From: Gonapodya prolifera JEL478
Taxonomy: Eukaryota > Monoblepharomycota > Monoblepharidomycetes > Monoblepharidales > Gonapodyaceae
DNA: 64,000 nt
Assembly (NCBI GenBank): GCA_001574975.1
Contig: KQ965734.1
Coordinates: forward strand, 769,637-833,636
Direction of reading: 5' to 3'
Within the stretch, counting starts at the first letter, position 1, and the number at the start of each line of letters is the position of its first letter. A program made the position numbers and the translations under genes. Below are positions 1-64,000 of this stretch, one piece after another. Under the pieces are notes generated by a model. The model saw only the letters and a list, made by a program, of their open reading frames with translations. It ran no database searches and had not been told where the DNA came from.

Positions 1-160
1 CCGCGTGAGTCAATCGATTCCACCAGAAAGCGGATCCATGGCTTCGCCTGGTCGCGTGATGGCGACGAAGAGTTGTTGCTACGGCACGCTCTCTGCTTTG
101 GTCACAAAGCGAAAGAATACAGACTACTCAATACTCGTCCTACTTCCCCCTACCACTCCC

Positions 161-2147
161 ATGGCTGCATCTGTAGATAAAAGGTGCGTGTACCCAAGCA
201 CACATCTCCCCCAGGATTGCTACCAAACCTCCCGAACGGGTGCACGCGAACATCGCGTCTTCTCACTCTGACTCTCTTCCATCTCCCTCCCTCCGTCTAC
301 TCATCCCTCCACTCTCCACCACGCCTCTCCTTCGGCCTGCCTGCCATCCCGCTCCTCATCGCGCTGCCCCCCGCATCTCTCGCCAGCTCCACAAATCCCA
401 CCTCTCACACCACTCCCTCCTCTCCCTCCTCCACCTCCTCCGGTCCCCACCCCCTTCGCCACGCATGGACATTCTGGTACCTCTACCGCACGCCCGGCGC
501 GAAACCGGGCCCGGACTCGTACAATCCCACAAAGCTCGCCTCCTTTGATACCGTCGAAGGGTTCGCGGCCATCTTTGCCCATCTCAAGAGACCCGGCGAC
601 GAGAGGGGCGTCTCGGACGTCCATTTGTTTAGAGAGGGCGTCAGTCCAATGTGGGAGGTACGTCGTCAATGGGTCGGGAGTCCCGCGACCGACGGAGACC
701 TGGAGGAGGGAGCCCGAGGCCTAAGCGCGAAGCGCTGACCTGCGCTCGTGTGTCCGCCTAAGGCGAGTGCCCCGCGAAGCGGACTGCTCCTCGCGGAGCG
801 AACCCGAGGTTTAGGCGCGTAGCGCTGACAGAGGAGTCCGCCGGAGGCGAATGACCTGCGCGAAGCGCGAATGACACACTGCGGAGCGAGTATTGGACCG
901 AGGAGTCCGCCGGAGGTGAATGATGTGCGCGAAGCGCGAGTGCCCCGCGAAGCGGAATTCTATCGCGGAGCGAGGAATATTACTTGGGGGTTACGCGGAG
1001 GGTGGGTCGGTCGGTGGGTCCGTGGGTCGGTGGGAGGGCAGGTGGCAGTATGGGGCAACGACGTGGAAGGACGGTATCGCTTCTGGACTTCTGGCGCTGA
1101 AAATTTGCAAGTCCTGGACGTGGCAGCAAATCTCATTCAGGACGGGGACAAGTGATATGGTCCCGACATGTGAGAGGACAGCGGTACTTGGTACTGGCGC
1201 GGGATGGGAGATTCCAGAGCACTAGACGTGGAGACATACCTTTTGGGCAACTGCCTTGGGCTCTTCTTGACTGCTCGACATGTAAATGACTCTTCCTCTG
1301 GTCTCAATGGAGCCTTCTGGACGCATCAACATTCTGCTTTGTAACGGCAGAAACTTTGCGCTTGGTGGAAGGGAGGAATACCCCCCCGCAGGTGGAATGG
1401 GCAGGACATTCTGCAGAGCACCAAAACTCGACCATGGAATTGGACACAGTAGCAGACATGCTGTGGCCCGGACTGAACCCCACGAGCCGAAAGAATCGCA
1501 TCGCTGAAGTCGTGAAAGCCCACTGCGACTCGCGCTCCACGTGACATCCAACCGTCTGACGCGAATCAACTTCCCACTCCCACTCCCCTTCCCACCCCTC
1601 AGGACGACTTCAATAAACAGGGCGGCAAATGGATCGTCCGCCTACGCAAGGGTCTCGTGCAGCGGTACTGGGAGAACCTGGTGAGTCCGGGATACCGCAT
1701 GGTGTTTGTGTCACAGACCAATCTCAAACGGTACACACGACCTTCGCAACCATGAAGCTGTTTGCCCTCGTTGGGAACCAAATCGACTTTGCGCAGCAGA
1801 TCTCGGGCGTCGTCGTGTCGGTGCGGCAGTATGAAGGTGTGTTAGCGGCCTCGTCGATGACCTTCATCGCTTGACTCGTTCCACACGGGTAGACATCCTC
1901 TCCCTCTGGACCACAAATTCGGAAGCTGCCCGCGTCAATCTCAGGATCAAGGACGGATTGCGGAAAGTCCTGGACTTGCCGCCTGGTATGTCGGGTTCCC
2001 ACCTTGCGTCCCACCTTTTCGCGCTTTCTCACACTTATCCCCCCCTACCCCACCATAACACTCCCAGAAACTGCTATAGAGTACAAAGCCCATCAAGACG
2101 CCATCGCCGACAAGCACTCGTACCGGAACGCGGACGTGTTCCGATAG
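161..2147 (+). CDS. eIF4E family protein, class II (4EHP/eIF4E2-like)
   Basis: Cap-binding translation factor of the 4EHP class, which binds the mRNA 5' cap and usually represses translation. Proposed exons are 161-183, 387-657, 1603-1680, 1758-1836, 1893-1985 and 2068-2147, giving 207 aa with every splice phase consistent. The match is to human eIF4E2: an HAWTFWYLYRTPG block, GVSPMWE with the cap-contacting Trp-Glu, GGKWIVRLRKGL, and SGVVVSVRQYED. The first cap-stacking position appears to be Tyr (DSYNP), as in class II proteins. The dorsal Trp that normally contacts eIF4G or 4E-BP (FWxxY/F in relatives) reads FAAIF, so it is Ala here. Intron 2 is 945 bases, far longer than its neighbours, and holds a hairpin cluster. 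The start is the only upstream ATG that splices in phase into the Ser/Thr/Pro-rich N-terminus. Confidence 0.88.
690..985. repeat. GC-rich small-hairpin cluster inside the 4EHP intron
   Basis: About ten short imperfect palindromes follow one another, built from a few recurring words: GCGCGAAGCGC, CCGCGAAGCGG, TCGCGGAGCGA and GTCCGCCGGAGGCGAA. Each can fold as a small stem with a GAA or GGA turn, and TGA or AGTG often separates units. Two copies of the block GAGGAGTCCGCCGGAGG lie at about 831 and 900. No other intron in the window looks like this. The style recalls mobile GC-rich hairpin elements of organelle genomes, but that link is only a resemblance. Confidence 0.7.
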
Positions 2148-2345
2148 AGAGGGCCGGATTTTGGGGGGGGTAGAGAGTGTAATTCACGCATTGTACATGT
2201 CCGAATGCACGGTTTTGGCAATGGCGTGGTGGATGCGGCGCGTTGTGAGACTTTACGATTAAATTCTCAGAGGTGGAAGGACTATGTGGAGCACCGAAAG
2301 CGTCCAGAACTCCCCCTTAGCCCCATCCCCCCCGCCGATGCACCA

Positions 2346-3484
2346 ATGTACACGCTCCTCTCGGGCCTGTACAAGCACGTGACGCAAAAGGAGGAATTCT
2401 ACATCCTGATTCTGGGACTGGACAACGCGGGCAAGACCGTGAGTTTGCTGCTTCACCTTAACCTGTGTGGCTTTGTGGCACGTCTGACCGGGTTCTGTTT
2501 ACGCCGACGCATAAATGTGGAATGCTGATGGGATTGACGGATTGTGTGTTGACGCGCGTGATGGTTCGATTGGGGGCACTCGACGTGGATCGGCGGGAAT
2601 GGCCGACAGACGCTCCTCGAGAAGATCAAGACGCTCTTCACGGGAACTCCGGGCATGCCGCCGGAGAAAATCGCCCCGACTGTTGGGCTGAACAGTTGGT
2701 ATTGTCCAATAGATCGTTCAGTCTCCCGTCTGGAACTCCACCTTCTCCATGCCCCTTCCTCACCTGCTGCCCTTCCCCCGGGCTCTCCACCACGAATCCA
2801 TACCGCCAGTCGCCAAAATTCCCATCACCTCCACCGCGCGACTCAACTTCTGGGACCTTGGCGGGCAACGCGAAATGCGCTCCCTTTGGCCGCAGTACTA
2901 CGACGAGTGCCATGGGATCGTGTTCGTCATCGATTCTTGTGACGAAGAGAGGCTCGACGAGTGTCGTGCCGCGGCGGGTGCGTGGGTGGGGCCAGGACGG
3001 CTGGGAGAGGGCACATTCCAACACCTCTCATGGTCTAACCATTCTTCTCGCCCTCCCAAACCCCTTCAAACCCCTCCCCACACTCACAACGATGACCACC
3101 ACCACCACAGACTCCCTCCTCACATCCGACCTGACCCTCAATGTCCCCCTCATCCTCCTCGCGAATAAGCAGGACCTACCGACCGCCCTCCCGCCCCACG
3201 AGCTCAAGGAGCGCTTCGTCAACCGCATTGCTGAGCGTATGGGCGCCAGGGAGAGCGGTGTTATGGCCGTTAGTGCTATCGAGGGGTGAGTGCGGGAGTA
3301 GGGAGTAGGTGCCGTTTCAGAAGGGCTGACATTTCCGCGCTCTTGTTCCCCCGTCCGGGCCCGGATACTCCTCCCACGTTACTGTCGTGTTCTTTGTCTC
3401 AGCACCGGCGTCAAAGACGCCATCGACTGGATCTGGACCCGCGTGCAACGCAATCGCAGCGCGAGGCCACCCATGTACCGATGA
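2346..3484 (+). CDS. ARF-related GTPase ARFRP1 (yeast Arl3p-like)
   Basis: Small Arf-family GTPase acting at the trans-Golgi, where it recruits the Arl1/golgin system. Exons 2346-2438, 2610-2694, 2810-2977, 3111-3285 and 3403-3484 give 200 aa with all phases consistent. The N-terminus MYTLLSGLYKHVTQKEEFY is close to human ARFRP1 and lacks the Gly2 that is myristoylated in true Arfs; the family is instead N-acetylated on Met-Tyr or Met-Phe. The P-loop GLDNAGKT, the switch II motif FWDLGGQR, NKQD and the base-contacting SAIEG are all present. APTVGLN is the switch I Thr region. The gene starts 198 bases after the 4EHP stop on the same strand; nothing suggests a functional link. Confidence 0.93.
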
Positions 3485-3666
3485 TAGCGGGCGGGGACAC
3501 GTCCGTCGGCACGGGTTGGAGGATGTTTTGGTGGTGCAGTGGTAATACCCGAGTTATTGTTTAATTACATACATTCGTTTGTCGTGGGTTATGCAGGAAG
3601 TGCTATGTGATTGTGCGTGGTGGGATACTACATGCTAGATTGCTGTCTCAGTGTCCACGTGCGTGA

Positions 3667-4692
3667 TTAGACCTTTGGGCCCGTGTTTTGGGGCGAATTG
3701 GGAGGAACGTTCTCGAGGTCTCCTTCCGCGTCAAGACCGTCCTTGGCACCATCGGACCCGTTCGATTTCCTTTTCGACCCGAAGAAGGTGTCGATTGTGG
3801 TTAAACGCTTGGTATTGTCTTCGTTCAGCAGTCACGTAACACACTTTCACAACGCAACACCCACCTTCCGTGGCGCTTTGATCCCCTCCACCAAAAACGG
3901 TTCTTCGTCAACCCTCCTTCCCTTCGATACGCACTCGTGGATCCACTCAGGACGTACTACGTGAATGTATCGCGCTCCCGGTGTGGCCGAAGCTCTGAGG
4001 ATCCGGTGGAGCTTGGACGAACAAAGCGATGTGCCGACGATGTGCGTCGTGGAGGAGGACGTCTGAGAGCTTGGGACAAGCAAAATGTGACCAGAGATAT
4101 GCAAAACGCATGAGCAAGGGGCACCGACTTGCATGTTCCCCCGTGCTCGACGATGAGCTTGCGGAGGGCGAGGTTGGTGTTGGATGGGCCGAGGTAGCCG
4201 AGGAGGTGGACGACAACGCCGGTGAGACTTTGTGGCCGCTGAGGTGCATCTGTGGTGACAAGAGCGGCGCCCTGGGAGGAAGAGGTTGGACGAAAGCTTC
4301 ACCTCACCACATTGGGCACAGACATGCAGCCATCTGGGCCTTACCTGCTCCGCCAACTTTTTCTTCCTCTCTTCCATGTACTTCCTACTTTCCTCCTTCC
4401 TCTCGCTGCTCTTGTCTGTCCTCATCGCTCCACCGCCAGCAGCGTCGCCGCTCTTTTTCCCGGGCGGGTCAGCGTACCGCGGCGTCCTGTGGGCCTCCTG
4501 CCGCCCATTTGCGATGTTTTCGTACGTCTTAGCACCGAATCCGAAGGCGCGAGGCAGGGGAGCACCGAATTTCGCCGATGGGATGTACGGCTGGGCGGAC
4601 GGGCGGGCGGAAGTGCTCGAGGTTTTGGCGGGTGCGTTGTGGGATCGATTGGGACGTTTGGTGATGGAAACGAATGAATCGAGCGTGTTCAT
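3667..4692 (-). CDS. REV1-like BRCT protein with a PIP-box-like tail, no polymerase
   Basis: Read on the minus strand. A basic, disordered N-terminus (MNTLDSFVSITKRPNRS) leads through FGFGAKTYENIANG to a charged helix ending KKKLAEQ. A BRCT domain follows with GVVVHLLGYLGPSN, LIVEHGGTCK, THIVGTSLCSSK and VVRPEWIHECVSKGR. This order and wording match the N-terminal region of the translesion polymerase REV1. The last exon (about 3667-3807) carries LTTIDTFFGSKRK, which resembles a PCNA-binding box with Leu in place of the leading Gln, and then stops. No polymerase domain follows: the ARFRP1 gene lies beyond on the other strand. The BRCT splice near 4115-4065 has a weak donor. It may be a BRCT adaptor at replication forks (inference). 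Confidence 0.68.
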
Positions 4693-4796
4693 GGCATTGA
4701 GATTGGTGATGGAAAATTTCCAAACATTTCAAGTTGCCGTGGTCCGGCCATAGACTCAAAACGATCTTGTGAATCCGCTGGTCTGTTTTCGGGCAA

Positions 4797-5646
4797 ATGC
4801 TTGGGCACGATTCCCCTAGCACGACATCTCTTCCACTCAATCTGCCCGACCTCGCCCTTTACACCCACTTGGGCATCGACTTCGACACCTTCGTGCCCCC
4901 AGTACTCGACGACTCGTCGCATCCCCCACCACCCTGGGACTTGCAAACACGGCACCTTCTCTGGCGGGCACAAATTGCACGCTTTGAGGACGCTCGCCGC
5001 GCCAACTGGGCACAGTTTCGCCAGGCGTGGCCACTCATACCTCGTTGGACACCCGAAGAGGGCACAATACCTCCTCATCCATCACTCGCACGTCATGCGT
5101 GCTTCGCGCTACCCCAAACAACTGACGCACCATTTGACTTCGCGGCAGAATCGCTCAAGTTCGACGTCACACCATACCTCTCCTTCGGAATCGACTTTGA
5201 CGCACGCCCACCTGCCCACCCGAAACCGGGGCAGTACGCCCATGACCATATACCCCCCGACACCTTCGCGTGGATCGCGCGACAGCCAGGCGGCACTCGA
5301 CTGCTGTGGTGCATGCAATTGGTCAGGTACGAGCGGTACCGGAGATGGCTACTCAGCGCACTGGGGTACGTCGCGGGGAAACCATTCGCGACGACGGATG
5401 ACCCGCCCGTTGAGCAGGGGTGGGGCGAGTACCTGAACAGTGTCTTCGAAGGGGTCACGTTGGGCGCGGAGAGGTGGGTGCAGTGGGTCTTTCAGGATGA
5501 GGAGGCGGAGGTAGCGGCGGCCGTCGCGGGAAGGAAGAGGGTTGATTCGGTGAGTACGACAGTCTTTGGGCTGGTCGGTTAAGGAGTGCGCTCCGTTAGT
5601 TCTTTGTTTGGGTCACACTCGGATATCTTTCCAGAAGTTTGAGTAG
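4797..5646 (+). CDS. Unknown protein, 254 aa
   Basis: I do not recognise this family. Exons 4797-5549 and 5635-5646 splice in phase to 254 aa; the last exon adds only Lys-Phe-Glu. The protein contains an internal near-repeat: YTHLGIDFDTFVPP and YLSFGIDFDARPPA each start a segment that continues with a Trp-rich helix (LLWRAQIARFEDARRANW and LLWCMQLVRYERYRRWLL). It therefore looks like two diverged copies of a unit of about 110 residues. There is no signal peptide, membrane segment or Cys cluster. The start lies 104 bases from the divergent start of the BRCT gene, so the two may share a promoter region. Confidence 0.65.
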
Positions 5647-5931
5647 GAACCCCAGGGTTTCGTGCATGTGCTTGCCCATCGCGATTCTCTCCATCCCAAC
5701 AATACACGGTGTTCACATTTCTGGTGGACGAGGAATTTGACGGCGTACCCTTTTGCATCACACCCCAAGATACCACACATCGCATATCATTCATGTACCC
5801 CGACGCCGTATTCAATCAATTCCATGTACCATACATTCCAAAAACACGAAAATGCACGTCCAAGAAAACGCATGCCACTATCACCAGAGCAAAACCACCA
5901 CCACCGCCCACCCACCGCCCCGTCCGCAATA

Positions 5932-7946
5932 TCACCCAAGCATGATCACATCCCCGTCTTCGCCTTCGGGCGCCCTGACGCCGTACACGATCTCGACGCC
6001 CTTGCGCCTATCCCGCCAAAACACGCGCGCGGCGAACTCGAGCGTGTGCTCGTCCCCGAGGGCGTGACCTTCGAGCGTGAGTTGGAGCTGGGAAAGGGTT
6101 GCGTTGGGAAGGGTGCGTGGTGGGTGGCACATCGGCGAGGGCGAGAAGAAGGATAACGGGGTGGCAAGGGCCATAGGCAGAGAGAGAGTCAACAATGAGC
6201 ACATTCCTCACGCCCACCACGCATCAGTTGCAACGCACCTCATCCACACCCACGCCCGTCTTCTCAGCGACCAGTTTGCGCACGGCACGTACGGCGGTTC
6301 CCTTTGACGTGCGGATGACGGGAAGATCGATCTGTGGCAGCTTTGGCGAGGGGGACATGGTGGTGGGTGAGGGAGTCGGGAGGGGCGCGTTCAGAGTGGT
6401 AGACTGTGTGGAGGAATTCGTGAGGCTGCGGGTGGGGGAGTGTTGGTAGAGTGGGAAGTGTGAGGTTGCGATGAAGAGCTTCGTTTAGAGAGGCATCCTG
6501 TGCACCAAGTAATCCAATGCGGCGCGATGCACACATGCACAACCTGTCTGCGCCGTAAACCCGTAGTCACACGACGTGCCACTCCAGACAGGTCCACAAG
6601 TACACCCCTTCCACCCCGTAATCCCTCAATCTGACAGCATGCCCCGCACAGGCGCACATCCAGTCCACACGGAAAGCGCACCTCGGATCCATGACTAGTC
6701 TGAACACAATGTCGTCGTCCGGGTCCGGTTCGCGCGGGCGGGCCCTCTTTCTTCCGGTCGCCCTCCCGCTTCTGGTCCACCCCATCTCCACATCCCCATC
6801 CTCTACCACAGTTGCGCCTACTCCCGCAGGCGTGGGCGACTCGTCCCACTCCGACGCCTCCCCATCCTCATCCTCATCCTCATTTTCCGAGTACGAGGAC
6901 ACCAACGGAGACGGACTGCGCAGTCTCCGTTGAATCGCGCGTGGGGTCGTGCGGGGGACGGCGTTGGGGATGGATGTGGGGGGAGGAGTGGCCGTCGCGG
7001 AGAGTTCGGTTTGGGAAGAGAAGGGTGAGAATGAGGCGGACAAAGCGGGGGATTTGGGCTTGGATTGGGTGCTCAGCTGCGGAATGTTGCTGTGTGGGTG
7101 GGTCAAACGAACGAGGTCAAACGGGGAACGTGCTTACCTTTCGCTTCTCCTTGTCTCTTCGCCCCTCTCCTCCCAAGCTCCCGTTAAGAAAGATTTCAGG
7201 TGCGAGAGGCGGTTCCACTTCCGGAGCGATCTCAGCAGCAGCACTCTTGGACCCCGGTCGAGAGATCTCAGCTGGAGCACTCTGGGACGCAGGCGTGGAC
7301 CGCTTCTTGCGGCCCCTTCGCGACTTTCTCTGCGGCTGTTCCTCAACGTGGCCTGCCGCCTGTGGAGCCTCACCATGGTCGTGTGACTGGTCCTGTTCGA
7401 GCCCTCCGGCGGTTACCTTTGGCATTTCGGTACCCCCCTTCTCGTACCAATCTCTCTCCTTTGCGTCCGCTACTGCCGCGGCGTGCGGCGCGATGAGGCG
7501 TATTGCTGCATTGAGTGTTGGGTCGTCCGAAATCGCGGCCCACTTGTCGACGCCGAGTTTTGTGTTGCAGATCGGGCATGAGGCGGATGTGAGCAAGTGT
7601 GCGGAGATGCAAGAGCGGCAGACTGTTGGGCGTAGGGCGAAAGGGGAGTGAGAAACAGTGGGTGCTTTGTGGGCTCCGACTCCCAACGTGCAACGCTCCT
7701 CCCACGCGCACACAACAACCCTTCCAACCGATCATCCGCCGTCTCCGCGTGCATCCATCGACGGCATCCCCACTGTCCACACTCTCTTCTCTTTCTCCCC
7801 TCTTCCTCTCTCCCCCCTCGTCGTCGTCGCCACTCACAAGCGTGCATGCACTCCCGCACGGTCGTCGCTCCCACAAGATATCCGTTGCACAGTCCGCAGG
7901 TCACATACTCGTGCACGCTTCGCTCGCTGAACGTTAGCGTCGGCAT
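5932..7946 (-). CDS. Polycomb-group RING finger protein (PCGF/Bmi1-like) with RAWUL domain
   Basis: Minus-strand gene with exons 7838-7946, 7138-7622, 7076 to about 6683, an exon ending at 6239, and 5932-6087. The N-terminus is a RING of the PCGF kind: HEYVTCGLCNGYLVGATTV, ECMHAFCRSCISAH and CPICNTKLG, then the post-RING helix ending ERDWYEKG, matching the Bmi1/Mel18 pattern up to its FYxxxG. A long basic and acidic linker follows (KSRRGRKKRS and an Asp/Glu run). The C-terminus, LPQIDLPVIRTSKGTAV, VRKLVAEKTGVGVDE and LEGHALGDEHTLEF, matches the RAWUL ubiquitin-like fold that in animals binds BCOR or PHC proteins. PCGF proteins pair with RING1/RNF2 to ubiquitinate histone H2A. The junction between exons 3 and 4 is not resolved; the rest is in phase. 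Confidence 0.82.
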
Positions 7947-8114
7947 CGCGTATGATACCCTTTGAGTCGAAACAGGAGCTTGACCACAGTTCTGTGGTCA
8001 CCATCCATTGTGGTTCCAAAAAAAATTTGATTTATTTCGAAATCATTTCAATTTTATTTATCTATGAGTCATTATTCAAAATGTAGCTCTAACAATTGTT
8101 CCCAGCTACCAGTG

Positions 8115-9713
8115 CTACTCCTTCCCAGTCCCACCATCCACCCTCTCCAGCAACTCAATCCGGTTCTTCACCTCCCTCCCTTCCACAAACGCCAGACTGT
8201 TCTCCACAATCAGTTCCGCAGTTCGAATAAAATACTTGTCGTTGGACCACGCCATGTGCGGCGTGAGCAGGATCCGGTCAGGGTGGTACTGTATCCGTCA
8301 CAAGTGTTTAGCCCCCACTCACAAATGTCTTCCCTCGTCACAGAACTCCCGACTTACCTTAAAAAGAGGATGTGCGGGGTCGATCGGTTCCTGCCGATGC
8401 ACGTCGAGAGCTGTTGTGCAGAGACGAGCACTATACATCGCGACTCTCACGAGATCGCGAATCCACACGTTCAAACTCACCCGCACCCGCCACGTGCTCG
8501 TCGCCCACGGCCTCCGCCAGCGCAACCTCGTCCAGGAGCGATCCACGGGCAATGTTGATGATGTACACACCTGGAGATCCGGTGGGTGGCTCGTTAGTGC
8601 AATCCGAAACGGTATTCTCGCACAAACTCTACTCACCCTTCTTCAACCGCCTTATAACCTCCCTGCTTACAATCCCCTCGGTCTTGTCGCTCGCAGGCGC
8701 CGCGATGATGAAAAAGTCCACGCGGGAGAGCAGGCTTGTGTTGGTGGGCCTGTGGCGTCAGTGGGCCAGGGCAGGAGGCCGATGGCGGTGATTTGGGAAG
8801 TCAGTGAGGGTGGAAGAAGTCAATGAGTTTCAGATACGGGGTGGCAGGTTGCGTGGGGTGAGGGGGGGCAGTGGGAACCCTTTCGCGTGCGAGGGGTATG
8901 TATGTGACACAAGGACACGCACCAATTATCCATCCCATAAACCTCATCCACATCGCCCTCGCGTTCGCCGTTTCCCTTCCTCCGCGCGCCCACGACGTCC
9001 ATTCCAAACGCCTTGCACCTCTTGGCGATTTCCTTCCCGATACTGCCCAGCCCCAGCAAGAACACCGTCCGTCCCGCCAACTCAAAGTGCGGCCACGACT
9101 TGCCGTTCGTCCAAAAAGTAGCGGGTGTGGTGTTGGTGAGGTGGTGGTGCAGGTGTTTTACGTGGGAGAGCATTAGGAGGAGTACGAACTGGGGTCGAAG
9201 ATGGGTGTGACAAGCCGCTCAGTGACGCAAATCGCATCCACTACCAACCCACCTCTGAGATCGCAATCGATGTCAGCCCCGTCGAGTTCGTCAGCACCAA
9301 GCCCGGCCTGTACATCTCGTCGCACCTTTATTGTTCCCCAACCAAAGGTCGTCACTGTTCGTCAGCCCCACACGACCACCACCACGCGCCCCGCTTCCCC
9401 GCACAACTCACACCGTATGTTCAATCCCAACCTGCGGGCAATGCACGAGTCCAATCCCCTGATTTCTCCGCAGCACGTTGGCGCAGGTGTCGTGGTGTTT
9501 GGCCTCGATCCAGCACGACACGAACACCCTCGCCTTGTTGAACAAGTCCTGCTGCTCGGGAAACACGAGCGCCGCGTCGTGCGTCGTGATTGGGACCAGG
9601 GTTAGCTTGTCCGAGGGAATGAGACCCCGATCACGGTGAAGCATGTTGTAGACGCGCTCGTGGATGATCACAGGGATGGGGAGGTGCGGTGCGGGAGGAG
9701 ACGTGGTTGACAT
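8115..9713 (-). CDS. D-isomer-specific 2-hydroxyacid dehydrogenase
   Basis: NAD(P)-dependent oxidoreductase that reduces 2-keto acids to D-2-hydroxyacids, or the reverse. Seven exons (9412-9713, 9253-9307, 8923-9188, 8637-8749, 8481-8570, 8358-8410, 8115-8288) join in phase to 350 aa, the usual length. The Rossmann motif GLGSIGKEIAKR is followed by VDFFIIAAPASDKTEG, GVYIINIARGSLLDE (with the substrate-binding Arg), LDVHRQEPIDPAHPLF (with the catalytic Glu) and TPHMAWSND (with the catalytic His). The reading frame stays open upstream to 9995 with two further ATGs, so an N-terminal extension of up to about 94 aa cannot be excluded; I chose 9713 because the family domain begins there. The substrate cannot be told. 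Confidence 0.88.
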
Positions 9714-10190
9714 TTTTAAGGTGGAGGACGCGGGATGCCCCGATGAGGGGGTCCGGAGTGGGGTGAAGCAAGTTGCGGGGGTTGGTTTCTGGCCGAAGAG
9801 ACGCCAAGTGACAGTCGGCGTGGGCGGTTTGAGATGGGTGGAGATGTAGTTGAGAATCGCGGTTGCGAATGGGTGGAGGTGGTTGAGCTGGTCGTCGATC
9901 TTGATCGTGAAACGGCTTCGGTCCCGTTCTATCCGACAGACGGGGTTCCCCGAAATGGTCACGCCAGAATTCATTGGTTCGGCTCCGTTCAGCAATAAAA
10001 ACGCATGAAATGTTTATTTATTGATACATTCGTGATTAATGTTACATTCAAAGCAACTAGAGGAGTATTACTTCCGGATCACAGAATTCATGTTTGTACA
10101 GGATCATTCAAAGGGTACTTCGGTACGGGAATCACTTCGTTTATCCAGATTTGGAGGCTTGGGTAGGTACAGTCCATTCGCATTGTGTAC

Positions 10191-10272
10191 GTAGTCGGTT
10201 GTCGTTAGTCGGTAGTCGGTAGTCGGTAGTCGGTAGTCGGTAGTAGGTAGTTGGTGGTCGGTGGTCGGTGGT
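10191..10272. repeat. 7-base tandem repeat (GTAGTCG-type)
   Basis: A tandem array of about ten units of a 7-base word (GTAGTCG), decaying at its right end to GGTGGTC units. On the minus strand it begins about six bases past the annexin stop codon, so it lies in that gene's 3' untranslated region. Such arrays are often polymorphic between strains. Confidence 0.9.
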
Positions 10273-10277
10273 ATCCA

Positions 10278-12020
10278 CTAGCCCTCCCCAATGCACGCAA
10301 GCAGGGCATCCTTGAAGTTGCCAGACGTCTTCTCGGCGATGGCTTGGGCGAGTGTTGTGTCGTATCTGACGGAGGGAGAAGGAGTGAGGTCTGGTGCGAA
10401 ACAAACCACGAATGTCGATGCCACCTACTTCTTCTGATACGCTATCTTCACTTTGCGGCATATCTCCGACTCGCGATACAGCACGACAAGGCGAATCAGC
10501 TTTGAGGTGTCGTTTGACTCGAGGGCTTCATTGAGCATACCTGGTGTCCACGGGGGGCAAATGCATTCAAACGATTGGAGTCCCCTTGAACGCCCCACGA
10601 AGCAGCAGACTCACCGGCAACATGGGCAATTCGATCCCTCGCAGCGCTCACGAGCGCCAGAAGGGCCTTGGTCGTGTTGTAGTATCCGTGAAACTCCGAC
10701 TCGATGACCTTTTCAATCGTCGCCCGGTAGTACTGGTTATAGGTCCCGCAGAGCTTACGAAGTTGTGCGTCGGTGCTGAGGAGGCACACGAGGAAAGGTG
10801 TTAGAGATTGAACGGAAAGGGAAGGGAAAGGAAGAGTAATTACCTGTTGACAAGAATGTCAAAGAGCATATCCCGATCCGTGCCAAAAAGTTTCTTCCTG
10901 GCATGGTAGATGGTACCTGCGTCCGTTTCGGCGTTTGTTTCGTGGAAAGCGGACCGGCGCTCGACCTGTACTACTTGTATCAGGAACCAGACTCAAAAGG
11001 ACCGCAAGATAACTACTGCTCACATTGATTAATGCGTAGCAAAGTTGCAAGAACGGACCACCCATGAGCTTTCTCGTCAAATCAGCGTCGAGCGACCGGT
11101 TTGTCACGAGAATGTAATTCGCTTTCAAGGCTCGGATGTCGTCCAAAGTAGCGCCCGCCAGAAGCTCAATGAGTATATCTTTGTTCACGGTGAATCCGCT
11201 GACTTTTTTTTTGAAGGGCACGTCAGTTGTGCTGACGAGACCAGAACATCAATGCGGCACTCACACGCATCCCTCAGACACTTGATGCTGTATGCGAGCG
11301 TTCCCATAGCGCATCCAACGATGAGCCTTTTTAACTTCTTCTCCATGCCTCCTAGCGTACTGTTGACGGCTTGTGCTGGCGCCTCTTTATACAAGGCTCT
11401 GAACTCGGGTATCATCTGATGTATAACGACCGGAGGGTGTCGGCACAGGAGGTGGATGAGGCTCTCTGAATTGTGCGATGTGATGGCCTTCCGAACGGCG
11501 AGGTGCATGCCCTTGGGCATCGGCGGAGTATGGAGAGGCGGATTGAAGAAAATGGTGCCGAATTGGTGAGGGCGAATGAACTCTGGCGGTATAGACGGTC
11601 GAGAGGGCTCATCAGACGGTGTGGGGGTTCGCGAGCGTGGTGGTGGCAGAATGCCGCCTCGTGTGAGAGGAACGGGAAACAAAGTCGACGAGTCGGCACC
11701 ATCCTCCTCGCCCTGCGATGCATTGCTGGAGAAACTGGGCTGACGGCTGCGTCGGCCTCTTGGGGCGTCCAGTTCCAGCTCCTTCTCCGCGGCGTTGTAA
11801 AGAGTGGAGAACCCGGACACATCTGAGCGAGCGGGGGAAGTGTCACGTTGCCCGCCGAGCCGCAAAAGGTCAGGAGGGTGATCTACTCTTTCACAGGGTG
11901 AGTAATCGGCGGAAATACGGCCGTCGTCGTGCTTTACTAACCTTCGTAATCGTCAATTATCAAGACCGGCGCGCGAGAAAGATGCCGATCCGTCTTGTCC
12001 ATGTCACGAGTGGTATCCAT
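10278..12020 (-). CDS. Annexin-family protein with long disordered N-terminus
   Basis: Minus strand, seven exons: 11942-12020, 11265-11885, 11024-11202, 10844-10965, 10615-10775, 10429-10540 and 10278-10365, all in phase. After a Ser/Pro-rich N-terminus of about 130 aa come annexin repeats. Recognisable pieces are ESLIHLLCRHPPVVIHQM, VNKDILIELLAGATLDDI with LKANYILVTNRSLDADL, KKLFGTDRDMLFDILVN, STDAQLRKLCGTYNQYY and the closing AQAIAEKTSGNFKDALLACIG. Annexins bind acidic membranes in a calcium-dependent way. The GxGT calcium loops are poorly kept here: only the FGTD loop of the third repeat is close to consensus, so calcium affinity may be low (inference). The N-terminus could carry a regulatory or sorting role. 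Confidence 0.85.
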
Positions 12021-13032
12021 CGTCAGCGTTTGTTTGGGTATCGTGTTGTATCGTGTGATTTGAAAAGCGTTCGATGTGACTCAGCAGGACTTCAATCACG
12101 GCTCCCCAGGACTGGAGGGGTCACGTGTTGGACCCTCGGCGTTATGTATTCGTGCGGGTCTGCGCGAGGTTTGGCTGATGGAAGTTCGGATAAAAGTGGG
12201 CGAGTTCTCGTTCCTTTACCGTGGTCTTGACCGAGCCGCCAAGCTGCAACGACTGCAAAAGTCCCTCAGGGATGTTCGATCGCCTCTCGTTGCCTTGGGG
12301 AGAGTACTCCGGTGTATCCACAAATGAATTCATTGTACATTCATCTCCTCCTAGTTTTATTCTTCGCATAACCGTGGGACATGGCGCGATGGCAGCGATT
12401 GCAATACCGAGGAGATCCTGCGAAGTCGAGTCTCCTTTTTCCGAAGACTCCCGGCACTCCCCGAACCGTCTAAATTGGTACATCCTTCAATCCTCGGCTT
12501 TGGATTGAAGGAAAGGTCTCCAATTGTTCACGTTCCGTCCACCTGGACTGCTTGTGTTGTCTTTGAAACCAAGCGGTGGATGTCGCTCTGGCACGAGCTC
12601 TCTCTGTCTTGATCAGAAGTTCACAAAAGGTTGTATGTGTTAAAGCTCGGCGGCACCCCGTGAGTTCATCATCACCTGTGCCTGGGTGCGTTCAGGACTA
12701 CGTACCGCTCTTGCACCGGTCAGCCAAGGGAATGGTACCTGTCGCATGATCAAGGTCTGTCTGGGCCTCTGGCTGCCCCCAGTTTTCACAGATTAGTGGA
12801 ATAATGAAAGAAACGCGGTATTTGCATGGAAAGTGGTGCGATAGAAACAAATTCCATGGTGGAACTCGTGCAAGGGCATAGCACGCGGTTTAGCGCTTCG
12901 CTGGCTAAATCGCTTAATGGCTGGCTCAACTTATAAACTCTGGGTCATTATTTGGCACTTTCTGGTCTGAGAGTTGTGATACTAAGCAGCGCAATTCACA
13001 TTAACAAAAGAATGTATACCAACACTATATCC
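12021..13032. other. Intergenic stretch with no convincing gene
   Basis: About 1 kb between the annexin start and the HNH gene. An open frame on the minus strand at 12142-12483 (113 codons) could be an unrecognised upstream exon or noise; it has no family signature. Around 12890-12925 a GCGCTTCGC hairpin lies between two TTTAGC/GCTAAA arms and recalls the words of the hairpin cluster near 0.7-0.98 kb. Otherwise I see nothing. Confidence 0.5.
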
Positions 13033-13852
13033 TCATTCCTCATCATCATCATTGAACATATTGGAGTTATCACCACCAACTCTGCATGATTTTGTCAGGG
13101 CACACATAAGATGGAAGTTCAGGAGGTCGGGATGTGCGAAGTGGTCCTTCCATTGTGTTCCTTCGGGACTGTGCTCCCCCTCCGGTATTCTGACTTGTGA
13201 ACCATGGTATTGGTACACATCAGTGTTCGTTCCCACAACAAAAACTTCGTAGGAGCCGCCAGAGGAGGTGGGAATGAGGGAGAATTCGAGATTGTCGAAC
13301 GCCGCATGGACAGAGGCATCCAAGAGGCATCCAAGAGGCGTCCATTTTCCATTCCATTTGTGGTTACTGCTTCCAATACTCTCTGAAGAGCCTGAGGATT
13401 GCGATGCCAACTTCCAGCGACTGGTATAACGTGAGATGCATGGAGACATTCGGGGTAGCTCTTTCCAGTCACTACACATCTGCGGTCTCTTTGAAGCAAA
13501 AGCTCTTTGAGCATTCTTTGGTCTCGGTCAACGCTTTCGTCGTTACTGCTCATAGAAGACCCATCTCCCGAAACCTCGGAGCCAGTGGCTCCAATCCTGA
13601 AGAGCCTAAAGTCCCCATCTTTGAAAACCATTGCCTTTTAGAGTCGATCGTGCTCGCGAGAGTCCAAGCTGGTCCTGGGGCTTACTAGGGACCCCGACTC
13701 CTTATACAGAACATCAGGTGGGTCTCCATCTCCACCCCAAGAAGGTTCGAGACACGACGAGCGTCCTCGACAGGTCGCACGTGGGGGAACGCATTCAAGT
13801 AGAGCACTTCGCCTGCTTCTGAGCCCCAGCGGAGGAGGATGCGTCTTGCCAT
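13033..13852 (-). CDS. HNH endonuclease-like protein (fungal HNH_2 type), structure uncertain
   Basis: The N-terminal part, MARRILLRWGSEAGEVLY, and a middle linker lead to an HNH core: RDRRCVVTGKSYPECLHASH followed by VIPVAGSW. The pattern Cys-x-x-Thr-Gly with a later Glu-Cys-x-x-x-His-x-x-Pro is typical of the many HNH-containing proteins found in basidiomycetes and chytrids, whose role is mostly unknown. The C-terminal half, with VHAAFDNLEFSLIPTSSGGS, follows as in relatives. The coding signal changes frame between these halves, so there is either a small intron that I cannot place with confidence or a break; the first junction, near 13685-13640, is also approximate. It could be a functional nuclease or a decaying copy. 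Confidence 0.55.
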
Positions 13853-13970
13853 CTTTGGAAGAAATTTTGTTGGATTGGGCCGCAGGTTTTGCATGGAACA
13901 ACACAATCGATTTTCAAGATAACATGTTTCCACCCAGGACGTTCGTCTCCATTTCATTAAAATAAATAGC

Positions 13971-15683
13971 TCATCGCTTCCGGAACGCTTTTTGGAAGAA
14001 CGCCTTCACTCCACGCTCATCTTTTTTTGCTGCCGCGCCGTACCCGTTCTCGCGGGACTTTGTTCCCACACCAAGCATCGCAGCGTCTGCCGACATCGAT
14101 AGAAACGGTTTACGAGCCCCCGTCGGTGCTTTGTTCGAGGGCGCGGACGCCGTACGTGACGGGGCACCGTCTAATGACTTATTGCTACCTCCCAGAGCAC
14201 GCACATGCACCTCGACGTGGTTCCTGACGCTGTCTAAACCTTGCCGACTGGTGCTCTCCAAGAACGCGACGGGCATGGACGCAAAAGCGACGAGGGGAAC
14301 AAACTCCCTCTGCGCGGACGCGGACGCGACGGAGCGGGTTGTGTTGACCGTCACGAGGGAGACGGAGAGGGCGAGGTCGGAGGTGACGAGGCGCGGTTGG
14401 GCTGGCGAAGTGGGGGACGACGTGCTGGGTACAAACGTTACCGAGGAGAGCAGCGCAGACGCGGCTACGTTTCCCGCGGGAGCACGGATGAGTGTCGCGC
14501 CGGCCAAGTTGACGCCTTGGACGAGCAGTTCTGGTTTGGGGTTGCGAACCTGGATGACGACGTCGCACCACAGCAGTTCGCGGCGGCGCACGTGCCCCGC
14601 TGGAGACCGCACAAGAACCGCCGCGGGGATCACGACGGGGCTCGCTTTGGCCATGTTCGGGGAGCATGCGAGCCACGAATCTGTGGGCGGTCTCAGTCGA
14701 TCAACGTGCAGTGCGAAGGAGGAGGGTGGGAAGACGGAGGTTCTTGGCCATGAGAGACCCTCGAGACCGGGTGGGTGGACGTCCGTCTCCAAGAGGGTTT
14801 CAGCGTCCGGAGGGACGAATGGTGTGCAGTCGATTGTGCGTCCCACATTGGCACTTTTGTTGTTGACGTCGTTTGCGATCTGGAATCCTACCACCTTCCA
14901 CCCGGCTTCGACTTCCGTTTCAGACAGGACGCTCTCACGGGATATGACGGAATGCGCGGAGAACACGAGGTGTTTCGCGGCGCGCGTGTGGTTGGAGGCG
15001 AGGACGAGGTGGAAGACGGGGACGAAGAGGCCGGGGGGTACCGATCTGATGAAGGAGGTGAGCTGAACATAAGAGAAGAAAACGTGCGGTTGGTTGGGTG
15101 CCACGAGCGGATCAATGTTTTTCATGGTGCGGAGGTGGACTTACACTGTGCCAATCGGCGAGCGGCGAGGTTAAGCGGACACCAGTGGGACTGGTTACAA
15201 ATGACTGCAGCTCCCATTTCTTGCCGTGCGTGTCCCATTCATCGACGGGGCTTGTGAGCGATGCTAGAAGCGCAGAGCGGATATAAGCTTTCAATGAGGG
15301 AGCAGGTCGCCAAACACCGTCAACTCGGTGACGTCCCAACGTGATGCGATTGCCGACATTTTCACTCAATTTGGCCCCAAAATAACAAAAAACTCACCCA
15401 ATCGTGTGTAGAGCTCTCTCGCTGACTCGTTCTCGCGCCTGCGCTTCTGAACGTACGATTTCCCCCAGCGCCTGCGTGCTCTGGACGTCCAGAGAGAGTC
15501 TTCGCGCAGAAATCGCGACAGGGATGAGCAGGAGGAGAGTGCGTTTGCGAGTGTGGTGTCGCCCGACACCCGCGCAAGGATTTCGGCCAATAGCTCCGGC
15601 TTGAGTCAGTTCGGTCAGTAAGCCGCCGCAATTGCGTGGTGCCGTGGGATACGCACTTGGAGATCCGTGAGATGCAGCGGCAT
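13971..15683 (-). CDS. F-box protein
   Basis: Minus strand. Exon 15657-15683 encodes MPLHLTDLQ; exon 15398-15599 continues PELLAEILARVSGDTTLANA and SLWTSRARRRWG, a typical F-box (Leu/Pro start, hydrophobic helices, closing Trp-x-x-x-Arg). F-box proteins bind Skp1 and bring substrates to SCF ubiquitin ligases. A middle exon ends at 15145 (ADWHS) and the large last exon is 13971-15062. The roughly 360-residue C-terminal region, with VPVFHLVLASNHTRAAKHLV and VIQVRNPKPELLVQGVNLAG, presumably recognises the substrate; I do not recognise its fold. The junction between exons 2 and 3 near 15397-15360 is unresolved because the obvious acceptor would give an intron of only 33 bases in the wrong phase. 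The protein ends in a basic tail, AFFQKAFRKR. Confidence 0.72.
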
Positions 15684-16115
15684 TTTCTTCGCCGGGCTTG
15701 TTAGGTGCAGGAACGGGATTTACAGTTCAGAGCTGCTGCGGGACGGACATTTCTGGTTTTTCCGGTCTTGAAAGCCCACCGCTCACTGCATGAACTTCTC
15801 CCTTATTTTTACTCCAATTTATTTCTCTCAGCGCTAATTTAATCCGAGGTTGACGAAAGCGAGGTGTTGCTCACTTGTAAGTGAGATTGCCCGTTCTTCG
15901 TCTTCCATCGCTGCTTGGACGGCAGTGAGAAGAGCCACTCAAAAGCCAAGTGCAAGCTCTTTTTTCGCCTCGGGTTGAACCGGGTGGAAACCTAGTCAGG
16001 CTGTGGACGAAAACCGACTACCGTGGCCACTCACCCCGATTGAAACCGTTCTGCAAGTCTTCAGTGTCAACAGCTTGAAATCGCTTCACCACTCGAATCG
16101 CATCGCGTTCTGAAA
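15684..16115. promoter_or_regulatory. Divergent promoter region between F-box and VWA-Hint genes
   Basis: A 432-base gap separates two genes that point away from each other, so it must hold both promoters. There is an AT-rich patch at about 15800-15850. I see no other defined site. Confidence 0.5.
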
Positions 16116-18870
16116 ATGAGCGCTCTCAAGCTCCGCGTTTCCGCCGCGCCGCTGTCCGCCGCTGACCTCCCAAAACTCACAAAGAATCCCGCATCCGCAT
16201 CCCACGACGAGTATCTTGTCCATGTTTCCGTGGTTCCCTCGGTGCACCCGCACTCCTCGGATGGGGTCACTCTCCCAGCTGAGCAATCGCAAACACTGCC
16301 AACAACACCTGTTGATATTATCGCCGTGGTTGATGTGTCTGGCTCCATGGGATCAGAGGCGACGCTGCTGACGGAAAATGGAACAACCGAGTCCGGGGGC
16401 CTAACTATTTTGGATGTGGTTAAGCATGCTGTTCGGTGAGTCACCAACGTCCCCATGACCGAGAACACCATTAGTTTGAATAAACTGACACGCTCGCTGA
16501 CCACTGTCCACTCGCATCTCCTGCAGCACAATAATACACACCCTCGGTCCAGAGGACAGACTCGGCGTCGTCGCATTCTCAGACGGTGCGTCTGTCGTTG
16601 TACCTCTCACACTCATGACCGAGTACGTTGGGCACCATCGTTGCACTTCCCTCTCTCGTCGCGTACTTACCCCGTTGTCACCACAGCGCCGGCAAATCCG
16701 AAGCCGACGACCTCCTCTGGTCCCTCCGTGAAGACTCGTCCACAAACCTCTGGGCGGGCCTCGAATGCGCCACGAAGCTGTTCTCATCTCTGGCCTCCGA
16801 AGCACCACCGCGCCAATCGACGCGGCACATCTTCCTCCTCACGGACGGCCAACCCAACAGCGTGCCCTCCACGGCCACCATGCTCTCGTCTCTCCGCTCC
16901 ATCCGCGACTCCTCCCCCGGGGGGCACTTCCCCGCCGACGCGCTCACGACGTTCGGGTTCGGGTACTACCTCGACTCGGACCTCCTTCTCGCCCTCGCTG
17001 TGCACTCGGGCAGGCCCAGCATGTACAGCTTCATCCCGGACCCGGGGATGGTCGGGACGGCATTTGTGAACGCGGTCAGCTCTGCCGTGTGCAAGGTTCC
17101 CGTGCGTAATGTGCGCGTGGCCCTCGAAGTGGAGGGGCCGCAGGGTACCCAAGTTCACAAGGCGGAAGGAGAGGACGCGGCCACAGGAGCCCAGACGCCC
17201 ATCCAAATCGCGGATTGGGGGTGCCAGATCGATGTGGGAACCGTGGCGTATGGACAACCGAGGGACACGGTTCTTCGAGTGCAGGTCCCGAAACCAGCTG
17301 CTGGAACCCCTCCAAGCGCCGTAAAGCTGCACGCAGTTCTAAAGTACGATCTTCTCAGTAAGGAGCAGGCAGACATAAATGGAACCGAGGTGAGCCCTCA
17401 AGGCGGCGTTGTATTTGCTGGACTTTTCCCCCTTGGTGTTGACCCTTGCAACCTCCGCCATCTCTTTGTCGCCGTTCAAACCCAACCATAAATCCACACC
17501 CGTCCGAGCGATAGATCTCATCAACTCTCGCGCTCCCTCCCACGTCTTCTACGTCTCCCAATCCACTTCTCACGCACCACCACCTCCGACTTCTCTTCTC
17601 GCGCACGCTCTTCCACGCTCTTGTAAACACGCCAACCAACTCCCTCGGTTCCGAAGAAGCACCCGGGCCAGCCCTCCTCTCCGCGCAGGCCGCGCTTGGA
17701 GACTACATTGCTCTGGCGCGTGGGAAGTTCAACGAGATACAGACGGCGGGGCGGGGCACAGACCCAGCCAGCGATGTCGTGGGCGATTTGAAAGCCCTCC
17801 TTGAGGACGCCGAGGGACAAGCCACGATGGCGTTAAGTAGAGCGTCGTACTATCAGAAATGGGGAAATCACTACTTAAAGTCTCTTGCAAGGGCGCATGT
17901 TCTCCAAGGTACAGTTCTGATCGCGAAAATGAGTTCATTCGTGGACTCACTCAGTCACTCCTTCTTCAAATCCCCCCTTTCTCAACGTGTACCAGAATGC
18001 GCTAACTTCAAGGACCCAGGGCTTCAACGATACTCTAAGGCCCTCCAGGACGCATCTCTCTTCTCTCGCACCCGGGATGCTGCCGACGCCGTGTTTGCTA
18101 ATTTGCAGATCACAGGTACTCTCGTCCAGTACGATGATTACGGCAGGGGTGGTGGCGGCGGTGGGGGCGGGCAGAGGGTAAATATGGCCGCATGGAACAG
18201 CTCCGGCAACCCATGCTTCCCCGCAACAACGTCCATTCTTCTCGCTGACATGACGCACGCCCCCGTGTCCTCCCTCCGTCGAGGCACACTCGTCGTGTCG
18301 CCCTACATGCACCCAGACGGTACTGCGGGGCTAGGCACCGCTCGAGTGAGAACCGTTCTGGAGAGTAGGGTGGTTGGTGGCGTGTGCGACTTGGTGGGCC
18401 TTGTGGGTAAGACAGGGAAGGGTGTCGTTCAAGTTTTTGGAAGCGCAGAAGAGGGTGACCAAGTGCTCCAGATTACACCGTGGCACCCAGTCGCTCACTT
18501 GGGCAAGTCGGGACCCAAATGGGTCTTCCCCGCCGAATTGCAAGCTGCTCGCCCAATGCCAGTGCCGTCAGTATGCTCCATTATTCTGGAGCCGGTGTTC
18601 ACAGATTTGACAATCTCTGACGGGCCTACGGGGCATATCGTGGCCCGCCCGCACGCCGTCCTTCTGTCTACTTCACACATCCCGGTGATCACTCTCGCAC
18701 ACGGCCTGGACGACTCTGCGAGGGTCGTTGAGACAGCGCCAGGTTATCCGGAGCACTGGAAGAGTTTGACGAGGGTGGTGGGACATGAAGTGTGGGGCGG
18801 AGATGGAGTGGTAGAAGAGCTGAAGGGCCGGGAAGGTTGGGACGAAGGGTGGGTGAGGATTGGGTGGTAG
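16116..18870 (+). CDS. VWA-Hint (Vint) protein
   Basis: The N-terminal half is a von Willebrand A domain with the metal-binding MIDAS motif VVDVSGSMG, then RLGVVAFSDGASVVVPLTLMT and HIFLLTDGQPNS. Exons 16116-16435, 16527-16622 and 16687 onward are in phase. A linker region follows (YYQKWGNHYLKSLARAHVLQ, then NFKDPGLQRYSKALQD after an intron 17909-17995). The C-terminal half is a Hedgehog/intein-type Hint domain of the fungal Vint kind: it begins at SGNPCFPATTSILLAD, with the Cys that would act as nucleophile, and contains LQITPWHPVAHL with the block-B His. Splicing between about 17390 and 17680 is not resolved. Such proteins occur in fungi and amoebae; their role is unknown, and autoprocessing is an inference from the Cys and His. 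Confidence 0.83.
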
Positions 18871-18947
18871 GGTTCAGAGAAGATTTTTTTTTGTCGGGCC
18901 CTGCATTTATGCGTATTTGCTTGTCCTCTTGGCTATTGTAACGTAAG

Positions 18948-18986
18948 ATCAATGAATTTTTAATCCCAAAGGGATGAATTTTTAAT
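18948..18986. repeat. AT-rich direct repeat in the convergent 3' region
   Basis: Two copies of ATGAATTTTTAAT about 23 bases apart lie between the converging VWA-Hint and pectate lyase genes. The region probably serves both poly(A) signals. Confidence 0.6.
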
Positions 18987-19049
18987 ACAACAACACTACA
19001 AGTAACATTTTGATAATCCCGCTACACCAAAAGGGGATAACAATCTCCT

Positions 19050-20343
19050 TTACGAAGACATAAAGGTGATGTCAGAAGACGAGTAAATGCAGAAGGTGTC
19101 GTCAGGACCACTCGTCTCGCTAGTACCAAACTTCTTGCACACAGGCCAGCTCGTGCCGAAGCTCGAAGGAATGGAGATGGACTTGAACTTGGCGCTGTCC
19201 TTGGCCTTGCTGGTGTTGATGCCAACAAATGCCTCACCTGGAACGCCGTGGGCCTAGTTCAGAATGCGCGTCGAGCCAAATCAATTTGAATGTCAGTGAG
19301 CTGACGAAGGAAGTATCAGCGACATCGTGGTAGTGCTCACCCGGACGTTGGTGACTTCGACGTGCCGGTTGCGGAAGCTGCACCCTCCGCAAGACCTGTA
19401 GAACTTGCCCTTGCTCTTGGTTGTGTAGTAGACATCGATCTTTGACAGTTTAGCTGTGCCACCGCCGTTGTGCTAGACGGCCTTGTCGTGGAAGCCACTG
19501 TGGATAATGTCGATGCAGCAAACAGTGTGTGCCAACTGCAATCCCAGGCTCGTGGATACTCACTTAACGGCTCCACCAGTCCACGACATGACGCAGCTGC
19601 TGCAATTTGTTGGGTTCTTGAACGACAGGGAGTCCTCGCAGGTCTCCTCGAACCAGACGTTGGTGAGGGTGCAACTGCCCAAGCAGTACACCGATTCCAA
19701 GACTTCGCGACCAATGATCACGTTCTGAAGCGTAGCACCGTCGTTGAGGAGGAAGATGGTGTCCGCACTTCCGGGCTCTGAGAGGGAGCGAGAAGTAACA
19801 GCCGAGGTACCAGACGAACATGTGACATAGATCAGGAAGGTACGGCCTCGCACAACGACTTCGCTTCACCTACCGATGCTCAAACAGTTGTTGCTGTCTC
19901 TGAACCCAGCGCCGCGATCGTAGCGATACATTCCACCGTCAAAGGTTCCAGAAACAGTGATAGGCGCGCTGCATGAGCGGGATCCCGTGGCGGAGGGGAA
20001 CGTGGAGGGGAGTCCGCTGGGGGGTCCAGTGCTGGAGGACTTGCACCCGCCGGGATAGGCCTCGCCGCACGGCGGACAAGCTCGAAGCTTAGGAGTGGGT
20101 GTGATTAGAACAGCGTCGAGTTGCACGAACTGCAGTAGACACATACTCGTTGCCAAAAGCACGAGCGGCGAGCTCAACGTCACCGTCGATGGTGAGATCA
20201 GCGACAAGATCTCGGGCGGTGAGAATTCTGTGTGACATCGCGATGTTAAAGTCGCTTTCGTCGACCTTGAAGTTGGCCCTAGCATGCGCACTGGAAGCGG
20301 TGAGCGCAAGAAACAGGAGTCCAAGTGTGGATTTGATGATCAT
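19050..20343 (-). CDS. Secreted pectate lyase, polysaccharide lyase family 3
   Basis: Starts with a clear signal peptide, MIIKSTLGLLFLALTASSAHA, cleaved before about residue 22. A propeptide-like stretch follows, then a Cys-rich PL3 core: ITVSGTFDGGMYRYDRG, IFLLNDGATLQNVIIG, YCLGSCTLTNVWFEETCEDS, a YYTTKSKGKFYRSCGGC block, and GEAFVGINTSKAKDS. PL3 enzymes cleave de-esterified pectate by beta-elimination with calcium, outside the cell. The several introns are short; the frame order is clear, though individual junctions were not all fixed. The TCEDS and YRSCG blocks are the family's most conserved pieces and look intact. It implies growth on plant material. Confidence 0.85.
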
Positions 20344-21342
20344 ATCGACGTTGAGAGAGTATCAGTTGGAGCATGACTTGGAGACGCAACATGCTTTTTA
20401 CGGTGCACCCACATATGAACCTGGCTCACCGGAGCTCCGTTTTTCTAATCCACCGAAGTAGAATTAGGAGAGTACAGCTATTGAGGGCTCTGTTTGCATT
20501 CCCGAAGTGGAACGAATGGACGTATCGGTTCCACCTTGTTGCAATGACCCGCGGTGGACTAGCGAGATAGCAGGTGCTTGCTGTCGTTTGAAACAGAGTT
20601 CACTCTGGTATTCAGAACTGGGGTTGTCCCCCTCATGGGAAAAGTTGGCCCTGATACTGCTGTATTTTTTTTTCGGTTCTTCGTCATTGTACCGTGCGAG
20701 GTAAATTCAGGGTGCCTGTTTTCATACGTACCATCGTAACTGTGCTACTTTTGTCGATTTTAATGCATCCACGCGTTGTGAAAGGTTTGATTCCTGGAAA
20801 TGTAGAAAAATTATCGCGGTCAGTTGTGCCCACTGTCATGTCATGATTGTCGTGATTGTCGTGATTGTCGTGATCAGGTAATGAGGGTGTTCATTCTACA
20901 TAATACTGTTCACGAAAACGCCCCTCATCGATTCTGTCCCGAATGCCTGATGTGAGGTAGTGCGAACGACTGCAACATATCAGCCGCGACCACCTGACCG
21001 CGCTGCATCATCTCAAAAGCCAGTATTGAGTTATTTGGTGCTTGTCACGAATCCTCGTGGCCAGTGGGTGACTCCGATTTGAGTTGCGGGCAGTTGAAAA
21101 ACACTGGGAGGGTGTGGGTATCGCTCAGCGGTGCCGTTGATCAGTGAGTTATGTAATGTGAATTGAGAGGAGTGAATGAGTGCAAATAGTGAAGAATGCG
21201 TGTCTCTTCCAGTCTGAGCCACAAAGCGGCGATTTATATGGAACAACATCACGCTCTATTTTGCAATATATTTATGCATACTGAAGTCCAAACGCTGATA
21301 TTGGAACAATCCCATCCCACACGCTGCTCGGTTCTCCCTCAA
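20344..21342. other. Intergenic stretch with a 9-base tandem repeat
   Basis: One kilobase upstream of the pectate lyase and downstream of the Aim41 gene; both lie on the minus strand, so it carries the lyase promoter. At about 20840-20875 the word CGTGATTGT is repeated nearly four times. I see no gene. Confidence 0.6.
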
Positions 21343-22432
21343 TCATGCCTTCTTCGTGCCACCAACTGCCCCCACGGCACGCCTTGCCGCATCTTCATTA
21401 TGCCACAACACGCACGAAAAGGAAGGTTTCGTCAGTTCGGGACGAGACATCCTCTCTCGCCGTACCAAACACATCAACTCACCAGCAACCTCCTTCATTT
21501 CCCAACGTCCCTCGGCTCGCTTGGATAATTCCTTGACCACTTTTCCCACATCAGAAGGGGCCGCGGACAGGTCAGCGACGACGAGGCGAGCGAGTTCATC
21601 GAGGGCGCCGGGGGGTGGGGTGGGCGGTAGGTAGGTCTGAAGTATGGCGAGCTGGAGTCCGGAGTGGGAGAGAAACGGGGGTGAGCGATGAATAATGGAG
21701 GGCACAAGTAACGTTTCCCCCCGATTTGTTTATACAACCCTCGAGAAGACCTTGGCTTTAGATATTCTTGTGCTCTTTAAACGCTGCTCTGCATTCAAGC
21801 CCTCGCGTTTCGGTCTCACGCACCTCATCGACTTCAGTCGCAGCAAGATCGTCTCGTTTCGCTTCTTCGTACTGCGCGATGGAGTCTTGCCGCCGCTTGA
21901 CAGCTGGGACGGCGGGAGATGATGGGTGAGTATGTGAGCAATCGAAGTTACGTTGGTAAACAAGAGGTAGTGAACGATGAGTGGTGCGGTACTCGTGTCA
22001 GCCGTCTGTCCATGCGTTTATTTGACAATCCGACTTGGATGGCACTGCAAACTCTGTCCCAGCAACACGATTCGACCACATTCCACCCGCTGGAGCATTG
22101 AATCAGTGCGCCGGGTGCTCACCTTTCCTGACGATTGTCATCAAGTCCTTTGGAGGCCCTTGACCGCTCTTTTCGGCGTAGGTAATGTCTGAGAGCAGAG
22201 ATTTCACCACAGACACTCTGACTTTCGATTTTTCACGCATCGCTGTTTTGAGATCGGACTTCAGGCGCGAGAGAAGGTCGTCTTGGGTGTCAGACAACTT
22301 GGACGAGGATGCATTGAACGCGCGGGAGACGAAAGAGAAGGATGCGTTGGGTGACGGGAAGAAGTGGTGGGGTGCGATGAAGAGAGAGCGAGGACCACGG
22401 GTTGCGCACGCAAGGAGGCGGCGCGGAATCAT
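21343..22432 (-). CDS. AIM41: Aim41 / YqeY-like mitochondrial protein
   Basis: Minus strand. The N-terminus MIPRRLLACATRGPRSLFIA is Arg-rich and lacks acidic residues, as in a mitochondrial presequence. The mature part is the YqeY fold: LLSRLKSDLKTAMREKSKVR, VVKSLLSDITYAEKSG, RRQDSIAQYEEAKRDDLAA and LAILQTYLPPTPPPGALDEL, followed by SAAPSDVGKVVKELSKRAEG. Junctions at RKG/AVKRR, VDE/LAIL and VAG/DAARR are all in phase with GTGAGC, GTGCGT and GTGAGT donors. The family resembles the tail domain of GatB amidotransferase; its function in fungi is not settled. Confidence 0.85.
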
Positions 22433-23163
22433 TTTATGTACAAGTGACGTGTGACTGTGGTCACTATTCCTTGACCAAAAAGAGTGGATGTGTGCATCTT
22501 GTACGCGTAGATGAATCATCTGTTGGAACGTGAGTATTTTAATAAATGCCGAATCAAGGATGAGAGTTTGCACATGTGAATCTCAACGCTTATGTAACAA
22601 ACAACTTTCACAGCAGAGGTAATTTTTCTGCGCGTGGTTTCCGTCAAGATTCATGATGTGCCCCCTTCATTCATTGAATTTGATTGCGTGGTGCAAATCG
22701 GTTGAGCAGTGCACAGCGGCTCGAACCAACCCAAACCATCCCCATAACTTCCTGATTCGTGAGTTTTCACCATCATAACCGCAAGGACTCCCTCCATTTC
22801 CTCTTCTGCTTGCCAATTTGTGGCAACTTGCTGCGATCGCAACCAGAATTCCGGGCACTTCAATCTCCTCCCTGCCGAAAGCGGCTACGGACGCGAGGGA
22901 GGGAAAAATGAAAGGGGAACGGACGCAAAAGATGCTTTGCCTAATGATGACCCGGCTCTGTGCTTTGTAGGCTCCATCGGGGCGGGAATCAAGCCTCCAG
23001 TGCGGAATCAATAAGGGTAGCAACACACCACGACGCAACGGGACCCCAAGCCTCGATACAGTTTGCGGTTTATTCACTACAACACCCTTTTGAATTGCAT
23101 CCCTATCAACCTGCGTGTCCACTGTGCCGTCTCCCCAAACCTCGAAAGGCGAACACACCTGAC
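22433..23163. promoter_or_regulatory. Divergent intergenic region
   Basis: A gap of 730 bases between the Aim41 start and the next plus-strand gene. A minus-strand open frame at 22667-23182 (171 codons) overlaps it but has no recognisable motif and no coding neighbours, so I treat it as chance. Confidence 0.5.
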
Positions 23164-25420
23164 ATGCTTGATTCGTTCTCATTTAGGGGTCAGTACACTC
23201 CCGATCTACTTTCTTTGATTCCAACCCTTAATTCGAATCGTTTCCACACAGCCGACCTTCCCAGAACCCGCCCCTCGTCCCCCCCGACTCCACCACCTCT
23301 CGCATCCCCCGCGCCCGTCAAGCGCTCCCCCACCGCGTACCCTACGCTCGACTTCTTTTCAGAAATCGACATATCCAACGCTGACTGGGACGCGTCGGAT
23401 GCAATGGACGCCATCCAAATCTTCACTGTCCCCGCAAGGTCCCCTGGACATCCTCTGCAAGACGCCGTGGCAAGAGTGCCCGCCCCGCCACCATCCCATC
23501 GAAAGATTGAGGAGTCTCCGGCCCGGGACGACGAGGCCGAGTACTTTGATCGGGGCTTTAGTCAGTTGGAGGATGTGGATGATGGTGATGTTCCGGTGAA
23601 GAAAAGGAAGATGGAGCATGGGAGGAAGGTGAGCTACGATGGTGGGATTGTATAGCGGCTTTTTGGCAAAGGAGGATTGAAGTCGCGGTTGAAAACACGT
23701 GATTTCGCTTGCGGGTATTCGGAGTGCCAGGATTTGGTGTAGAAGTCAGCATCGTCGGATGGTTCCCGAGTGCACCGATCTTACCCGTCCTTCAGAAAAT
23801 CTCAAACCAATCTTCTCCTCTTTGGTGCAGCCCACACCCCTCCCCAGCCCCCCACGCTCTACCCCCGACGATCCAGACCTTGACAACGACAAGGAGAACC
23901 ACCCTTCTCCGAACCAGATGTCGCCCTCGTCACGTTCCCGCCTCATCAGAGTTGTCCCACCCACACCCCGAACGCCTCCTAGGAAGACCGCAGCTCGTAC
24001 ACACCCGCGCAAACCAGGGGCGCTTTCGTCCGCAGCGGCACTGGCGGCATTAAGAGGTCCTGCCGTCTCGTCAGCCCGGCGGGACAGACAAGGAAACAGG
24101 GAATGGGAAGATATGGATGTTGAAGTGGAAGTTCCGAGCCGGGGACCTGGCGCGGGGGAGCAAAGGGTGGCAAAAGGCTGTATTGATGAAATGACCGGCA
24201 AGGGAGTTGAAATGGACGAAGAAGACGGGGTGATTGTGCGGGTTGCTATTGTGAGGGGCGATGTTGCATCGGACACTTCTGTTCTGCCTGTGTCGCCTGC
24301 CTTGCCCCGCTCGGACTCTCCCGTGGTCCCCACACCCACTGCACCCCCCAGCCCCACATCGCCAACGATTACCATTCCCGATCTAGCCACGGAGGACGAT
24401 TCAGACTCGGATTCGGACCACGGCGGAGCGCCGCGGGGTATTAGGCGGGTTGCAAGGTCGCCTCCAAGGAGCAGAGCAGCGCAACGTAGCGGCGGGAAAG
24501 TCCTACCGCGGATAGGCCGTACTCTTCCTCCTGCGAGACCGGCATTTAGGGGCTTGGTGGCGGGGGAGGCTGGGGTGGAGAAAAAGGGGGGGATGGGCCA
24601 TGGCGGAACAGGAATGAGGAGCTTTGATGCTGACATGGAGAAGGAAAGCAGTGAGGCGAGGGCCAAGACGAGGGATGCGGACCAAGTGGGGGGTGTTTTG
24701 CGGGGTTTTCCTTCCGCGCCCTCCCCAGCCCCAAGGATGACCCCTGCTGGTGTGAAACGTAAGCGACCACCCCCTCTTCCCACAGTGGCGGTACCGCGCA
24801 GGGCTGAGCGGCGGCAGGAATCGACTAAGGATAACTCATGCTCCAGCACGGATGCAGACGGCGCTTCGGTTCCCCCCCGATCTCAAATACCCCATTCCCC
24901 CTTGCGCACCAACTCACCTGTCTGTTGGTACCACTTGGTCAACTCAGAGGACGATGAGGAGGAGGACGATTTGGCTCCTCCTGGGATACGCTTCATCCCG
25001 GCCCCTCCTCCTCCCATACGGGTGTGGTCTATCGCCAGGTTGGCCCAACTGGCTGGAGCCGCAGTAAAAGTGCGCACCAGGGAGGCCACCGAAGAAGCCC
25101 GATCAGAGCCTCCAGAGGCCCCCCCTCACCGTCGTGTTCGGGCACTGCCCGGCCCGGAGAGACGCGCAATGGCCGAAACTGAGTCCTTGATAAAAGAGTT
25201 TGCGGATGTGGAGAAGATGACGATGCGGAAGGACATGAGAGGAACTCCGCGGGAAGGGTGTGCGGAGGTGGCAGAGATGTGGAGGGGAAAGCTTGGGTGG
25301 GACGGAAGCCAGGGCGGAGAGTGGAGGTGGTGGGATTGGGGAAGGACGATGGAGACGTTTTCTATGGATTCGATGATGCAGACTGGTGAGTTGGGTCGTG
25401 GGTGTGAGGCGATGTGAAGC
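23164..25420 (+). CDS. Unknown disordered Ser/Pro-rich protein
   Basis: I do not recognise this family. A first coding block (23164-23628) starts MLDSFSFRGQYTPDLLSLIP and ends in a basic KKRK stretch before a GTGAGC donor. A second block, open from about 23830 to 25417, is rich in Pro, Ser and charged residues, including DNDKENHPSPNQ, VVPPTPRTPPRKT and acidic DSDSDSDH. Several Ser/Thr-Pro-x-Arg/Lys sites would suit cyclin-dependent kinases (inference). The join between blocks (about 23629-23830) and the 3' end are unresolved: a good donor at 25386 suggests a further exon that I cannot place. The composition suggests a nuclear regulatory protein. Confidence 0.5.
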
Positions 25421-26082
25421 TTGTCTCACAAATATTTGATGTGATTAGCGCCATCCCTACAACGTGCCCGCAAGAATTTACTCACGCAGATTGCCCAGCG
25501 CATTCGTTGCGCCACCCTTCCCCCTATACGTCGGGCCCGCCTTGAACAGCAACGTATCACCCTCCGCCATGTGATTGCCCAAGGGGGGAAACGTAGCGGT
25601 AATTTGAGCACAACCACCTCCAGTGAGACTGGCGCTGAGGGACTCGCGAACGAATCGGCAGGGAAACCGCCTGCTGTCGCGATGGTGGCCAGTAGTGACG
25701 GATTGCAGCAACCCTTGGTAGTCATGCCCAAGAGCGGACCGGGTGCAAGAACGGCTGTGACAGTGGGAAGGAAAGCGCTGGCGGAGTTTCGGTTCAATCC
25801 ATCCGTGCGGAGATTAAAGGAAGGGAAGGATGCCGTAGTGATCAGCAAGGAGAGGGAAGGAACGGGTGGTGTCCAAGCAGAGAAAGCCGAAGGGCCCAGC
25901 GAAGAACTGTGTCCGTGGGGATGAAAGTGGACCTGTGAAGTCTAAGTGCGCGGGATGCTCTGAATACCAGTGTTTGGGGGGGGACATGTCTTTTCTTGTT
26001 TGTCTTTGCAATACAATTGAATTATCCTTCTTTTTTTTTTCGATGGCAAGTGAATGTTGAAGGAAAATCGGAAACGAAAATA
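25421..26082. other. Unresolved stretch, open on both strands
   Basis: Both strands have open frames. On the minus strand, 25478-25711 contains GNHMAEGDTLLFKAGPTY and GKGGATNALGNLR, which reads like real protein and ends at a GTGAGT donor. On the plus strand, 25571-25924 could be a 3' exon of the gene before. I cannot choose between them or name either. A run of T at about 26031 precedes the transposon-like element. Confidence 0.3.
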
Positions 26083-26219
26083 CTGAAGTCTGACCTGACC
26101 CTTTGCCTGAAGTCTGACCTCGACTCACTGAAGTCTGACCATTGTGCTGAAGTCTGACGCGCCACCCTGAAGTCTAACTTTCACCCACTGAAGTCTGACC
26201 GGCCACCCTGAAGTCTGAC
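26083..26219 (+). repeat. Left array: seven copies of CTGAAGTCTGAC
   Basis: Copies start at 26083, 26107, 26128, 26147, 26167, 26188 and 26208. Six are exact and the fifth has one change (TAAC for TGAC). Spacers of 7-12 bases differ in sequence. The step is close to two helical turns, placing all copies on one DNA face. Confidence 0.93.
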
Positions 26220-27026
26220 CTCCGTATCCAAGAAACGTGGAGAGCAGCGGTGTTTTATTGTAGCATTCTTCTTAAGTGTTTTGCGAACTAGTTTGTACCA
26301 AAATCGTGGAGGAGATTATGTCGAACGAACACCAGCCAGTGAGAACTTCTACTATACAAAACCACAAGAGCTCTTCATTGTACGGTGTAGAGAGAAGGGC
26401 TCAGGGTAGAGTAGAAGTTAGCTTATCGGCGAAACGACTGTGATGCTGATCAACCGGGGGTGCTGGCGCACGCGCTGGATTTGTATTGGGACCTGACATA
26501 CACTACGTGTACGTGCACAGCATTACTTTTTCCTAACTTAAAGTGACTTGCCGGGTCACACCCACACTTATGCTGGGAGGGCTCAAAGGAATAGCCTGTG
26601 GGATTTGGGATTACAGCACTCGACACTTGGCGTGACCCACTGCTTCGTGCCAAGTTGGTTGTACGTAAAAGCATGCACGTTTCGCAAACGGCGGTAACGC
26701 GCTGTCGCACCAGCATAGATATAATCTCGAAAGGCGGTCAGTGGTGTGTACCTTATGTATCTACTTGGTGGCGTGCCAACGACAGTATCTCATCACCATA
26801 AGACAAGGAAGGTAGCCATGTTAGATATTATCACTAATATCTGCTCCCATTCATGCAGACTAACTGCCGCCCAAAGTCCAGAAGAAAAGTTGAAGAGTCC
26901 TGCAAGTCTCCAACTGTGCCAGAAGTGCGGACAATCGGACTTCTCACAATTGCACAGGAAGTTATGCAGTCTTCTTAGACTGTATGGATATAATCAATAA
27001 AATCAGAGATGAAGCTTTGTAGACAT

Positions 27027-27240
27027 TTAAACCGCGACGAACTCCAAATGAACCTTCGACGCCAACCGAAGTTGCTTTTCCTCCCCTTGGAAATCGATTT
27101 TGCGGTAATGGAACGGCGTTCCGTTTTCCACCACGACAGAGCAATCCGCCTACAACGACCACGCGCCCCTGACTTCCTTTGTCTCCTGCGCGAGCACGCC
27201 GTCCTGGTCCGTGACGTTCCACCATACGCAGTGACACAAC
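27027..27240 (-). pseudogene. Protein-coding fragment inside the element
   Basis: On the minus strand one frame reads VWWNVTDQDGVLAQETKEV, then GAWSL, a TAG stop, and in the same frame DCSVVVENGTPFHYRKID and QLRLASKVHLEFVAV to a TAA at 27027. Apart from the single stop it reads like a conserved domain, but I do not recognise it. It lacks an obvious start. It may be a captured host gene piece, as transposable elements often carry, or a short gene whose intron I misread. Confidence 0.4.
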
Positions 27241-27327
27241 TAAATTTTACCGTAAAAGAATTGCCATAACCCGCCACAATGTAGCGCTTTTTCTCCTGAG
27301 CTCGCTGTCAGATTTTGACTCATCAAA

Positions 27328-27486
27328 GTCAGACTTCAGTGTTTGAAAGTCAGGCTTCAGGAGGCGGGTGAGACTTCAATGTAATTTAGGTCAGACTTCA
27401 GTACAAGAGTCAGACTTCAGTGCTATAATTTCAGACTTCCGTGGGTCAAGGTCAGACTTCATGAACCCTTAAATGTCAGACTTCAG
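27328..27486 (-). repeat. Right array: about eight copies of GTCAGACTTCAG
   Basis: Copies lie near 27328, 27349, 27368, 27390, 27409, 27430, 27451 and 27475; about four are exact and the others differ at one to three positions. They are the reverse complement of the left array word. The two outermost copies are 24 bases apart, as on the left, which makes the arrays mirror images. Confidence 0.9.
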
Positions 27487-27719
27487 TATCTTTCAATGGG
27501 AAAACGATGACCAAGTTTTTCGGCTAAAGCGTTTAGGAGACTGAACTTCGAGAGCAAGCAACAGGGTTGAGGAAAGCAATGCGACTCGATCGCATCGCTC
27601 ATCACGCCAGAGTCGCTCACGTCAACCGAATCTTCATCGCCACTCCCGCGGCGAGTCCATTTGGCTTCCACACCAAAATTGGGACGATCACACCATTCTC
27701 CTCCACCTCTGCTTGCCAC

Positions 27720-28249
27720 ATGCCACCCAACAAGAAACTCACCGTAGATGAACGATCCGCTGCACTTTCTGAGCTGGGAGCGACAGGATGGGTCGACACG
27801 AGTCCTGAAAGGGATGCAATCCGAAAGAAGTACAAGTTCGCCGACTTCAACCAGGCTTTCGGTGCGCTTTATGGCAGCCTCTTGCCAAGAATATAATGCC
27901 AATACTTGCTCAACGCATTTTACATTTGTTTTCCTTCCCTGGATAGGATTTATGACAAGAATTGCTCTTCGGGCAGAGACTGTTGACCATCACCCCGAAT
28001 GGTTTAATGTGAGCTCCGCTCTTGTTTGCTAACAGAGCATAATCGTGAGAAATCAGCTCTTTGATGACGTAGGTGTACTCCACTGTGGAGATTACGTGGA
28101 CTTCGCACGACGCCAAAGGTAACAAGACGGCAAATCACGACTGATAAAAGGTTACAGAGCTCATGATATCCGCACTTGCAGGTTTAAGTAAGAGAGATGT
28201 AGAATTCGCCAAGTTTTGCGATAAAGTAGCCGCTGAGATGGGGTCATGA
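27720..28249 (+). CDS. Pterin-4a-carbinolamine dehydratase (PCD/DCoH)
   Basis: Dehydrates 4a-hydroxytetrahydrobiopterin, recycling the cofactor of aromatic amino acid hydroxylases. Exons 27720-27861, 27947-28008, 28073-28118 and 28182-28249 join in phase to 105 aa, the normal length. Family motifs are [34 protein letters not shown], the active-site run [26 protein letters not shown] and a final helix, [10 protein letters not shown]. An in-frame ATG at 27567 would add 51 residues with some presequence character, so a mitochondrial form is possible. The gene begins 232 bases past the right tip of the transposon-like element. Confidence 0.93.
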
Positions 28250-28699
28250 CCTTTCATTTGGTGTTTATGTACATGTAGAAAAAGAAAAAGTGTTTGGTTC
28301 AAGGGGTTGTACGTGTTCTACTGGTGAATTTGATGCGTTGAAAGTGACGCAGACAGATGCCGATGCAAAGCAACAGCGAGCTTTGCCGCGTACGGCCATC
28401 GTTTGCCGAATCTGTGTGGAACAGTTCAAGCTTTCTACTGCTTCTGACGAGGACATGATCTACTCACCCATCGAGTGCTTCCACTGATGAGTATACAAGG
28501 TCCAAAGAAGACTGCCGGTCAGTACCTGGGTTCCAGAGCATTTCGCAAGCCAGGGAGAAGACTGCGAAACCTGTCAAAGGGCACCCCATGTCCACCCAAT
28601 CCTCCTGGAACCGTTTGGCCGCATCCATGCATCTTAATCTTGAGTAAGAAGGTAGGATTGTGCGTCAGATTAGTTGCAATGAAAACAACAGAGTAAACC
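28250..28699. other. Intergenic stretch with one small open frame
   Basis: A plus-strand frame at 28290-28487 encodes 65 aa including TAIVCRICVEQFKLST, with one CxxC. It has no partner exon that I can see and no recognisable family. The stretch is the 3' flank of both the PCD gene and the convergent transcription factor. Confidence 0.35.
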
Positions 28700-30705
28700 T
28701 TACACAAGGGACATCGCCTCGAAAGCGTTCCTAAAGCGCTGCTCTAGATCGGTCTTTGGAAGCATTCTCTGCAAGATGTTGTGGAAATGAATTTGGATGG
28801 ATAACGAGCGACCCGCATGATAGTATAAATGATCAACGCTTCCCATTGGTGACGAGAAGGAAGTTTGGATTGAGGCCGGATCGAGAAAGAGGTGTGGGTT
28901 GGCTAATCGAAAATGTGTAAAAAGCTCAGCAAACTCCCAAGCATTACGACTCCCAGAACTCACATTCACGATGACGTTGAAGTTTCTGACATTCTGATAT
29001 TTTCCATCTGCATGTTTCGTCGGTCTCACCAGCGATGCCACTTATCGTGTTTCGCAGGGTTTCAATTCTCTGCTCTTGGGCAGCAAACATCATTGTGGCG
29101 TCGAGCAGCTGATACGTGTCCTCCATCCCTGGATATCTTTGTGGCTTGTTCTCAAACGCCACTTGGATCCACGTCCTATCGGGTGTCGCCGAGCGCAGTG
29201 TAGACATGGGGGAAATCTCCAAAATCGGGGATCTATCAGAAATTCCCGCAATTAAGCGATCCAGCCACCACAAAGCGAGATATGTCCGTCTGTTTTGCTC
29301 CGCGACAATCCATTCGAGCGTCTGTGATTGTTGCGGGAGCACTGTTTCTACGTCAAGTCGGAGCACCTTTGCGAGAGACAGCGCAGATCCAAGGTGGATA
29401 TTTGCAGCAATAGTGTTGGGCTCCGGTGCTGTCATGTAAGCAAGTGCAAGGTGAATGAGGCCCCAGACATGCTCGATAACTGGTACTGTTGTTTCGAGGA
29501 TGGTTTTAGAGAGAGCGCTAGACCTCTCGTGACAGAATGTCCGATCATAATAAACATCTAGATTTCTTCGGTCACTGGTAGCCTCCATAATGCTACCTTG
29601 CGCATGATGGAAAGGTGCTGCAAGCGTTAGCATGGTAAAAAGGAGAAAGGCGATTTTCTCCCGACGCTCAATGGCATCAGCGAGGAAAGTCTCGGGATGT
29701 ATAAATGGTGCATGTGGTGCGACATGAACAAAATATACCGGGAGGAGTGTAGCCAAGGCCTCCGGTGCCGGAGGATCCAAGTTGAGCTGCAAACACAGAT
29801 CACACGTCAACCCAAGGATCTCTTGTAAATGAGGCCCTACACCAAACTATTCAAGAGCTCTTACGTGCCTGCTGAGATGATATGACTGGTAAGTCCAGAG
29901 GCGTCGTTATGGCACCCCGAGAGCGAGGCGTTCCCGCCTCTTCAGAAGCTGCACTGCTCTCCTGACGTTCAGCCACTGGCGAAGTTCGCGAGACCATGTT
30001 GCGCATCTCAGATGCAAAATATTGATGTGGAATCGAAGCCGGAATGGGTGCTTCTGCTGACCTTGACGTTGTCGTCTCATGAGAATGATCCGCGAGCGGG
30101 AATTGCTCGTCATGGGGTCTCGGAGTAGTCGACAAAAGAGTTCGCGATGAGCTTATGCCGACAATGGCTGGCTGATCTAGGCTGACAGGTTCAAAAGTAT
30201 AATAGGGATCTTCATCCACCGCCGCCACCAATCCCTCACCGAGCGATGTCAACACAGAAAAGACTTTTCTCCGTACATCTGTCACAAGGAAGCGGTGGAA
30301 TATTCATCCCCGTTCTATCACACTGGCCATAGTCATTACCATTCGCAACAACGATGGGAATGTGTTAAAAGGCTTGTCGAACAAACTCCATCAACAAAGA
30401 CACTCACCGGAATGGATAACTCACGGCAGTTTGAGCATGCGGGGATCTTCTCTGTTAGCTTCCTTGGTGGTTGCGCGAATGACTGTTCCGGTCCCGGGGA
30501 GGTGAAGCTTGCCTCGCCCGGACTATCCTAAAGGGAAAGCAATTGAATTCACTGTGATGCAGAAAAATGGCGAAATAGATTGTTTGACAGTGCTGTAGAT
30601 TCCTCATACTGTGGAAGTCGAGGCATCGACCTGACGACCGCTACGAACGAGCTGTAGACCCACCGAAGGTTTCAGCTGATTCACGTCTGCATCTGGCTGC
30701 AACAT
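28700..30705 (-). CDS. Zn2Cys6 transcription factor with fungal-specific domain
   Basis: Minus strand. The first exon starts MLQPDADVNQLKPSVGL at 30705. The binuclear zinc cluster is split by an intron: IPACSNCRELSIP on one side and CDRTGMNIPPLPCDRCTEK plus a further Cys on the other, giving C-x2-C-x6-C-x11-C-x2-C-x6-C. A Ser/Thr-rich linker leads to the fungal-specific transcription factor domain: LLPVYFVHVAPHAPFIHPET, FLLFTMLTLAAPFHH, ANIHLGSALSLAKVLRLDVE and EQNRRTYLALWWLDRLIAG. Such factors bind CGG-type sites as dimers and often control carbon use or secondary metabolism. The junction near 29860 and the last part (28944-29041) change frame and are approximate. The target genes cannot be inferred. 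Confidence 0.82.
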
Positions 30706-32814
30706 CGAAATCGACAAGTGATGCCTTCGCCTCGATGCTCGTGATAGTGGATGACTTCGAGGAGAGACAACCTCCAGAACTCAAAACTCCTTCACGTTTC
30801 ACCGTTGACTTCGCACTACATCTTTTTCTTGATACCCTTCTCGGTTACGGTACATACCTCACTCAAATTCATGCGTTTCGAATAAACTTCAAGTTGGCGG
30901 CCAAGGTTCTCTCAGTTCAAAAAGGTAGACCAGGCAAGTCCTTTATCCCAGGCAGATGTGAGAAACTCTCCTACGGAGGGTAGCTTCTTTCTGAGAATAG
31001 ATGCCTCTTCGGCTATCAATACAGGGGCAAGACATCGTGACAGTGTCATCTTATTCGGAAAAGGGAAAGGGACGGCGTTGGAAAACTAATGGTAATAACG
31101 AGCAATTGTCTTCCTGCATCAGGATAATGGGAAAGCCACGAAAATTGCTGTGAGAAAGGACTTGTAACTTGCTCGTGACACAGTTCCAGCACAACAACAC
31201 AGGATTTTCATTGGTGCCAAGCGCTACAATTGCTTTCGCAAACTCAATTAATGAAGTGCGAGAAAGTCCACGTCCACTGTGTAGCGAACAGACACTTCAG
31301 TGTCTTCATTTGCCGCCTGGCTCACACGGAAACCGTTATCGTTCTGCTTGTGTGAGCAAAAGCAACGTTCTGGCGAGGGATATCTGCTTTCAGATTGCTT
31401 CATTAAAGTTCAGAATTTGGCGTTCCATTTCCTTTGGTGGGCCACCCTGGACAACGCTTCAGTTCTGAAATAGGAATGTGAGGAGAGCGCCAATTGGATC
31501 CTGTTTTGAAGATGCAAGGACTCGAAGATGCCTCTGTTTTGTAGGTGCAGACCATGAATGGTGGAGGTGTTCAGTGGGTTCGTGCGTTGTCGCCAGGCCT
31601 TCAAATCCGTGTGACTGGTCTTCGCTATCCGATGCCATCATTGTGTGAGAAGTTGATCGAACACAATCGAGTACAATGACACCCAAGATCCCGGTGATAT
31701 CCTAAGGAGGCGAGAACACGTCTTTCATCGAGAGGGGGGGAACTTGTGGTGGGCGGTGATTGTTGCTCAAAAGCACCTCAGTCCACCCCCACCGCTTTTA
31801 GGTCCGTATAGCCACAGGCACAGCAAGTTATGGTGTTGTGGATCGCTCGTTGGAAAAATCCAGACATAGTGCCACCGTCATCCCAGGACAACAACTTATC
31901 CTTGAAGTCTCCTAAGGACAAGCACTCAGTCTCTCAATGTTGGGCGAGATTAAAATGCTGGACGCCCCGAAATAGCAGCATCAAATGGTGTTTTAGGGTG
32001 ACCATGGAAAGGGAAAGTCTGCCAATGGCGAGTTGAATGGCAATCAATCAAATCATTATGAAGTTGTGATGCCACACTTCTTGTGGCTGGCTATCAGGCG
32101 AAACGATGCTTCACTTTCTAACGTGGGTCGCTGTGGTTGATTGTTGGGGGAAGGAATCTTTGTTGGAAGTGCAAAGAATGTTGTGGAACGGTAGGGAAAC
32201 GTCACGACTTCGAGCTCAAGATAAGCACATTGACCTTCACACGACTCACTATTCAAATCATTATTCAAGCCGACAAAGTTGTTGCCCAAGCGTTCTGTGC
32301 AGAAGTCCTGCTTGCGCTTGACAAGGCATGCGCGATTCTCCGGTTATCGACAACGGAATGACGTCGAAGGAAGAATCATGCTACAGCGAGGGTTCGCGAT
32401 GGATAAACATCCGACCACGTAGTACAGAAAAGTGGAGGAAGGCTTGGTATCGGGGATAGGAATGATGAACCAAGAATGAAAGGCACCATGTAAGGGAATT
32501 CAACCGGCTCTCTCCTGGCAGTCACACTTTACAGCTCGATAATACGGCGGCAATAATACCACACATATTCTCATAATTTTCACCAAGTCCTCCGTCGGCA
32601 TCGTATGTAGGAGAACTTCACCTCTCCCTCTCATTAAACTTACAGAAAGATCAATATTGTGTGGATGGATTAGCGTAAATGCCGAGGGGCCTCAAAAACT
32701 GACTAGTGCATGTTGTTTGTTGCGTGGCACTTGACTACCTATTCATATCATCCTCCCCGCGAAATCCCGAATCTCCTGCCCTTCTCCCCCTCCGTGTCTC
32801 CTACTCCTCTTTCG
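30706..32814. other. Gene-poor 2.1-kb stretch
   Basis: The largest gap in the window, more AT-rich than the flanks. The open frames are short (60-100 codons), on both strands, and none has a recognisable motif; the longest are 31169-31468 on the plus strand and 31459-31686 on the minus strand. It holds the promoters of the zinc-cluster factor and of EMC2. It could contain decayed repeats or a non-coding RNA, but nothing shows this. Confidence 0.55.
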
Positions 32815-33693
32815 ATGCTTTCCATATCATCCGCCGCATCAGACCTTCTCCTCCTGACACGTGCTCGCACAGAATCTCTCGTTCCACCCGATCCAACAGT
32901 TCTTCGGCATCTATTCGCCAAATATTCCAACCCAGGAAATGACCCTGCCGCATTTGATGTGCTCGAGCAGATATTTCTCGCCTCAATCGACAACGGGGAC
33001 ACCCCGACTGCTCGAACAGCCTTAGAGAAGGTGCAGGCCCGCTTCCCTGCAAGCGAAAGCCGTCGCTCGCGTCGGCTCCAGGCGATGCTCGCAGAACATC
33101 TCGGTGAACACGAGCGTGCTGTGGAAACGTACCGTGAAATGCTGCGAGCGAGCGACGGTGGCGATTCGGATGTGCAAGTCCGAAAGCGTTTGGTCGCTGC
33201 TCTGCTGGCACAACCGAGGAAGCGATACGAAGCTACGGCTGAGCTGGCAAACTATTGCGACACATTCGCGGGAGACGCAGAAGCGTGGGCGACACTCAGT
33301 GGTGTTTACCTCGAGGAAGGAATGCAGGCACAGGCACAATACGCGGCGGAGGAGTGCGTCTTGTTGGAGCCTGGGTCTGCACCTGCCCACCTCAGACTTG
33401 CGGACATTCTGTACACTCGGGAGGATCACCAGGGTGCACTTAAATATTATTGCCGTGCCCTCGAAGTGTCTCCTGGCAGTGCCAGAGCGTTATACGGGAT
33501 AAGACAGGCGGCAGGAACCCTAATCGAGGCGCAAAAGGGAAAGAGAGGTGGTGGTGGTGGTGACTCCGAGACGAAGTCGGCGAACGCGGCGGTTTGGGCA
33601 GACTTGGTGGACATGGCTACCGCGAAATTAGTGGCATTTTATGACGGAATCGAGGGACCGCAAAGTGTGACTGCTAGAAAGTGGCTCAAATAG
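32815..33693 (+). CDS. EMC2: ER membrane protein complex subunit 2 (EMC2, TPR protein)
   Basis: Single exon, 292 aa, the usual length for this subunit. It is a soluble TPR protein forming the cytosolic cap of the EMC insertase, which places tail-anchored and multipass proteins in the ER membrane. The order of blocks matches human EMC2: LEQIFLASIDNGDTPTA, RRLQAMLAEHLGEHERAVE, KRYEATAELANYCDTFAGDAEAW with LSGVYLEEG, and APAHLRLADILYTREDHQG with ALKYYCRALEVSPGSARALYG. The C-terminus has a Gly/Lys-rich loop and a final helix. An in-frame ATG at 32710 would add 35 Pro-rich residues; I prefer 32815, where the first TPR-type helix begins. Confidence 0.88.
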   Translation: MLSISSAASDLLLLTRARTESLVPPDPTVLRHLFAKYSNPGNDPAAFDVLEQIFLASIDNGDTPTARTALEKVQARFPASESRRSRRLQAMLAEHLGEHERAVETYREMLRASDGGDSDVQVRKRLVAALLAQPRKRYEATAELANYCDTFAGDAEAWATLSGVYLEEGMQAQAQYAAEECVLLEPGSAPAHLRLADILYTREDHQGALKYYCRALEVSPGSARALYGIRQAAGTLIEAQKGKRGGGGGDSETKSANAAVWADLVDMATAKLVAFYDGIEGPQSVTARKWLK

Positions 33694-33784
33694 AATTTGT
33701 AATAAAGAATAGTAGTTGCAGTCAGTGAACTCGATCACCTACGAACAACCGAATCCTTCCAGAGGGTTGCTTCGAATTTTTTCG

Positions 33785-36700
33785 ATGGCAAACCGTCCAC
33801 CACAAGCCTCTAAATATCCATCAAATCCATCGGTTCCGTCTCCACTAAACCCATCTGGATCCCGTGATCGTGGATCTGGGGGATCTGGGAGGTCTTCTCG
33901 ACAACAGGCGGCACCCCCCTCGTCGTATGGTGGATATAGTCAAGGAGGAGGCCTTGCGCCTGCTGCGATGTCATCGCCCTCAGCGGTTTTGAACACCATC
34001 GGCACTGCCATTTTGCATACTGGAAAGGCAGGTGCAATTGATGTGGACGAGGATGATGAAGGGCAGGCGCAACAAAGGAGGCTAGTGGTCATGAATGCGG
34101 GGCTTCCCGAAGAGAGTGACTCGGATGACGACGGTGGAGGACGTCCGAAGGTTGGTTTACTACCTGGTGCTCACGGGAATCATTTTGTCCATGACAAATG
34201 AGAGTTTCTCTTGAGGCTCCATCAAAAGTTGTTGAGGATGTGAAAGTGGCGGGAGGGACTGGAGCTATGGCGTAACCTGTGAAAAATCATAGTTTGCTTG
34301 GAGTGGAAGGAGTGGAGAATCGTTGGAGGATGCTCGAGCTCCTTACTTCGGGACCGACATCAGTATTTTACTGGAAATTATGGAGTCGTTTTTTTTCGGA
34401 AACTGAGACGTGATACGGAAGCGCTGAAGGTTCCCCATTTTCAATGGGGTGTTGTAATTTTTGGAGAACCCAAGACGAGATTCAGGGAGGCAACGTACCG
34501 GACCTGTTCCTACCATTACCTCATCTTCTGTTGTCCTCTCCATGTTGGTACTAATGCTGCTCCCCCAGCGTCAACAACCCGCGAATCTTCAAGCGCCTAT
34601 GAATCCAAATTCCCCGCTTCCAGACTTCGCCCCACCAACTATGGATCGCCGGCCAACATTTATTCCATCGAAGAAACTTGGGCCTGCCGGGGATGATGCT
34701 GGCAGTGGTGGGGGAGGCGGTACTGGGAGCTTGAACAGGGGTCAGTTTTCGGATGGGTATGGTTACGGACAATCGTCTGGAGGCCAAGGGAATGGAAGGC
34801 AAGCTGGGAAGGGTGGGAAGGTAATAGAATGCAACACAGAGCGCCTTAACTCGTTGTGCCAACGCCGTCATTTCAGCCTGGACTCCCGCCGAAATCCACC
34901 TCGGTTCCACCACCTTCAGCAATACCAGGATCATCGTCTCCACCTATTCCAGCAACACAAACTGGATCCACGACACCTTCCGCACCTGGTCAGGGAAAAC
35001 CTCCTATTCCGTTTGGAATGGTGTCAAAAACGCCGGCATACGAACAGGTGAGTGCACTTAGAGGGGCTATCCAATGTTGGTGTGAGGGCACTGATTTACA
35101 TGGTGGATTGATATATGAACGTTAGGTCCAAAGGATCAAACGAATGATCAACGCTGCAAACAGACTTCCCCCAGAGCGCGAGCTGGAGAAGGATGAGCGG
35201 TTGGACCAAGCATTCTTAGAAGTGGGTTGTGTTTCGAGTGTTGAGCTGAATGCTTTTTCCTCGAGCACCAGTGACAACATTGTCCACTACTTTAGCTGAC
35301 GTCGCTATGCAATGATGGGAACGCTGAAGCACAATATTATCTGGCTCGAGAATTCGGAAAAGACGAGAAATGGGAGGAAGCCTTAAAGTATTTCATCGTG
35401 GCTTCACGCGTGAGTCTTCAATTGGGTACTCTTCGAGTATTTTTGTCCCACCATTCATTGTTTCACGTAAATCAAAATCAAAGGCTGGACACGTCCCATC
35501 CGCATACCAAGCTGGCCTGTGCTTCGAGAACCGAAGAGGTTTTGATGCATACAATCCCACATACGTTTCAAAAATGTACAACCAGGCAGCAGCAGCCGGG
35601 TATTTACCTGCGTTGTACCGAATGTCGGACTCTACTGTTCGCCCAGGCGTTGCATCAGCGTGTCAGCAGATGGCTAAAGGATTGGAAAAGGAGGACGAAG
35701 CCGAGGTAGACGGAGACTACTTGACGGCTCTTCTGGAAGTAGCGGGAGAGGGTGGATTTCCAAAAGCAAGAGTAAGTGCACCTCTGCGACTTTAGAATAA
35801 AAGCAAATGTGGAACGCTTTCTTCTGTATGCATGCACACGCTACAGTTCCGGTTGGGGCAAATATTTGAACAAGGCTTGTACAATGTTGTTCCGGACCCC
35901 CACCGCGCGTACCGATATTACCGCAAGGCGGCGGATCATCTTGACGGTGACGCAATGGTTCGTGGTTTGCCACTCATGCGACGTTTGTTGTGCTTCAATG
36001 TTATTCTTGTCGAAACCTACAGTACCGCCTCGCAGTTATATTCGAAAAGGGAGAGCTCACTGCTACAATTGATCCTCCTAGAGCGTTTCGATACTATGCA
36101 CGCGCTTCCGAGAGGGGAATCGTCGCAGCTGTGGTGAGTTATTGGAAATTTGTTCATGGGATGCCGCGGTGACGTTGATCACCATGAATGGTTGTCAACA
36201 CTTTAGTGCCGGATGGGTGAAATTTTCGAACAAGGAGAACTTGGGGCAAACGAAAATATCACACAGGCGCTGAAATGCTTCAAAGATGCCGCACATCGGG
36301 GTAGTATTGAGGCAATGGTAGGTTGGTATTGTTGATGGCGGTAGGCTGCAAAACTCAACATTTTGTTGCAGCATCATCTTGCCAGGATACACCAGGACGG
36401 ACTACACGGGACGAACCGAGGACCAGAAGGTGCGCTAGAAGCTTTCAACAAAGGCGCTAGGAAGCATAAGCCAGAAGCACTGGTGCGTTTTGTGGAACAT
36501 GTTCTCTCACTGCTTTGGTGTTTTTGACACCTTTTTGTGGCCGTTAGCATGCTCTTGGTACAATCTTCGAGAAGGGACAGTACGGCGTCTCAGCAAATCC
36601 CGAACAAGCGGTTTCTTATTTCGAGCAAGCAGCTGAACGGGGCTCTTACAAAGCTATGATTCGATTGGGTAAAATCTACGAGTTTGGAGAGTTTGGCCGC

Positions 36701-37263
36701 GCGGTCGACGTGAATCGTGCCGTGAGCTTTTACAAAGCGGCTTCAGATGGTGGAGATGCATTGGGACATTTCCTGCTCGCTGGATGGTACTATACGGGAA
36801 AGTGAGTCTGTAATCGGAGAAGTTGTCAAGACCGAACGCTGAATCATTTCGTTTTCTGAATTTCCAGTTCATGGCTCGTAAAGAAATCTGCAGAGGACGC
36901 TTTCAAGCTGCTGAAGAAGGCCGTCGCTGGTGGCTGCCTGGAAGGAGCGGAGTACAGGCTTGGATCTGTGAGCATCCACTCATGAACTTTGCATCCAGTC
37001 CTCAGGGACACTGTGAATTGAACAATGGCCGCTTTCTTTTCCTAGTTTTACGAACATGGAACTGGTACAGAAGCGGATATGGATTCCGCTGTTGCGTTAT
37101 ATAGGGTAAGGGCAGTGTCGTTACGCATCTTGTGCCATTCGCTGATGTGTCAATAATTCAACTGCAGTCGGCCGCACAGCGAGGTGATCCCTCTGCTGTC
37201 CGGAAGCTCAACCAGCTCGGGCTATCTCTAACTGGTGGAGCTCCTCTTGCAAATGGGAGATAA
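33785..37263 (+). CDS. Sel1-repeat protein (chitin synthase activator Chs4/Skt5-like)
   Basis: About a dozen exons, the first seven checked and in phase: 33785-34150, 34569-34820, 34877-35047, 35126-35221, 35296-35409, 35484-35771 and 35847 onward. The N-terminal third is disordered and rich in Pro, Ser and Gly. From VQRIKRMINAANRLPPERE the protein is a run of Sel1-like repeats of about 36 residues: AEAQYYLAREFGKDEKWEEAL, YRLAVIFEKGELTATIDPPR, CRMGEIFEQGELGANENITQ, HALGTIFEKGQYGVSANPEQ, MIRLGKIYEFGEFGRAVDV and YRLGSFYEHGTGTEADMDS. Exon borders often fall at repeat borders. Fungal proteins of this layout activate chitin synthase at the plasma membrane, but other Sel1 proteins act in ERAD. I see no prenylation CaaX box at the end (ANGR). 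Confidence 0.82.
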
Positions 37264-37470
37264 CTATTTGGGCGATTTTCATTGTGATATCTCCCGTCGG
37301 AGTGCCCGGATTGGGTTGAGGGACATCCGGACCGATCGAGTTGAAATGCATGCGGCGACTGCAAAGTCACATTGCCGTCGTACTTTTTATCATTTGTTTT
37401 TGTACTTTCTTGTGTTTCAACGATACAACTGCAGGAATGAAGATTGGCGCTTGTGCTCCACAAGCAAAAT

Positions 37471-39437
37471 CTACCCATATGACCAATGCGCCCCTCCTGC
37501 GTCCTCCCTCTGTCCACTCCTGTCACCGTAACCCTCGTCATCACCATTATCGTCTCCGAAAAGACCATTCGCGGTATGAGATGACAGCTCCAAAGCCATC
37601 CTTTCATGCGCTGACATGACGCGAGCGTTCGGATCAGGACCCCCAACCGGGTAAGGTGTGTCCGGAGAGCTATAATCTGGACCAGATCCGGGCATTGGAC
37701 CACCAGATCCCTGCATCGGACCAGGATGACGCTCTTGATGGACACGCGGCAATGCTCTTCTCGCAAGGAGCCTCGCCTGGTTTAAAAGACCTCGCACTGC
37801 TTCGTAAGCGGTTCTCATCGAGGCTCCACTGGGGTCCGTCACTCCAGCTCCAGCCTGCCATCTGAGCAGTCCTTCCGGCGCAGGTTCGTTTCCATGGACA
37901 AAGATCCCATAGGGATTCTGCAGCTCAACCTCCAGTTCATAACTCGAATAACTCGACAGTTTTTCTGTGCCATCGGCTGGAACATCCTCCTCGTGTCGGT
38001 ACGTATTGACTGCCGTCAAGTCCACCGAGTATGGTGGGCACGTGTATGAGAGCCTATCCTTCAGTCGAACATCGACGGGGTATGAGCTTTGCGGTGGGAA
38101 TTGAGCTGGGTTCGCATAAAAGGGATTGTAACTTTTTGTGTTGTCTCCACATTCTAAGAAACTTTACCTTTCATTTCCCTACTGACACTGATCCGATAAT
38201 CCAGTCCCCAATTCGGACAATAGATATTCAAATCACCCAAACGAACTTTTTGAATCACCCGCGGGCGTGGGTCGTCCCCTTGCTTTCGATTTCGTGGAAA
38301 CGTCACACGTATTCTCTGGTGATTGACCTCGTGAAATTTATCGAGCTCGGTGAAGTGGCGGTAAGTAATCAAGGGCCCCTTCAATCCAAGATGAGAATAC
38401 ACTCGATCAAGGCACTCGATAAAAGAGCTCACCTTGTACCCAGTATTTTTCCTGGGATCGAGCATTTCCACACGGCGGTTCAAGGTCGCATTGAAGCGCT
38501 TATGCTGCTCGGCCGACATTGCAGATTCGAAGTAGCACGCGTCAAAACCGGAGTGAATGACTAATCATGCGGGAAAGGGCTGTTGTTGTAGTTGCATATG
38601 ATAATTCTCGTAACAACATTCGTACTCGTTTCGCAATCGACGGGAAGATCCAGCTGTTGATGCGTGTCTCGGTACCGAATCGTGCCCAGCTTCACTTCAA
38701 CCTAATGTCCAAATACACGGAAGTATTTCGGTTTCCACAACAATCGTATCGGTGCTCACCTCCACATCCGGATACTCGGCCACTCCTTTCTCATACAGCC
38801 AGGTTGTCACTCGTCGCGTGATATCATCCACAAAATACTCGTCCCCGAAAATCGTCTGGAAGGAGTGCGCGAGCTGATGGATAGGGCGAGGTGCTGCCCA
38901 AGGCTGTTGGGTGGCAGGTGGTGTCCCCCTGTACGGGGCGAGCGGACGAGGCGGCCTTTCTGCTGACAGATCTTCCCCGTCCGGCGTGCCTCCTCTACCC
39001 TGAGGTGGATTGCTCCCACCATATGGCATGGGCGGGATAGGATTTGGGTTCGACGGGACACTGCCATTGTACGGAACGGCCGCTGAAGCAGGCGCGGGTT
39101 CATCAATCGTGTTTTCATTCAGCCGTGCCGAGCTCCCGCGGCTACATGAGTCCGAGTGAGACATGACTTGGGATCGATGACTCGCACAATATGACCATAC
39201 TGACCTGCCCAGATTCCCAGCTGGACCGCGTCCAATCTGACCATCGGCGCCGTTTTCGCCGGGGTTCACCAGCTCCGCGATGCTGACCCGCCCCGACATG
39301 CGCCGCGTCAGTTCCAAGTGACTGTCCGTCCTGCCAGCGCCGCTGGAACCATCGTCCGATACGCGGCGGCGCTTCTTCCCTCCGGTTCCTGTGGGTGGTT
39401 TTCCGCCACTTGTCTGGCCGTTTGCTTTGGAAGACAT
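37471..39437 (-). CDS. mRNA 5'-triphosphatase (Cet1-type capping enzyme subunit)
   Basis: Removes the gamma phosphate from new mRNA 5' ends, the first step of capping, in the nucleus. The N-terminal half is disordered (GGKKRRRVSDDGS, then Pro-rich). The catalytic tunnel domain starts near HQLAHSFQTIFGDEYFVDD and contains VEVKLGTIRYRDTHQQLDLP, whose Glu-x-Lys matches the metal-binding strand, then CYFESAMSAEQHKRFNATLN, VRLGDLNIYCPNWGLDYRIS and YELEVELQNP with the second acidic strand. Splices at VE/VEVKLG and CET/IIHSGF fit. This metal-dependent family is the fungal type; animals and plants use an unrelated cysteine phosphatase. The tail of about 120 residues past the domain is Gly/Pro-rich and unusual. 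Confidence 0.87.
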
Positions 39438-39604
39438 GGTAATGGGAAGCGTTGATTGTGCGGTGACCACTGCAAATGCTCAACCGTTTCTCATTCAGTA
39501 ATTCCATAAACACTTCTTACAATTAAATTACAATGTACTGCTTCTAACTAGAAGACGTGGAGCTCTCAAAAATGGGCGTAGAATAACTTCAAACGGGAAT
39601 ATCA

Positions 39605-42600
39605 TCACCCGGAGAAGCTGACGGTGGGCTCTCCAACGCTACCGAGGCACATTCACATCAGATCCCACTCAAACTCGTCGCAACAAACAAACTCACCTGA
39701 ACCCTCCCACATTAGTCCCGCACCACCCGGCCGCCAACACCGTTCCTCCGGGCTCGACAGCCGGATTTCCAGCCACCATATCGGGGACAATGGTCAACAC
39801 CCCTCCGGTGAGGGTGAACTGGCCCGACCACATATTGCTCACGGCGCCATTGACGAGCGGGACCTGCGCCGCCCACGAGTACGACTTGTACGCGCCCGTG
39901 TTGGTCACGTTGAGGGTGGCGCAGTAGTTGGACCCGCCGTTGGCATCCACGTGCAGGCGCGCCGTGCCCGCCCAGCTCGCGGGGGCGCCTGCGGGGGGCT
40001 CGTTGGAGACAAGGTAGTTCACGGAGGGGTAGCTCCCGGGACATTTGACGTCGTTGCACACCTTGAACGAGCCCGTTGGGTAGACGCACGTCTTGGTGAC
40101 GCCGTCGTCAATGAGCCCGTTGCCGTCGTCGTCCCATCCGTTGCAGACTTCGGGTCCGCGAGGGGGTTGCTGAGGGCATTGGAGGTAGGGGGCCGTCTTG
40201 GCTTGCGAGAGGGGCACGGGGTTTTGCATCCAGGCGATGATTTGTTGCGGCGTGGCGAAGACGACGTTGGGGAGCGTGGCGGCGTACGCGTAGAATTGCT
40301 GGATGGTGGTGGTTAGGATAGTGGTGGGTTTGGATGGGAGTGAGAACTGTGTGCGTGGGGGTGTGAACGCTTTGGTTGAAAGAAAACGCACCTTGAGCAC
40401 CTCGACCCTAGCCGCATTCAACCACGTCCCATGCAAAAACAACCCAAACGGCGCCCTATTCCCGCCATAATGCATGTCCAAATTGGCTCTTAGCATATCG
40501 AACAGCGCCTGGCCGTCCAATGGGGGATCCATTTCCGACTGAAGGCTCGTACTGCCCCCCTGGAGGAGCACGTTGGCTACCATGGGAACCTCCCAAAGAC
40601 CGGGGTACGACTTCGTCGGGCATTTTCCAGTAGCGCAGGTTTGAGGGGACCCGTAGTCGAGGGTGTAAGGCCAGATCCAGGAACCCAGCTGCGATAGGGG
40701 CGCGTCCGAGCGCTCAACGATTGAAGCTTCGTAGAGGAATCTTTGCGGGTATGAGTGGGGGTCGTCGTCACGGTTACCCTTGGTCCCACGGGTCTCAACC
40801 CCCAACCTCCCACCAAAACCCACCCATTCTTCGCCAACGCGTCCCACTCTCCACCTCCAAAAATCAGCCACGGCGTTCTCATCCCATTCACCACCGGCTT
40901 GTTCCTTCCCGTTCCCGCTCCTCCACCAATAAGGCGCGTCGTCCAGTCCCGCGCGCCAGCCGTCTGAACGACCCACCGCGCGTCGTCGTACGTGGACGGG
41001 TTGAAGTGGTCGATGGTGTGGATGGCGATCTCGTGCCCGCGCGCGAGGGGGGGGAGGAGGAGGGTATAGTCGGTGTTGTCTGGTTGGGGGTGCGGTGAGG
41101 GGTGGGGTGACGGTGGGAAAATGAGAAGCGGGTGTGAGAAGCAGGACCATCACGCGGAAAGAAGACATGTAAATCAGAAACGTGGATCGCAGTTCCAAAC
41201 CATCACAAGAAACCTCCGCGAGATCCAGGCACACGCACTCTCTCCCCTCCCACCCCGACTGCCAGTCACGCCCAACCAACCCCCACACCACCAACGCACC
41301 ATTCGTAAGGTAAAACGTGAGTCTCGGCCAACACCCCGTAGCGTCACGCGCCGACATGTTAAGCACGAGCTGGTCTGCGAGGTTAGTCCACATGCCTGCG
41401 AGCGTGACGTGGTGTGACGTGAGGGATGTGAGAGATGAGAGATGAGAGATTTGGAAAGCGACCATGGGAGCAAGGGAGGGACTAGGGACTTACTCGAGTA
41501 CAGCGCGTCGTCGAACGTGACCATGATGAATTGGGGAACTGCGGGTGTGCCGGGTGTGGCGTGGGAGTGTGTGGGGGGGGTGGGAGTGTGAACGCTGCAT
41601 CAAGAAGCAGAACGGAGATGACAAAAGAGGAGACCAAAACGTACCTTCGGCCGCGCTCAGCCCGCCTGGAACTTTTGCAGTGCCGCAGTGGCAGTTGGGA
41701 CCCTTTGGGTGGGGGGGGTTCGTGCGTGTCATTCGTCATGGCGCAGAAGAAGAGAGACAACCTTCCACGCAACACAGACACAACCTCCCCCAAACCCAAC
41801 AACACATCACAACACCGCACTCCATCATTCGCCTCCGGCACACTCTGTGATATCGCCCCGCGATGAATGTATTCGCGCTCCGGCCAGGGTCATTCGCCTC
41901 GGGGTCCTCCCTCCGCTCGCTCGCCCACACCCCCACACCCCCCCGGCCCGCCCCCACCCCAAACTTACCTTACAATACCCCTCACAACACGCATACGGCA
42001 CGCACACCCCACAATCCCCCGGACACGTATTGCATGCCTCGCCGTCCGCGGCCTGGCACACGCCGTCCCCGCATCGTGGAAGGGGCGGGGAGGAGGCGGG
42101 GCATGGCGGGCCGGGGTTGGGCGTGGGCGGGACTTGGGGGATGGGAGAGGAGTGGGGGGTGGGGGATTCGTTGTAGTCGATGCGGGGTGGGGGGGACGAG
42201 GGGGCGGGGGATGGGGAGGGGGAGGGGGAAGGGGAAGGGGAAGGGGCAGGAGCAGGAGCAGGGGAAGAAGGGGGAGCAGGAGCAGAGCCACTATCGCCCA
42301 CCACGAGCTGCACGCCGCCTGTTCCAGTAGACGAGGACGACACTTGCACGGACGCTGCACCTGCATTGCGTGTGAGTCCCACGCCGAGCCCCACACCGAG
42401 CGCTGCCAGGACGAGGAAGGCGCATGCAACGAGGACGCCGATGATGCGCGGGCGTGTGAAGAATGGGGGGGTTGTGGGTGTGGACTTTGTCCCCGCTGCG
42501 CCGGTGGTGGTGGTGCGGGTGGGAGAGAGACCAGCCGTGCCTTCGATTGTGCCGGGGCTCTTGGCGGCGGCTGCGGGTGGAGGAAGTGGGGATTGGGATG

Positions 42601-42640
42601 TGGAGACTTTGAGGGGTGGGGGGTCTGCGGTGGATGGCAT
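39605..42640 (-). CDS. Membrane-anchored polysaccharide deacetylase-like protein with CBM2-like end
   Basis: Minus strand. A cytosolic Pro/Ser-rich tail is followed by one membrane segment, IIGVLVACAFLVLAALGVGL, making a type II protein. A long Pro-Ser stalk leads to a Cys-rich knot, CGDGVCQAADGEACNTCPGD. The NodB deacetylase domain has VTFDDALYS (first metal Asp pair), EIAIHTIDHFNPS (metal His pair), NGMRTPW and PFGLFLHGTWLN. The C-terminus, from ARLHVDANGGSNYCATLNVT through VNGAVSNMWSGQFTLTGG, resembles a CBM2-type carbohydrate-binding module. Such enzymes turn chitin into chitosan at the cell surface. The frame ends at 39693, but a GTGAGT donor there and an acceptor at 39618 suggest a short last exon ending at 39605. 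Confidence 0.82.
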
Positions 42641-43247
42641 TGCGGGCGGGATCTGTGTGGGAAGAGGATGGTGTTAGGAGTGGAGACGGGCAAGAGAGCA
42701 GGAGTAGGGCGAGAGGACGCACAGTGCAATCGAATCGATGGAGATGAGAGAGTGCAGCGAGTGCTACGATGTGCGATGAGCGACCGGGCGATGAGAGGGA
42801 GTCCGTGCGAAGAGTGCCTTGAGCCCTGACTGTGCAATGCGAAGAGAGACCAGTGCAGCCGAGACGTGCATTTCGCCCCCTACGCTAGAAAACACAGAGC
42901 AATGGATGCGCTTTTCATTCAGCGAGTGCAGGCGTGTGAAAGTGCGATGAGTGCGTAACAGGAAGTGCTGCGGTCGAAACTGCCCCGTGCACCGAAAACA
43001 AAACACCTTCACGAGCAAACACTGCAATCGCGGATTCGGACGCAAACGAGCGTGTGCACAGGTGCGTGGCCCCAGCGCATCCACTCGTTGCTTTTCTCTC
43101 CCGTTCTCACGACCCGCATTCATCCGCACGCTGCCACTCGCCCACGCTGCTCTCCTCTCGCTGCCAGCCATCTTCACCTGCACCCCCCCTCTCCCCATTC
43201 GCGCCCACACGCTCACCCCCCGCATCACCCGCCGCATTACGCACGCA
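42641..43247. promoter_or_regulatory. Divergent promoter between deacetylase and eIF3c
   Basis: A GC-rich gap of 607 bases between two genes facing away from each other. The stretch from about 43100 to 43240 is pyrimidine- and C-rich, typical of a strong housekeeping leader just before the eIF3c ATG. I see no defined box. Confidence 0.5.
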
Positions 43248-46200
43248 ATGTCGAAGCGCGTCGCTGCAAAGAAACTGCCCTCGGATGACTCCTCCTCAGA
43301 GGACGAACAACCCGCAAAGCAGACTGCAAAACCATCCACCCCTGCAACTGCTGCTGCTGGGAAAACGCCAGCGCCCGCTCAGCAGAAGAAACAGCCACCC
43401 CCGCAGAAGAAGCAGGCCGAGCCCGAGTCGGACGAGGAGGAGACGGAAACCGACTCGAGCGAGGAGGACGTAGTCAAGGCCAAACCCACTCCTGCTGCCG
43501 CTGCCAAAAAACCAGCACCCGCGGCGCCTGCAAAGAAACAGCCCGTAGAGAAATCGTCCGAGGAGGAGGAATCGTCGGAAGAGGAGGAGTCGTCGGAGGA
43601 CGACGCACGAACACCTGCACGCAAACCCGCGCCCACTCCTTCGGCCGCCAAACCCGCTCCTTCGGCTGCCAAACCAGCACCCGCAAAGGCACCAGCACCC
43701 GCTTCTAAACCCGCCGCCGCCAAGAAACCCGCGTCCTCGTCCGACGACGACGACTCCTCTGAAGAAGAGTCGTCCGAGTCCGACGCCAAACCCACTCGCG
43801 CCAAAAAGGGCCCCGCTGGACCTGGCAAACCACTCGCCGGCAAGGCCGCTGTCCCCACTCCCGCCGCCGCCTCTGCCGGAAAGAAACCAACTCCCGCACC
43901 CACTTCCAAACCCTCTGCCTCGGCCGCCGTGCCCAACAAATGGCTCAAGAAGTCCGCCGGCGGGAAACCCGACTCGAGCGACGAGGACAGCGACGAGAGC
44001 AGCAGCGAGGAGGAGGTCAAACCCGCGGTGGCGGCTAAAAAGGGCGCGCCCGCTGCTGCAAAGGGCAAACCCGCCGCTCCCTCTGCTGCGGCGAAGAAAG
44101 GAGCAGGAGCAGGAGCAGGCGCAGGAGCAGCCGTGCCGTCCAAATGGCTCAAGAAGTCTGCAGGTGGACCCGCCGCCTCGAGCGACGAGAGCGAGGAGAG
44201 TAGCAGCGAGGACGATAAGCCCGTCGCCGTTGCCAAGAAACCAGCCCCCGCTGCCGGTGGGAAGAAGCCCGCAGGCGGGGCCAAACCGACCGCCGTGCCG
44301 TCAAAGTGGCTCAAGAAGGCTGGCGGTGGCGGCGACGACTCGGACGAGAGTGAGAGTGAGAGCGAGAGCGACGAGGACGTCAAGCCCGCGCCGAAAAAGG
44401 GCGGTGCGAGCAGGTTCCTAAAGAAAGTCGGGAGCGAGAGCGAGTCCGAGTCCGAGTCCGAGAGTGAGAGCGAGAGCGAGACGGATAGCGATGAGGACGA
44501 CAGTGGCAGTGGCAGTGGCAGTGCGGACCAGGACGACGAGGATGGGTCCGAGAGCGATGATGCGCGGAAAGGGTCAAAGTGGAAGAAGAATGCCTTGGCG
44601 GGGTCGGTGAGTGCTATGGTTTTGAGGGTGTGGTACGGTATGGATCTGGGTAGTAGCACGGGGCGCTAACACCATCTACCGCCCTCCCCCCCCCCCCAAA
44701 CCACACCAGTCGGACGAAGACGAAGATGAGGGAAAGCGCGTCGTCGTGAGTCACAGGGATAAGCGGTTCCAGGAGCTGGAGAGCACGATTCATGCAATGG
44801 ATAACGCGCGCAAGATTAACGATTGGGTGTCGATTCAGAATGGTGGGTGTTTGTGTGTGTGATGGTGTGGTTGTGGTGTGAATGGCTTACCCCTTGTTCA
44901 TTTTACTTCCCGCTTTCCGCATGCCGTGGCGTTACGTTACGTGGCACCCATGCACCCACGCACCCGACTCGACTCGCAGAGTTCGACAAGCTGACCAAAA
45001 CAGCGACCAAGAACGCGCACCTCTTGCAACCGACGCCCGCGCACCCGCCGCCGCGGTTCTACATGCGCGCCATCTCGGAGCTCGAGGACCACGTCAAGGA
45101 TACCCTCGAGAAGACGGACCGCAAGAAGATGAACCAGAGCAACGCAAAGGCCCTCATGGCCATGAAGCAGAAGGTCCGCAAGTGGAATAAGGACGTGCAA
45201 GGGTTTGTCGAGCTGTTTAAGCAGGTGCGTGTGTGGTTGTGGGACTGGGGGCGGCCCGGGGGATGCGTTGGTGGGGCTAACGATGACGAACGCATTGCAC
45301 ACACCCCGCACCCGCCACCAACCATTTGCAGGACCCCGCAGCGTACGACCAAGCCATTGCTGCGCTTGCGCCCAAGCCCAAGGCCGAGCCCAAGGCGGAG
45401 CCCGCGGCGACGGGCAAGAAGAAGACGTGGGGCGAGGAGTCGGACGACGAGAACGCGGCGGCGGCGCGGCAGGCGGCCAATGGCGACGACGGGTTCACGG
45501 CAGTCACGGCAAAGGGAAGCATCAAGAAGGAGGACGTCCGCAAGGAGGCTGTCGAGCCCCTGAGCGCGGAGAATCTGTTCAAGAAATTGAGGGAGGCGTT
45601 GGAATTGAGAGGCAAGAAGGTGCGTTGTGGTGCGGGTGGGGGGCTGGGGGCTGGGGGCCGGGGGTTTGTGTGACTTGAGACTGACGGTGGGCGTTGTGGC
45701 ACCGTGAAGGCGACGGATAAGACGGAGCAGGTCAAGACGTTCCAGCGGATGCTCGACGTGGCCACGTCGCCGCACCAAAAGGTCAAGGTGCTCCTGGCGC
45801 TCATTCCGGCCCAGTTCGACTACAATATGAGCACCGTATCCTACTTGAACGTGGAGATGTGGGCTAGGTACGTATAAGTCGGGGTTCGTGGGGGTGCATG
45901 TCTCGGTGATGTGTCTTACCGGCTTGTCCCAACCAGCGCCGCACAGGACATCAACACGCTGTTCTCGCTCCTGTTCAAGAACCCCAACATCGAAGTGCGC
46001 GAGACTATCCCGACGGACGAGGAGGACGAGCTCGACAACGAGGCCAAGTCCAAAGCCGGGGAGCGGGTGCTCGTGCGCGGGTCGCTCATTTCGTTCGTGG
46101 ACCGCCTCGACGACGAGTTCACCCGATCCCTTCAGAACATTGACCCGCACACAACGGAGTACATCGAGAGACTCAGAGACGAGGTCATGCTTTACGGTAT

Positions 46201-47810
46201 CATTCTGTGCGGGCAGAGGTACTTTGAGAGGGTCGAGATGACCGACCAGGTCGCGCAGGCGGTTGGAAGGAGGTTGGAGCATTTGTACTACAAGGTGAGC
46301 TGCATGCTCGGTGGTCGAGTGGGTCGGAATCTAGTTAACGGGAGAATATCGCGTGTTGCAGCCCGACGCCGTGATCAAGACTACCGAAGAGATTGTTCGT
46401 AAGCGTCACGAGTCCATCGCGGACATGCCCGCCACCGACGCCGCGGACCTTGTGCACTCGCTTGCCGTTCACCAATACAACCAACCCAACGACCGTCTCC
46501 GCGCGCGCGCGCTGCTCACGCACGTATACCACCACGCCCTGCACGACCGCTTCTTCGAGGCGCGCGACCTGCTCCTCATGTCCCACCTTCAGGAGACCAT
46601 CATGGCCGCTGACATTTCCACGCAGATCCTGTTCAACCGCACGCTGGCGCAGATTGGGCTGTGCGCGTTCCGCTTGGGAATGATTCGGGACGCCAACTCG
46701 GCGTTGCAGGAGCTCATGCAGTCAGGCCGACCGAGGGAGTTGTTGGCTCAGGGTATCCTCACAAAGGGTCCCCGCGAGGAGAAGACGCCCGAGCAGGAGA
46801 GGCTCGAAAAGGCGCGGCAGATGCCGTTCCACATGCACATCAACCTGGAGCTCCTGGAGTGCGTCTACCTTACCACCTCGATGCTTTTGGAGGTCCCCTA
46901 CATGGCAGCCAACCGGCATGATTCGGGCCGAAAGGTCATTTCGAAGGTGTTCCGCAGGATGCTGACTTACAATGAAAGACAGGTGTTTACAGGTGCGTAG
47001 GAGGGGCTTTGCTTTTAAACTTGTGCAAGGAATTAATGTCTGCCCATCATTCTCTCGGAAAGGTCCCCCTGAAACCATTCGTGACCACATCATGGCCTCG
47101 GCGCGCGCGCTGTCCACGGGTGACTGGCAAAAATCTGCGGAGCTCATTCGCACGATCAAAATCTGGGATCTCGTGCCCAACGCCGCCGCTGTCAAGGAAA
47201 TGCTCGGAAAGAAGATCCAGGAGGAGGCTCTGCGAACCTTTTTGTTCTCGTGCGGTGTCTACCACGATTCCATCAGCCTGCAGCTCCTTTCCGTCAACTT
47301 TGAAATCGACCCCAAGGAGGTGGACCGAATCGTCGCCCGCATGATCGTGAACGAGGAGATCGACGGTAGTGTCGACGAGAAGGAGGGCGTGGTGGTGATT
47401 CGAGGGGGTCAACGGGTGACCCGATTACAGTACTTGGCGCTTCAGTACTCGGAAAAGGTGGGTTCTGAGCTGCGTGTTGTGCGAGTTGGACTATTATCTG
47501 ATGCGTGTTTTTGTTGACCCACGCGCATGAAGCTCAATCAAATGGTGGAGTCGAACGAGAAACTCTTGGAGGGTCGCTCAACTGGCCCAGGAATAAACCG
47601 AAACCAACAGCAGGGTGGACAGGGTGAACAGAGGTTCCAGCAACGGTGAGTCACCCGCCTAACGGAACGCCTAGAATGAAAATTAATGGCCGTTGCTACT
47701 ACAGGGACGGACAGCAACGAAGAGATGGGGGTAGAGGAGGTGGTCGGGGTGGTCGTGGGGGTGGGCGGGGTGGTAATCAGGGTGGTCAACGACGCAATTG
47801 GCAGTCATAA
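43248..47810 (+). CDS. Translation initiation factor eIF3 subunit c, long repeat-bearing N-terminus
   Basis: Core eIF3 scaffold with a PCI domain. Ten exons in phase: 43248-44606, 44710-44842, 44980-45224, 45332-45619, 45710-45867, 45937-46294, 46362-46992, 47063-47457, 47533-47645 and 47705-47810. Typical blocks include [79 protein letters not shown] and [19 protein letters not shown], then an RGG tail. In relatives the protein starts with a short SRFF motif and acidic Ser; here the equivalent ASRFLKK is near residue 385 and is preceded by three related motifs ([27 protein letters not shown]), each with its own acidic Ser tract, in a Lys/Ala/Pro-rich extension. Confidence 0.92.
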
Positions 47811-47945
47811 GTGATTCTTGTTTGTTGGCAATGTATCGCCGTAGTGAATGAACCGCACATATGCAATTATTTTGGAATGATTTCATTTGCATAGGGAGTA
47901 GATACAGTACACCGTCGTTCGATTACATAATCTGCAACAACAGTG

Positions 47946-49026
47946 ATGCCTCCGAGAGCCATCTCCATCGATATCGTCTGTGAGAGCCCGCATTCTCGCC
48001 GTTTTTGTTGCGGTTCACTGATTTCACTGTGCAGCGGACACCATTTGTCCGTGGTGCTTCATTGTAAGCATCGATCGTTGTTCGATCGATGTTCGGCATC
48101 TAATTTTTACACCATCACGATCGATTTTCAGGGCAAGCGCCGCCTCGAAAAGGTATTCGCCATTCCGTGGCACGATTCGACAGAGAAATCCACCCGACTC
48201 TCGCTTGAAGGCCTTCAGCATCGTGAACCGACCCGAAGTCCAGTACAACATCACATGGCACCCTTTCCAGCTGGACCCGACGCTTCCAAGCGAGGGAATT
48301 TCCAAGAGAGAGAGCTATATTCGCAAATTTGGCAAGGAACGGATCGAGAAGATGATCCCCCAGATGCAAGCGACTGGGAGGGCGGATGGAGTTGAATTCA
48401 GTTATGATGGATGTAAGGGTTCCTTTTCCATATTATATTCGGGCGGTCGCTTACAATTTCGTTGCTAGTGATCGCAAACACCATTGATAGTCATCGACTC
48501 ATCAATGTAAGAATTTGGCTAACACACTTCATCAGGCGTAAACAAATGAATGAATGTGCTTTCTTCAGTATGTGCAAAACAAGCTACAAGATAAGGAAAA
48601 GACCAACGCACTGATGGAAGAACTCTTCAAAGATGTACGTTGTGCGATTATGTGTGACGGTGGGGAAATCATCTCACAATATTATTTCTATCTCTTGAAG
48701 TACTTTGAACGGTCAAAGAACATTGGTGACAGGAACGTTTTGTCTGATGCAGCATCAAGGGTAGGTTGCCTCCATTGATGGATAATGGTATAACGATTTA
48801 CCAGTGTTCGTCTGAACAGGTTGGCCTCGATAGAACGCAAATCATGGAATACCTTTCATCCGATGTTGACCGCGAGCAAACTATCACAGAGTGTAGTTCG
48901 TGGTCTCGTCGTGGCGTCACCGGTGTCCCGTACTTTCTCTTCGAGAAAAAGTATGCCTTGAGCGGTGCACAACCACCGGATCTTTTAGCTGAACTGATTG
49001 AAGAGGTTCTTGACAAGAATACATAA
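47946..49026 (+). CDS. DsbA-family oxidoreductase (FrnE/2-hydroxychromene carboxylate isomerase-like)
   Basis: Thioredoxin-fold protein. Small exons give MPPRAISIDIV, then SDTICPWCFI with an intact CxxC active site, GKRRLEK, and AFSIVNRPEVQYNITWHPFQ followed by LDPTLPSEGISKRESYIRKF. Later parts are ANTIDSHRLINYVQNKLQDK, ELFKDYFERSKNIGDRNVL, and SSWSRRGVTGVPYFLFEKKY, which has the cis-Pro loop (GVP), ending in a helix LLAELIEEVLDK. The order is that of bacterial FrnE and its fungal cytosolic relatives. There is no signal peptide, so it is probably cytosolic, with disulfide or glutathione-dependent activity. Exons were placed by family alignment; not every junction was counted. Confidence 0.85.
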
Positions 49027-49697
49027 GCATTTTGATCGAGTTCGCGTGTGGTGGTCAGGATACTTTCGCAGCTCGACTGATTGAGGTAGCCAGTGGGATC
49101 ACAAGGTAACTGCGCATAGATTTACACCACAATTTTTGATTTTGGCCTTCATTCCCGAGATGCGGCATTTGCGTCGTCCAAAATAGCACTATCGGTCTGA
49201 CTGCCTCATCTTTCCCGCCCATTTCCCCGATTCAAATTAAGCAACCTGCTTGCAAACGTTCCGCGAAACTCTGAGCAGAGCGAGGGGTACAGCGACCATG
49301 CAAGCACTCCCTGGATACACACACATTGTCGACTTGTATATTCGCAAAGAAAATGAAAGTTTTCGAAGACAAGTCCATCGCTCCAGAGAAGGCGCGTAAT
49401 CAATTTAAAATAATGAGCTCCCTACTCTCCGTTCCTTTCAGATTGTACACATATCTCTTGGCCAGCTTTCTCAATTAACCTGAGCACCTGAGCAACACTC
49501 TATACATTTGAAATAAGCAAGTTACTTACCTTAGATCACTTATTCAACGAAAGGCGAGAAATTGAAAATAGAGCTGTTGAAAGAATTGGTGTGGGTTGTC
49601 AACTCAAATCACACTCATTTTGGTGGCTGGACGGTACCGAGAAATCGGGACCTTATAGCAGGAGGGGTGTCATTGGGTTGAATTAGCAGGCCACTCG
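49027..49697. other. Intergenic stretch, nothing found
   Basis: A gap of 671 bases before the ataxin-2 start. It is AT-rich in the middle (about 49400-49570) with no open frame of note. It presumably holds the ataxin-2 promoter. Confidence 0.6.
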
Positions 49698-52600
49698 ATG
49701 CAGCGTGGCGAGCGAGGCGGCCGAGGGCGTGGAGTGCGAGGGATGCGTGGTGGCTGGAATGGGTGGGGGCGCGGACGGTGGACGCCCGGGAGCGACCGCG
49801 GAGAAAGCGAGGATACTGAGCAAGCCGGTGAAGCGCTGCTTGCGCTTCTAGTCGGTATGGTAGTGAGTGCCTCGGTTGTCTTGTTCTTTCTCTTCCTCAA
49901 ACCAATGTCATGATCTTGCCGTTTGATCGCTGCTTGTTCGTCAATATCCAATGAATGATCCCTTTTGCCGACGATCGTGCATTTTTTTTCGTGAATCGTA
50001 CCTGCGTGACTTGAAAGGGCCTTCATGTGGATGTCACCACCACAGATGGGTCGGTCTACTCTGGAATTTTTCACGCTTCACGGCCGGACGATCTCGGTAT
50101 ATGCCTGAAAATGGCAACGCGAGTGCCGCAAGACCCTCAAGCGAAGCACGCTACAGCTCCCCTTATTCGAGAGCTCATTATCACTGGAAAAGATGTTCTA
50201 ATGGTCACTGCCCGGAATGTTGACATTCCAGGTCTTGAAAAAGATGACTGTGAGTGGTTTAAAAAGCATGTGGGATCATGTTTGCAAGAAGGACTGGGGC
50301 CAAGTTTGAAGTGGTGGTGGTTGTAAAGACGTCTCCTATGCAGGGGAGACCTGGTGGAGAACTAACTTGATTGGGCGGACATCTCCCACGCACGGACACC
50401 TTGTGTGGAACAAACTTGGTTTAGCTGAAAACCCGCCCGCCTCTTTCCGCTCTAACTTCCGTTAACCTTCCCCTTCCCTCAAATCCGTTCTTCCAAGCTT
50501 TCCTCACGGACACCGCAATCTCTTCGAGCGCGTTGCAAGCATCGTCGAGTGCCCAGCGGGAGCTTAAGCCATGGGTACCGCCGTCTATTGATTCTTCTGA
50601 TCTGACGATTCCTGGATCGTCAGCCGATGACGATTTGCTCACGTCGCCTTCTGCGACATCCCCGACAGCCCAAACTCGATGGGACCAGTTTGCAGTGAAC
50701 GAGAGATTGTTTGGAGTTACCACGGACTATCAAGAGGAACTATATACAACAAAACTGGATAAGTCGAAACCGGATTTCAAGAAGAGGGAGAGTGAAGCCG
50801 CACGGATCGCCAGTGAGATACAAGGAGTGAGTGAGGCTACATGTTCACTGGGGGCAACTCATCATTCCAGGACGCGTTTTACCGATATTACGTTGAAATT
50901 GCGCAAAGGACTTCTCCTGTGACATGTTGCATTCTTGGGCGACTTCCATGAAGGTCCGACTGATTTCATAACCTTATTTTGCAGCAAACCACCGCAAATC
51001 CACATCTTGCCGAAGAACGCGGTCAAGCAGTCCAGGAAGCGAACGAAGACGAAGAAGAGAAGTGAGTCACTGAGGATCTCGAATCAGTAGTAGATGCGAT
51101 CATTTCCATCCATCTAGATACTCCTCGGTGGTTCGGACTCCAGGAGCCTACGTTCCACCCCAAGCACGTGCGAGAGAAGCTGCGCGAGCCGCTGCTACTG
51201 CTCCATCACAGACTCCCGCACCGTCTGCCAAACCACCTCTTTCACATTCCCCTGTTCCTTCACAAGCTGGCAAGGCTGCATCACCTGTACCCAAAGCTGC
51301 GACGTCCGGATCGGCCGTTCCACCTTCCACATCAGCTCCATCCGCAGCTGCACCATCATCTGCTCCTCCCGTGAAACAATCACCTTCTTTGCCAGCTAAA
51401 CCCCCCACGCCAAGTGCCAACAGTAATATTTCTCCTTCCCCACGTCCTGCGTCTTCTACGAATACCCCAACTACCGCTGTCGGACCAAAGGTGACACCAA
51501 CTGAGGTTGCGAAAGCTGCTGTGGCTGCTCGCCCTGCAGCAGCAGCGGCAGCCAAAGAGAAAGAGAAAGAGAAAGAGAAGGAGAAAGAAAAGGAGAAGGA
51601 AAAGGAGAAGGAAAAGGAAAAGGAGAAGGAGAAAGAGGGTGTAGCATCTGGAGGAAGTCCCAACAGAGACGAGGGAAGAGGTGATATCATCAAAATTTGT
51701 TTTTTTGCTCATAACGGTATTGATTCACATGCCTTGTTGTTACGATTAGCTGTTGGTACCATTTTCAACGAGTTGTCCGATCGTTTCCGCGATTTCTCAG
51801 CTAAAGAGAAAGAGAACTTGCTTCAGAAGAAGCAGCAAATTGCACAAAAAAATAAGAGCTCGCTGCTACAAGATTTTAAGAGTTGGAGCTCCAGCTTCAA
51901 GGTACTTTGGGTCCAAAATGCGTCCCGTTAAGTTGCTACTCATACCGAAACATGTCCAATTTTTCAGATTAAAGCACCAGTGCCAGACGATCTTAAAGAT
52001 ATTATCCGGTCTAACTCAGGCGCTCTAGCATCTCCTGCGTCAATTTCCTCAGCGCCTTCTCCTACCCTCCTTGTTGGATCCGGTGAACCCGGAGCCCGCC
52101 CAGCCTCAGTTCAAGGCGCAGCAAAATCTAGTGACGACAACGCGCGACTGCGTCCACCGAGTGCCGCAGCTGCAAACAGATCTCATACAGCTCCAACTTC
52201 GACCCAAGGGAGCAGAAGTGGGAGTCCGGCCGTGGCAAGCGGATTGGAGAATGGTACCAGTTCGGCTATTGGAACGCAGAAAGATGGGAAGCATGATGTG
52301 GATGATAAAGACAAACACTTCAAGTTCAATGTCGATGCGGAGGAATTTTCGTTCAATCCGGGTGTTTCCGACTTTGTGCCGGTGAGTTGGTGCCTTCGAA
52401 GAATTAGGTCATCGCCTCAAAGCTTCTTACTTAATATGGACAGGGTGCTGCCGTGATGTCATCTGGACTACACTCTCCGGGGGGCGCACAAAATGAAAAG
52501 ATGGGCTATTTTGGAGGTAAGAAGCCAGGCAGAGGTGAGATCATATAAGAAGGAGACCGGAATGGGTCTCTGACTGACCCGTCCGTCATTATCCCTCAAC

Positions 52601-53421
52601 TTCAGGACCCGCCCCACCCATGCCGATTCCCCCAGAGCAAATGCAATACGCGTACCCGCCGATGCCTTATTACCCGCAGGTGTGCACACTTGTTTTGTCT
52701 TCTCAGTCTGACTCTGTTTCACTTTTGCTATTCGTTTTATCAGATGCCAATGGGTGCACGCCCTATGGCGGTAGGCGCGAATGGCGCTTTCGGGCCTGTT
52801 GTCATGGTGCCTAACCCACAAATGGCCCCATATCCTGTAAGCCCTGCATCTGGTGAAAGATTTACAGTTTGATCTGAATTGTCCTCTTCCTTGATAAATG
52901 TTACAGTACGCGATGCCACAATATCAGGCGATGCAAGGTCGCCCTCCTGTCTATGCGACACCACAGATGATCCCCGCAGGGAGATTTCCCCAAAAGAACG
53001 GTCCAATGTCTCCTCCCAGTGAGTGTCCATATTCAAACTTTGTTCCATCCAGAGTAGCGATACAATTTTATTAGTGCCAGTGCAAGCTTTCCCTCCTGGT
53101 TCTGTACCCGGAGGTCCACGTGGACCTTTCGTGTACGCTCAGCCTGGCGCAATGCCGTTCCCCCCTGAAATGGTACCGGCGGGATTCCAGGTCGTTATGA
53201 TGACGCCCGAGATGATGATGGCAGCGGGAGAGTTTCAAGGACCCGACGGCCAAGTCGTTGGACCTGGCGGGGTGCATCAGGGTGTTCCGATTCCCGTGGC
53301 AGTTGGTGGAGTCCCGGGAGTGGTACCAGGCGTACCAGTGCAAGCAGTTTCGCCTGTGCCGGTTCCTCCGCCAGTGTCACCGCAAGGTGTGCCGGCGGCA
53401 CAACCGGCGAGTCCAACTTGA
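49698..53421 (+). CDS. Ataxin-2 / Pbp1 homologue
   Basis: RNA-granule protein that works with poly(A)-binding protein. The first exon (49698-49862) encodes an Arg/Gly-rich start, MQRGERGGRGRGVRGMRGG, then EALLALLVGMV. Spliced in phase to GLHVDVTTTDGSVYSGIFHA at 50018 this forms the Sm-like domain. The LsmAD follows: FAVNERLFGVTTDYQEELYT and KLDKSKPDFKKRESEAARIA. A long Pro/Ser/Ala linker carries a Lys-Glu dipeptide run at 51553-51643 that is probably a single helix. FNVDAEEFSFNP fits the PAM2 motif that binds the MLLE domain of Pab1. The C-terminus is Pro/Met/Gly-rich and low in complexity, as in relatives. Intron 2 uses the GTGAGT at 50252. Confidence 0.88.
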
Positions 53422-53556
53422 GTCATGTAACATTTTGCATTGCACAATATGAACATTGGACGACTGTTCTCACAGTTCTCTGTGGCCCCACTCAACCTCC
53501 CCAAAACTACACTACGTCTAAACATTAAAAGTTTCACAACCCACAACACCTCCCGC

Positions 53557-54878
53557 CTATCGTCCACTGTCCCGTTCAAAGTTAACAATTCGTATTGATC
53601 CACTTTGATGTCTACCACTCTCGTGGGGATCTCCAACATGTGCGAGAATGTTTCGATGCGGGTGCCACGCCACGACGTTGCAGTTGTAGCTTTGTGTAGG
53701 AGGTGCCACCTTCGCAACGGGAAGGCAGGTTTCTGTATGGAACTGGACAACAAAGTCGGTATCAGGGATTTCCTAAAGTTGGTGGGTATCTCACAATCTC
53801 GATTGATGTTTCTTCTGATCCAGCGGCAAGGAAGTCTCCGTCATGACTAAACGATATTGTGCGGACGGGTCCTCTGCCCACGTCATGTTAAGGGAGAACA
53901 AATCGCAAGTGCCTCACGTGCACCTACTCGGTGTTGGTGTAGGTCCTCAGGCAGATCAACTCGTAAGCATCGAAGATAGAAACTATGCCATCAGCAGCAC
54001 CGGACGCGAGGTATCTGGATACATATGGGATGAACGGGCGTCATGGAGATCAAAAACACCTCACAAGGCTCCACGAATCAGCTTGAGACACTTGCCTTCC
54101 CTTTGGGTCGATCTTTATGGAATAAATGTTGGCCATGTGTCCGCGAACAGTGTGTACTTTCACCATATCTTGTGCCCCGAGCACCATGATGTCACCATCC
54201 AACGTTGCAACGAGCAGATAGTCGCCAGTAAGAGTGTATAACAGCTCGTTCACCTATTTGTGGGCGATGGTTATTTCGAATGGTGGGGAGACCAAAAATA
54301 TCTCTTCGTCTTTCCGTACCTCGTTGCTCATTTTAGCTTCGGTCAACGGCTTTCCCTGCCTCACATCAATCAACGTGACAACTTCACTCCGATCTGCGAC
54401 CGCAACGTGCTTTCCGTCTGGTGAAAACGCCAGGCAAACGTTCTCGTGGGTGGTGGTGAAAGTTTTCTCGCATTTGGCAGCTGGAAGGCACAGGCACATG
54501 TCCAGAAACGGGCCCCAAGAATCCCAACAGTCGAGTGTTCCCAAAGCAGCACCAAAACGCACTTCGCTGGTCCCAAATTTTGACTGTCCTGTCCTTGGAA
54601 CCCGAAACAAGCCTGTCTCGGGCGGACGGATCCCAACACACGGTGTTCACGGCATCGGAGTGGCCACGTAGTGTAAGCGTTTCCTTGGATGTGCCCCCGA
54701 CATTGATAATCTTGATGAATTTGTCTGCTCCACAAGTCGCAAGACGTGTGCCCTCGATGTTCCATTCCAGCCCGTGGACTCGGACGTTGTCGTGCGCATT
54801 CAGCTCTCGCACGCTTTGTTGACTGAACCGTGCGCGGGCGGCTTCCACTGCCCTCAGCTGATCGGGGGATGCGAACAT
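53557..54878 (-). CDS. THO complex subunit 3 (THOC3/Tex1), WD40 protein
   Basis: Minus strand. A WD40 propeller of the THO/TREX complex, which couples transcription to mRNA export. Repeats visible in order: HDNVRVHGLEWNIEGTRLAT with CGADKFIKIINV, LRGHSDAVNTVCWDPSARDR with LVSGSKDRTVKIWD, NVCLAFSPDGKHVAVADRSE, NELLYTLTGDYLLVATLDGD, VRGHMANIYSIKIDPKGRYL with ASGAADGIVSIFD, VRTISFSHDGDFLAAGSEE and a final VVAWHPHRNILAHVGD. The matching of repeat wording to THOC3 is good. Four or five short introns interrupt it. The stop at 53557 lies 135 bases from the converging ataxin-2 stop. Confidence 0.87.
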
Positions 54879-55139
54879 GGGAGTGCAAGTCCGGGTAAAT
54901 AAAACCAGCGTGGATAAATCTCGCCAGTGGGCAGCCGCGCCAGACCGATAGTTGGGATGAAGTTATGTACTTTAACTGAATTTAACCTGTCTGGCTTCAC
55001 TTCTAACAATGTACAGCTTCAGCAATCAACTGACCGGCCGTACCGACTTAGAAAGGGTTCAGCTCGTTCAATTTCAAACTCTGAAAAGCGAAGAACGTGT
55101 TAAATCGACCACCAGTGCAATCAACGAGCTTCAATGTGC

Positions 55140-58020
55140 TCACCCGTTAATAATTTCGTCCGCTTTTGACTGTTTCGGACAGGAGAATCGCCGTCAGAAA
55201 CAAGAGTTACTACAATCACTGCAGACCAACTTACCAATGCCTCAATCATCTTCCGACACTCTCGTCTCCTAGCAACGGTGCCGTCGCTCTCCTTGAGCAA
55301 TTCTTCCATTACCTCCACTTTGTAAAGTTCAGAAAGGAGCTCGCGTTGCATTTCCTCCTTCGACGCAGTCACCAAATTGAGCATAATGGCCTTCGGGACG
55401 ATGTCCGAGACAGTGCGCTTCACAATGAAATAGTACGATTGAAGAAGCAATTCTACACAGTTGTTTTGTGGGTCAGTCCGCTCCTCACGGTCAAGGAGCG
55501 CAAGGGACTCTTACTGATGACTTCCGTCTCGACCAATTCCCTTTCCGAAAGTGTACCGCTGGCTTTCAACACAGGTGGAGGCTATGCCCAAAGCAACAAC
55601 AAGGATCGTAAGAGAATCTTCTAAACGATAAATAAATGATGGACTCACGGGTTCCAAGACACCCCCAGCCTTCTTCTTCTTTGAAAAGAAGCTACCGAAG
55701 AAGCCCGAGTCTCCGTCTGTGTTCGCAAGCGTTGCCGCAGGTCCGCTAAGCGGAGCGGGGCTTGCAGCACCCCTTCCTGTCTTCGGGTCCACAGGTCCAC
55801 CAACGAGACCAGATATACCGGACTGCTTCTGTTGAGCCATTTTATCCTGCACCATGGCCATGGCCTTGTGCCCGGACAGAAAATCTGGGTGGGCAGTGTT
55901 GATGTAGCACGCTTCGGCACTTTTCCCACGCAACCGAAAAGCTTTGAGTCAATTAGCTTGGTGCTGATAGGGACAAAATACTTACGCGATAAGATCCGTA
56001 ACCATCTTGTTTGTGGGAGAAAGAGCTTTCTTTAGATAGTTGATGACCACAGCGTAGAACCGTTCTTTAAGCTGCGGGAATCGACGGAACACCTGGGGGA
56101 TATTTGTTGGCAATCAGCCAACAGGAGGCCAACAGTCTAAGGATAAGAACAACCCACCTGCTTCCCAAGCAACTGGTTCAAAATCCGCGTCAACTCGTCA
56201 TAAACCATTTGGACACATTTCAGGGCAGGGTCCTCGATTCGCTTGATCTGTTGCTTGATCAAAACTTCAAATGCAGCCGTCCCGATGAACAACGTCGGTT
56301 GCGATCCTGACGAGTTGTACATGATGGTGCGGATGTCGACGTCCTTCACTTGGTCGAAAATTTCCATGTTTTTGATGGCGTCTCGGAATATCTCATGGAA
56401 TACGTAAGAGATCCGAGCACCACCGGACAGTTCGTTCGATGACAGGTCCTGGGATGTTCCATCAATCACCGTGCGGAACTCGTTGCTATAAATGGTGCTC
56501 CGCTTCTGAGTTGACCTGAGGAAAGACGGAAATACGAAATACGTACCAGAATTCTGTTATTACGGACAAAACCAGGTTTGCTTGGGTCGCGTTTCCGTCA
56601 CCGAGAGGGTCCCCAAGTTGAGCAAGCTCCATTTGGTACTTCTGCAGTCCCGACGATATTTTCGCTTTGATCTCGGGAAGCGTGTTGCGGATGTGGTGCA
56701 TGAGAATCTGTCAAAAAAGAAAGTTTAGTTCAGTACCACCATACTTCCGCAATGTTACACACCATGTTGAGCTTTCGTGCCAAAAACGGTGTTCCGCAAT
56801 ATTGAGCCTTGGACTTATATGCGGGGTGATTTTCAAAGAAGGAGCGTTCGTCATCCAACGCTCGCTGAATGTTCTTTTTTGTGTCGATGTCTCGTTGGCC
56901 ACGGTTAACGACGGGGACATAGCCTGTTGAACAGAGTCGTATGCCGTTCCCAAACATAATCAGAACACACCGTTTCAGCCTCACCAAGGCGTAGGGGAAT
57001 AATTCTTCCAGCGAGAATGTCGACCACGTCGGTTCCAGGGTCCATGAGGTCGATCTTGGTCAGCACTCCAATCGTACGAACACCCTCTGGGTCCACCTCC
57101 CTCGCCAATTTCAGCCCATCAGAGTTCGCCAAGTCCGTGTTGGCCGCGGTGACAGCCAGAATAATGGCGTTTGGTTTGGTGGTGTACTTGAGAATCATGT
57201 CCTTGATTTGCCGCTCAATGTCTTTGGGTTGGTCTCCGACTGGTACTTTTGTGAGGCCAGGCAAGTCAACGAGAGTAAGTGTCAGGACATTTGGCGAGTA
57301 TACGCGGAGATTGATTGGAAGGTCTGAAACGCCAGCGTTTCGCCCGACTTTAGATTCGGTGTCCTTGACTATTTCATCGCGAATTTCGTCAAAGTTCGTA
57401 AACTTTCTCCCTGGGAGATGCAAGAATTCCCCCCACTCGACGAGGTCGTTCGCATCCTTGGAGGCGGAGGTTGGGGATGAGGGAGAAGCACCGTTTGTAA
57501 GGGCAGGCGAGTCCGTTCCAGTTGGAGAAGACGGCAGTAGTCGTCGGTTGATGAGTTGGAGAATCAGGGGGCGTCGTGTCACAATACCGGACCCCCTGAC
57601 AGAGTTGTGAGATAAAACAGTCTAGCTATCACTTTTCCGTTCTGTCAAGAAGGACGAAAATTTAATCACCGGGGGAGGAAGTCTCGTCCGACGATATTTT
57701 CGAGGACTGAGCTCTTTCCGCTACTTTGAGACCCAATCACAGCAATCTTCAATCAGGTTGTACGGGGAATCCAACAGAATCGAATCCAAAGGAATGGCAG
57801 ATCGCACGGAGAAGAGCAAACAAACGAGGGCATTATGATGCCATAGTTTAGAAGCCGTTCATGAATGTTTTCACGTGTTGGACGGATGGTGAAGCCGGTG
57901 TTTTCTCGAGACGTAAGTCGAGATCGGACACACCTGCGGTAAGTCGATGGGATTTTGGACGCCGACGGTAGCGAACACATCCTGCAGCTTGTTTATGGTT
58001 TTAATCAGGTTTGAGTCCAT
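55140..58020 (-). CDS. VPS1: Dynamin-like GTPase Vps1
   Basis: Minus strand. The start [20 protein letters not shown] leads to the P-loop exon, [20 protein letters not shown], then [91 protein letters not shown] and the variable insert with [14 protein letters not shown] and [15 protein letters not shown]. The GED has [20 protein letters not shown] and ends in a tiny exon, SKADEIING, at 55140. Vps1 drives scission at the Golgi, endosome and peroxisome; the linker between the switch regions (a Ser/Pro insert) and VDPKTG place it with Vps1 rather than Dnm1. There is no PH or proline-rich tail, as expected. Confidence 0.92.
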
Positions 58021-58437
58021 CCTTGGAGGGGAGGTGGTGCTGGATTCAACCGGGATGGAGGACAGGACGGAACTCTCCCCCGGGAAAATAGAATACATAG
58101 TAAGTAAAACGTTTCACTTCTGTACCATCTATGTACTCCAGATTGATGCGCCTTCTTCCTCTAGAGAGACAGTAGAAGATTATTAAAATACTTTGAAACG
58201 GTCCTGAGGAAAATCATCTACAGGAGGGGACCTTTTGAATGTCCGCTTTGTACGGAACGATTTTCCTTGCTCAACGTGCACTTCTGGTTGACAACAATCG
58301 CTTCGAAAAGGCTGGGGCCTCACTTCTGCGGTCACGGCACTCACGCAGAAAGGAGAAAGTGTGCAACAAGCTCCAGCTGTCTTGGGGACCTTCTTTGTAC
58401 CCATCGACTGACAGATTGCACGAAGCAGCGACTTACG
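58021..58437. promoter_or_regulatory. Divergent promoter between VPS1 and UTP20
   Basis: A gap of 417 bases between two outward-facing genes. The frames in it are shadows or leader sequence. I see no defined site. Confidence 0.5.
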
Positions 58438-61400
58438 ATGCGGGACACTGTGCCCGTGTCGGACTTGAACAAGGGACAGGGCAGAAATACCTACAAGGTG
58501 AGTTGTTCGAAAGCTATCTTTCCCGTTCAGCGGACCCTCACAATTTTACCAATTTCCAAGTTTGTCTCCTTCAATGAAAGAATTAAGGATGTCAAAGTCA
58601 CCGTATCCTCGCTCAAGCGTGCGCAGGACACCCCAGAAGTCAGTGTTTCTCTTCTCGAGCGATCTTGCCAGTATGTCGACATCTTCTCGTTGGAAATAGG
58701 GTGGTGATTCCTTCTTTCTGTCATCACTTTTGAAATGGCGTGAAGAGAACACTACACTTCCTTTCGCTCGCTTCAGCGCTGAAGTAGACCAACTGTGTCA
58801 GTCACTTCCCATCCTCCTTTTCAACAAGTCTCGCGTTGCACAAGTCATTGTAAACGCGCTGATGGAGCCCGAAAGCTTGGCTTGGGAGCCTCTGATGGAC
58901 CTATCTGTCCAACTGGTTAAGGATTTAGGGGTGGAAGTGTGGGATGAGTGGCCATCACTCTTTCAGGCGGTTGCAACATATGTCAATGTGAAGGACGCCA
59001 AAGTCGTAGAAGTAAGTTCTCGCCGTGTTGCATGCTCGAATTTCCAGGCTAATGTGGGCTCGTTCGCTCCACATTTTCATTTTCGCGTCGAAACGTCATT
59101 TTTGGCATGCGTCGCTTTCCAGGTGTGCTTTACGACACTCGCTCACCTCCTGAAACACCTTTCTTCTACGCTACTTCGAAGCCTCCACTCCACCTTCCGA
59201 CTTCTCCTCCCACTTCTTTCTCACTCCAAAGTCTATGCTCGTATTTTTGCCGCTCAAGCGTTCTCCTTCCTTGTTCGTCGACTACGAACAGACGAACAAG
59301 TTCAAAAAGTCTTGGTCGAGTGCATTGAAGTCGTCAAAGAAGCCGTTGGGACAAAAGCGGAGGACGCTTCCAGAGAAGGAGTTGCTCTTTTGGTCGCGGA
59401 AGTGTGTAAGGGCGCGAATGGGACGTTGTACTCTAGGGCTACGGTGTACTTGGAAGCCTTATTGAATAACGTCTACAATGAGGAAGGAGGCGGAATGAAT
59501 GGTTGCAGTATGTATTGTCTTTGAAGCAAAGCACTGCCAGAGGTTGATTCTCATTCTCGGCTTTGCCTCTCCATCGCAGTTCTTCGATTTTTGATCCACA
59601 TCTTTGTGGCGATTTCATCCCACATCACCCCAACTGCCGCAGAAGACATCTGGGATCTATTAATATCTGAAGCGCAGAAACACCTTGATGCAGCTGAAAA
59701 ATCCCCAGACGACAAGGTCTGGTGGAAGGTTGCTGTAGTGACAGAGGTGATCAGCGCTGTGGCGGGAAACAAGAAAGGAGATCTTGTGAAAGGTTGGTTG
59801 GTGGAAAGCCATTCTGATCTCGAAGCCGGTTAAGCTCGCAGTTATTTTGCAGACCACGTTGCACTTCTACAACTCGTCACGATATCGGCCAAAAAACTTG
59901 CAAGTTTTGACTCGCAACTGTCTGCCATGTCCAGTGTCCTCGCTGCTACTCATACACTCCTCCACGTCACTCCAGTTGCAGTAGCGTTGGGCCCTGCGAA
60001 AACTCTTTCGGAAACAGTGGTCTCTCTTCCAACTTTCACTGTAGCCGCTTCCTGGGTGCGCACTGCCTCAATTTTAGCCCCAGTGCTATTTGCTGCTGTA
60101 ATTTTGAATCCATACATGGAACGAGTCACTCTAGAACTTCGGTCGGACAATTCAAAGGACGTAGATGTTGCTCTCGCATCGTTAGCGGACCTTTTAGGTG
60201 GGGATTGGCTCGCAAAAGCTCCATCGACACATCTTCTGGTGGGAAAGCTAAGAATCCAGTCAATTCTTGCTCTTGAGATTGAAACCCAACTCCGCCGAGT
60301 TTCTGAAAAGGCTGGTTCCTGGAAGTTCAATGATATGGATTGGACAGCCGAAGAAACATTGACCGGGGAACGTGTGGTGGCGTTGTGCCGGATCGTATCT
60401 CACGTCGATCTTCCGGGATCGTCTGTTGCAGCACTCTTCACCGAATTTCTTCATGTAGCAGTGCAGAGTCTCCCAAAAGGACTTGAAAATAGTGTTGGTA
60501 ACAGACAACAACGGCACTTTTTGGAGTCTGTTATCGGTATCGCTCTGGACGCTCTCGCAAGCGTTTTGGTACGCTCCAAGAAGTGGGATGTCATTGCCAG
60601 TTTGTGGGCGGACATTGTTAAGCCGTTGATGGAGAAAGCTGCAAGCAATGTAGAAGTAATGAAGGGAATCGCCACAATCGTCGCAGGGGTCGCCGAAAGG
60701 TTCGTCCTTCTAAGTTGTTAACAGAGCAAACCGCAAATGAGCTTCATGTAACCTTTGCCTTCTTCTCCAATTCTTTAAAGTGGTACAAATCGGGAGCTGT
60801 TTAGTCAAGAAAGTCTTGCTGAAGCGCTTCCCTTGTTGAAGCGAAACCTCTCGTTACCCAGTGTTGATATTCGTCTTCACACGCTTCAAACGCTGCGACA
60901 ATTTCAACAATATCCTCTGAAACTTCAAGCCGGGACCGAATCTGATTCTGCTGAACTCACTGTGGGTCAAAAGGCCGGAAAGCGAAAGAGAGTTCCCGAC
61001 GACGAAGGCGACTGCAAAAGACGAGCTACGACTGGCTCCAGTGGTTCGTCTACTCAAGCGGGGTGCGAGGTGAGACAACCGTAGAACGTGTCACACCAAA
61101 AGTATTTAAACAACTGAACTATTGGTGCGTAGCTGTTCGATCTCCTCCACACCATCGTTTCCATTCCTTCGCTCCCCCAATCTTATCGTGAAAAGGCTAT
61201 ACACATTACAAAACTCTATCTGTTAATCTCTTCCCGCCAAGTGCCTGTATTCTATGACGAGGTGGTGCCACTTTCTGTTATCGGAATGCTGGCTGAAGGG
61301 TTCGCACCGCTCTGGAAAGATGCTAAAAAGCTGCTCATAGCAGCGGCATCAGTCCGAAGCCGAGTTGTCTGGGATGTGTTGTGGTCCGAGATATCAAGGT

Positions 61401-64000
61401 TTCATGGCTCGGGTGAGACATCACAAGATGATACCGCTGTTGATGTCTTGACCAAACGAGTTCCGATCCGGATCCTCCCCCAATCCACTTTTAGCGGCTT
61501 TGAATTTCCCCCTGCCATATATTTCTGCCAGCGAGTACAGTGATATCCAGGCGAAGATTTTGCCTGGCCGGAACATCCGAAAATCCTCTTACTCCGCCAC
61601 CGAACTAGCCTCAGACACGTGGGTGATGAGGAAAGTAAAAGACGCAGAAAATACCAGTCGAAGCTTTCTTGAGAGAAGTGATATTGCACTGCGAGCTTTG
61701 TTTGTTCTGGTGAGTTTGTCGCCCCATTGCGTGATAATGGAAGCATCTCATTCATGAAACATGCCAACTTTATATATGACGACAGTCGCTGCCGGAGCCA
61801 GAACGATCTCTCGAACCCTGGTTCTACTATCTTCAGCTTCTCCAGGCAATGGAGGATATTCCAAATCTGGCTGAGCAACACAGCTCACATATCGTGGACA
61901 GCTTTTTCGAATTTATGGAAAGGGATTACTTTCCACGAGGAACCGATAAAGAAGACTCCCACGTTCCTCCTTCAACTGAACCCACCGTTGACGATGCTGC
62001 GGCGTTACCTGCACCATCAGCGAAGACAATCAGACAAAGATTACAACAATATTTGGGACTTTTCAGCAAGTTTCGCCACCCGAAGAAAGTTGCCAGAGCG
62101 TCAGAGCTCCATGAAGTTTACTTGAAACTTCTCGGCAAAGGAGATCAAAAAATTCAAGAACTCTCTCTGAGCTGTTTGGCAGGCTGGAACTATAACTTCA
62201 TGGCAACTTATCGGGAGACTTTGAACAACATAATTGACGATTCTAAGTTTCGAAATCAACTGTCTCTCTTGAGCTGGGAGGAAATAAACCAGAGCATCAC
62301 TTCAGATTCAGAAAAGAACCAATTTATGAACATCTTACTTCGTATCCTGTACGGAAAACTTGTGACCCGACGCGGGAAGGACAGCGCACGTAGTGGTCTC
62401 AAGGCTCGGAGAATGGCCATTCTTGCTTTTCTCGCACAGTGCAGAAAGGGAGACCTCACCCTATTCCTTTCTCTGATGACCGAAGGATTTTCTGGGGTCG
62501 TTGCACATATGTACTATCCAGTGGATTCACTGCCTCTTCTGGCACCCGAATATGGCTTTGCAGTCAACAACAAAGCTGCCCAGGATTTTATCGTGACGAT
62601 TCCGACTACTCGTGTGATGGGATTGCTTCACAACATTGAGGACTTCATAAAGCAGTTAAGGCACCTTGCCGAACCTTTCTTGCCATTCCTTGGAGAGATG
62701 CTTCTGTACATCCTCTATCGAGCTGAGCGTGTAGTGGAAGAAAGTCGGTTAGCAGCAATGGACATTGACGAGGCTTCGGAATCATCCCATTCTGACCACG
62801 ACGATGCACAGTTAGAAGACTCGCCCCTGGAGCAATCGCTTGTGAAGCAAGCCCGAATCATTCGCCAACAAGTGTTGCGTCGTTACAGCGAAATGTTTTC
62901 GATTGGGCTGGATCTCCCCTTTGATAGTATTGTTTCAGATCTCTTCAGAATATCTCTGTCGGATAAAATTCCCCGACTGGATACAGAGAACACGCAATCA
63001 CCCAACTCGTTGTTAGAACTGTTCGCAACATGGGCTTTTCATGCCAGATCGGTGCATTTTCTGGTGGATTTTGACCCTCAACTTCTTCCAAGATTGTTCG
63101 GTCTGCTTTCGGCCAAGAAAGTTTCCGTCAAGGTGGTGATGTTAGTTCTCACTATTATCGACGACCTTATTTCCGCGCAAGAGACGGGGTCTGTCCTATC
63201 TCACGGAGGCAATATCATCCAGCCCTGTGTTCCCCACATATTGAGGAATATCGAAGTTCTTTTGGCCGAGAACTCCAACAAGGATACCGATTTAGAAGCG
63301 CGAAACGTCTTCCGTCGGGCGGTCGACATTCTTGCCCGACTTGGCGTCTTTGTGGAAGACGCAAATAGTGCAAGCAAACTTACAGACCTCCTGTTGCCTT
63401 CGCTAAAGCGCTCAGTGAAGATGATTGACAATCAGACGAAGTCTAAAGTGTTGGCCGTCATTCGATCCTTTGTTCCCTTGATGCACCTAGGGGGTGGGGT
63501 ACGCGTTGAGGACGGTCAGCTCTACGGTATTATGTCACGTCTGTTGTCCACAACCAGTGACAAGGCTTGTAGGTTGGAGCTTCAGGGTATTTTTCAGGAG
63601 TTTGCGAAAGTGGATGCATCCCTAGCGACGGTTGCGTCCATCGTGTCGGACCTGAATGCGTACTCTCAAAAGAGGTTGGACGAAATGGATTACGATCGAA
63701 AGTTCAACGCATTTTCAACAATAAAGAGCTCCATTTTTTCGTTGATGGATCCTCTGCAACTGCTTCCGATCATCCATAGCCTTTTGTACGAGGTGCAGAA
63801 CGTGGATGATTACGCAGTGCGGACAGCAGCTGCAAACGCGCTTATATCATTTGTTCGTCGCGTTGTCGACGAAAAGGAGACGGCGAACCCCGGCACCAAC
63901 CAATTTATGGAGCTGATTCTGTATGTTCTGTTCCCGGCGATTAAGAGAGGTTTCAAGAATCGGAACATGGCGGTCAGGCAGGAGCTCCTCATGGTACTGA
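58438..64000 (+). CDS. UTP20: U3 snoRNP protein UTP20 (partial, runs off right edge)
   Basis: Very large HEAT-repeat protein of the small-subunit processome in the nucleolus; the complete protein is about 2,500-2,800 aa and roughly the first 1,650 are here. Exons include 58438-58497 (MRDTVPVSDLNKGQGRNTYK), 58561-58670, one ending at 59011, 59123-59507, 59580-59792, 59853-60699, 60781-61069, 61133 onward, and 61785 open to the window end. Family blocks include FVSFNERIKDVKV, NALMEPESLAWEPLMDLSVQ, LRILYGKLVTRRGKDSARSG, ARRMAILAFLAQC, KKVSVKVVMLVLTIIDDLIS and LLPIIHSLLYEVQNVDDYAV. Two junctions are unresolved: 58671-58700, where the frame shifts without room for an intron, and about 61440-61500. 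Confidence 0.9.

Follow-up and report, generated by a model that had tools for sequence, protein, structure and literature searches.

Genomic setting and interior of the element

Within the window, that is, the whole 64,000-nucleotide stretch of fungal DNA analysed, there is an element bounded at both ends by inward-facing arrays of a 12-base word and with no recognised coding content, which is probably intergenic and located upstream of a probable dehydratase gene. Two genes that surpass the Pfam cut-off, Fungal_trans and the beta chain of the mRNA capping triphosphatase, mark the window as fungal, and others are more generally eukaryotic (eIF3c, UTP20, LsmAD and dynamin). Pfam matches to Vint (Hint-domain, E 4e-15) and Vwaint (VWA/Hh intein-like, E 1e-14) were also observed at 17515-18867 (+). 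No tRNA or Rfam RNA was detected in the window. The interior of the element and the neighbouring gene are located as follows:

26220..27327, no strand assigned: interior of the element; no protein family recognised, transposase not found
27720..28009, plus strand: first two exons of the neighbouring host gene (context), probably a pterin-4a-carbinolamine dehydratase, with an intron at about 27862-27946

In the neighbouring gene, two stretches match PF01329 with scores of 22.8 and 25 bits, which fall just short of the curated threshold of 26, and splicing out 27862-27946 gives one continuous frame. Its likely start, according to the reading of the start codon, is some 225-235 bases away from the right end of the element (226 from the putative tip described below).

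When the seven interior ORFs of at least 50 amino acids and the six frames with X at stops (26222-27318) were compared with Pfam, no match was obtained at the curated cut-off, the best E being 0.05. The lack of a transposase inside the element is as expected of a non-autonomous copy. Furthermore, the window has 100 stop-to-stop stretches of at least 150 amino acids; when 38 of them and two shorter ones were compared with Pfam, no transposase was recognised. The interior also contains, near the left array, a 14-base inverted repeat (93% identity; 26344-26357 and 26406-26419) with a 48-base loop, which could be a relic hairpin or a product of chance.

Arrays of a 12-base word

An earlier note on this DNA had described seven copies of a word at the left end and about eight, in mirror orientation, at the right end. 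Both counts were confirmed when up to two mismatches were allowed: seven copies of CTGAAGTCTGAC lie on the plus strand, facing inward, at 26083-26219, and eight lie in the inverse orientation at 27328-27486, all the words of one end sharing one orientation. The arrays and their words are:

26083..26219, plus strand: left array, seven copies of CTGAAGTCTGAC facing inward, at steps of 24, 21, 19, 20, 21 and 20 bases
26083, 26107, 26128, 26147, 26167, 26188 and 26208, plus strand: words of the left array, six of the seven exact (one mismatch in 84 word bases)
27328..27486, minus strand: right array, eight inverse words, at steps from the tip of 24, 21, 21, 19, 22, 19 and 21 bases (six mismatches in 96 word bases)
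27328, 27349, 27368, 27390, 27409, 27430, 27451 and 27475, minus strand: words of the right array, four of the eight exact, the others with one or two mismatches

The right array carries six of the seven mismatches. A candidate ninth right copy (27307-27318; four mismatches, 1.7 bits) was too weak and was left out of the count.

The statistical support for these arrays is clear within the window. CTGAAGTCTGAC has 17 matches in it at up to two mismatches, against 6.2 expected, a number reached by none of 100 shuffles, and 15 of the 17 fall inside the two arrays, as do all ten exact copies (six on the plus strand and four on the minus strand). A blind scan was also carried out for exact 8-mers with at least three different letters, occurring at least three times within 150 bases and with their reverse complement likewise clustered no more than 6 kb downstream; this locus was its only result, and the same scan returned nothing from 20 first-order Markov sequences used as controls. 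Further decayed arrays were not found elsewhere in the window among the 45 best hits of a position weight matrix.

Pairwise identity over the 15 units amounts to 92% in the word, whereas the flanking bases, 8 following and 4 preceding each word, reach 33% on either side, against 28% expected from composition. The first of these values is helped by the fact that only copies with at most two mismatches were picked, yet the steps leave no gap for a missing copy; as for the second, spacers measure 7-12 bases, and where they have 7, the 8-base flank takes in one base of the next word. The words thus look constrained relative to spacers that have drifted to nearly random, in agreement with the selection that the earlier note had read from the mirroring, and this combination is the pattern expected of protein-binding sites; that such binding would be cooperative, as also suggested there, is a supposition. 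With the words kept while the spacers drifted to near randomness, a young tandem duplication was ruled out as the origin of the arrays.

The steps average about two helical turns and, taking a turn as 10.5 bp, no word departs from one face of the helix by more than about 0.4 turn. Measured inward from the tip, the words begin at 0, 24, 45, 64, 84, 105 and 125 on the left, and at 0, 24, 45, 66, 85, 107, 126 and 147 on the right. As had been claimed, the first step is of 24 bases at both ends, being the longest on each side, and is followed by steps of 19-22. The further claim that the two ends mirror each other strictly was borne out for the inverse orientation and for the shared first step, but not for the finer register: random draws with similar step sizes bring the inner offsets of both sides to within 2 bases of each other in 41% of cases, and the matching of spacers between arrays in register is not significant (p 0.12). 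The equal outermost step is the only mirror detail that stands out, and it is suggestive only. When compared with each other by blastn, the arms are 72% identical over 142 bases, and are not near-identical long terminal inverted repeats (TIRs).

Position of the tips

The earlier note had placed the element at 26081-27488, with the outermost words as its tips and TA on both sides. The existence of a bounded element and the presence of TA immediately outside both outermost words hold, but a boundary located 8 bases further out is better supported. This outer boundary comprises:

26066..26074, no strand assigned: putative left target-site duplication AATCGGAAA, identical to 27495-27503 at 8 of 9 bases
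26075..26082, plus strand: putative left 8-base terminal motif CGAAAATA, ending in the TA that the rival, TA-target reading takes as duplicated
27487..27494, minus strand: putative terminal motif of the right end, 8 bases long, which in the inward direction is GAAAGATA and on the plus strand TATCTTTC
27495..27503, no strand assigned: putative right target-site duplication AATGGGAAA, an 8/9 match with AATCGGAAA

Outside the word, the two ends continue to resemble each other as inverted sequences at five of six bases including the TA (null p 0.005) and at five of eight over the whole motif (p 0.03), so that terminal motif and first word together match at 17 of 20 bases between ends. Exactly 8 bases outside the outer word on each side there begins a 9-base direct repeat with one mismatch. 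Its null probability is 0.005-0.007 for symmetric tips and 0.02-0.05 for free (asymmetric) ones, and the larger figures are the fair ones, given that the repeat came from scanning for duplications. Because the inverted similarity continues past the word up to a symmetric 8/9 direct repeat, an outer boundary at about 26075 and 27494 is favoured, and it seems more likely than tips at the TA-flanked words, although it is not proven. The putative tips do not match at their first two positions (CG against GA), and the motif, being 5/8 alike between ends, is the weak part of the composite ends. The G+C content, which is 0.40 in the left flank (25924-26074), 0.48 within the element itself and 0.52 on the right (27495-27719), is of no help as a boundary marker.

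The main rival explanation, which we consider possible but rather doubtful, maintains the outermost words as tips. The element would then be a non-autonomous transposon duplicating TA and moved by a transposase of ESTA (CMCT clade), PHISTA (PIF/Harbinger) or Tc1/mariner, the last of these being known for TA duplication. The pre-insertion site would have been one TA within AAAATATCTT, instead of the single AATSGGAAA predicted with the outer tips. Such a proposal accounts for tips that carry the 12-base word as a perfect inverted repeat and are each bordered by TA. TA precedes both outer words but only 1 of the 13 inner ones, so that the tips are special under either reading. Nevertheless, a shared abutting dinucleotide occurs in about 8% of composition-matched flank pairs, which makes the TA on both sides a weak proof of tips, and moving the tips outward by one base gives an AT that would serve just as well. 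The inverted similarity, moreover, extends beyond the TA alone to three of the next four bases (at least three of four, p 0.06), a match that is nonetheless weak as support for the outer boundary once the TA is attributed to a duplication, and the longer direct repeat would have to be a coincidence. Fungal groups that duplicate TA, as would occur here if the tips were the outer words, do exist in ESTA and PHISTA; however, CMCT elements are reported to end mostly in CA..TG, while the ends here would be CT..AG, and arrays of short words are not among the features described in the sections on these groups used here, nor does the term 'subterminal' appear in the main text of that work (PMC12730594).

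Other explanations for the arrays

An assignment to a non-autonomous CACTA/EnSpm-type element, with a TNPA-like protein on the arrays as in maize En/Spm, was also considered, and is judged improbable. In its favour, several inner words read CACTGAAGTCTGAC, and 6 of the 15 words are preceded by CA. In En/Spm and in the soybean Tgm elements, as in the present case, a short motif is reiterated near the ends; that of En-1 has 12 bp, and the element-encoded TNPA binds these subterminal repeats (PMC2613891). The CACTA elements covered in that article differ in having CACTA tips distinct from the motif and a 3-bp duplication, and Tgmt*, whose tip differs from its motif, carries motifs in both orientations, whereas here each end holds a single direction (PMC2613891). 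Instead of CACTA/CACTG tips (CA..TG), both outer words read TACTG and the outer candidate tips start with CG and GA, and a scan of symmetric tips placed between -6 and +8 gave no perfect 3-base duplication.

It is also unlikely, and a little more so, that the locus is immobile, with its clustered words bound by a host protein and acting as cis-regulatory or replication-associated sites. Arrays of a single site can regulate genes, and the right end lies, as indicated above, a short distance upstream of the likely dehydratase start (some 225-235 bases). Against this, strictly inverse arrays of 7 and 8 sites, about 1.1 kb apart and with similar tips, have the look of transposon ends; such paired inverse arrays are unusual for promoters, and no second cluster exists in the 64 kb.

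The word pair was also sought in two non-eukaryotic collections, viral_contigs and genome_contigs, by pattern scans that gave 21 loci in total (2 + 3 + 16 new). The word pair was found at two loci of viral_contigs (L001 and L002) and, as an exact pair, at three bacterial loci of genome_contigs (L003, L004 and L005), and a relaxed pair at 18 viral_contigs loci including L001 and L002. None of the 21 (nine examined by sequence and 12 tabulated only) has inverse arrays at 20-base steps, which is weak evidence, as a fungal element is not expected there. L001 (8017-8112) belongs to a phage gene whose heptads (LKSD...) bring in the same 12-base word at 21-base steps, a coding coincidence. L002 is an isolated word pair and L005 a coding repeat (LKSDE). 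L003 and L004 (671-710) are 7-base-step repeats, and tandem CTGAAGT-like 7-base repeats were seen in L008 (835-867 and 2490-2515) and L020 (3-77 and 652-761); in L004 and L008 both strands carry such blocks, though with 7-base steps. A related repeat with 20-21-base steps is present in L011, on one strand, and L014 holds a 25-base tandem repeat.

Although coding repeats are indeed included among these bacterial and phage loci (the LKSD heptad of L001 and the LKSDE of L005), an origin of the fungal arrays in chance, a coding repeat or an assembly artefact can hardly be entertained: steps of 19-24 bases break any reading frame, which rules out a coding repeat, the orientation is inverse, and chance is contradicted by the 0/20 Markov controls and 0/100 shuffles.

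Nature of the element and proposed mechanism

Taking all this into account, the reading preferred here, to which a probability of about 0.5 is given, is that of a single, somewhat decayed, non-autonomous cut-and-paste DNA transposon of about 1420 bases (26075-27494), with composite ends and a layout of the Mutator/Foldback type. The outer tips and the 9-base duplication that this reading includes are supported by the sequence comparisons described above, but are not proven. The composite ends that characterise Foldback-type Mutator-like elements (MULEs) are found at this locus, with inverse arrays of 7 and 8 words in arms of 145 (left) and 167 (right) bases, including the putative terminal motif. 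It counts against the case that the element is known from one copy alone and that the duplication is imperfect.

From this anatomy and from the analogues discussed below, the following mechanism can be proposed. Each end would consist of a short terminal motif at the cleavage site, followed by an array in which a 12-base word bound by the transposase is repeated 7-8 times in direct orientation. A transposase supplied by a full-length relative would act in trans and recognise the word; the arrays would increase its occupancy of the ends and favour their pairing. Cleavage would then take place at the short terminal motifs, and the element would be pasted with a target duplication of about 9 bases. 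We infer the binding protein, its binding to the words and the superfamily, as well as the pairing of the ends and the site of cleavage, by analogy.

An alternative, which appears improbable, would be a fungal lineage in which the binding word is itself the cleaved tip, present in 7-8 copies at two-turn phasing, the tip being marked by the number and phase of the sites (e.g., by the 24-base outermost step) and not by a terminal sequence of its own.

If more copies of the proposed Mutator/Foldback-type transposon were found, its near-invariant word in near-random spacers would show cleanly which site a transposase binds and how such sites are spaced, and the arrays would help in tracing an autonomous partner within this fungus.

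Comparison with known systems

The earlier note knew of no named family with this word. A full-text literature search with the 12-mer or its complement does not contradict this, since it returned no transposon paper, the matching papers being unrelated as judged by title and the start of the abstract. The kind of architecture, on the contrary, has already been described, in Muta1, Muta5 and Tm1, as far as the consulted parts of the corresponding papers indicate. Full-text literature searches, outside reviews of fungal MULEs, brought up no fungal Foldback-type element with such arrays.

The closest descriptions come from the mosquito Aedes aegypti, in which 10 of 12 long-TIR families carry short tandem repeats in subterminal position (PMC5225508). 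In Muta1, each 145-bp TIR comprises a terminal motif of 10 bp and a 12-bp repeat present nine times, and Muta5 has an 8-bp motif followed by nine copies of a 15-bp repeat; both are Mutator-like, with 8-9 bp target duplications and end regions of 145-151 bp (PMC5225508). Muta1, a type-2 Foldback element, was active in a yeast assay, whereas Muta5 was not, and many derivative elements of both are described, those of Muta1 often with unrelated interiors and a variable number of repeats (PMC5225508). The fungal element looks similar to them in that a short terminal motif precedes an array of short repeats at each end, in the length of its arms and in its putative 9-base duplication. It differs from both in its word and in that their repeats sit in long TIRs; of the fungal element a single copy is known, with no transposase recognised in it. 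According to the sections of the same article used here, Muta1 also differs in its spacers, of 3-4 bp against 7-12, and in its terminal motif, an imperfect palindrome, which the motifs of the fungal element appear not to be (PMC5225508).

A second resemblance is to Tm1, a Mutator/Foldback element of root-knot nematodes with asymmetric 7-bp terminal motifs, repeats of 13-15 bp and target duplications most commonly of 9 bp (8-10 bp in 45 of 53 elements) (PMC3169594). In the available portion of that report, Tm1 is set apart from the fungal element by a 13-15 bp unit arranged in tandem, by TIR pairs that average 93% identity and by a 3-bp motif between tip and array; asymmetric terminal motifs outside the inverted repeat, a variable number of short repeats and a 9-bp duplication, the motifs and the duplication being putative in the fungal element, are points of resemblance between the two (PMC3169594). 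In sum, the element looks like Muta1, Muta5 and Tm1 in its layout, which is ordinary for a kind already described in insects and nematodes, and of which it is likely a new member.
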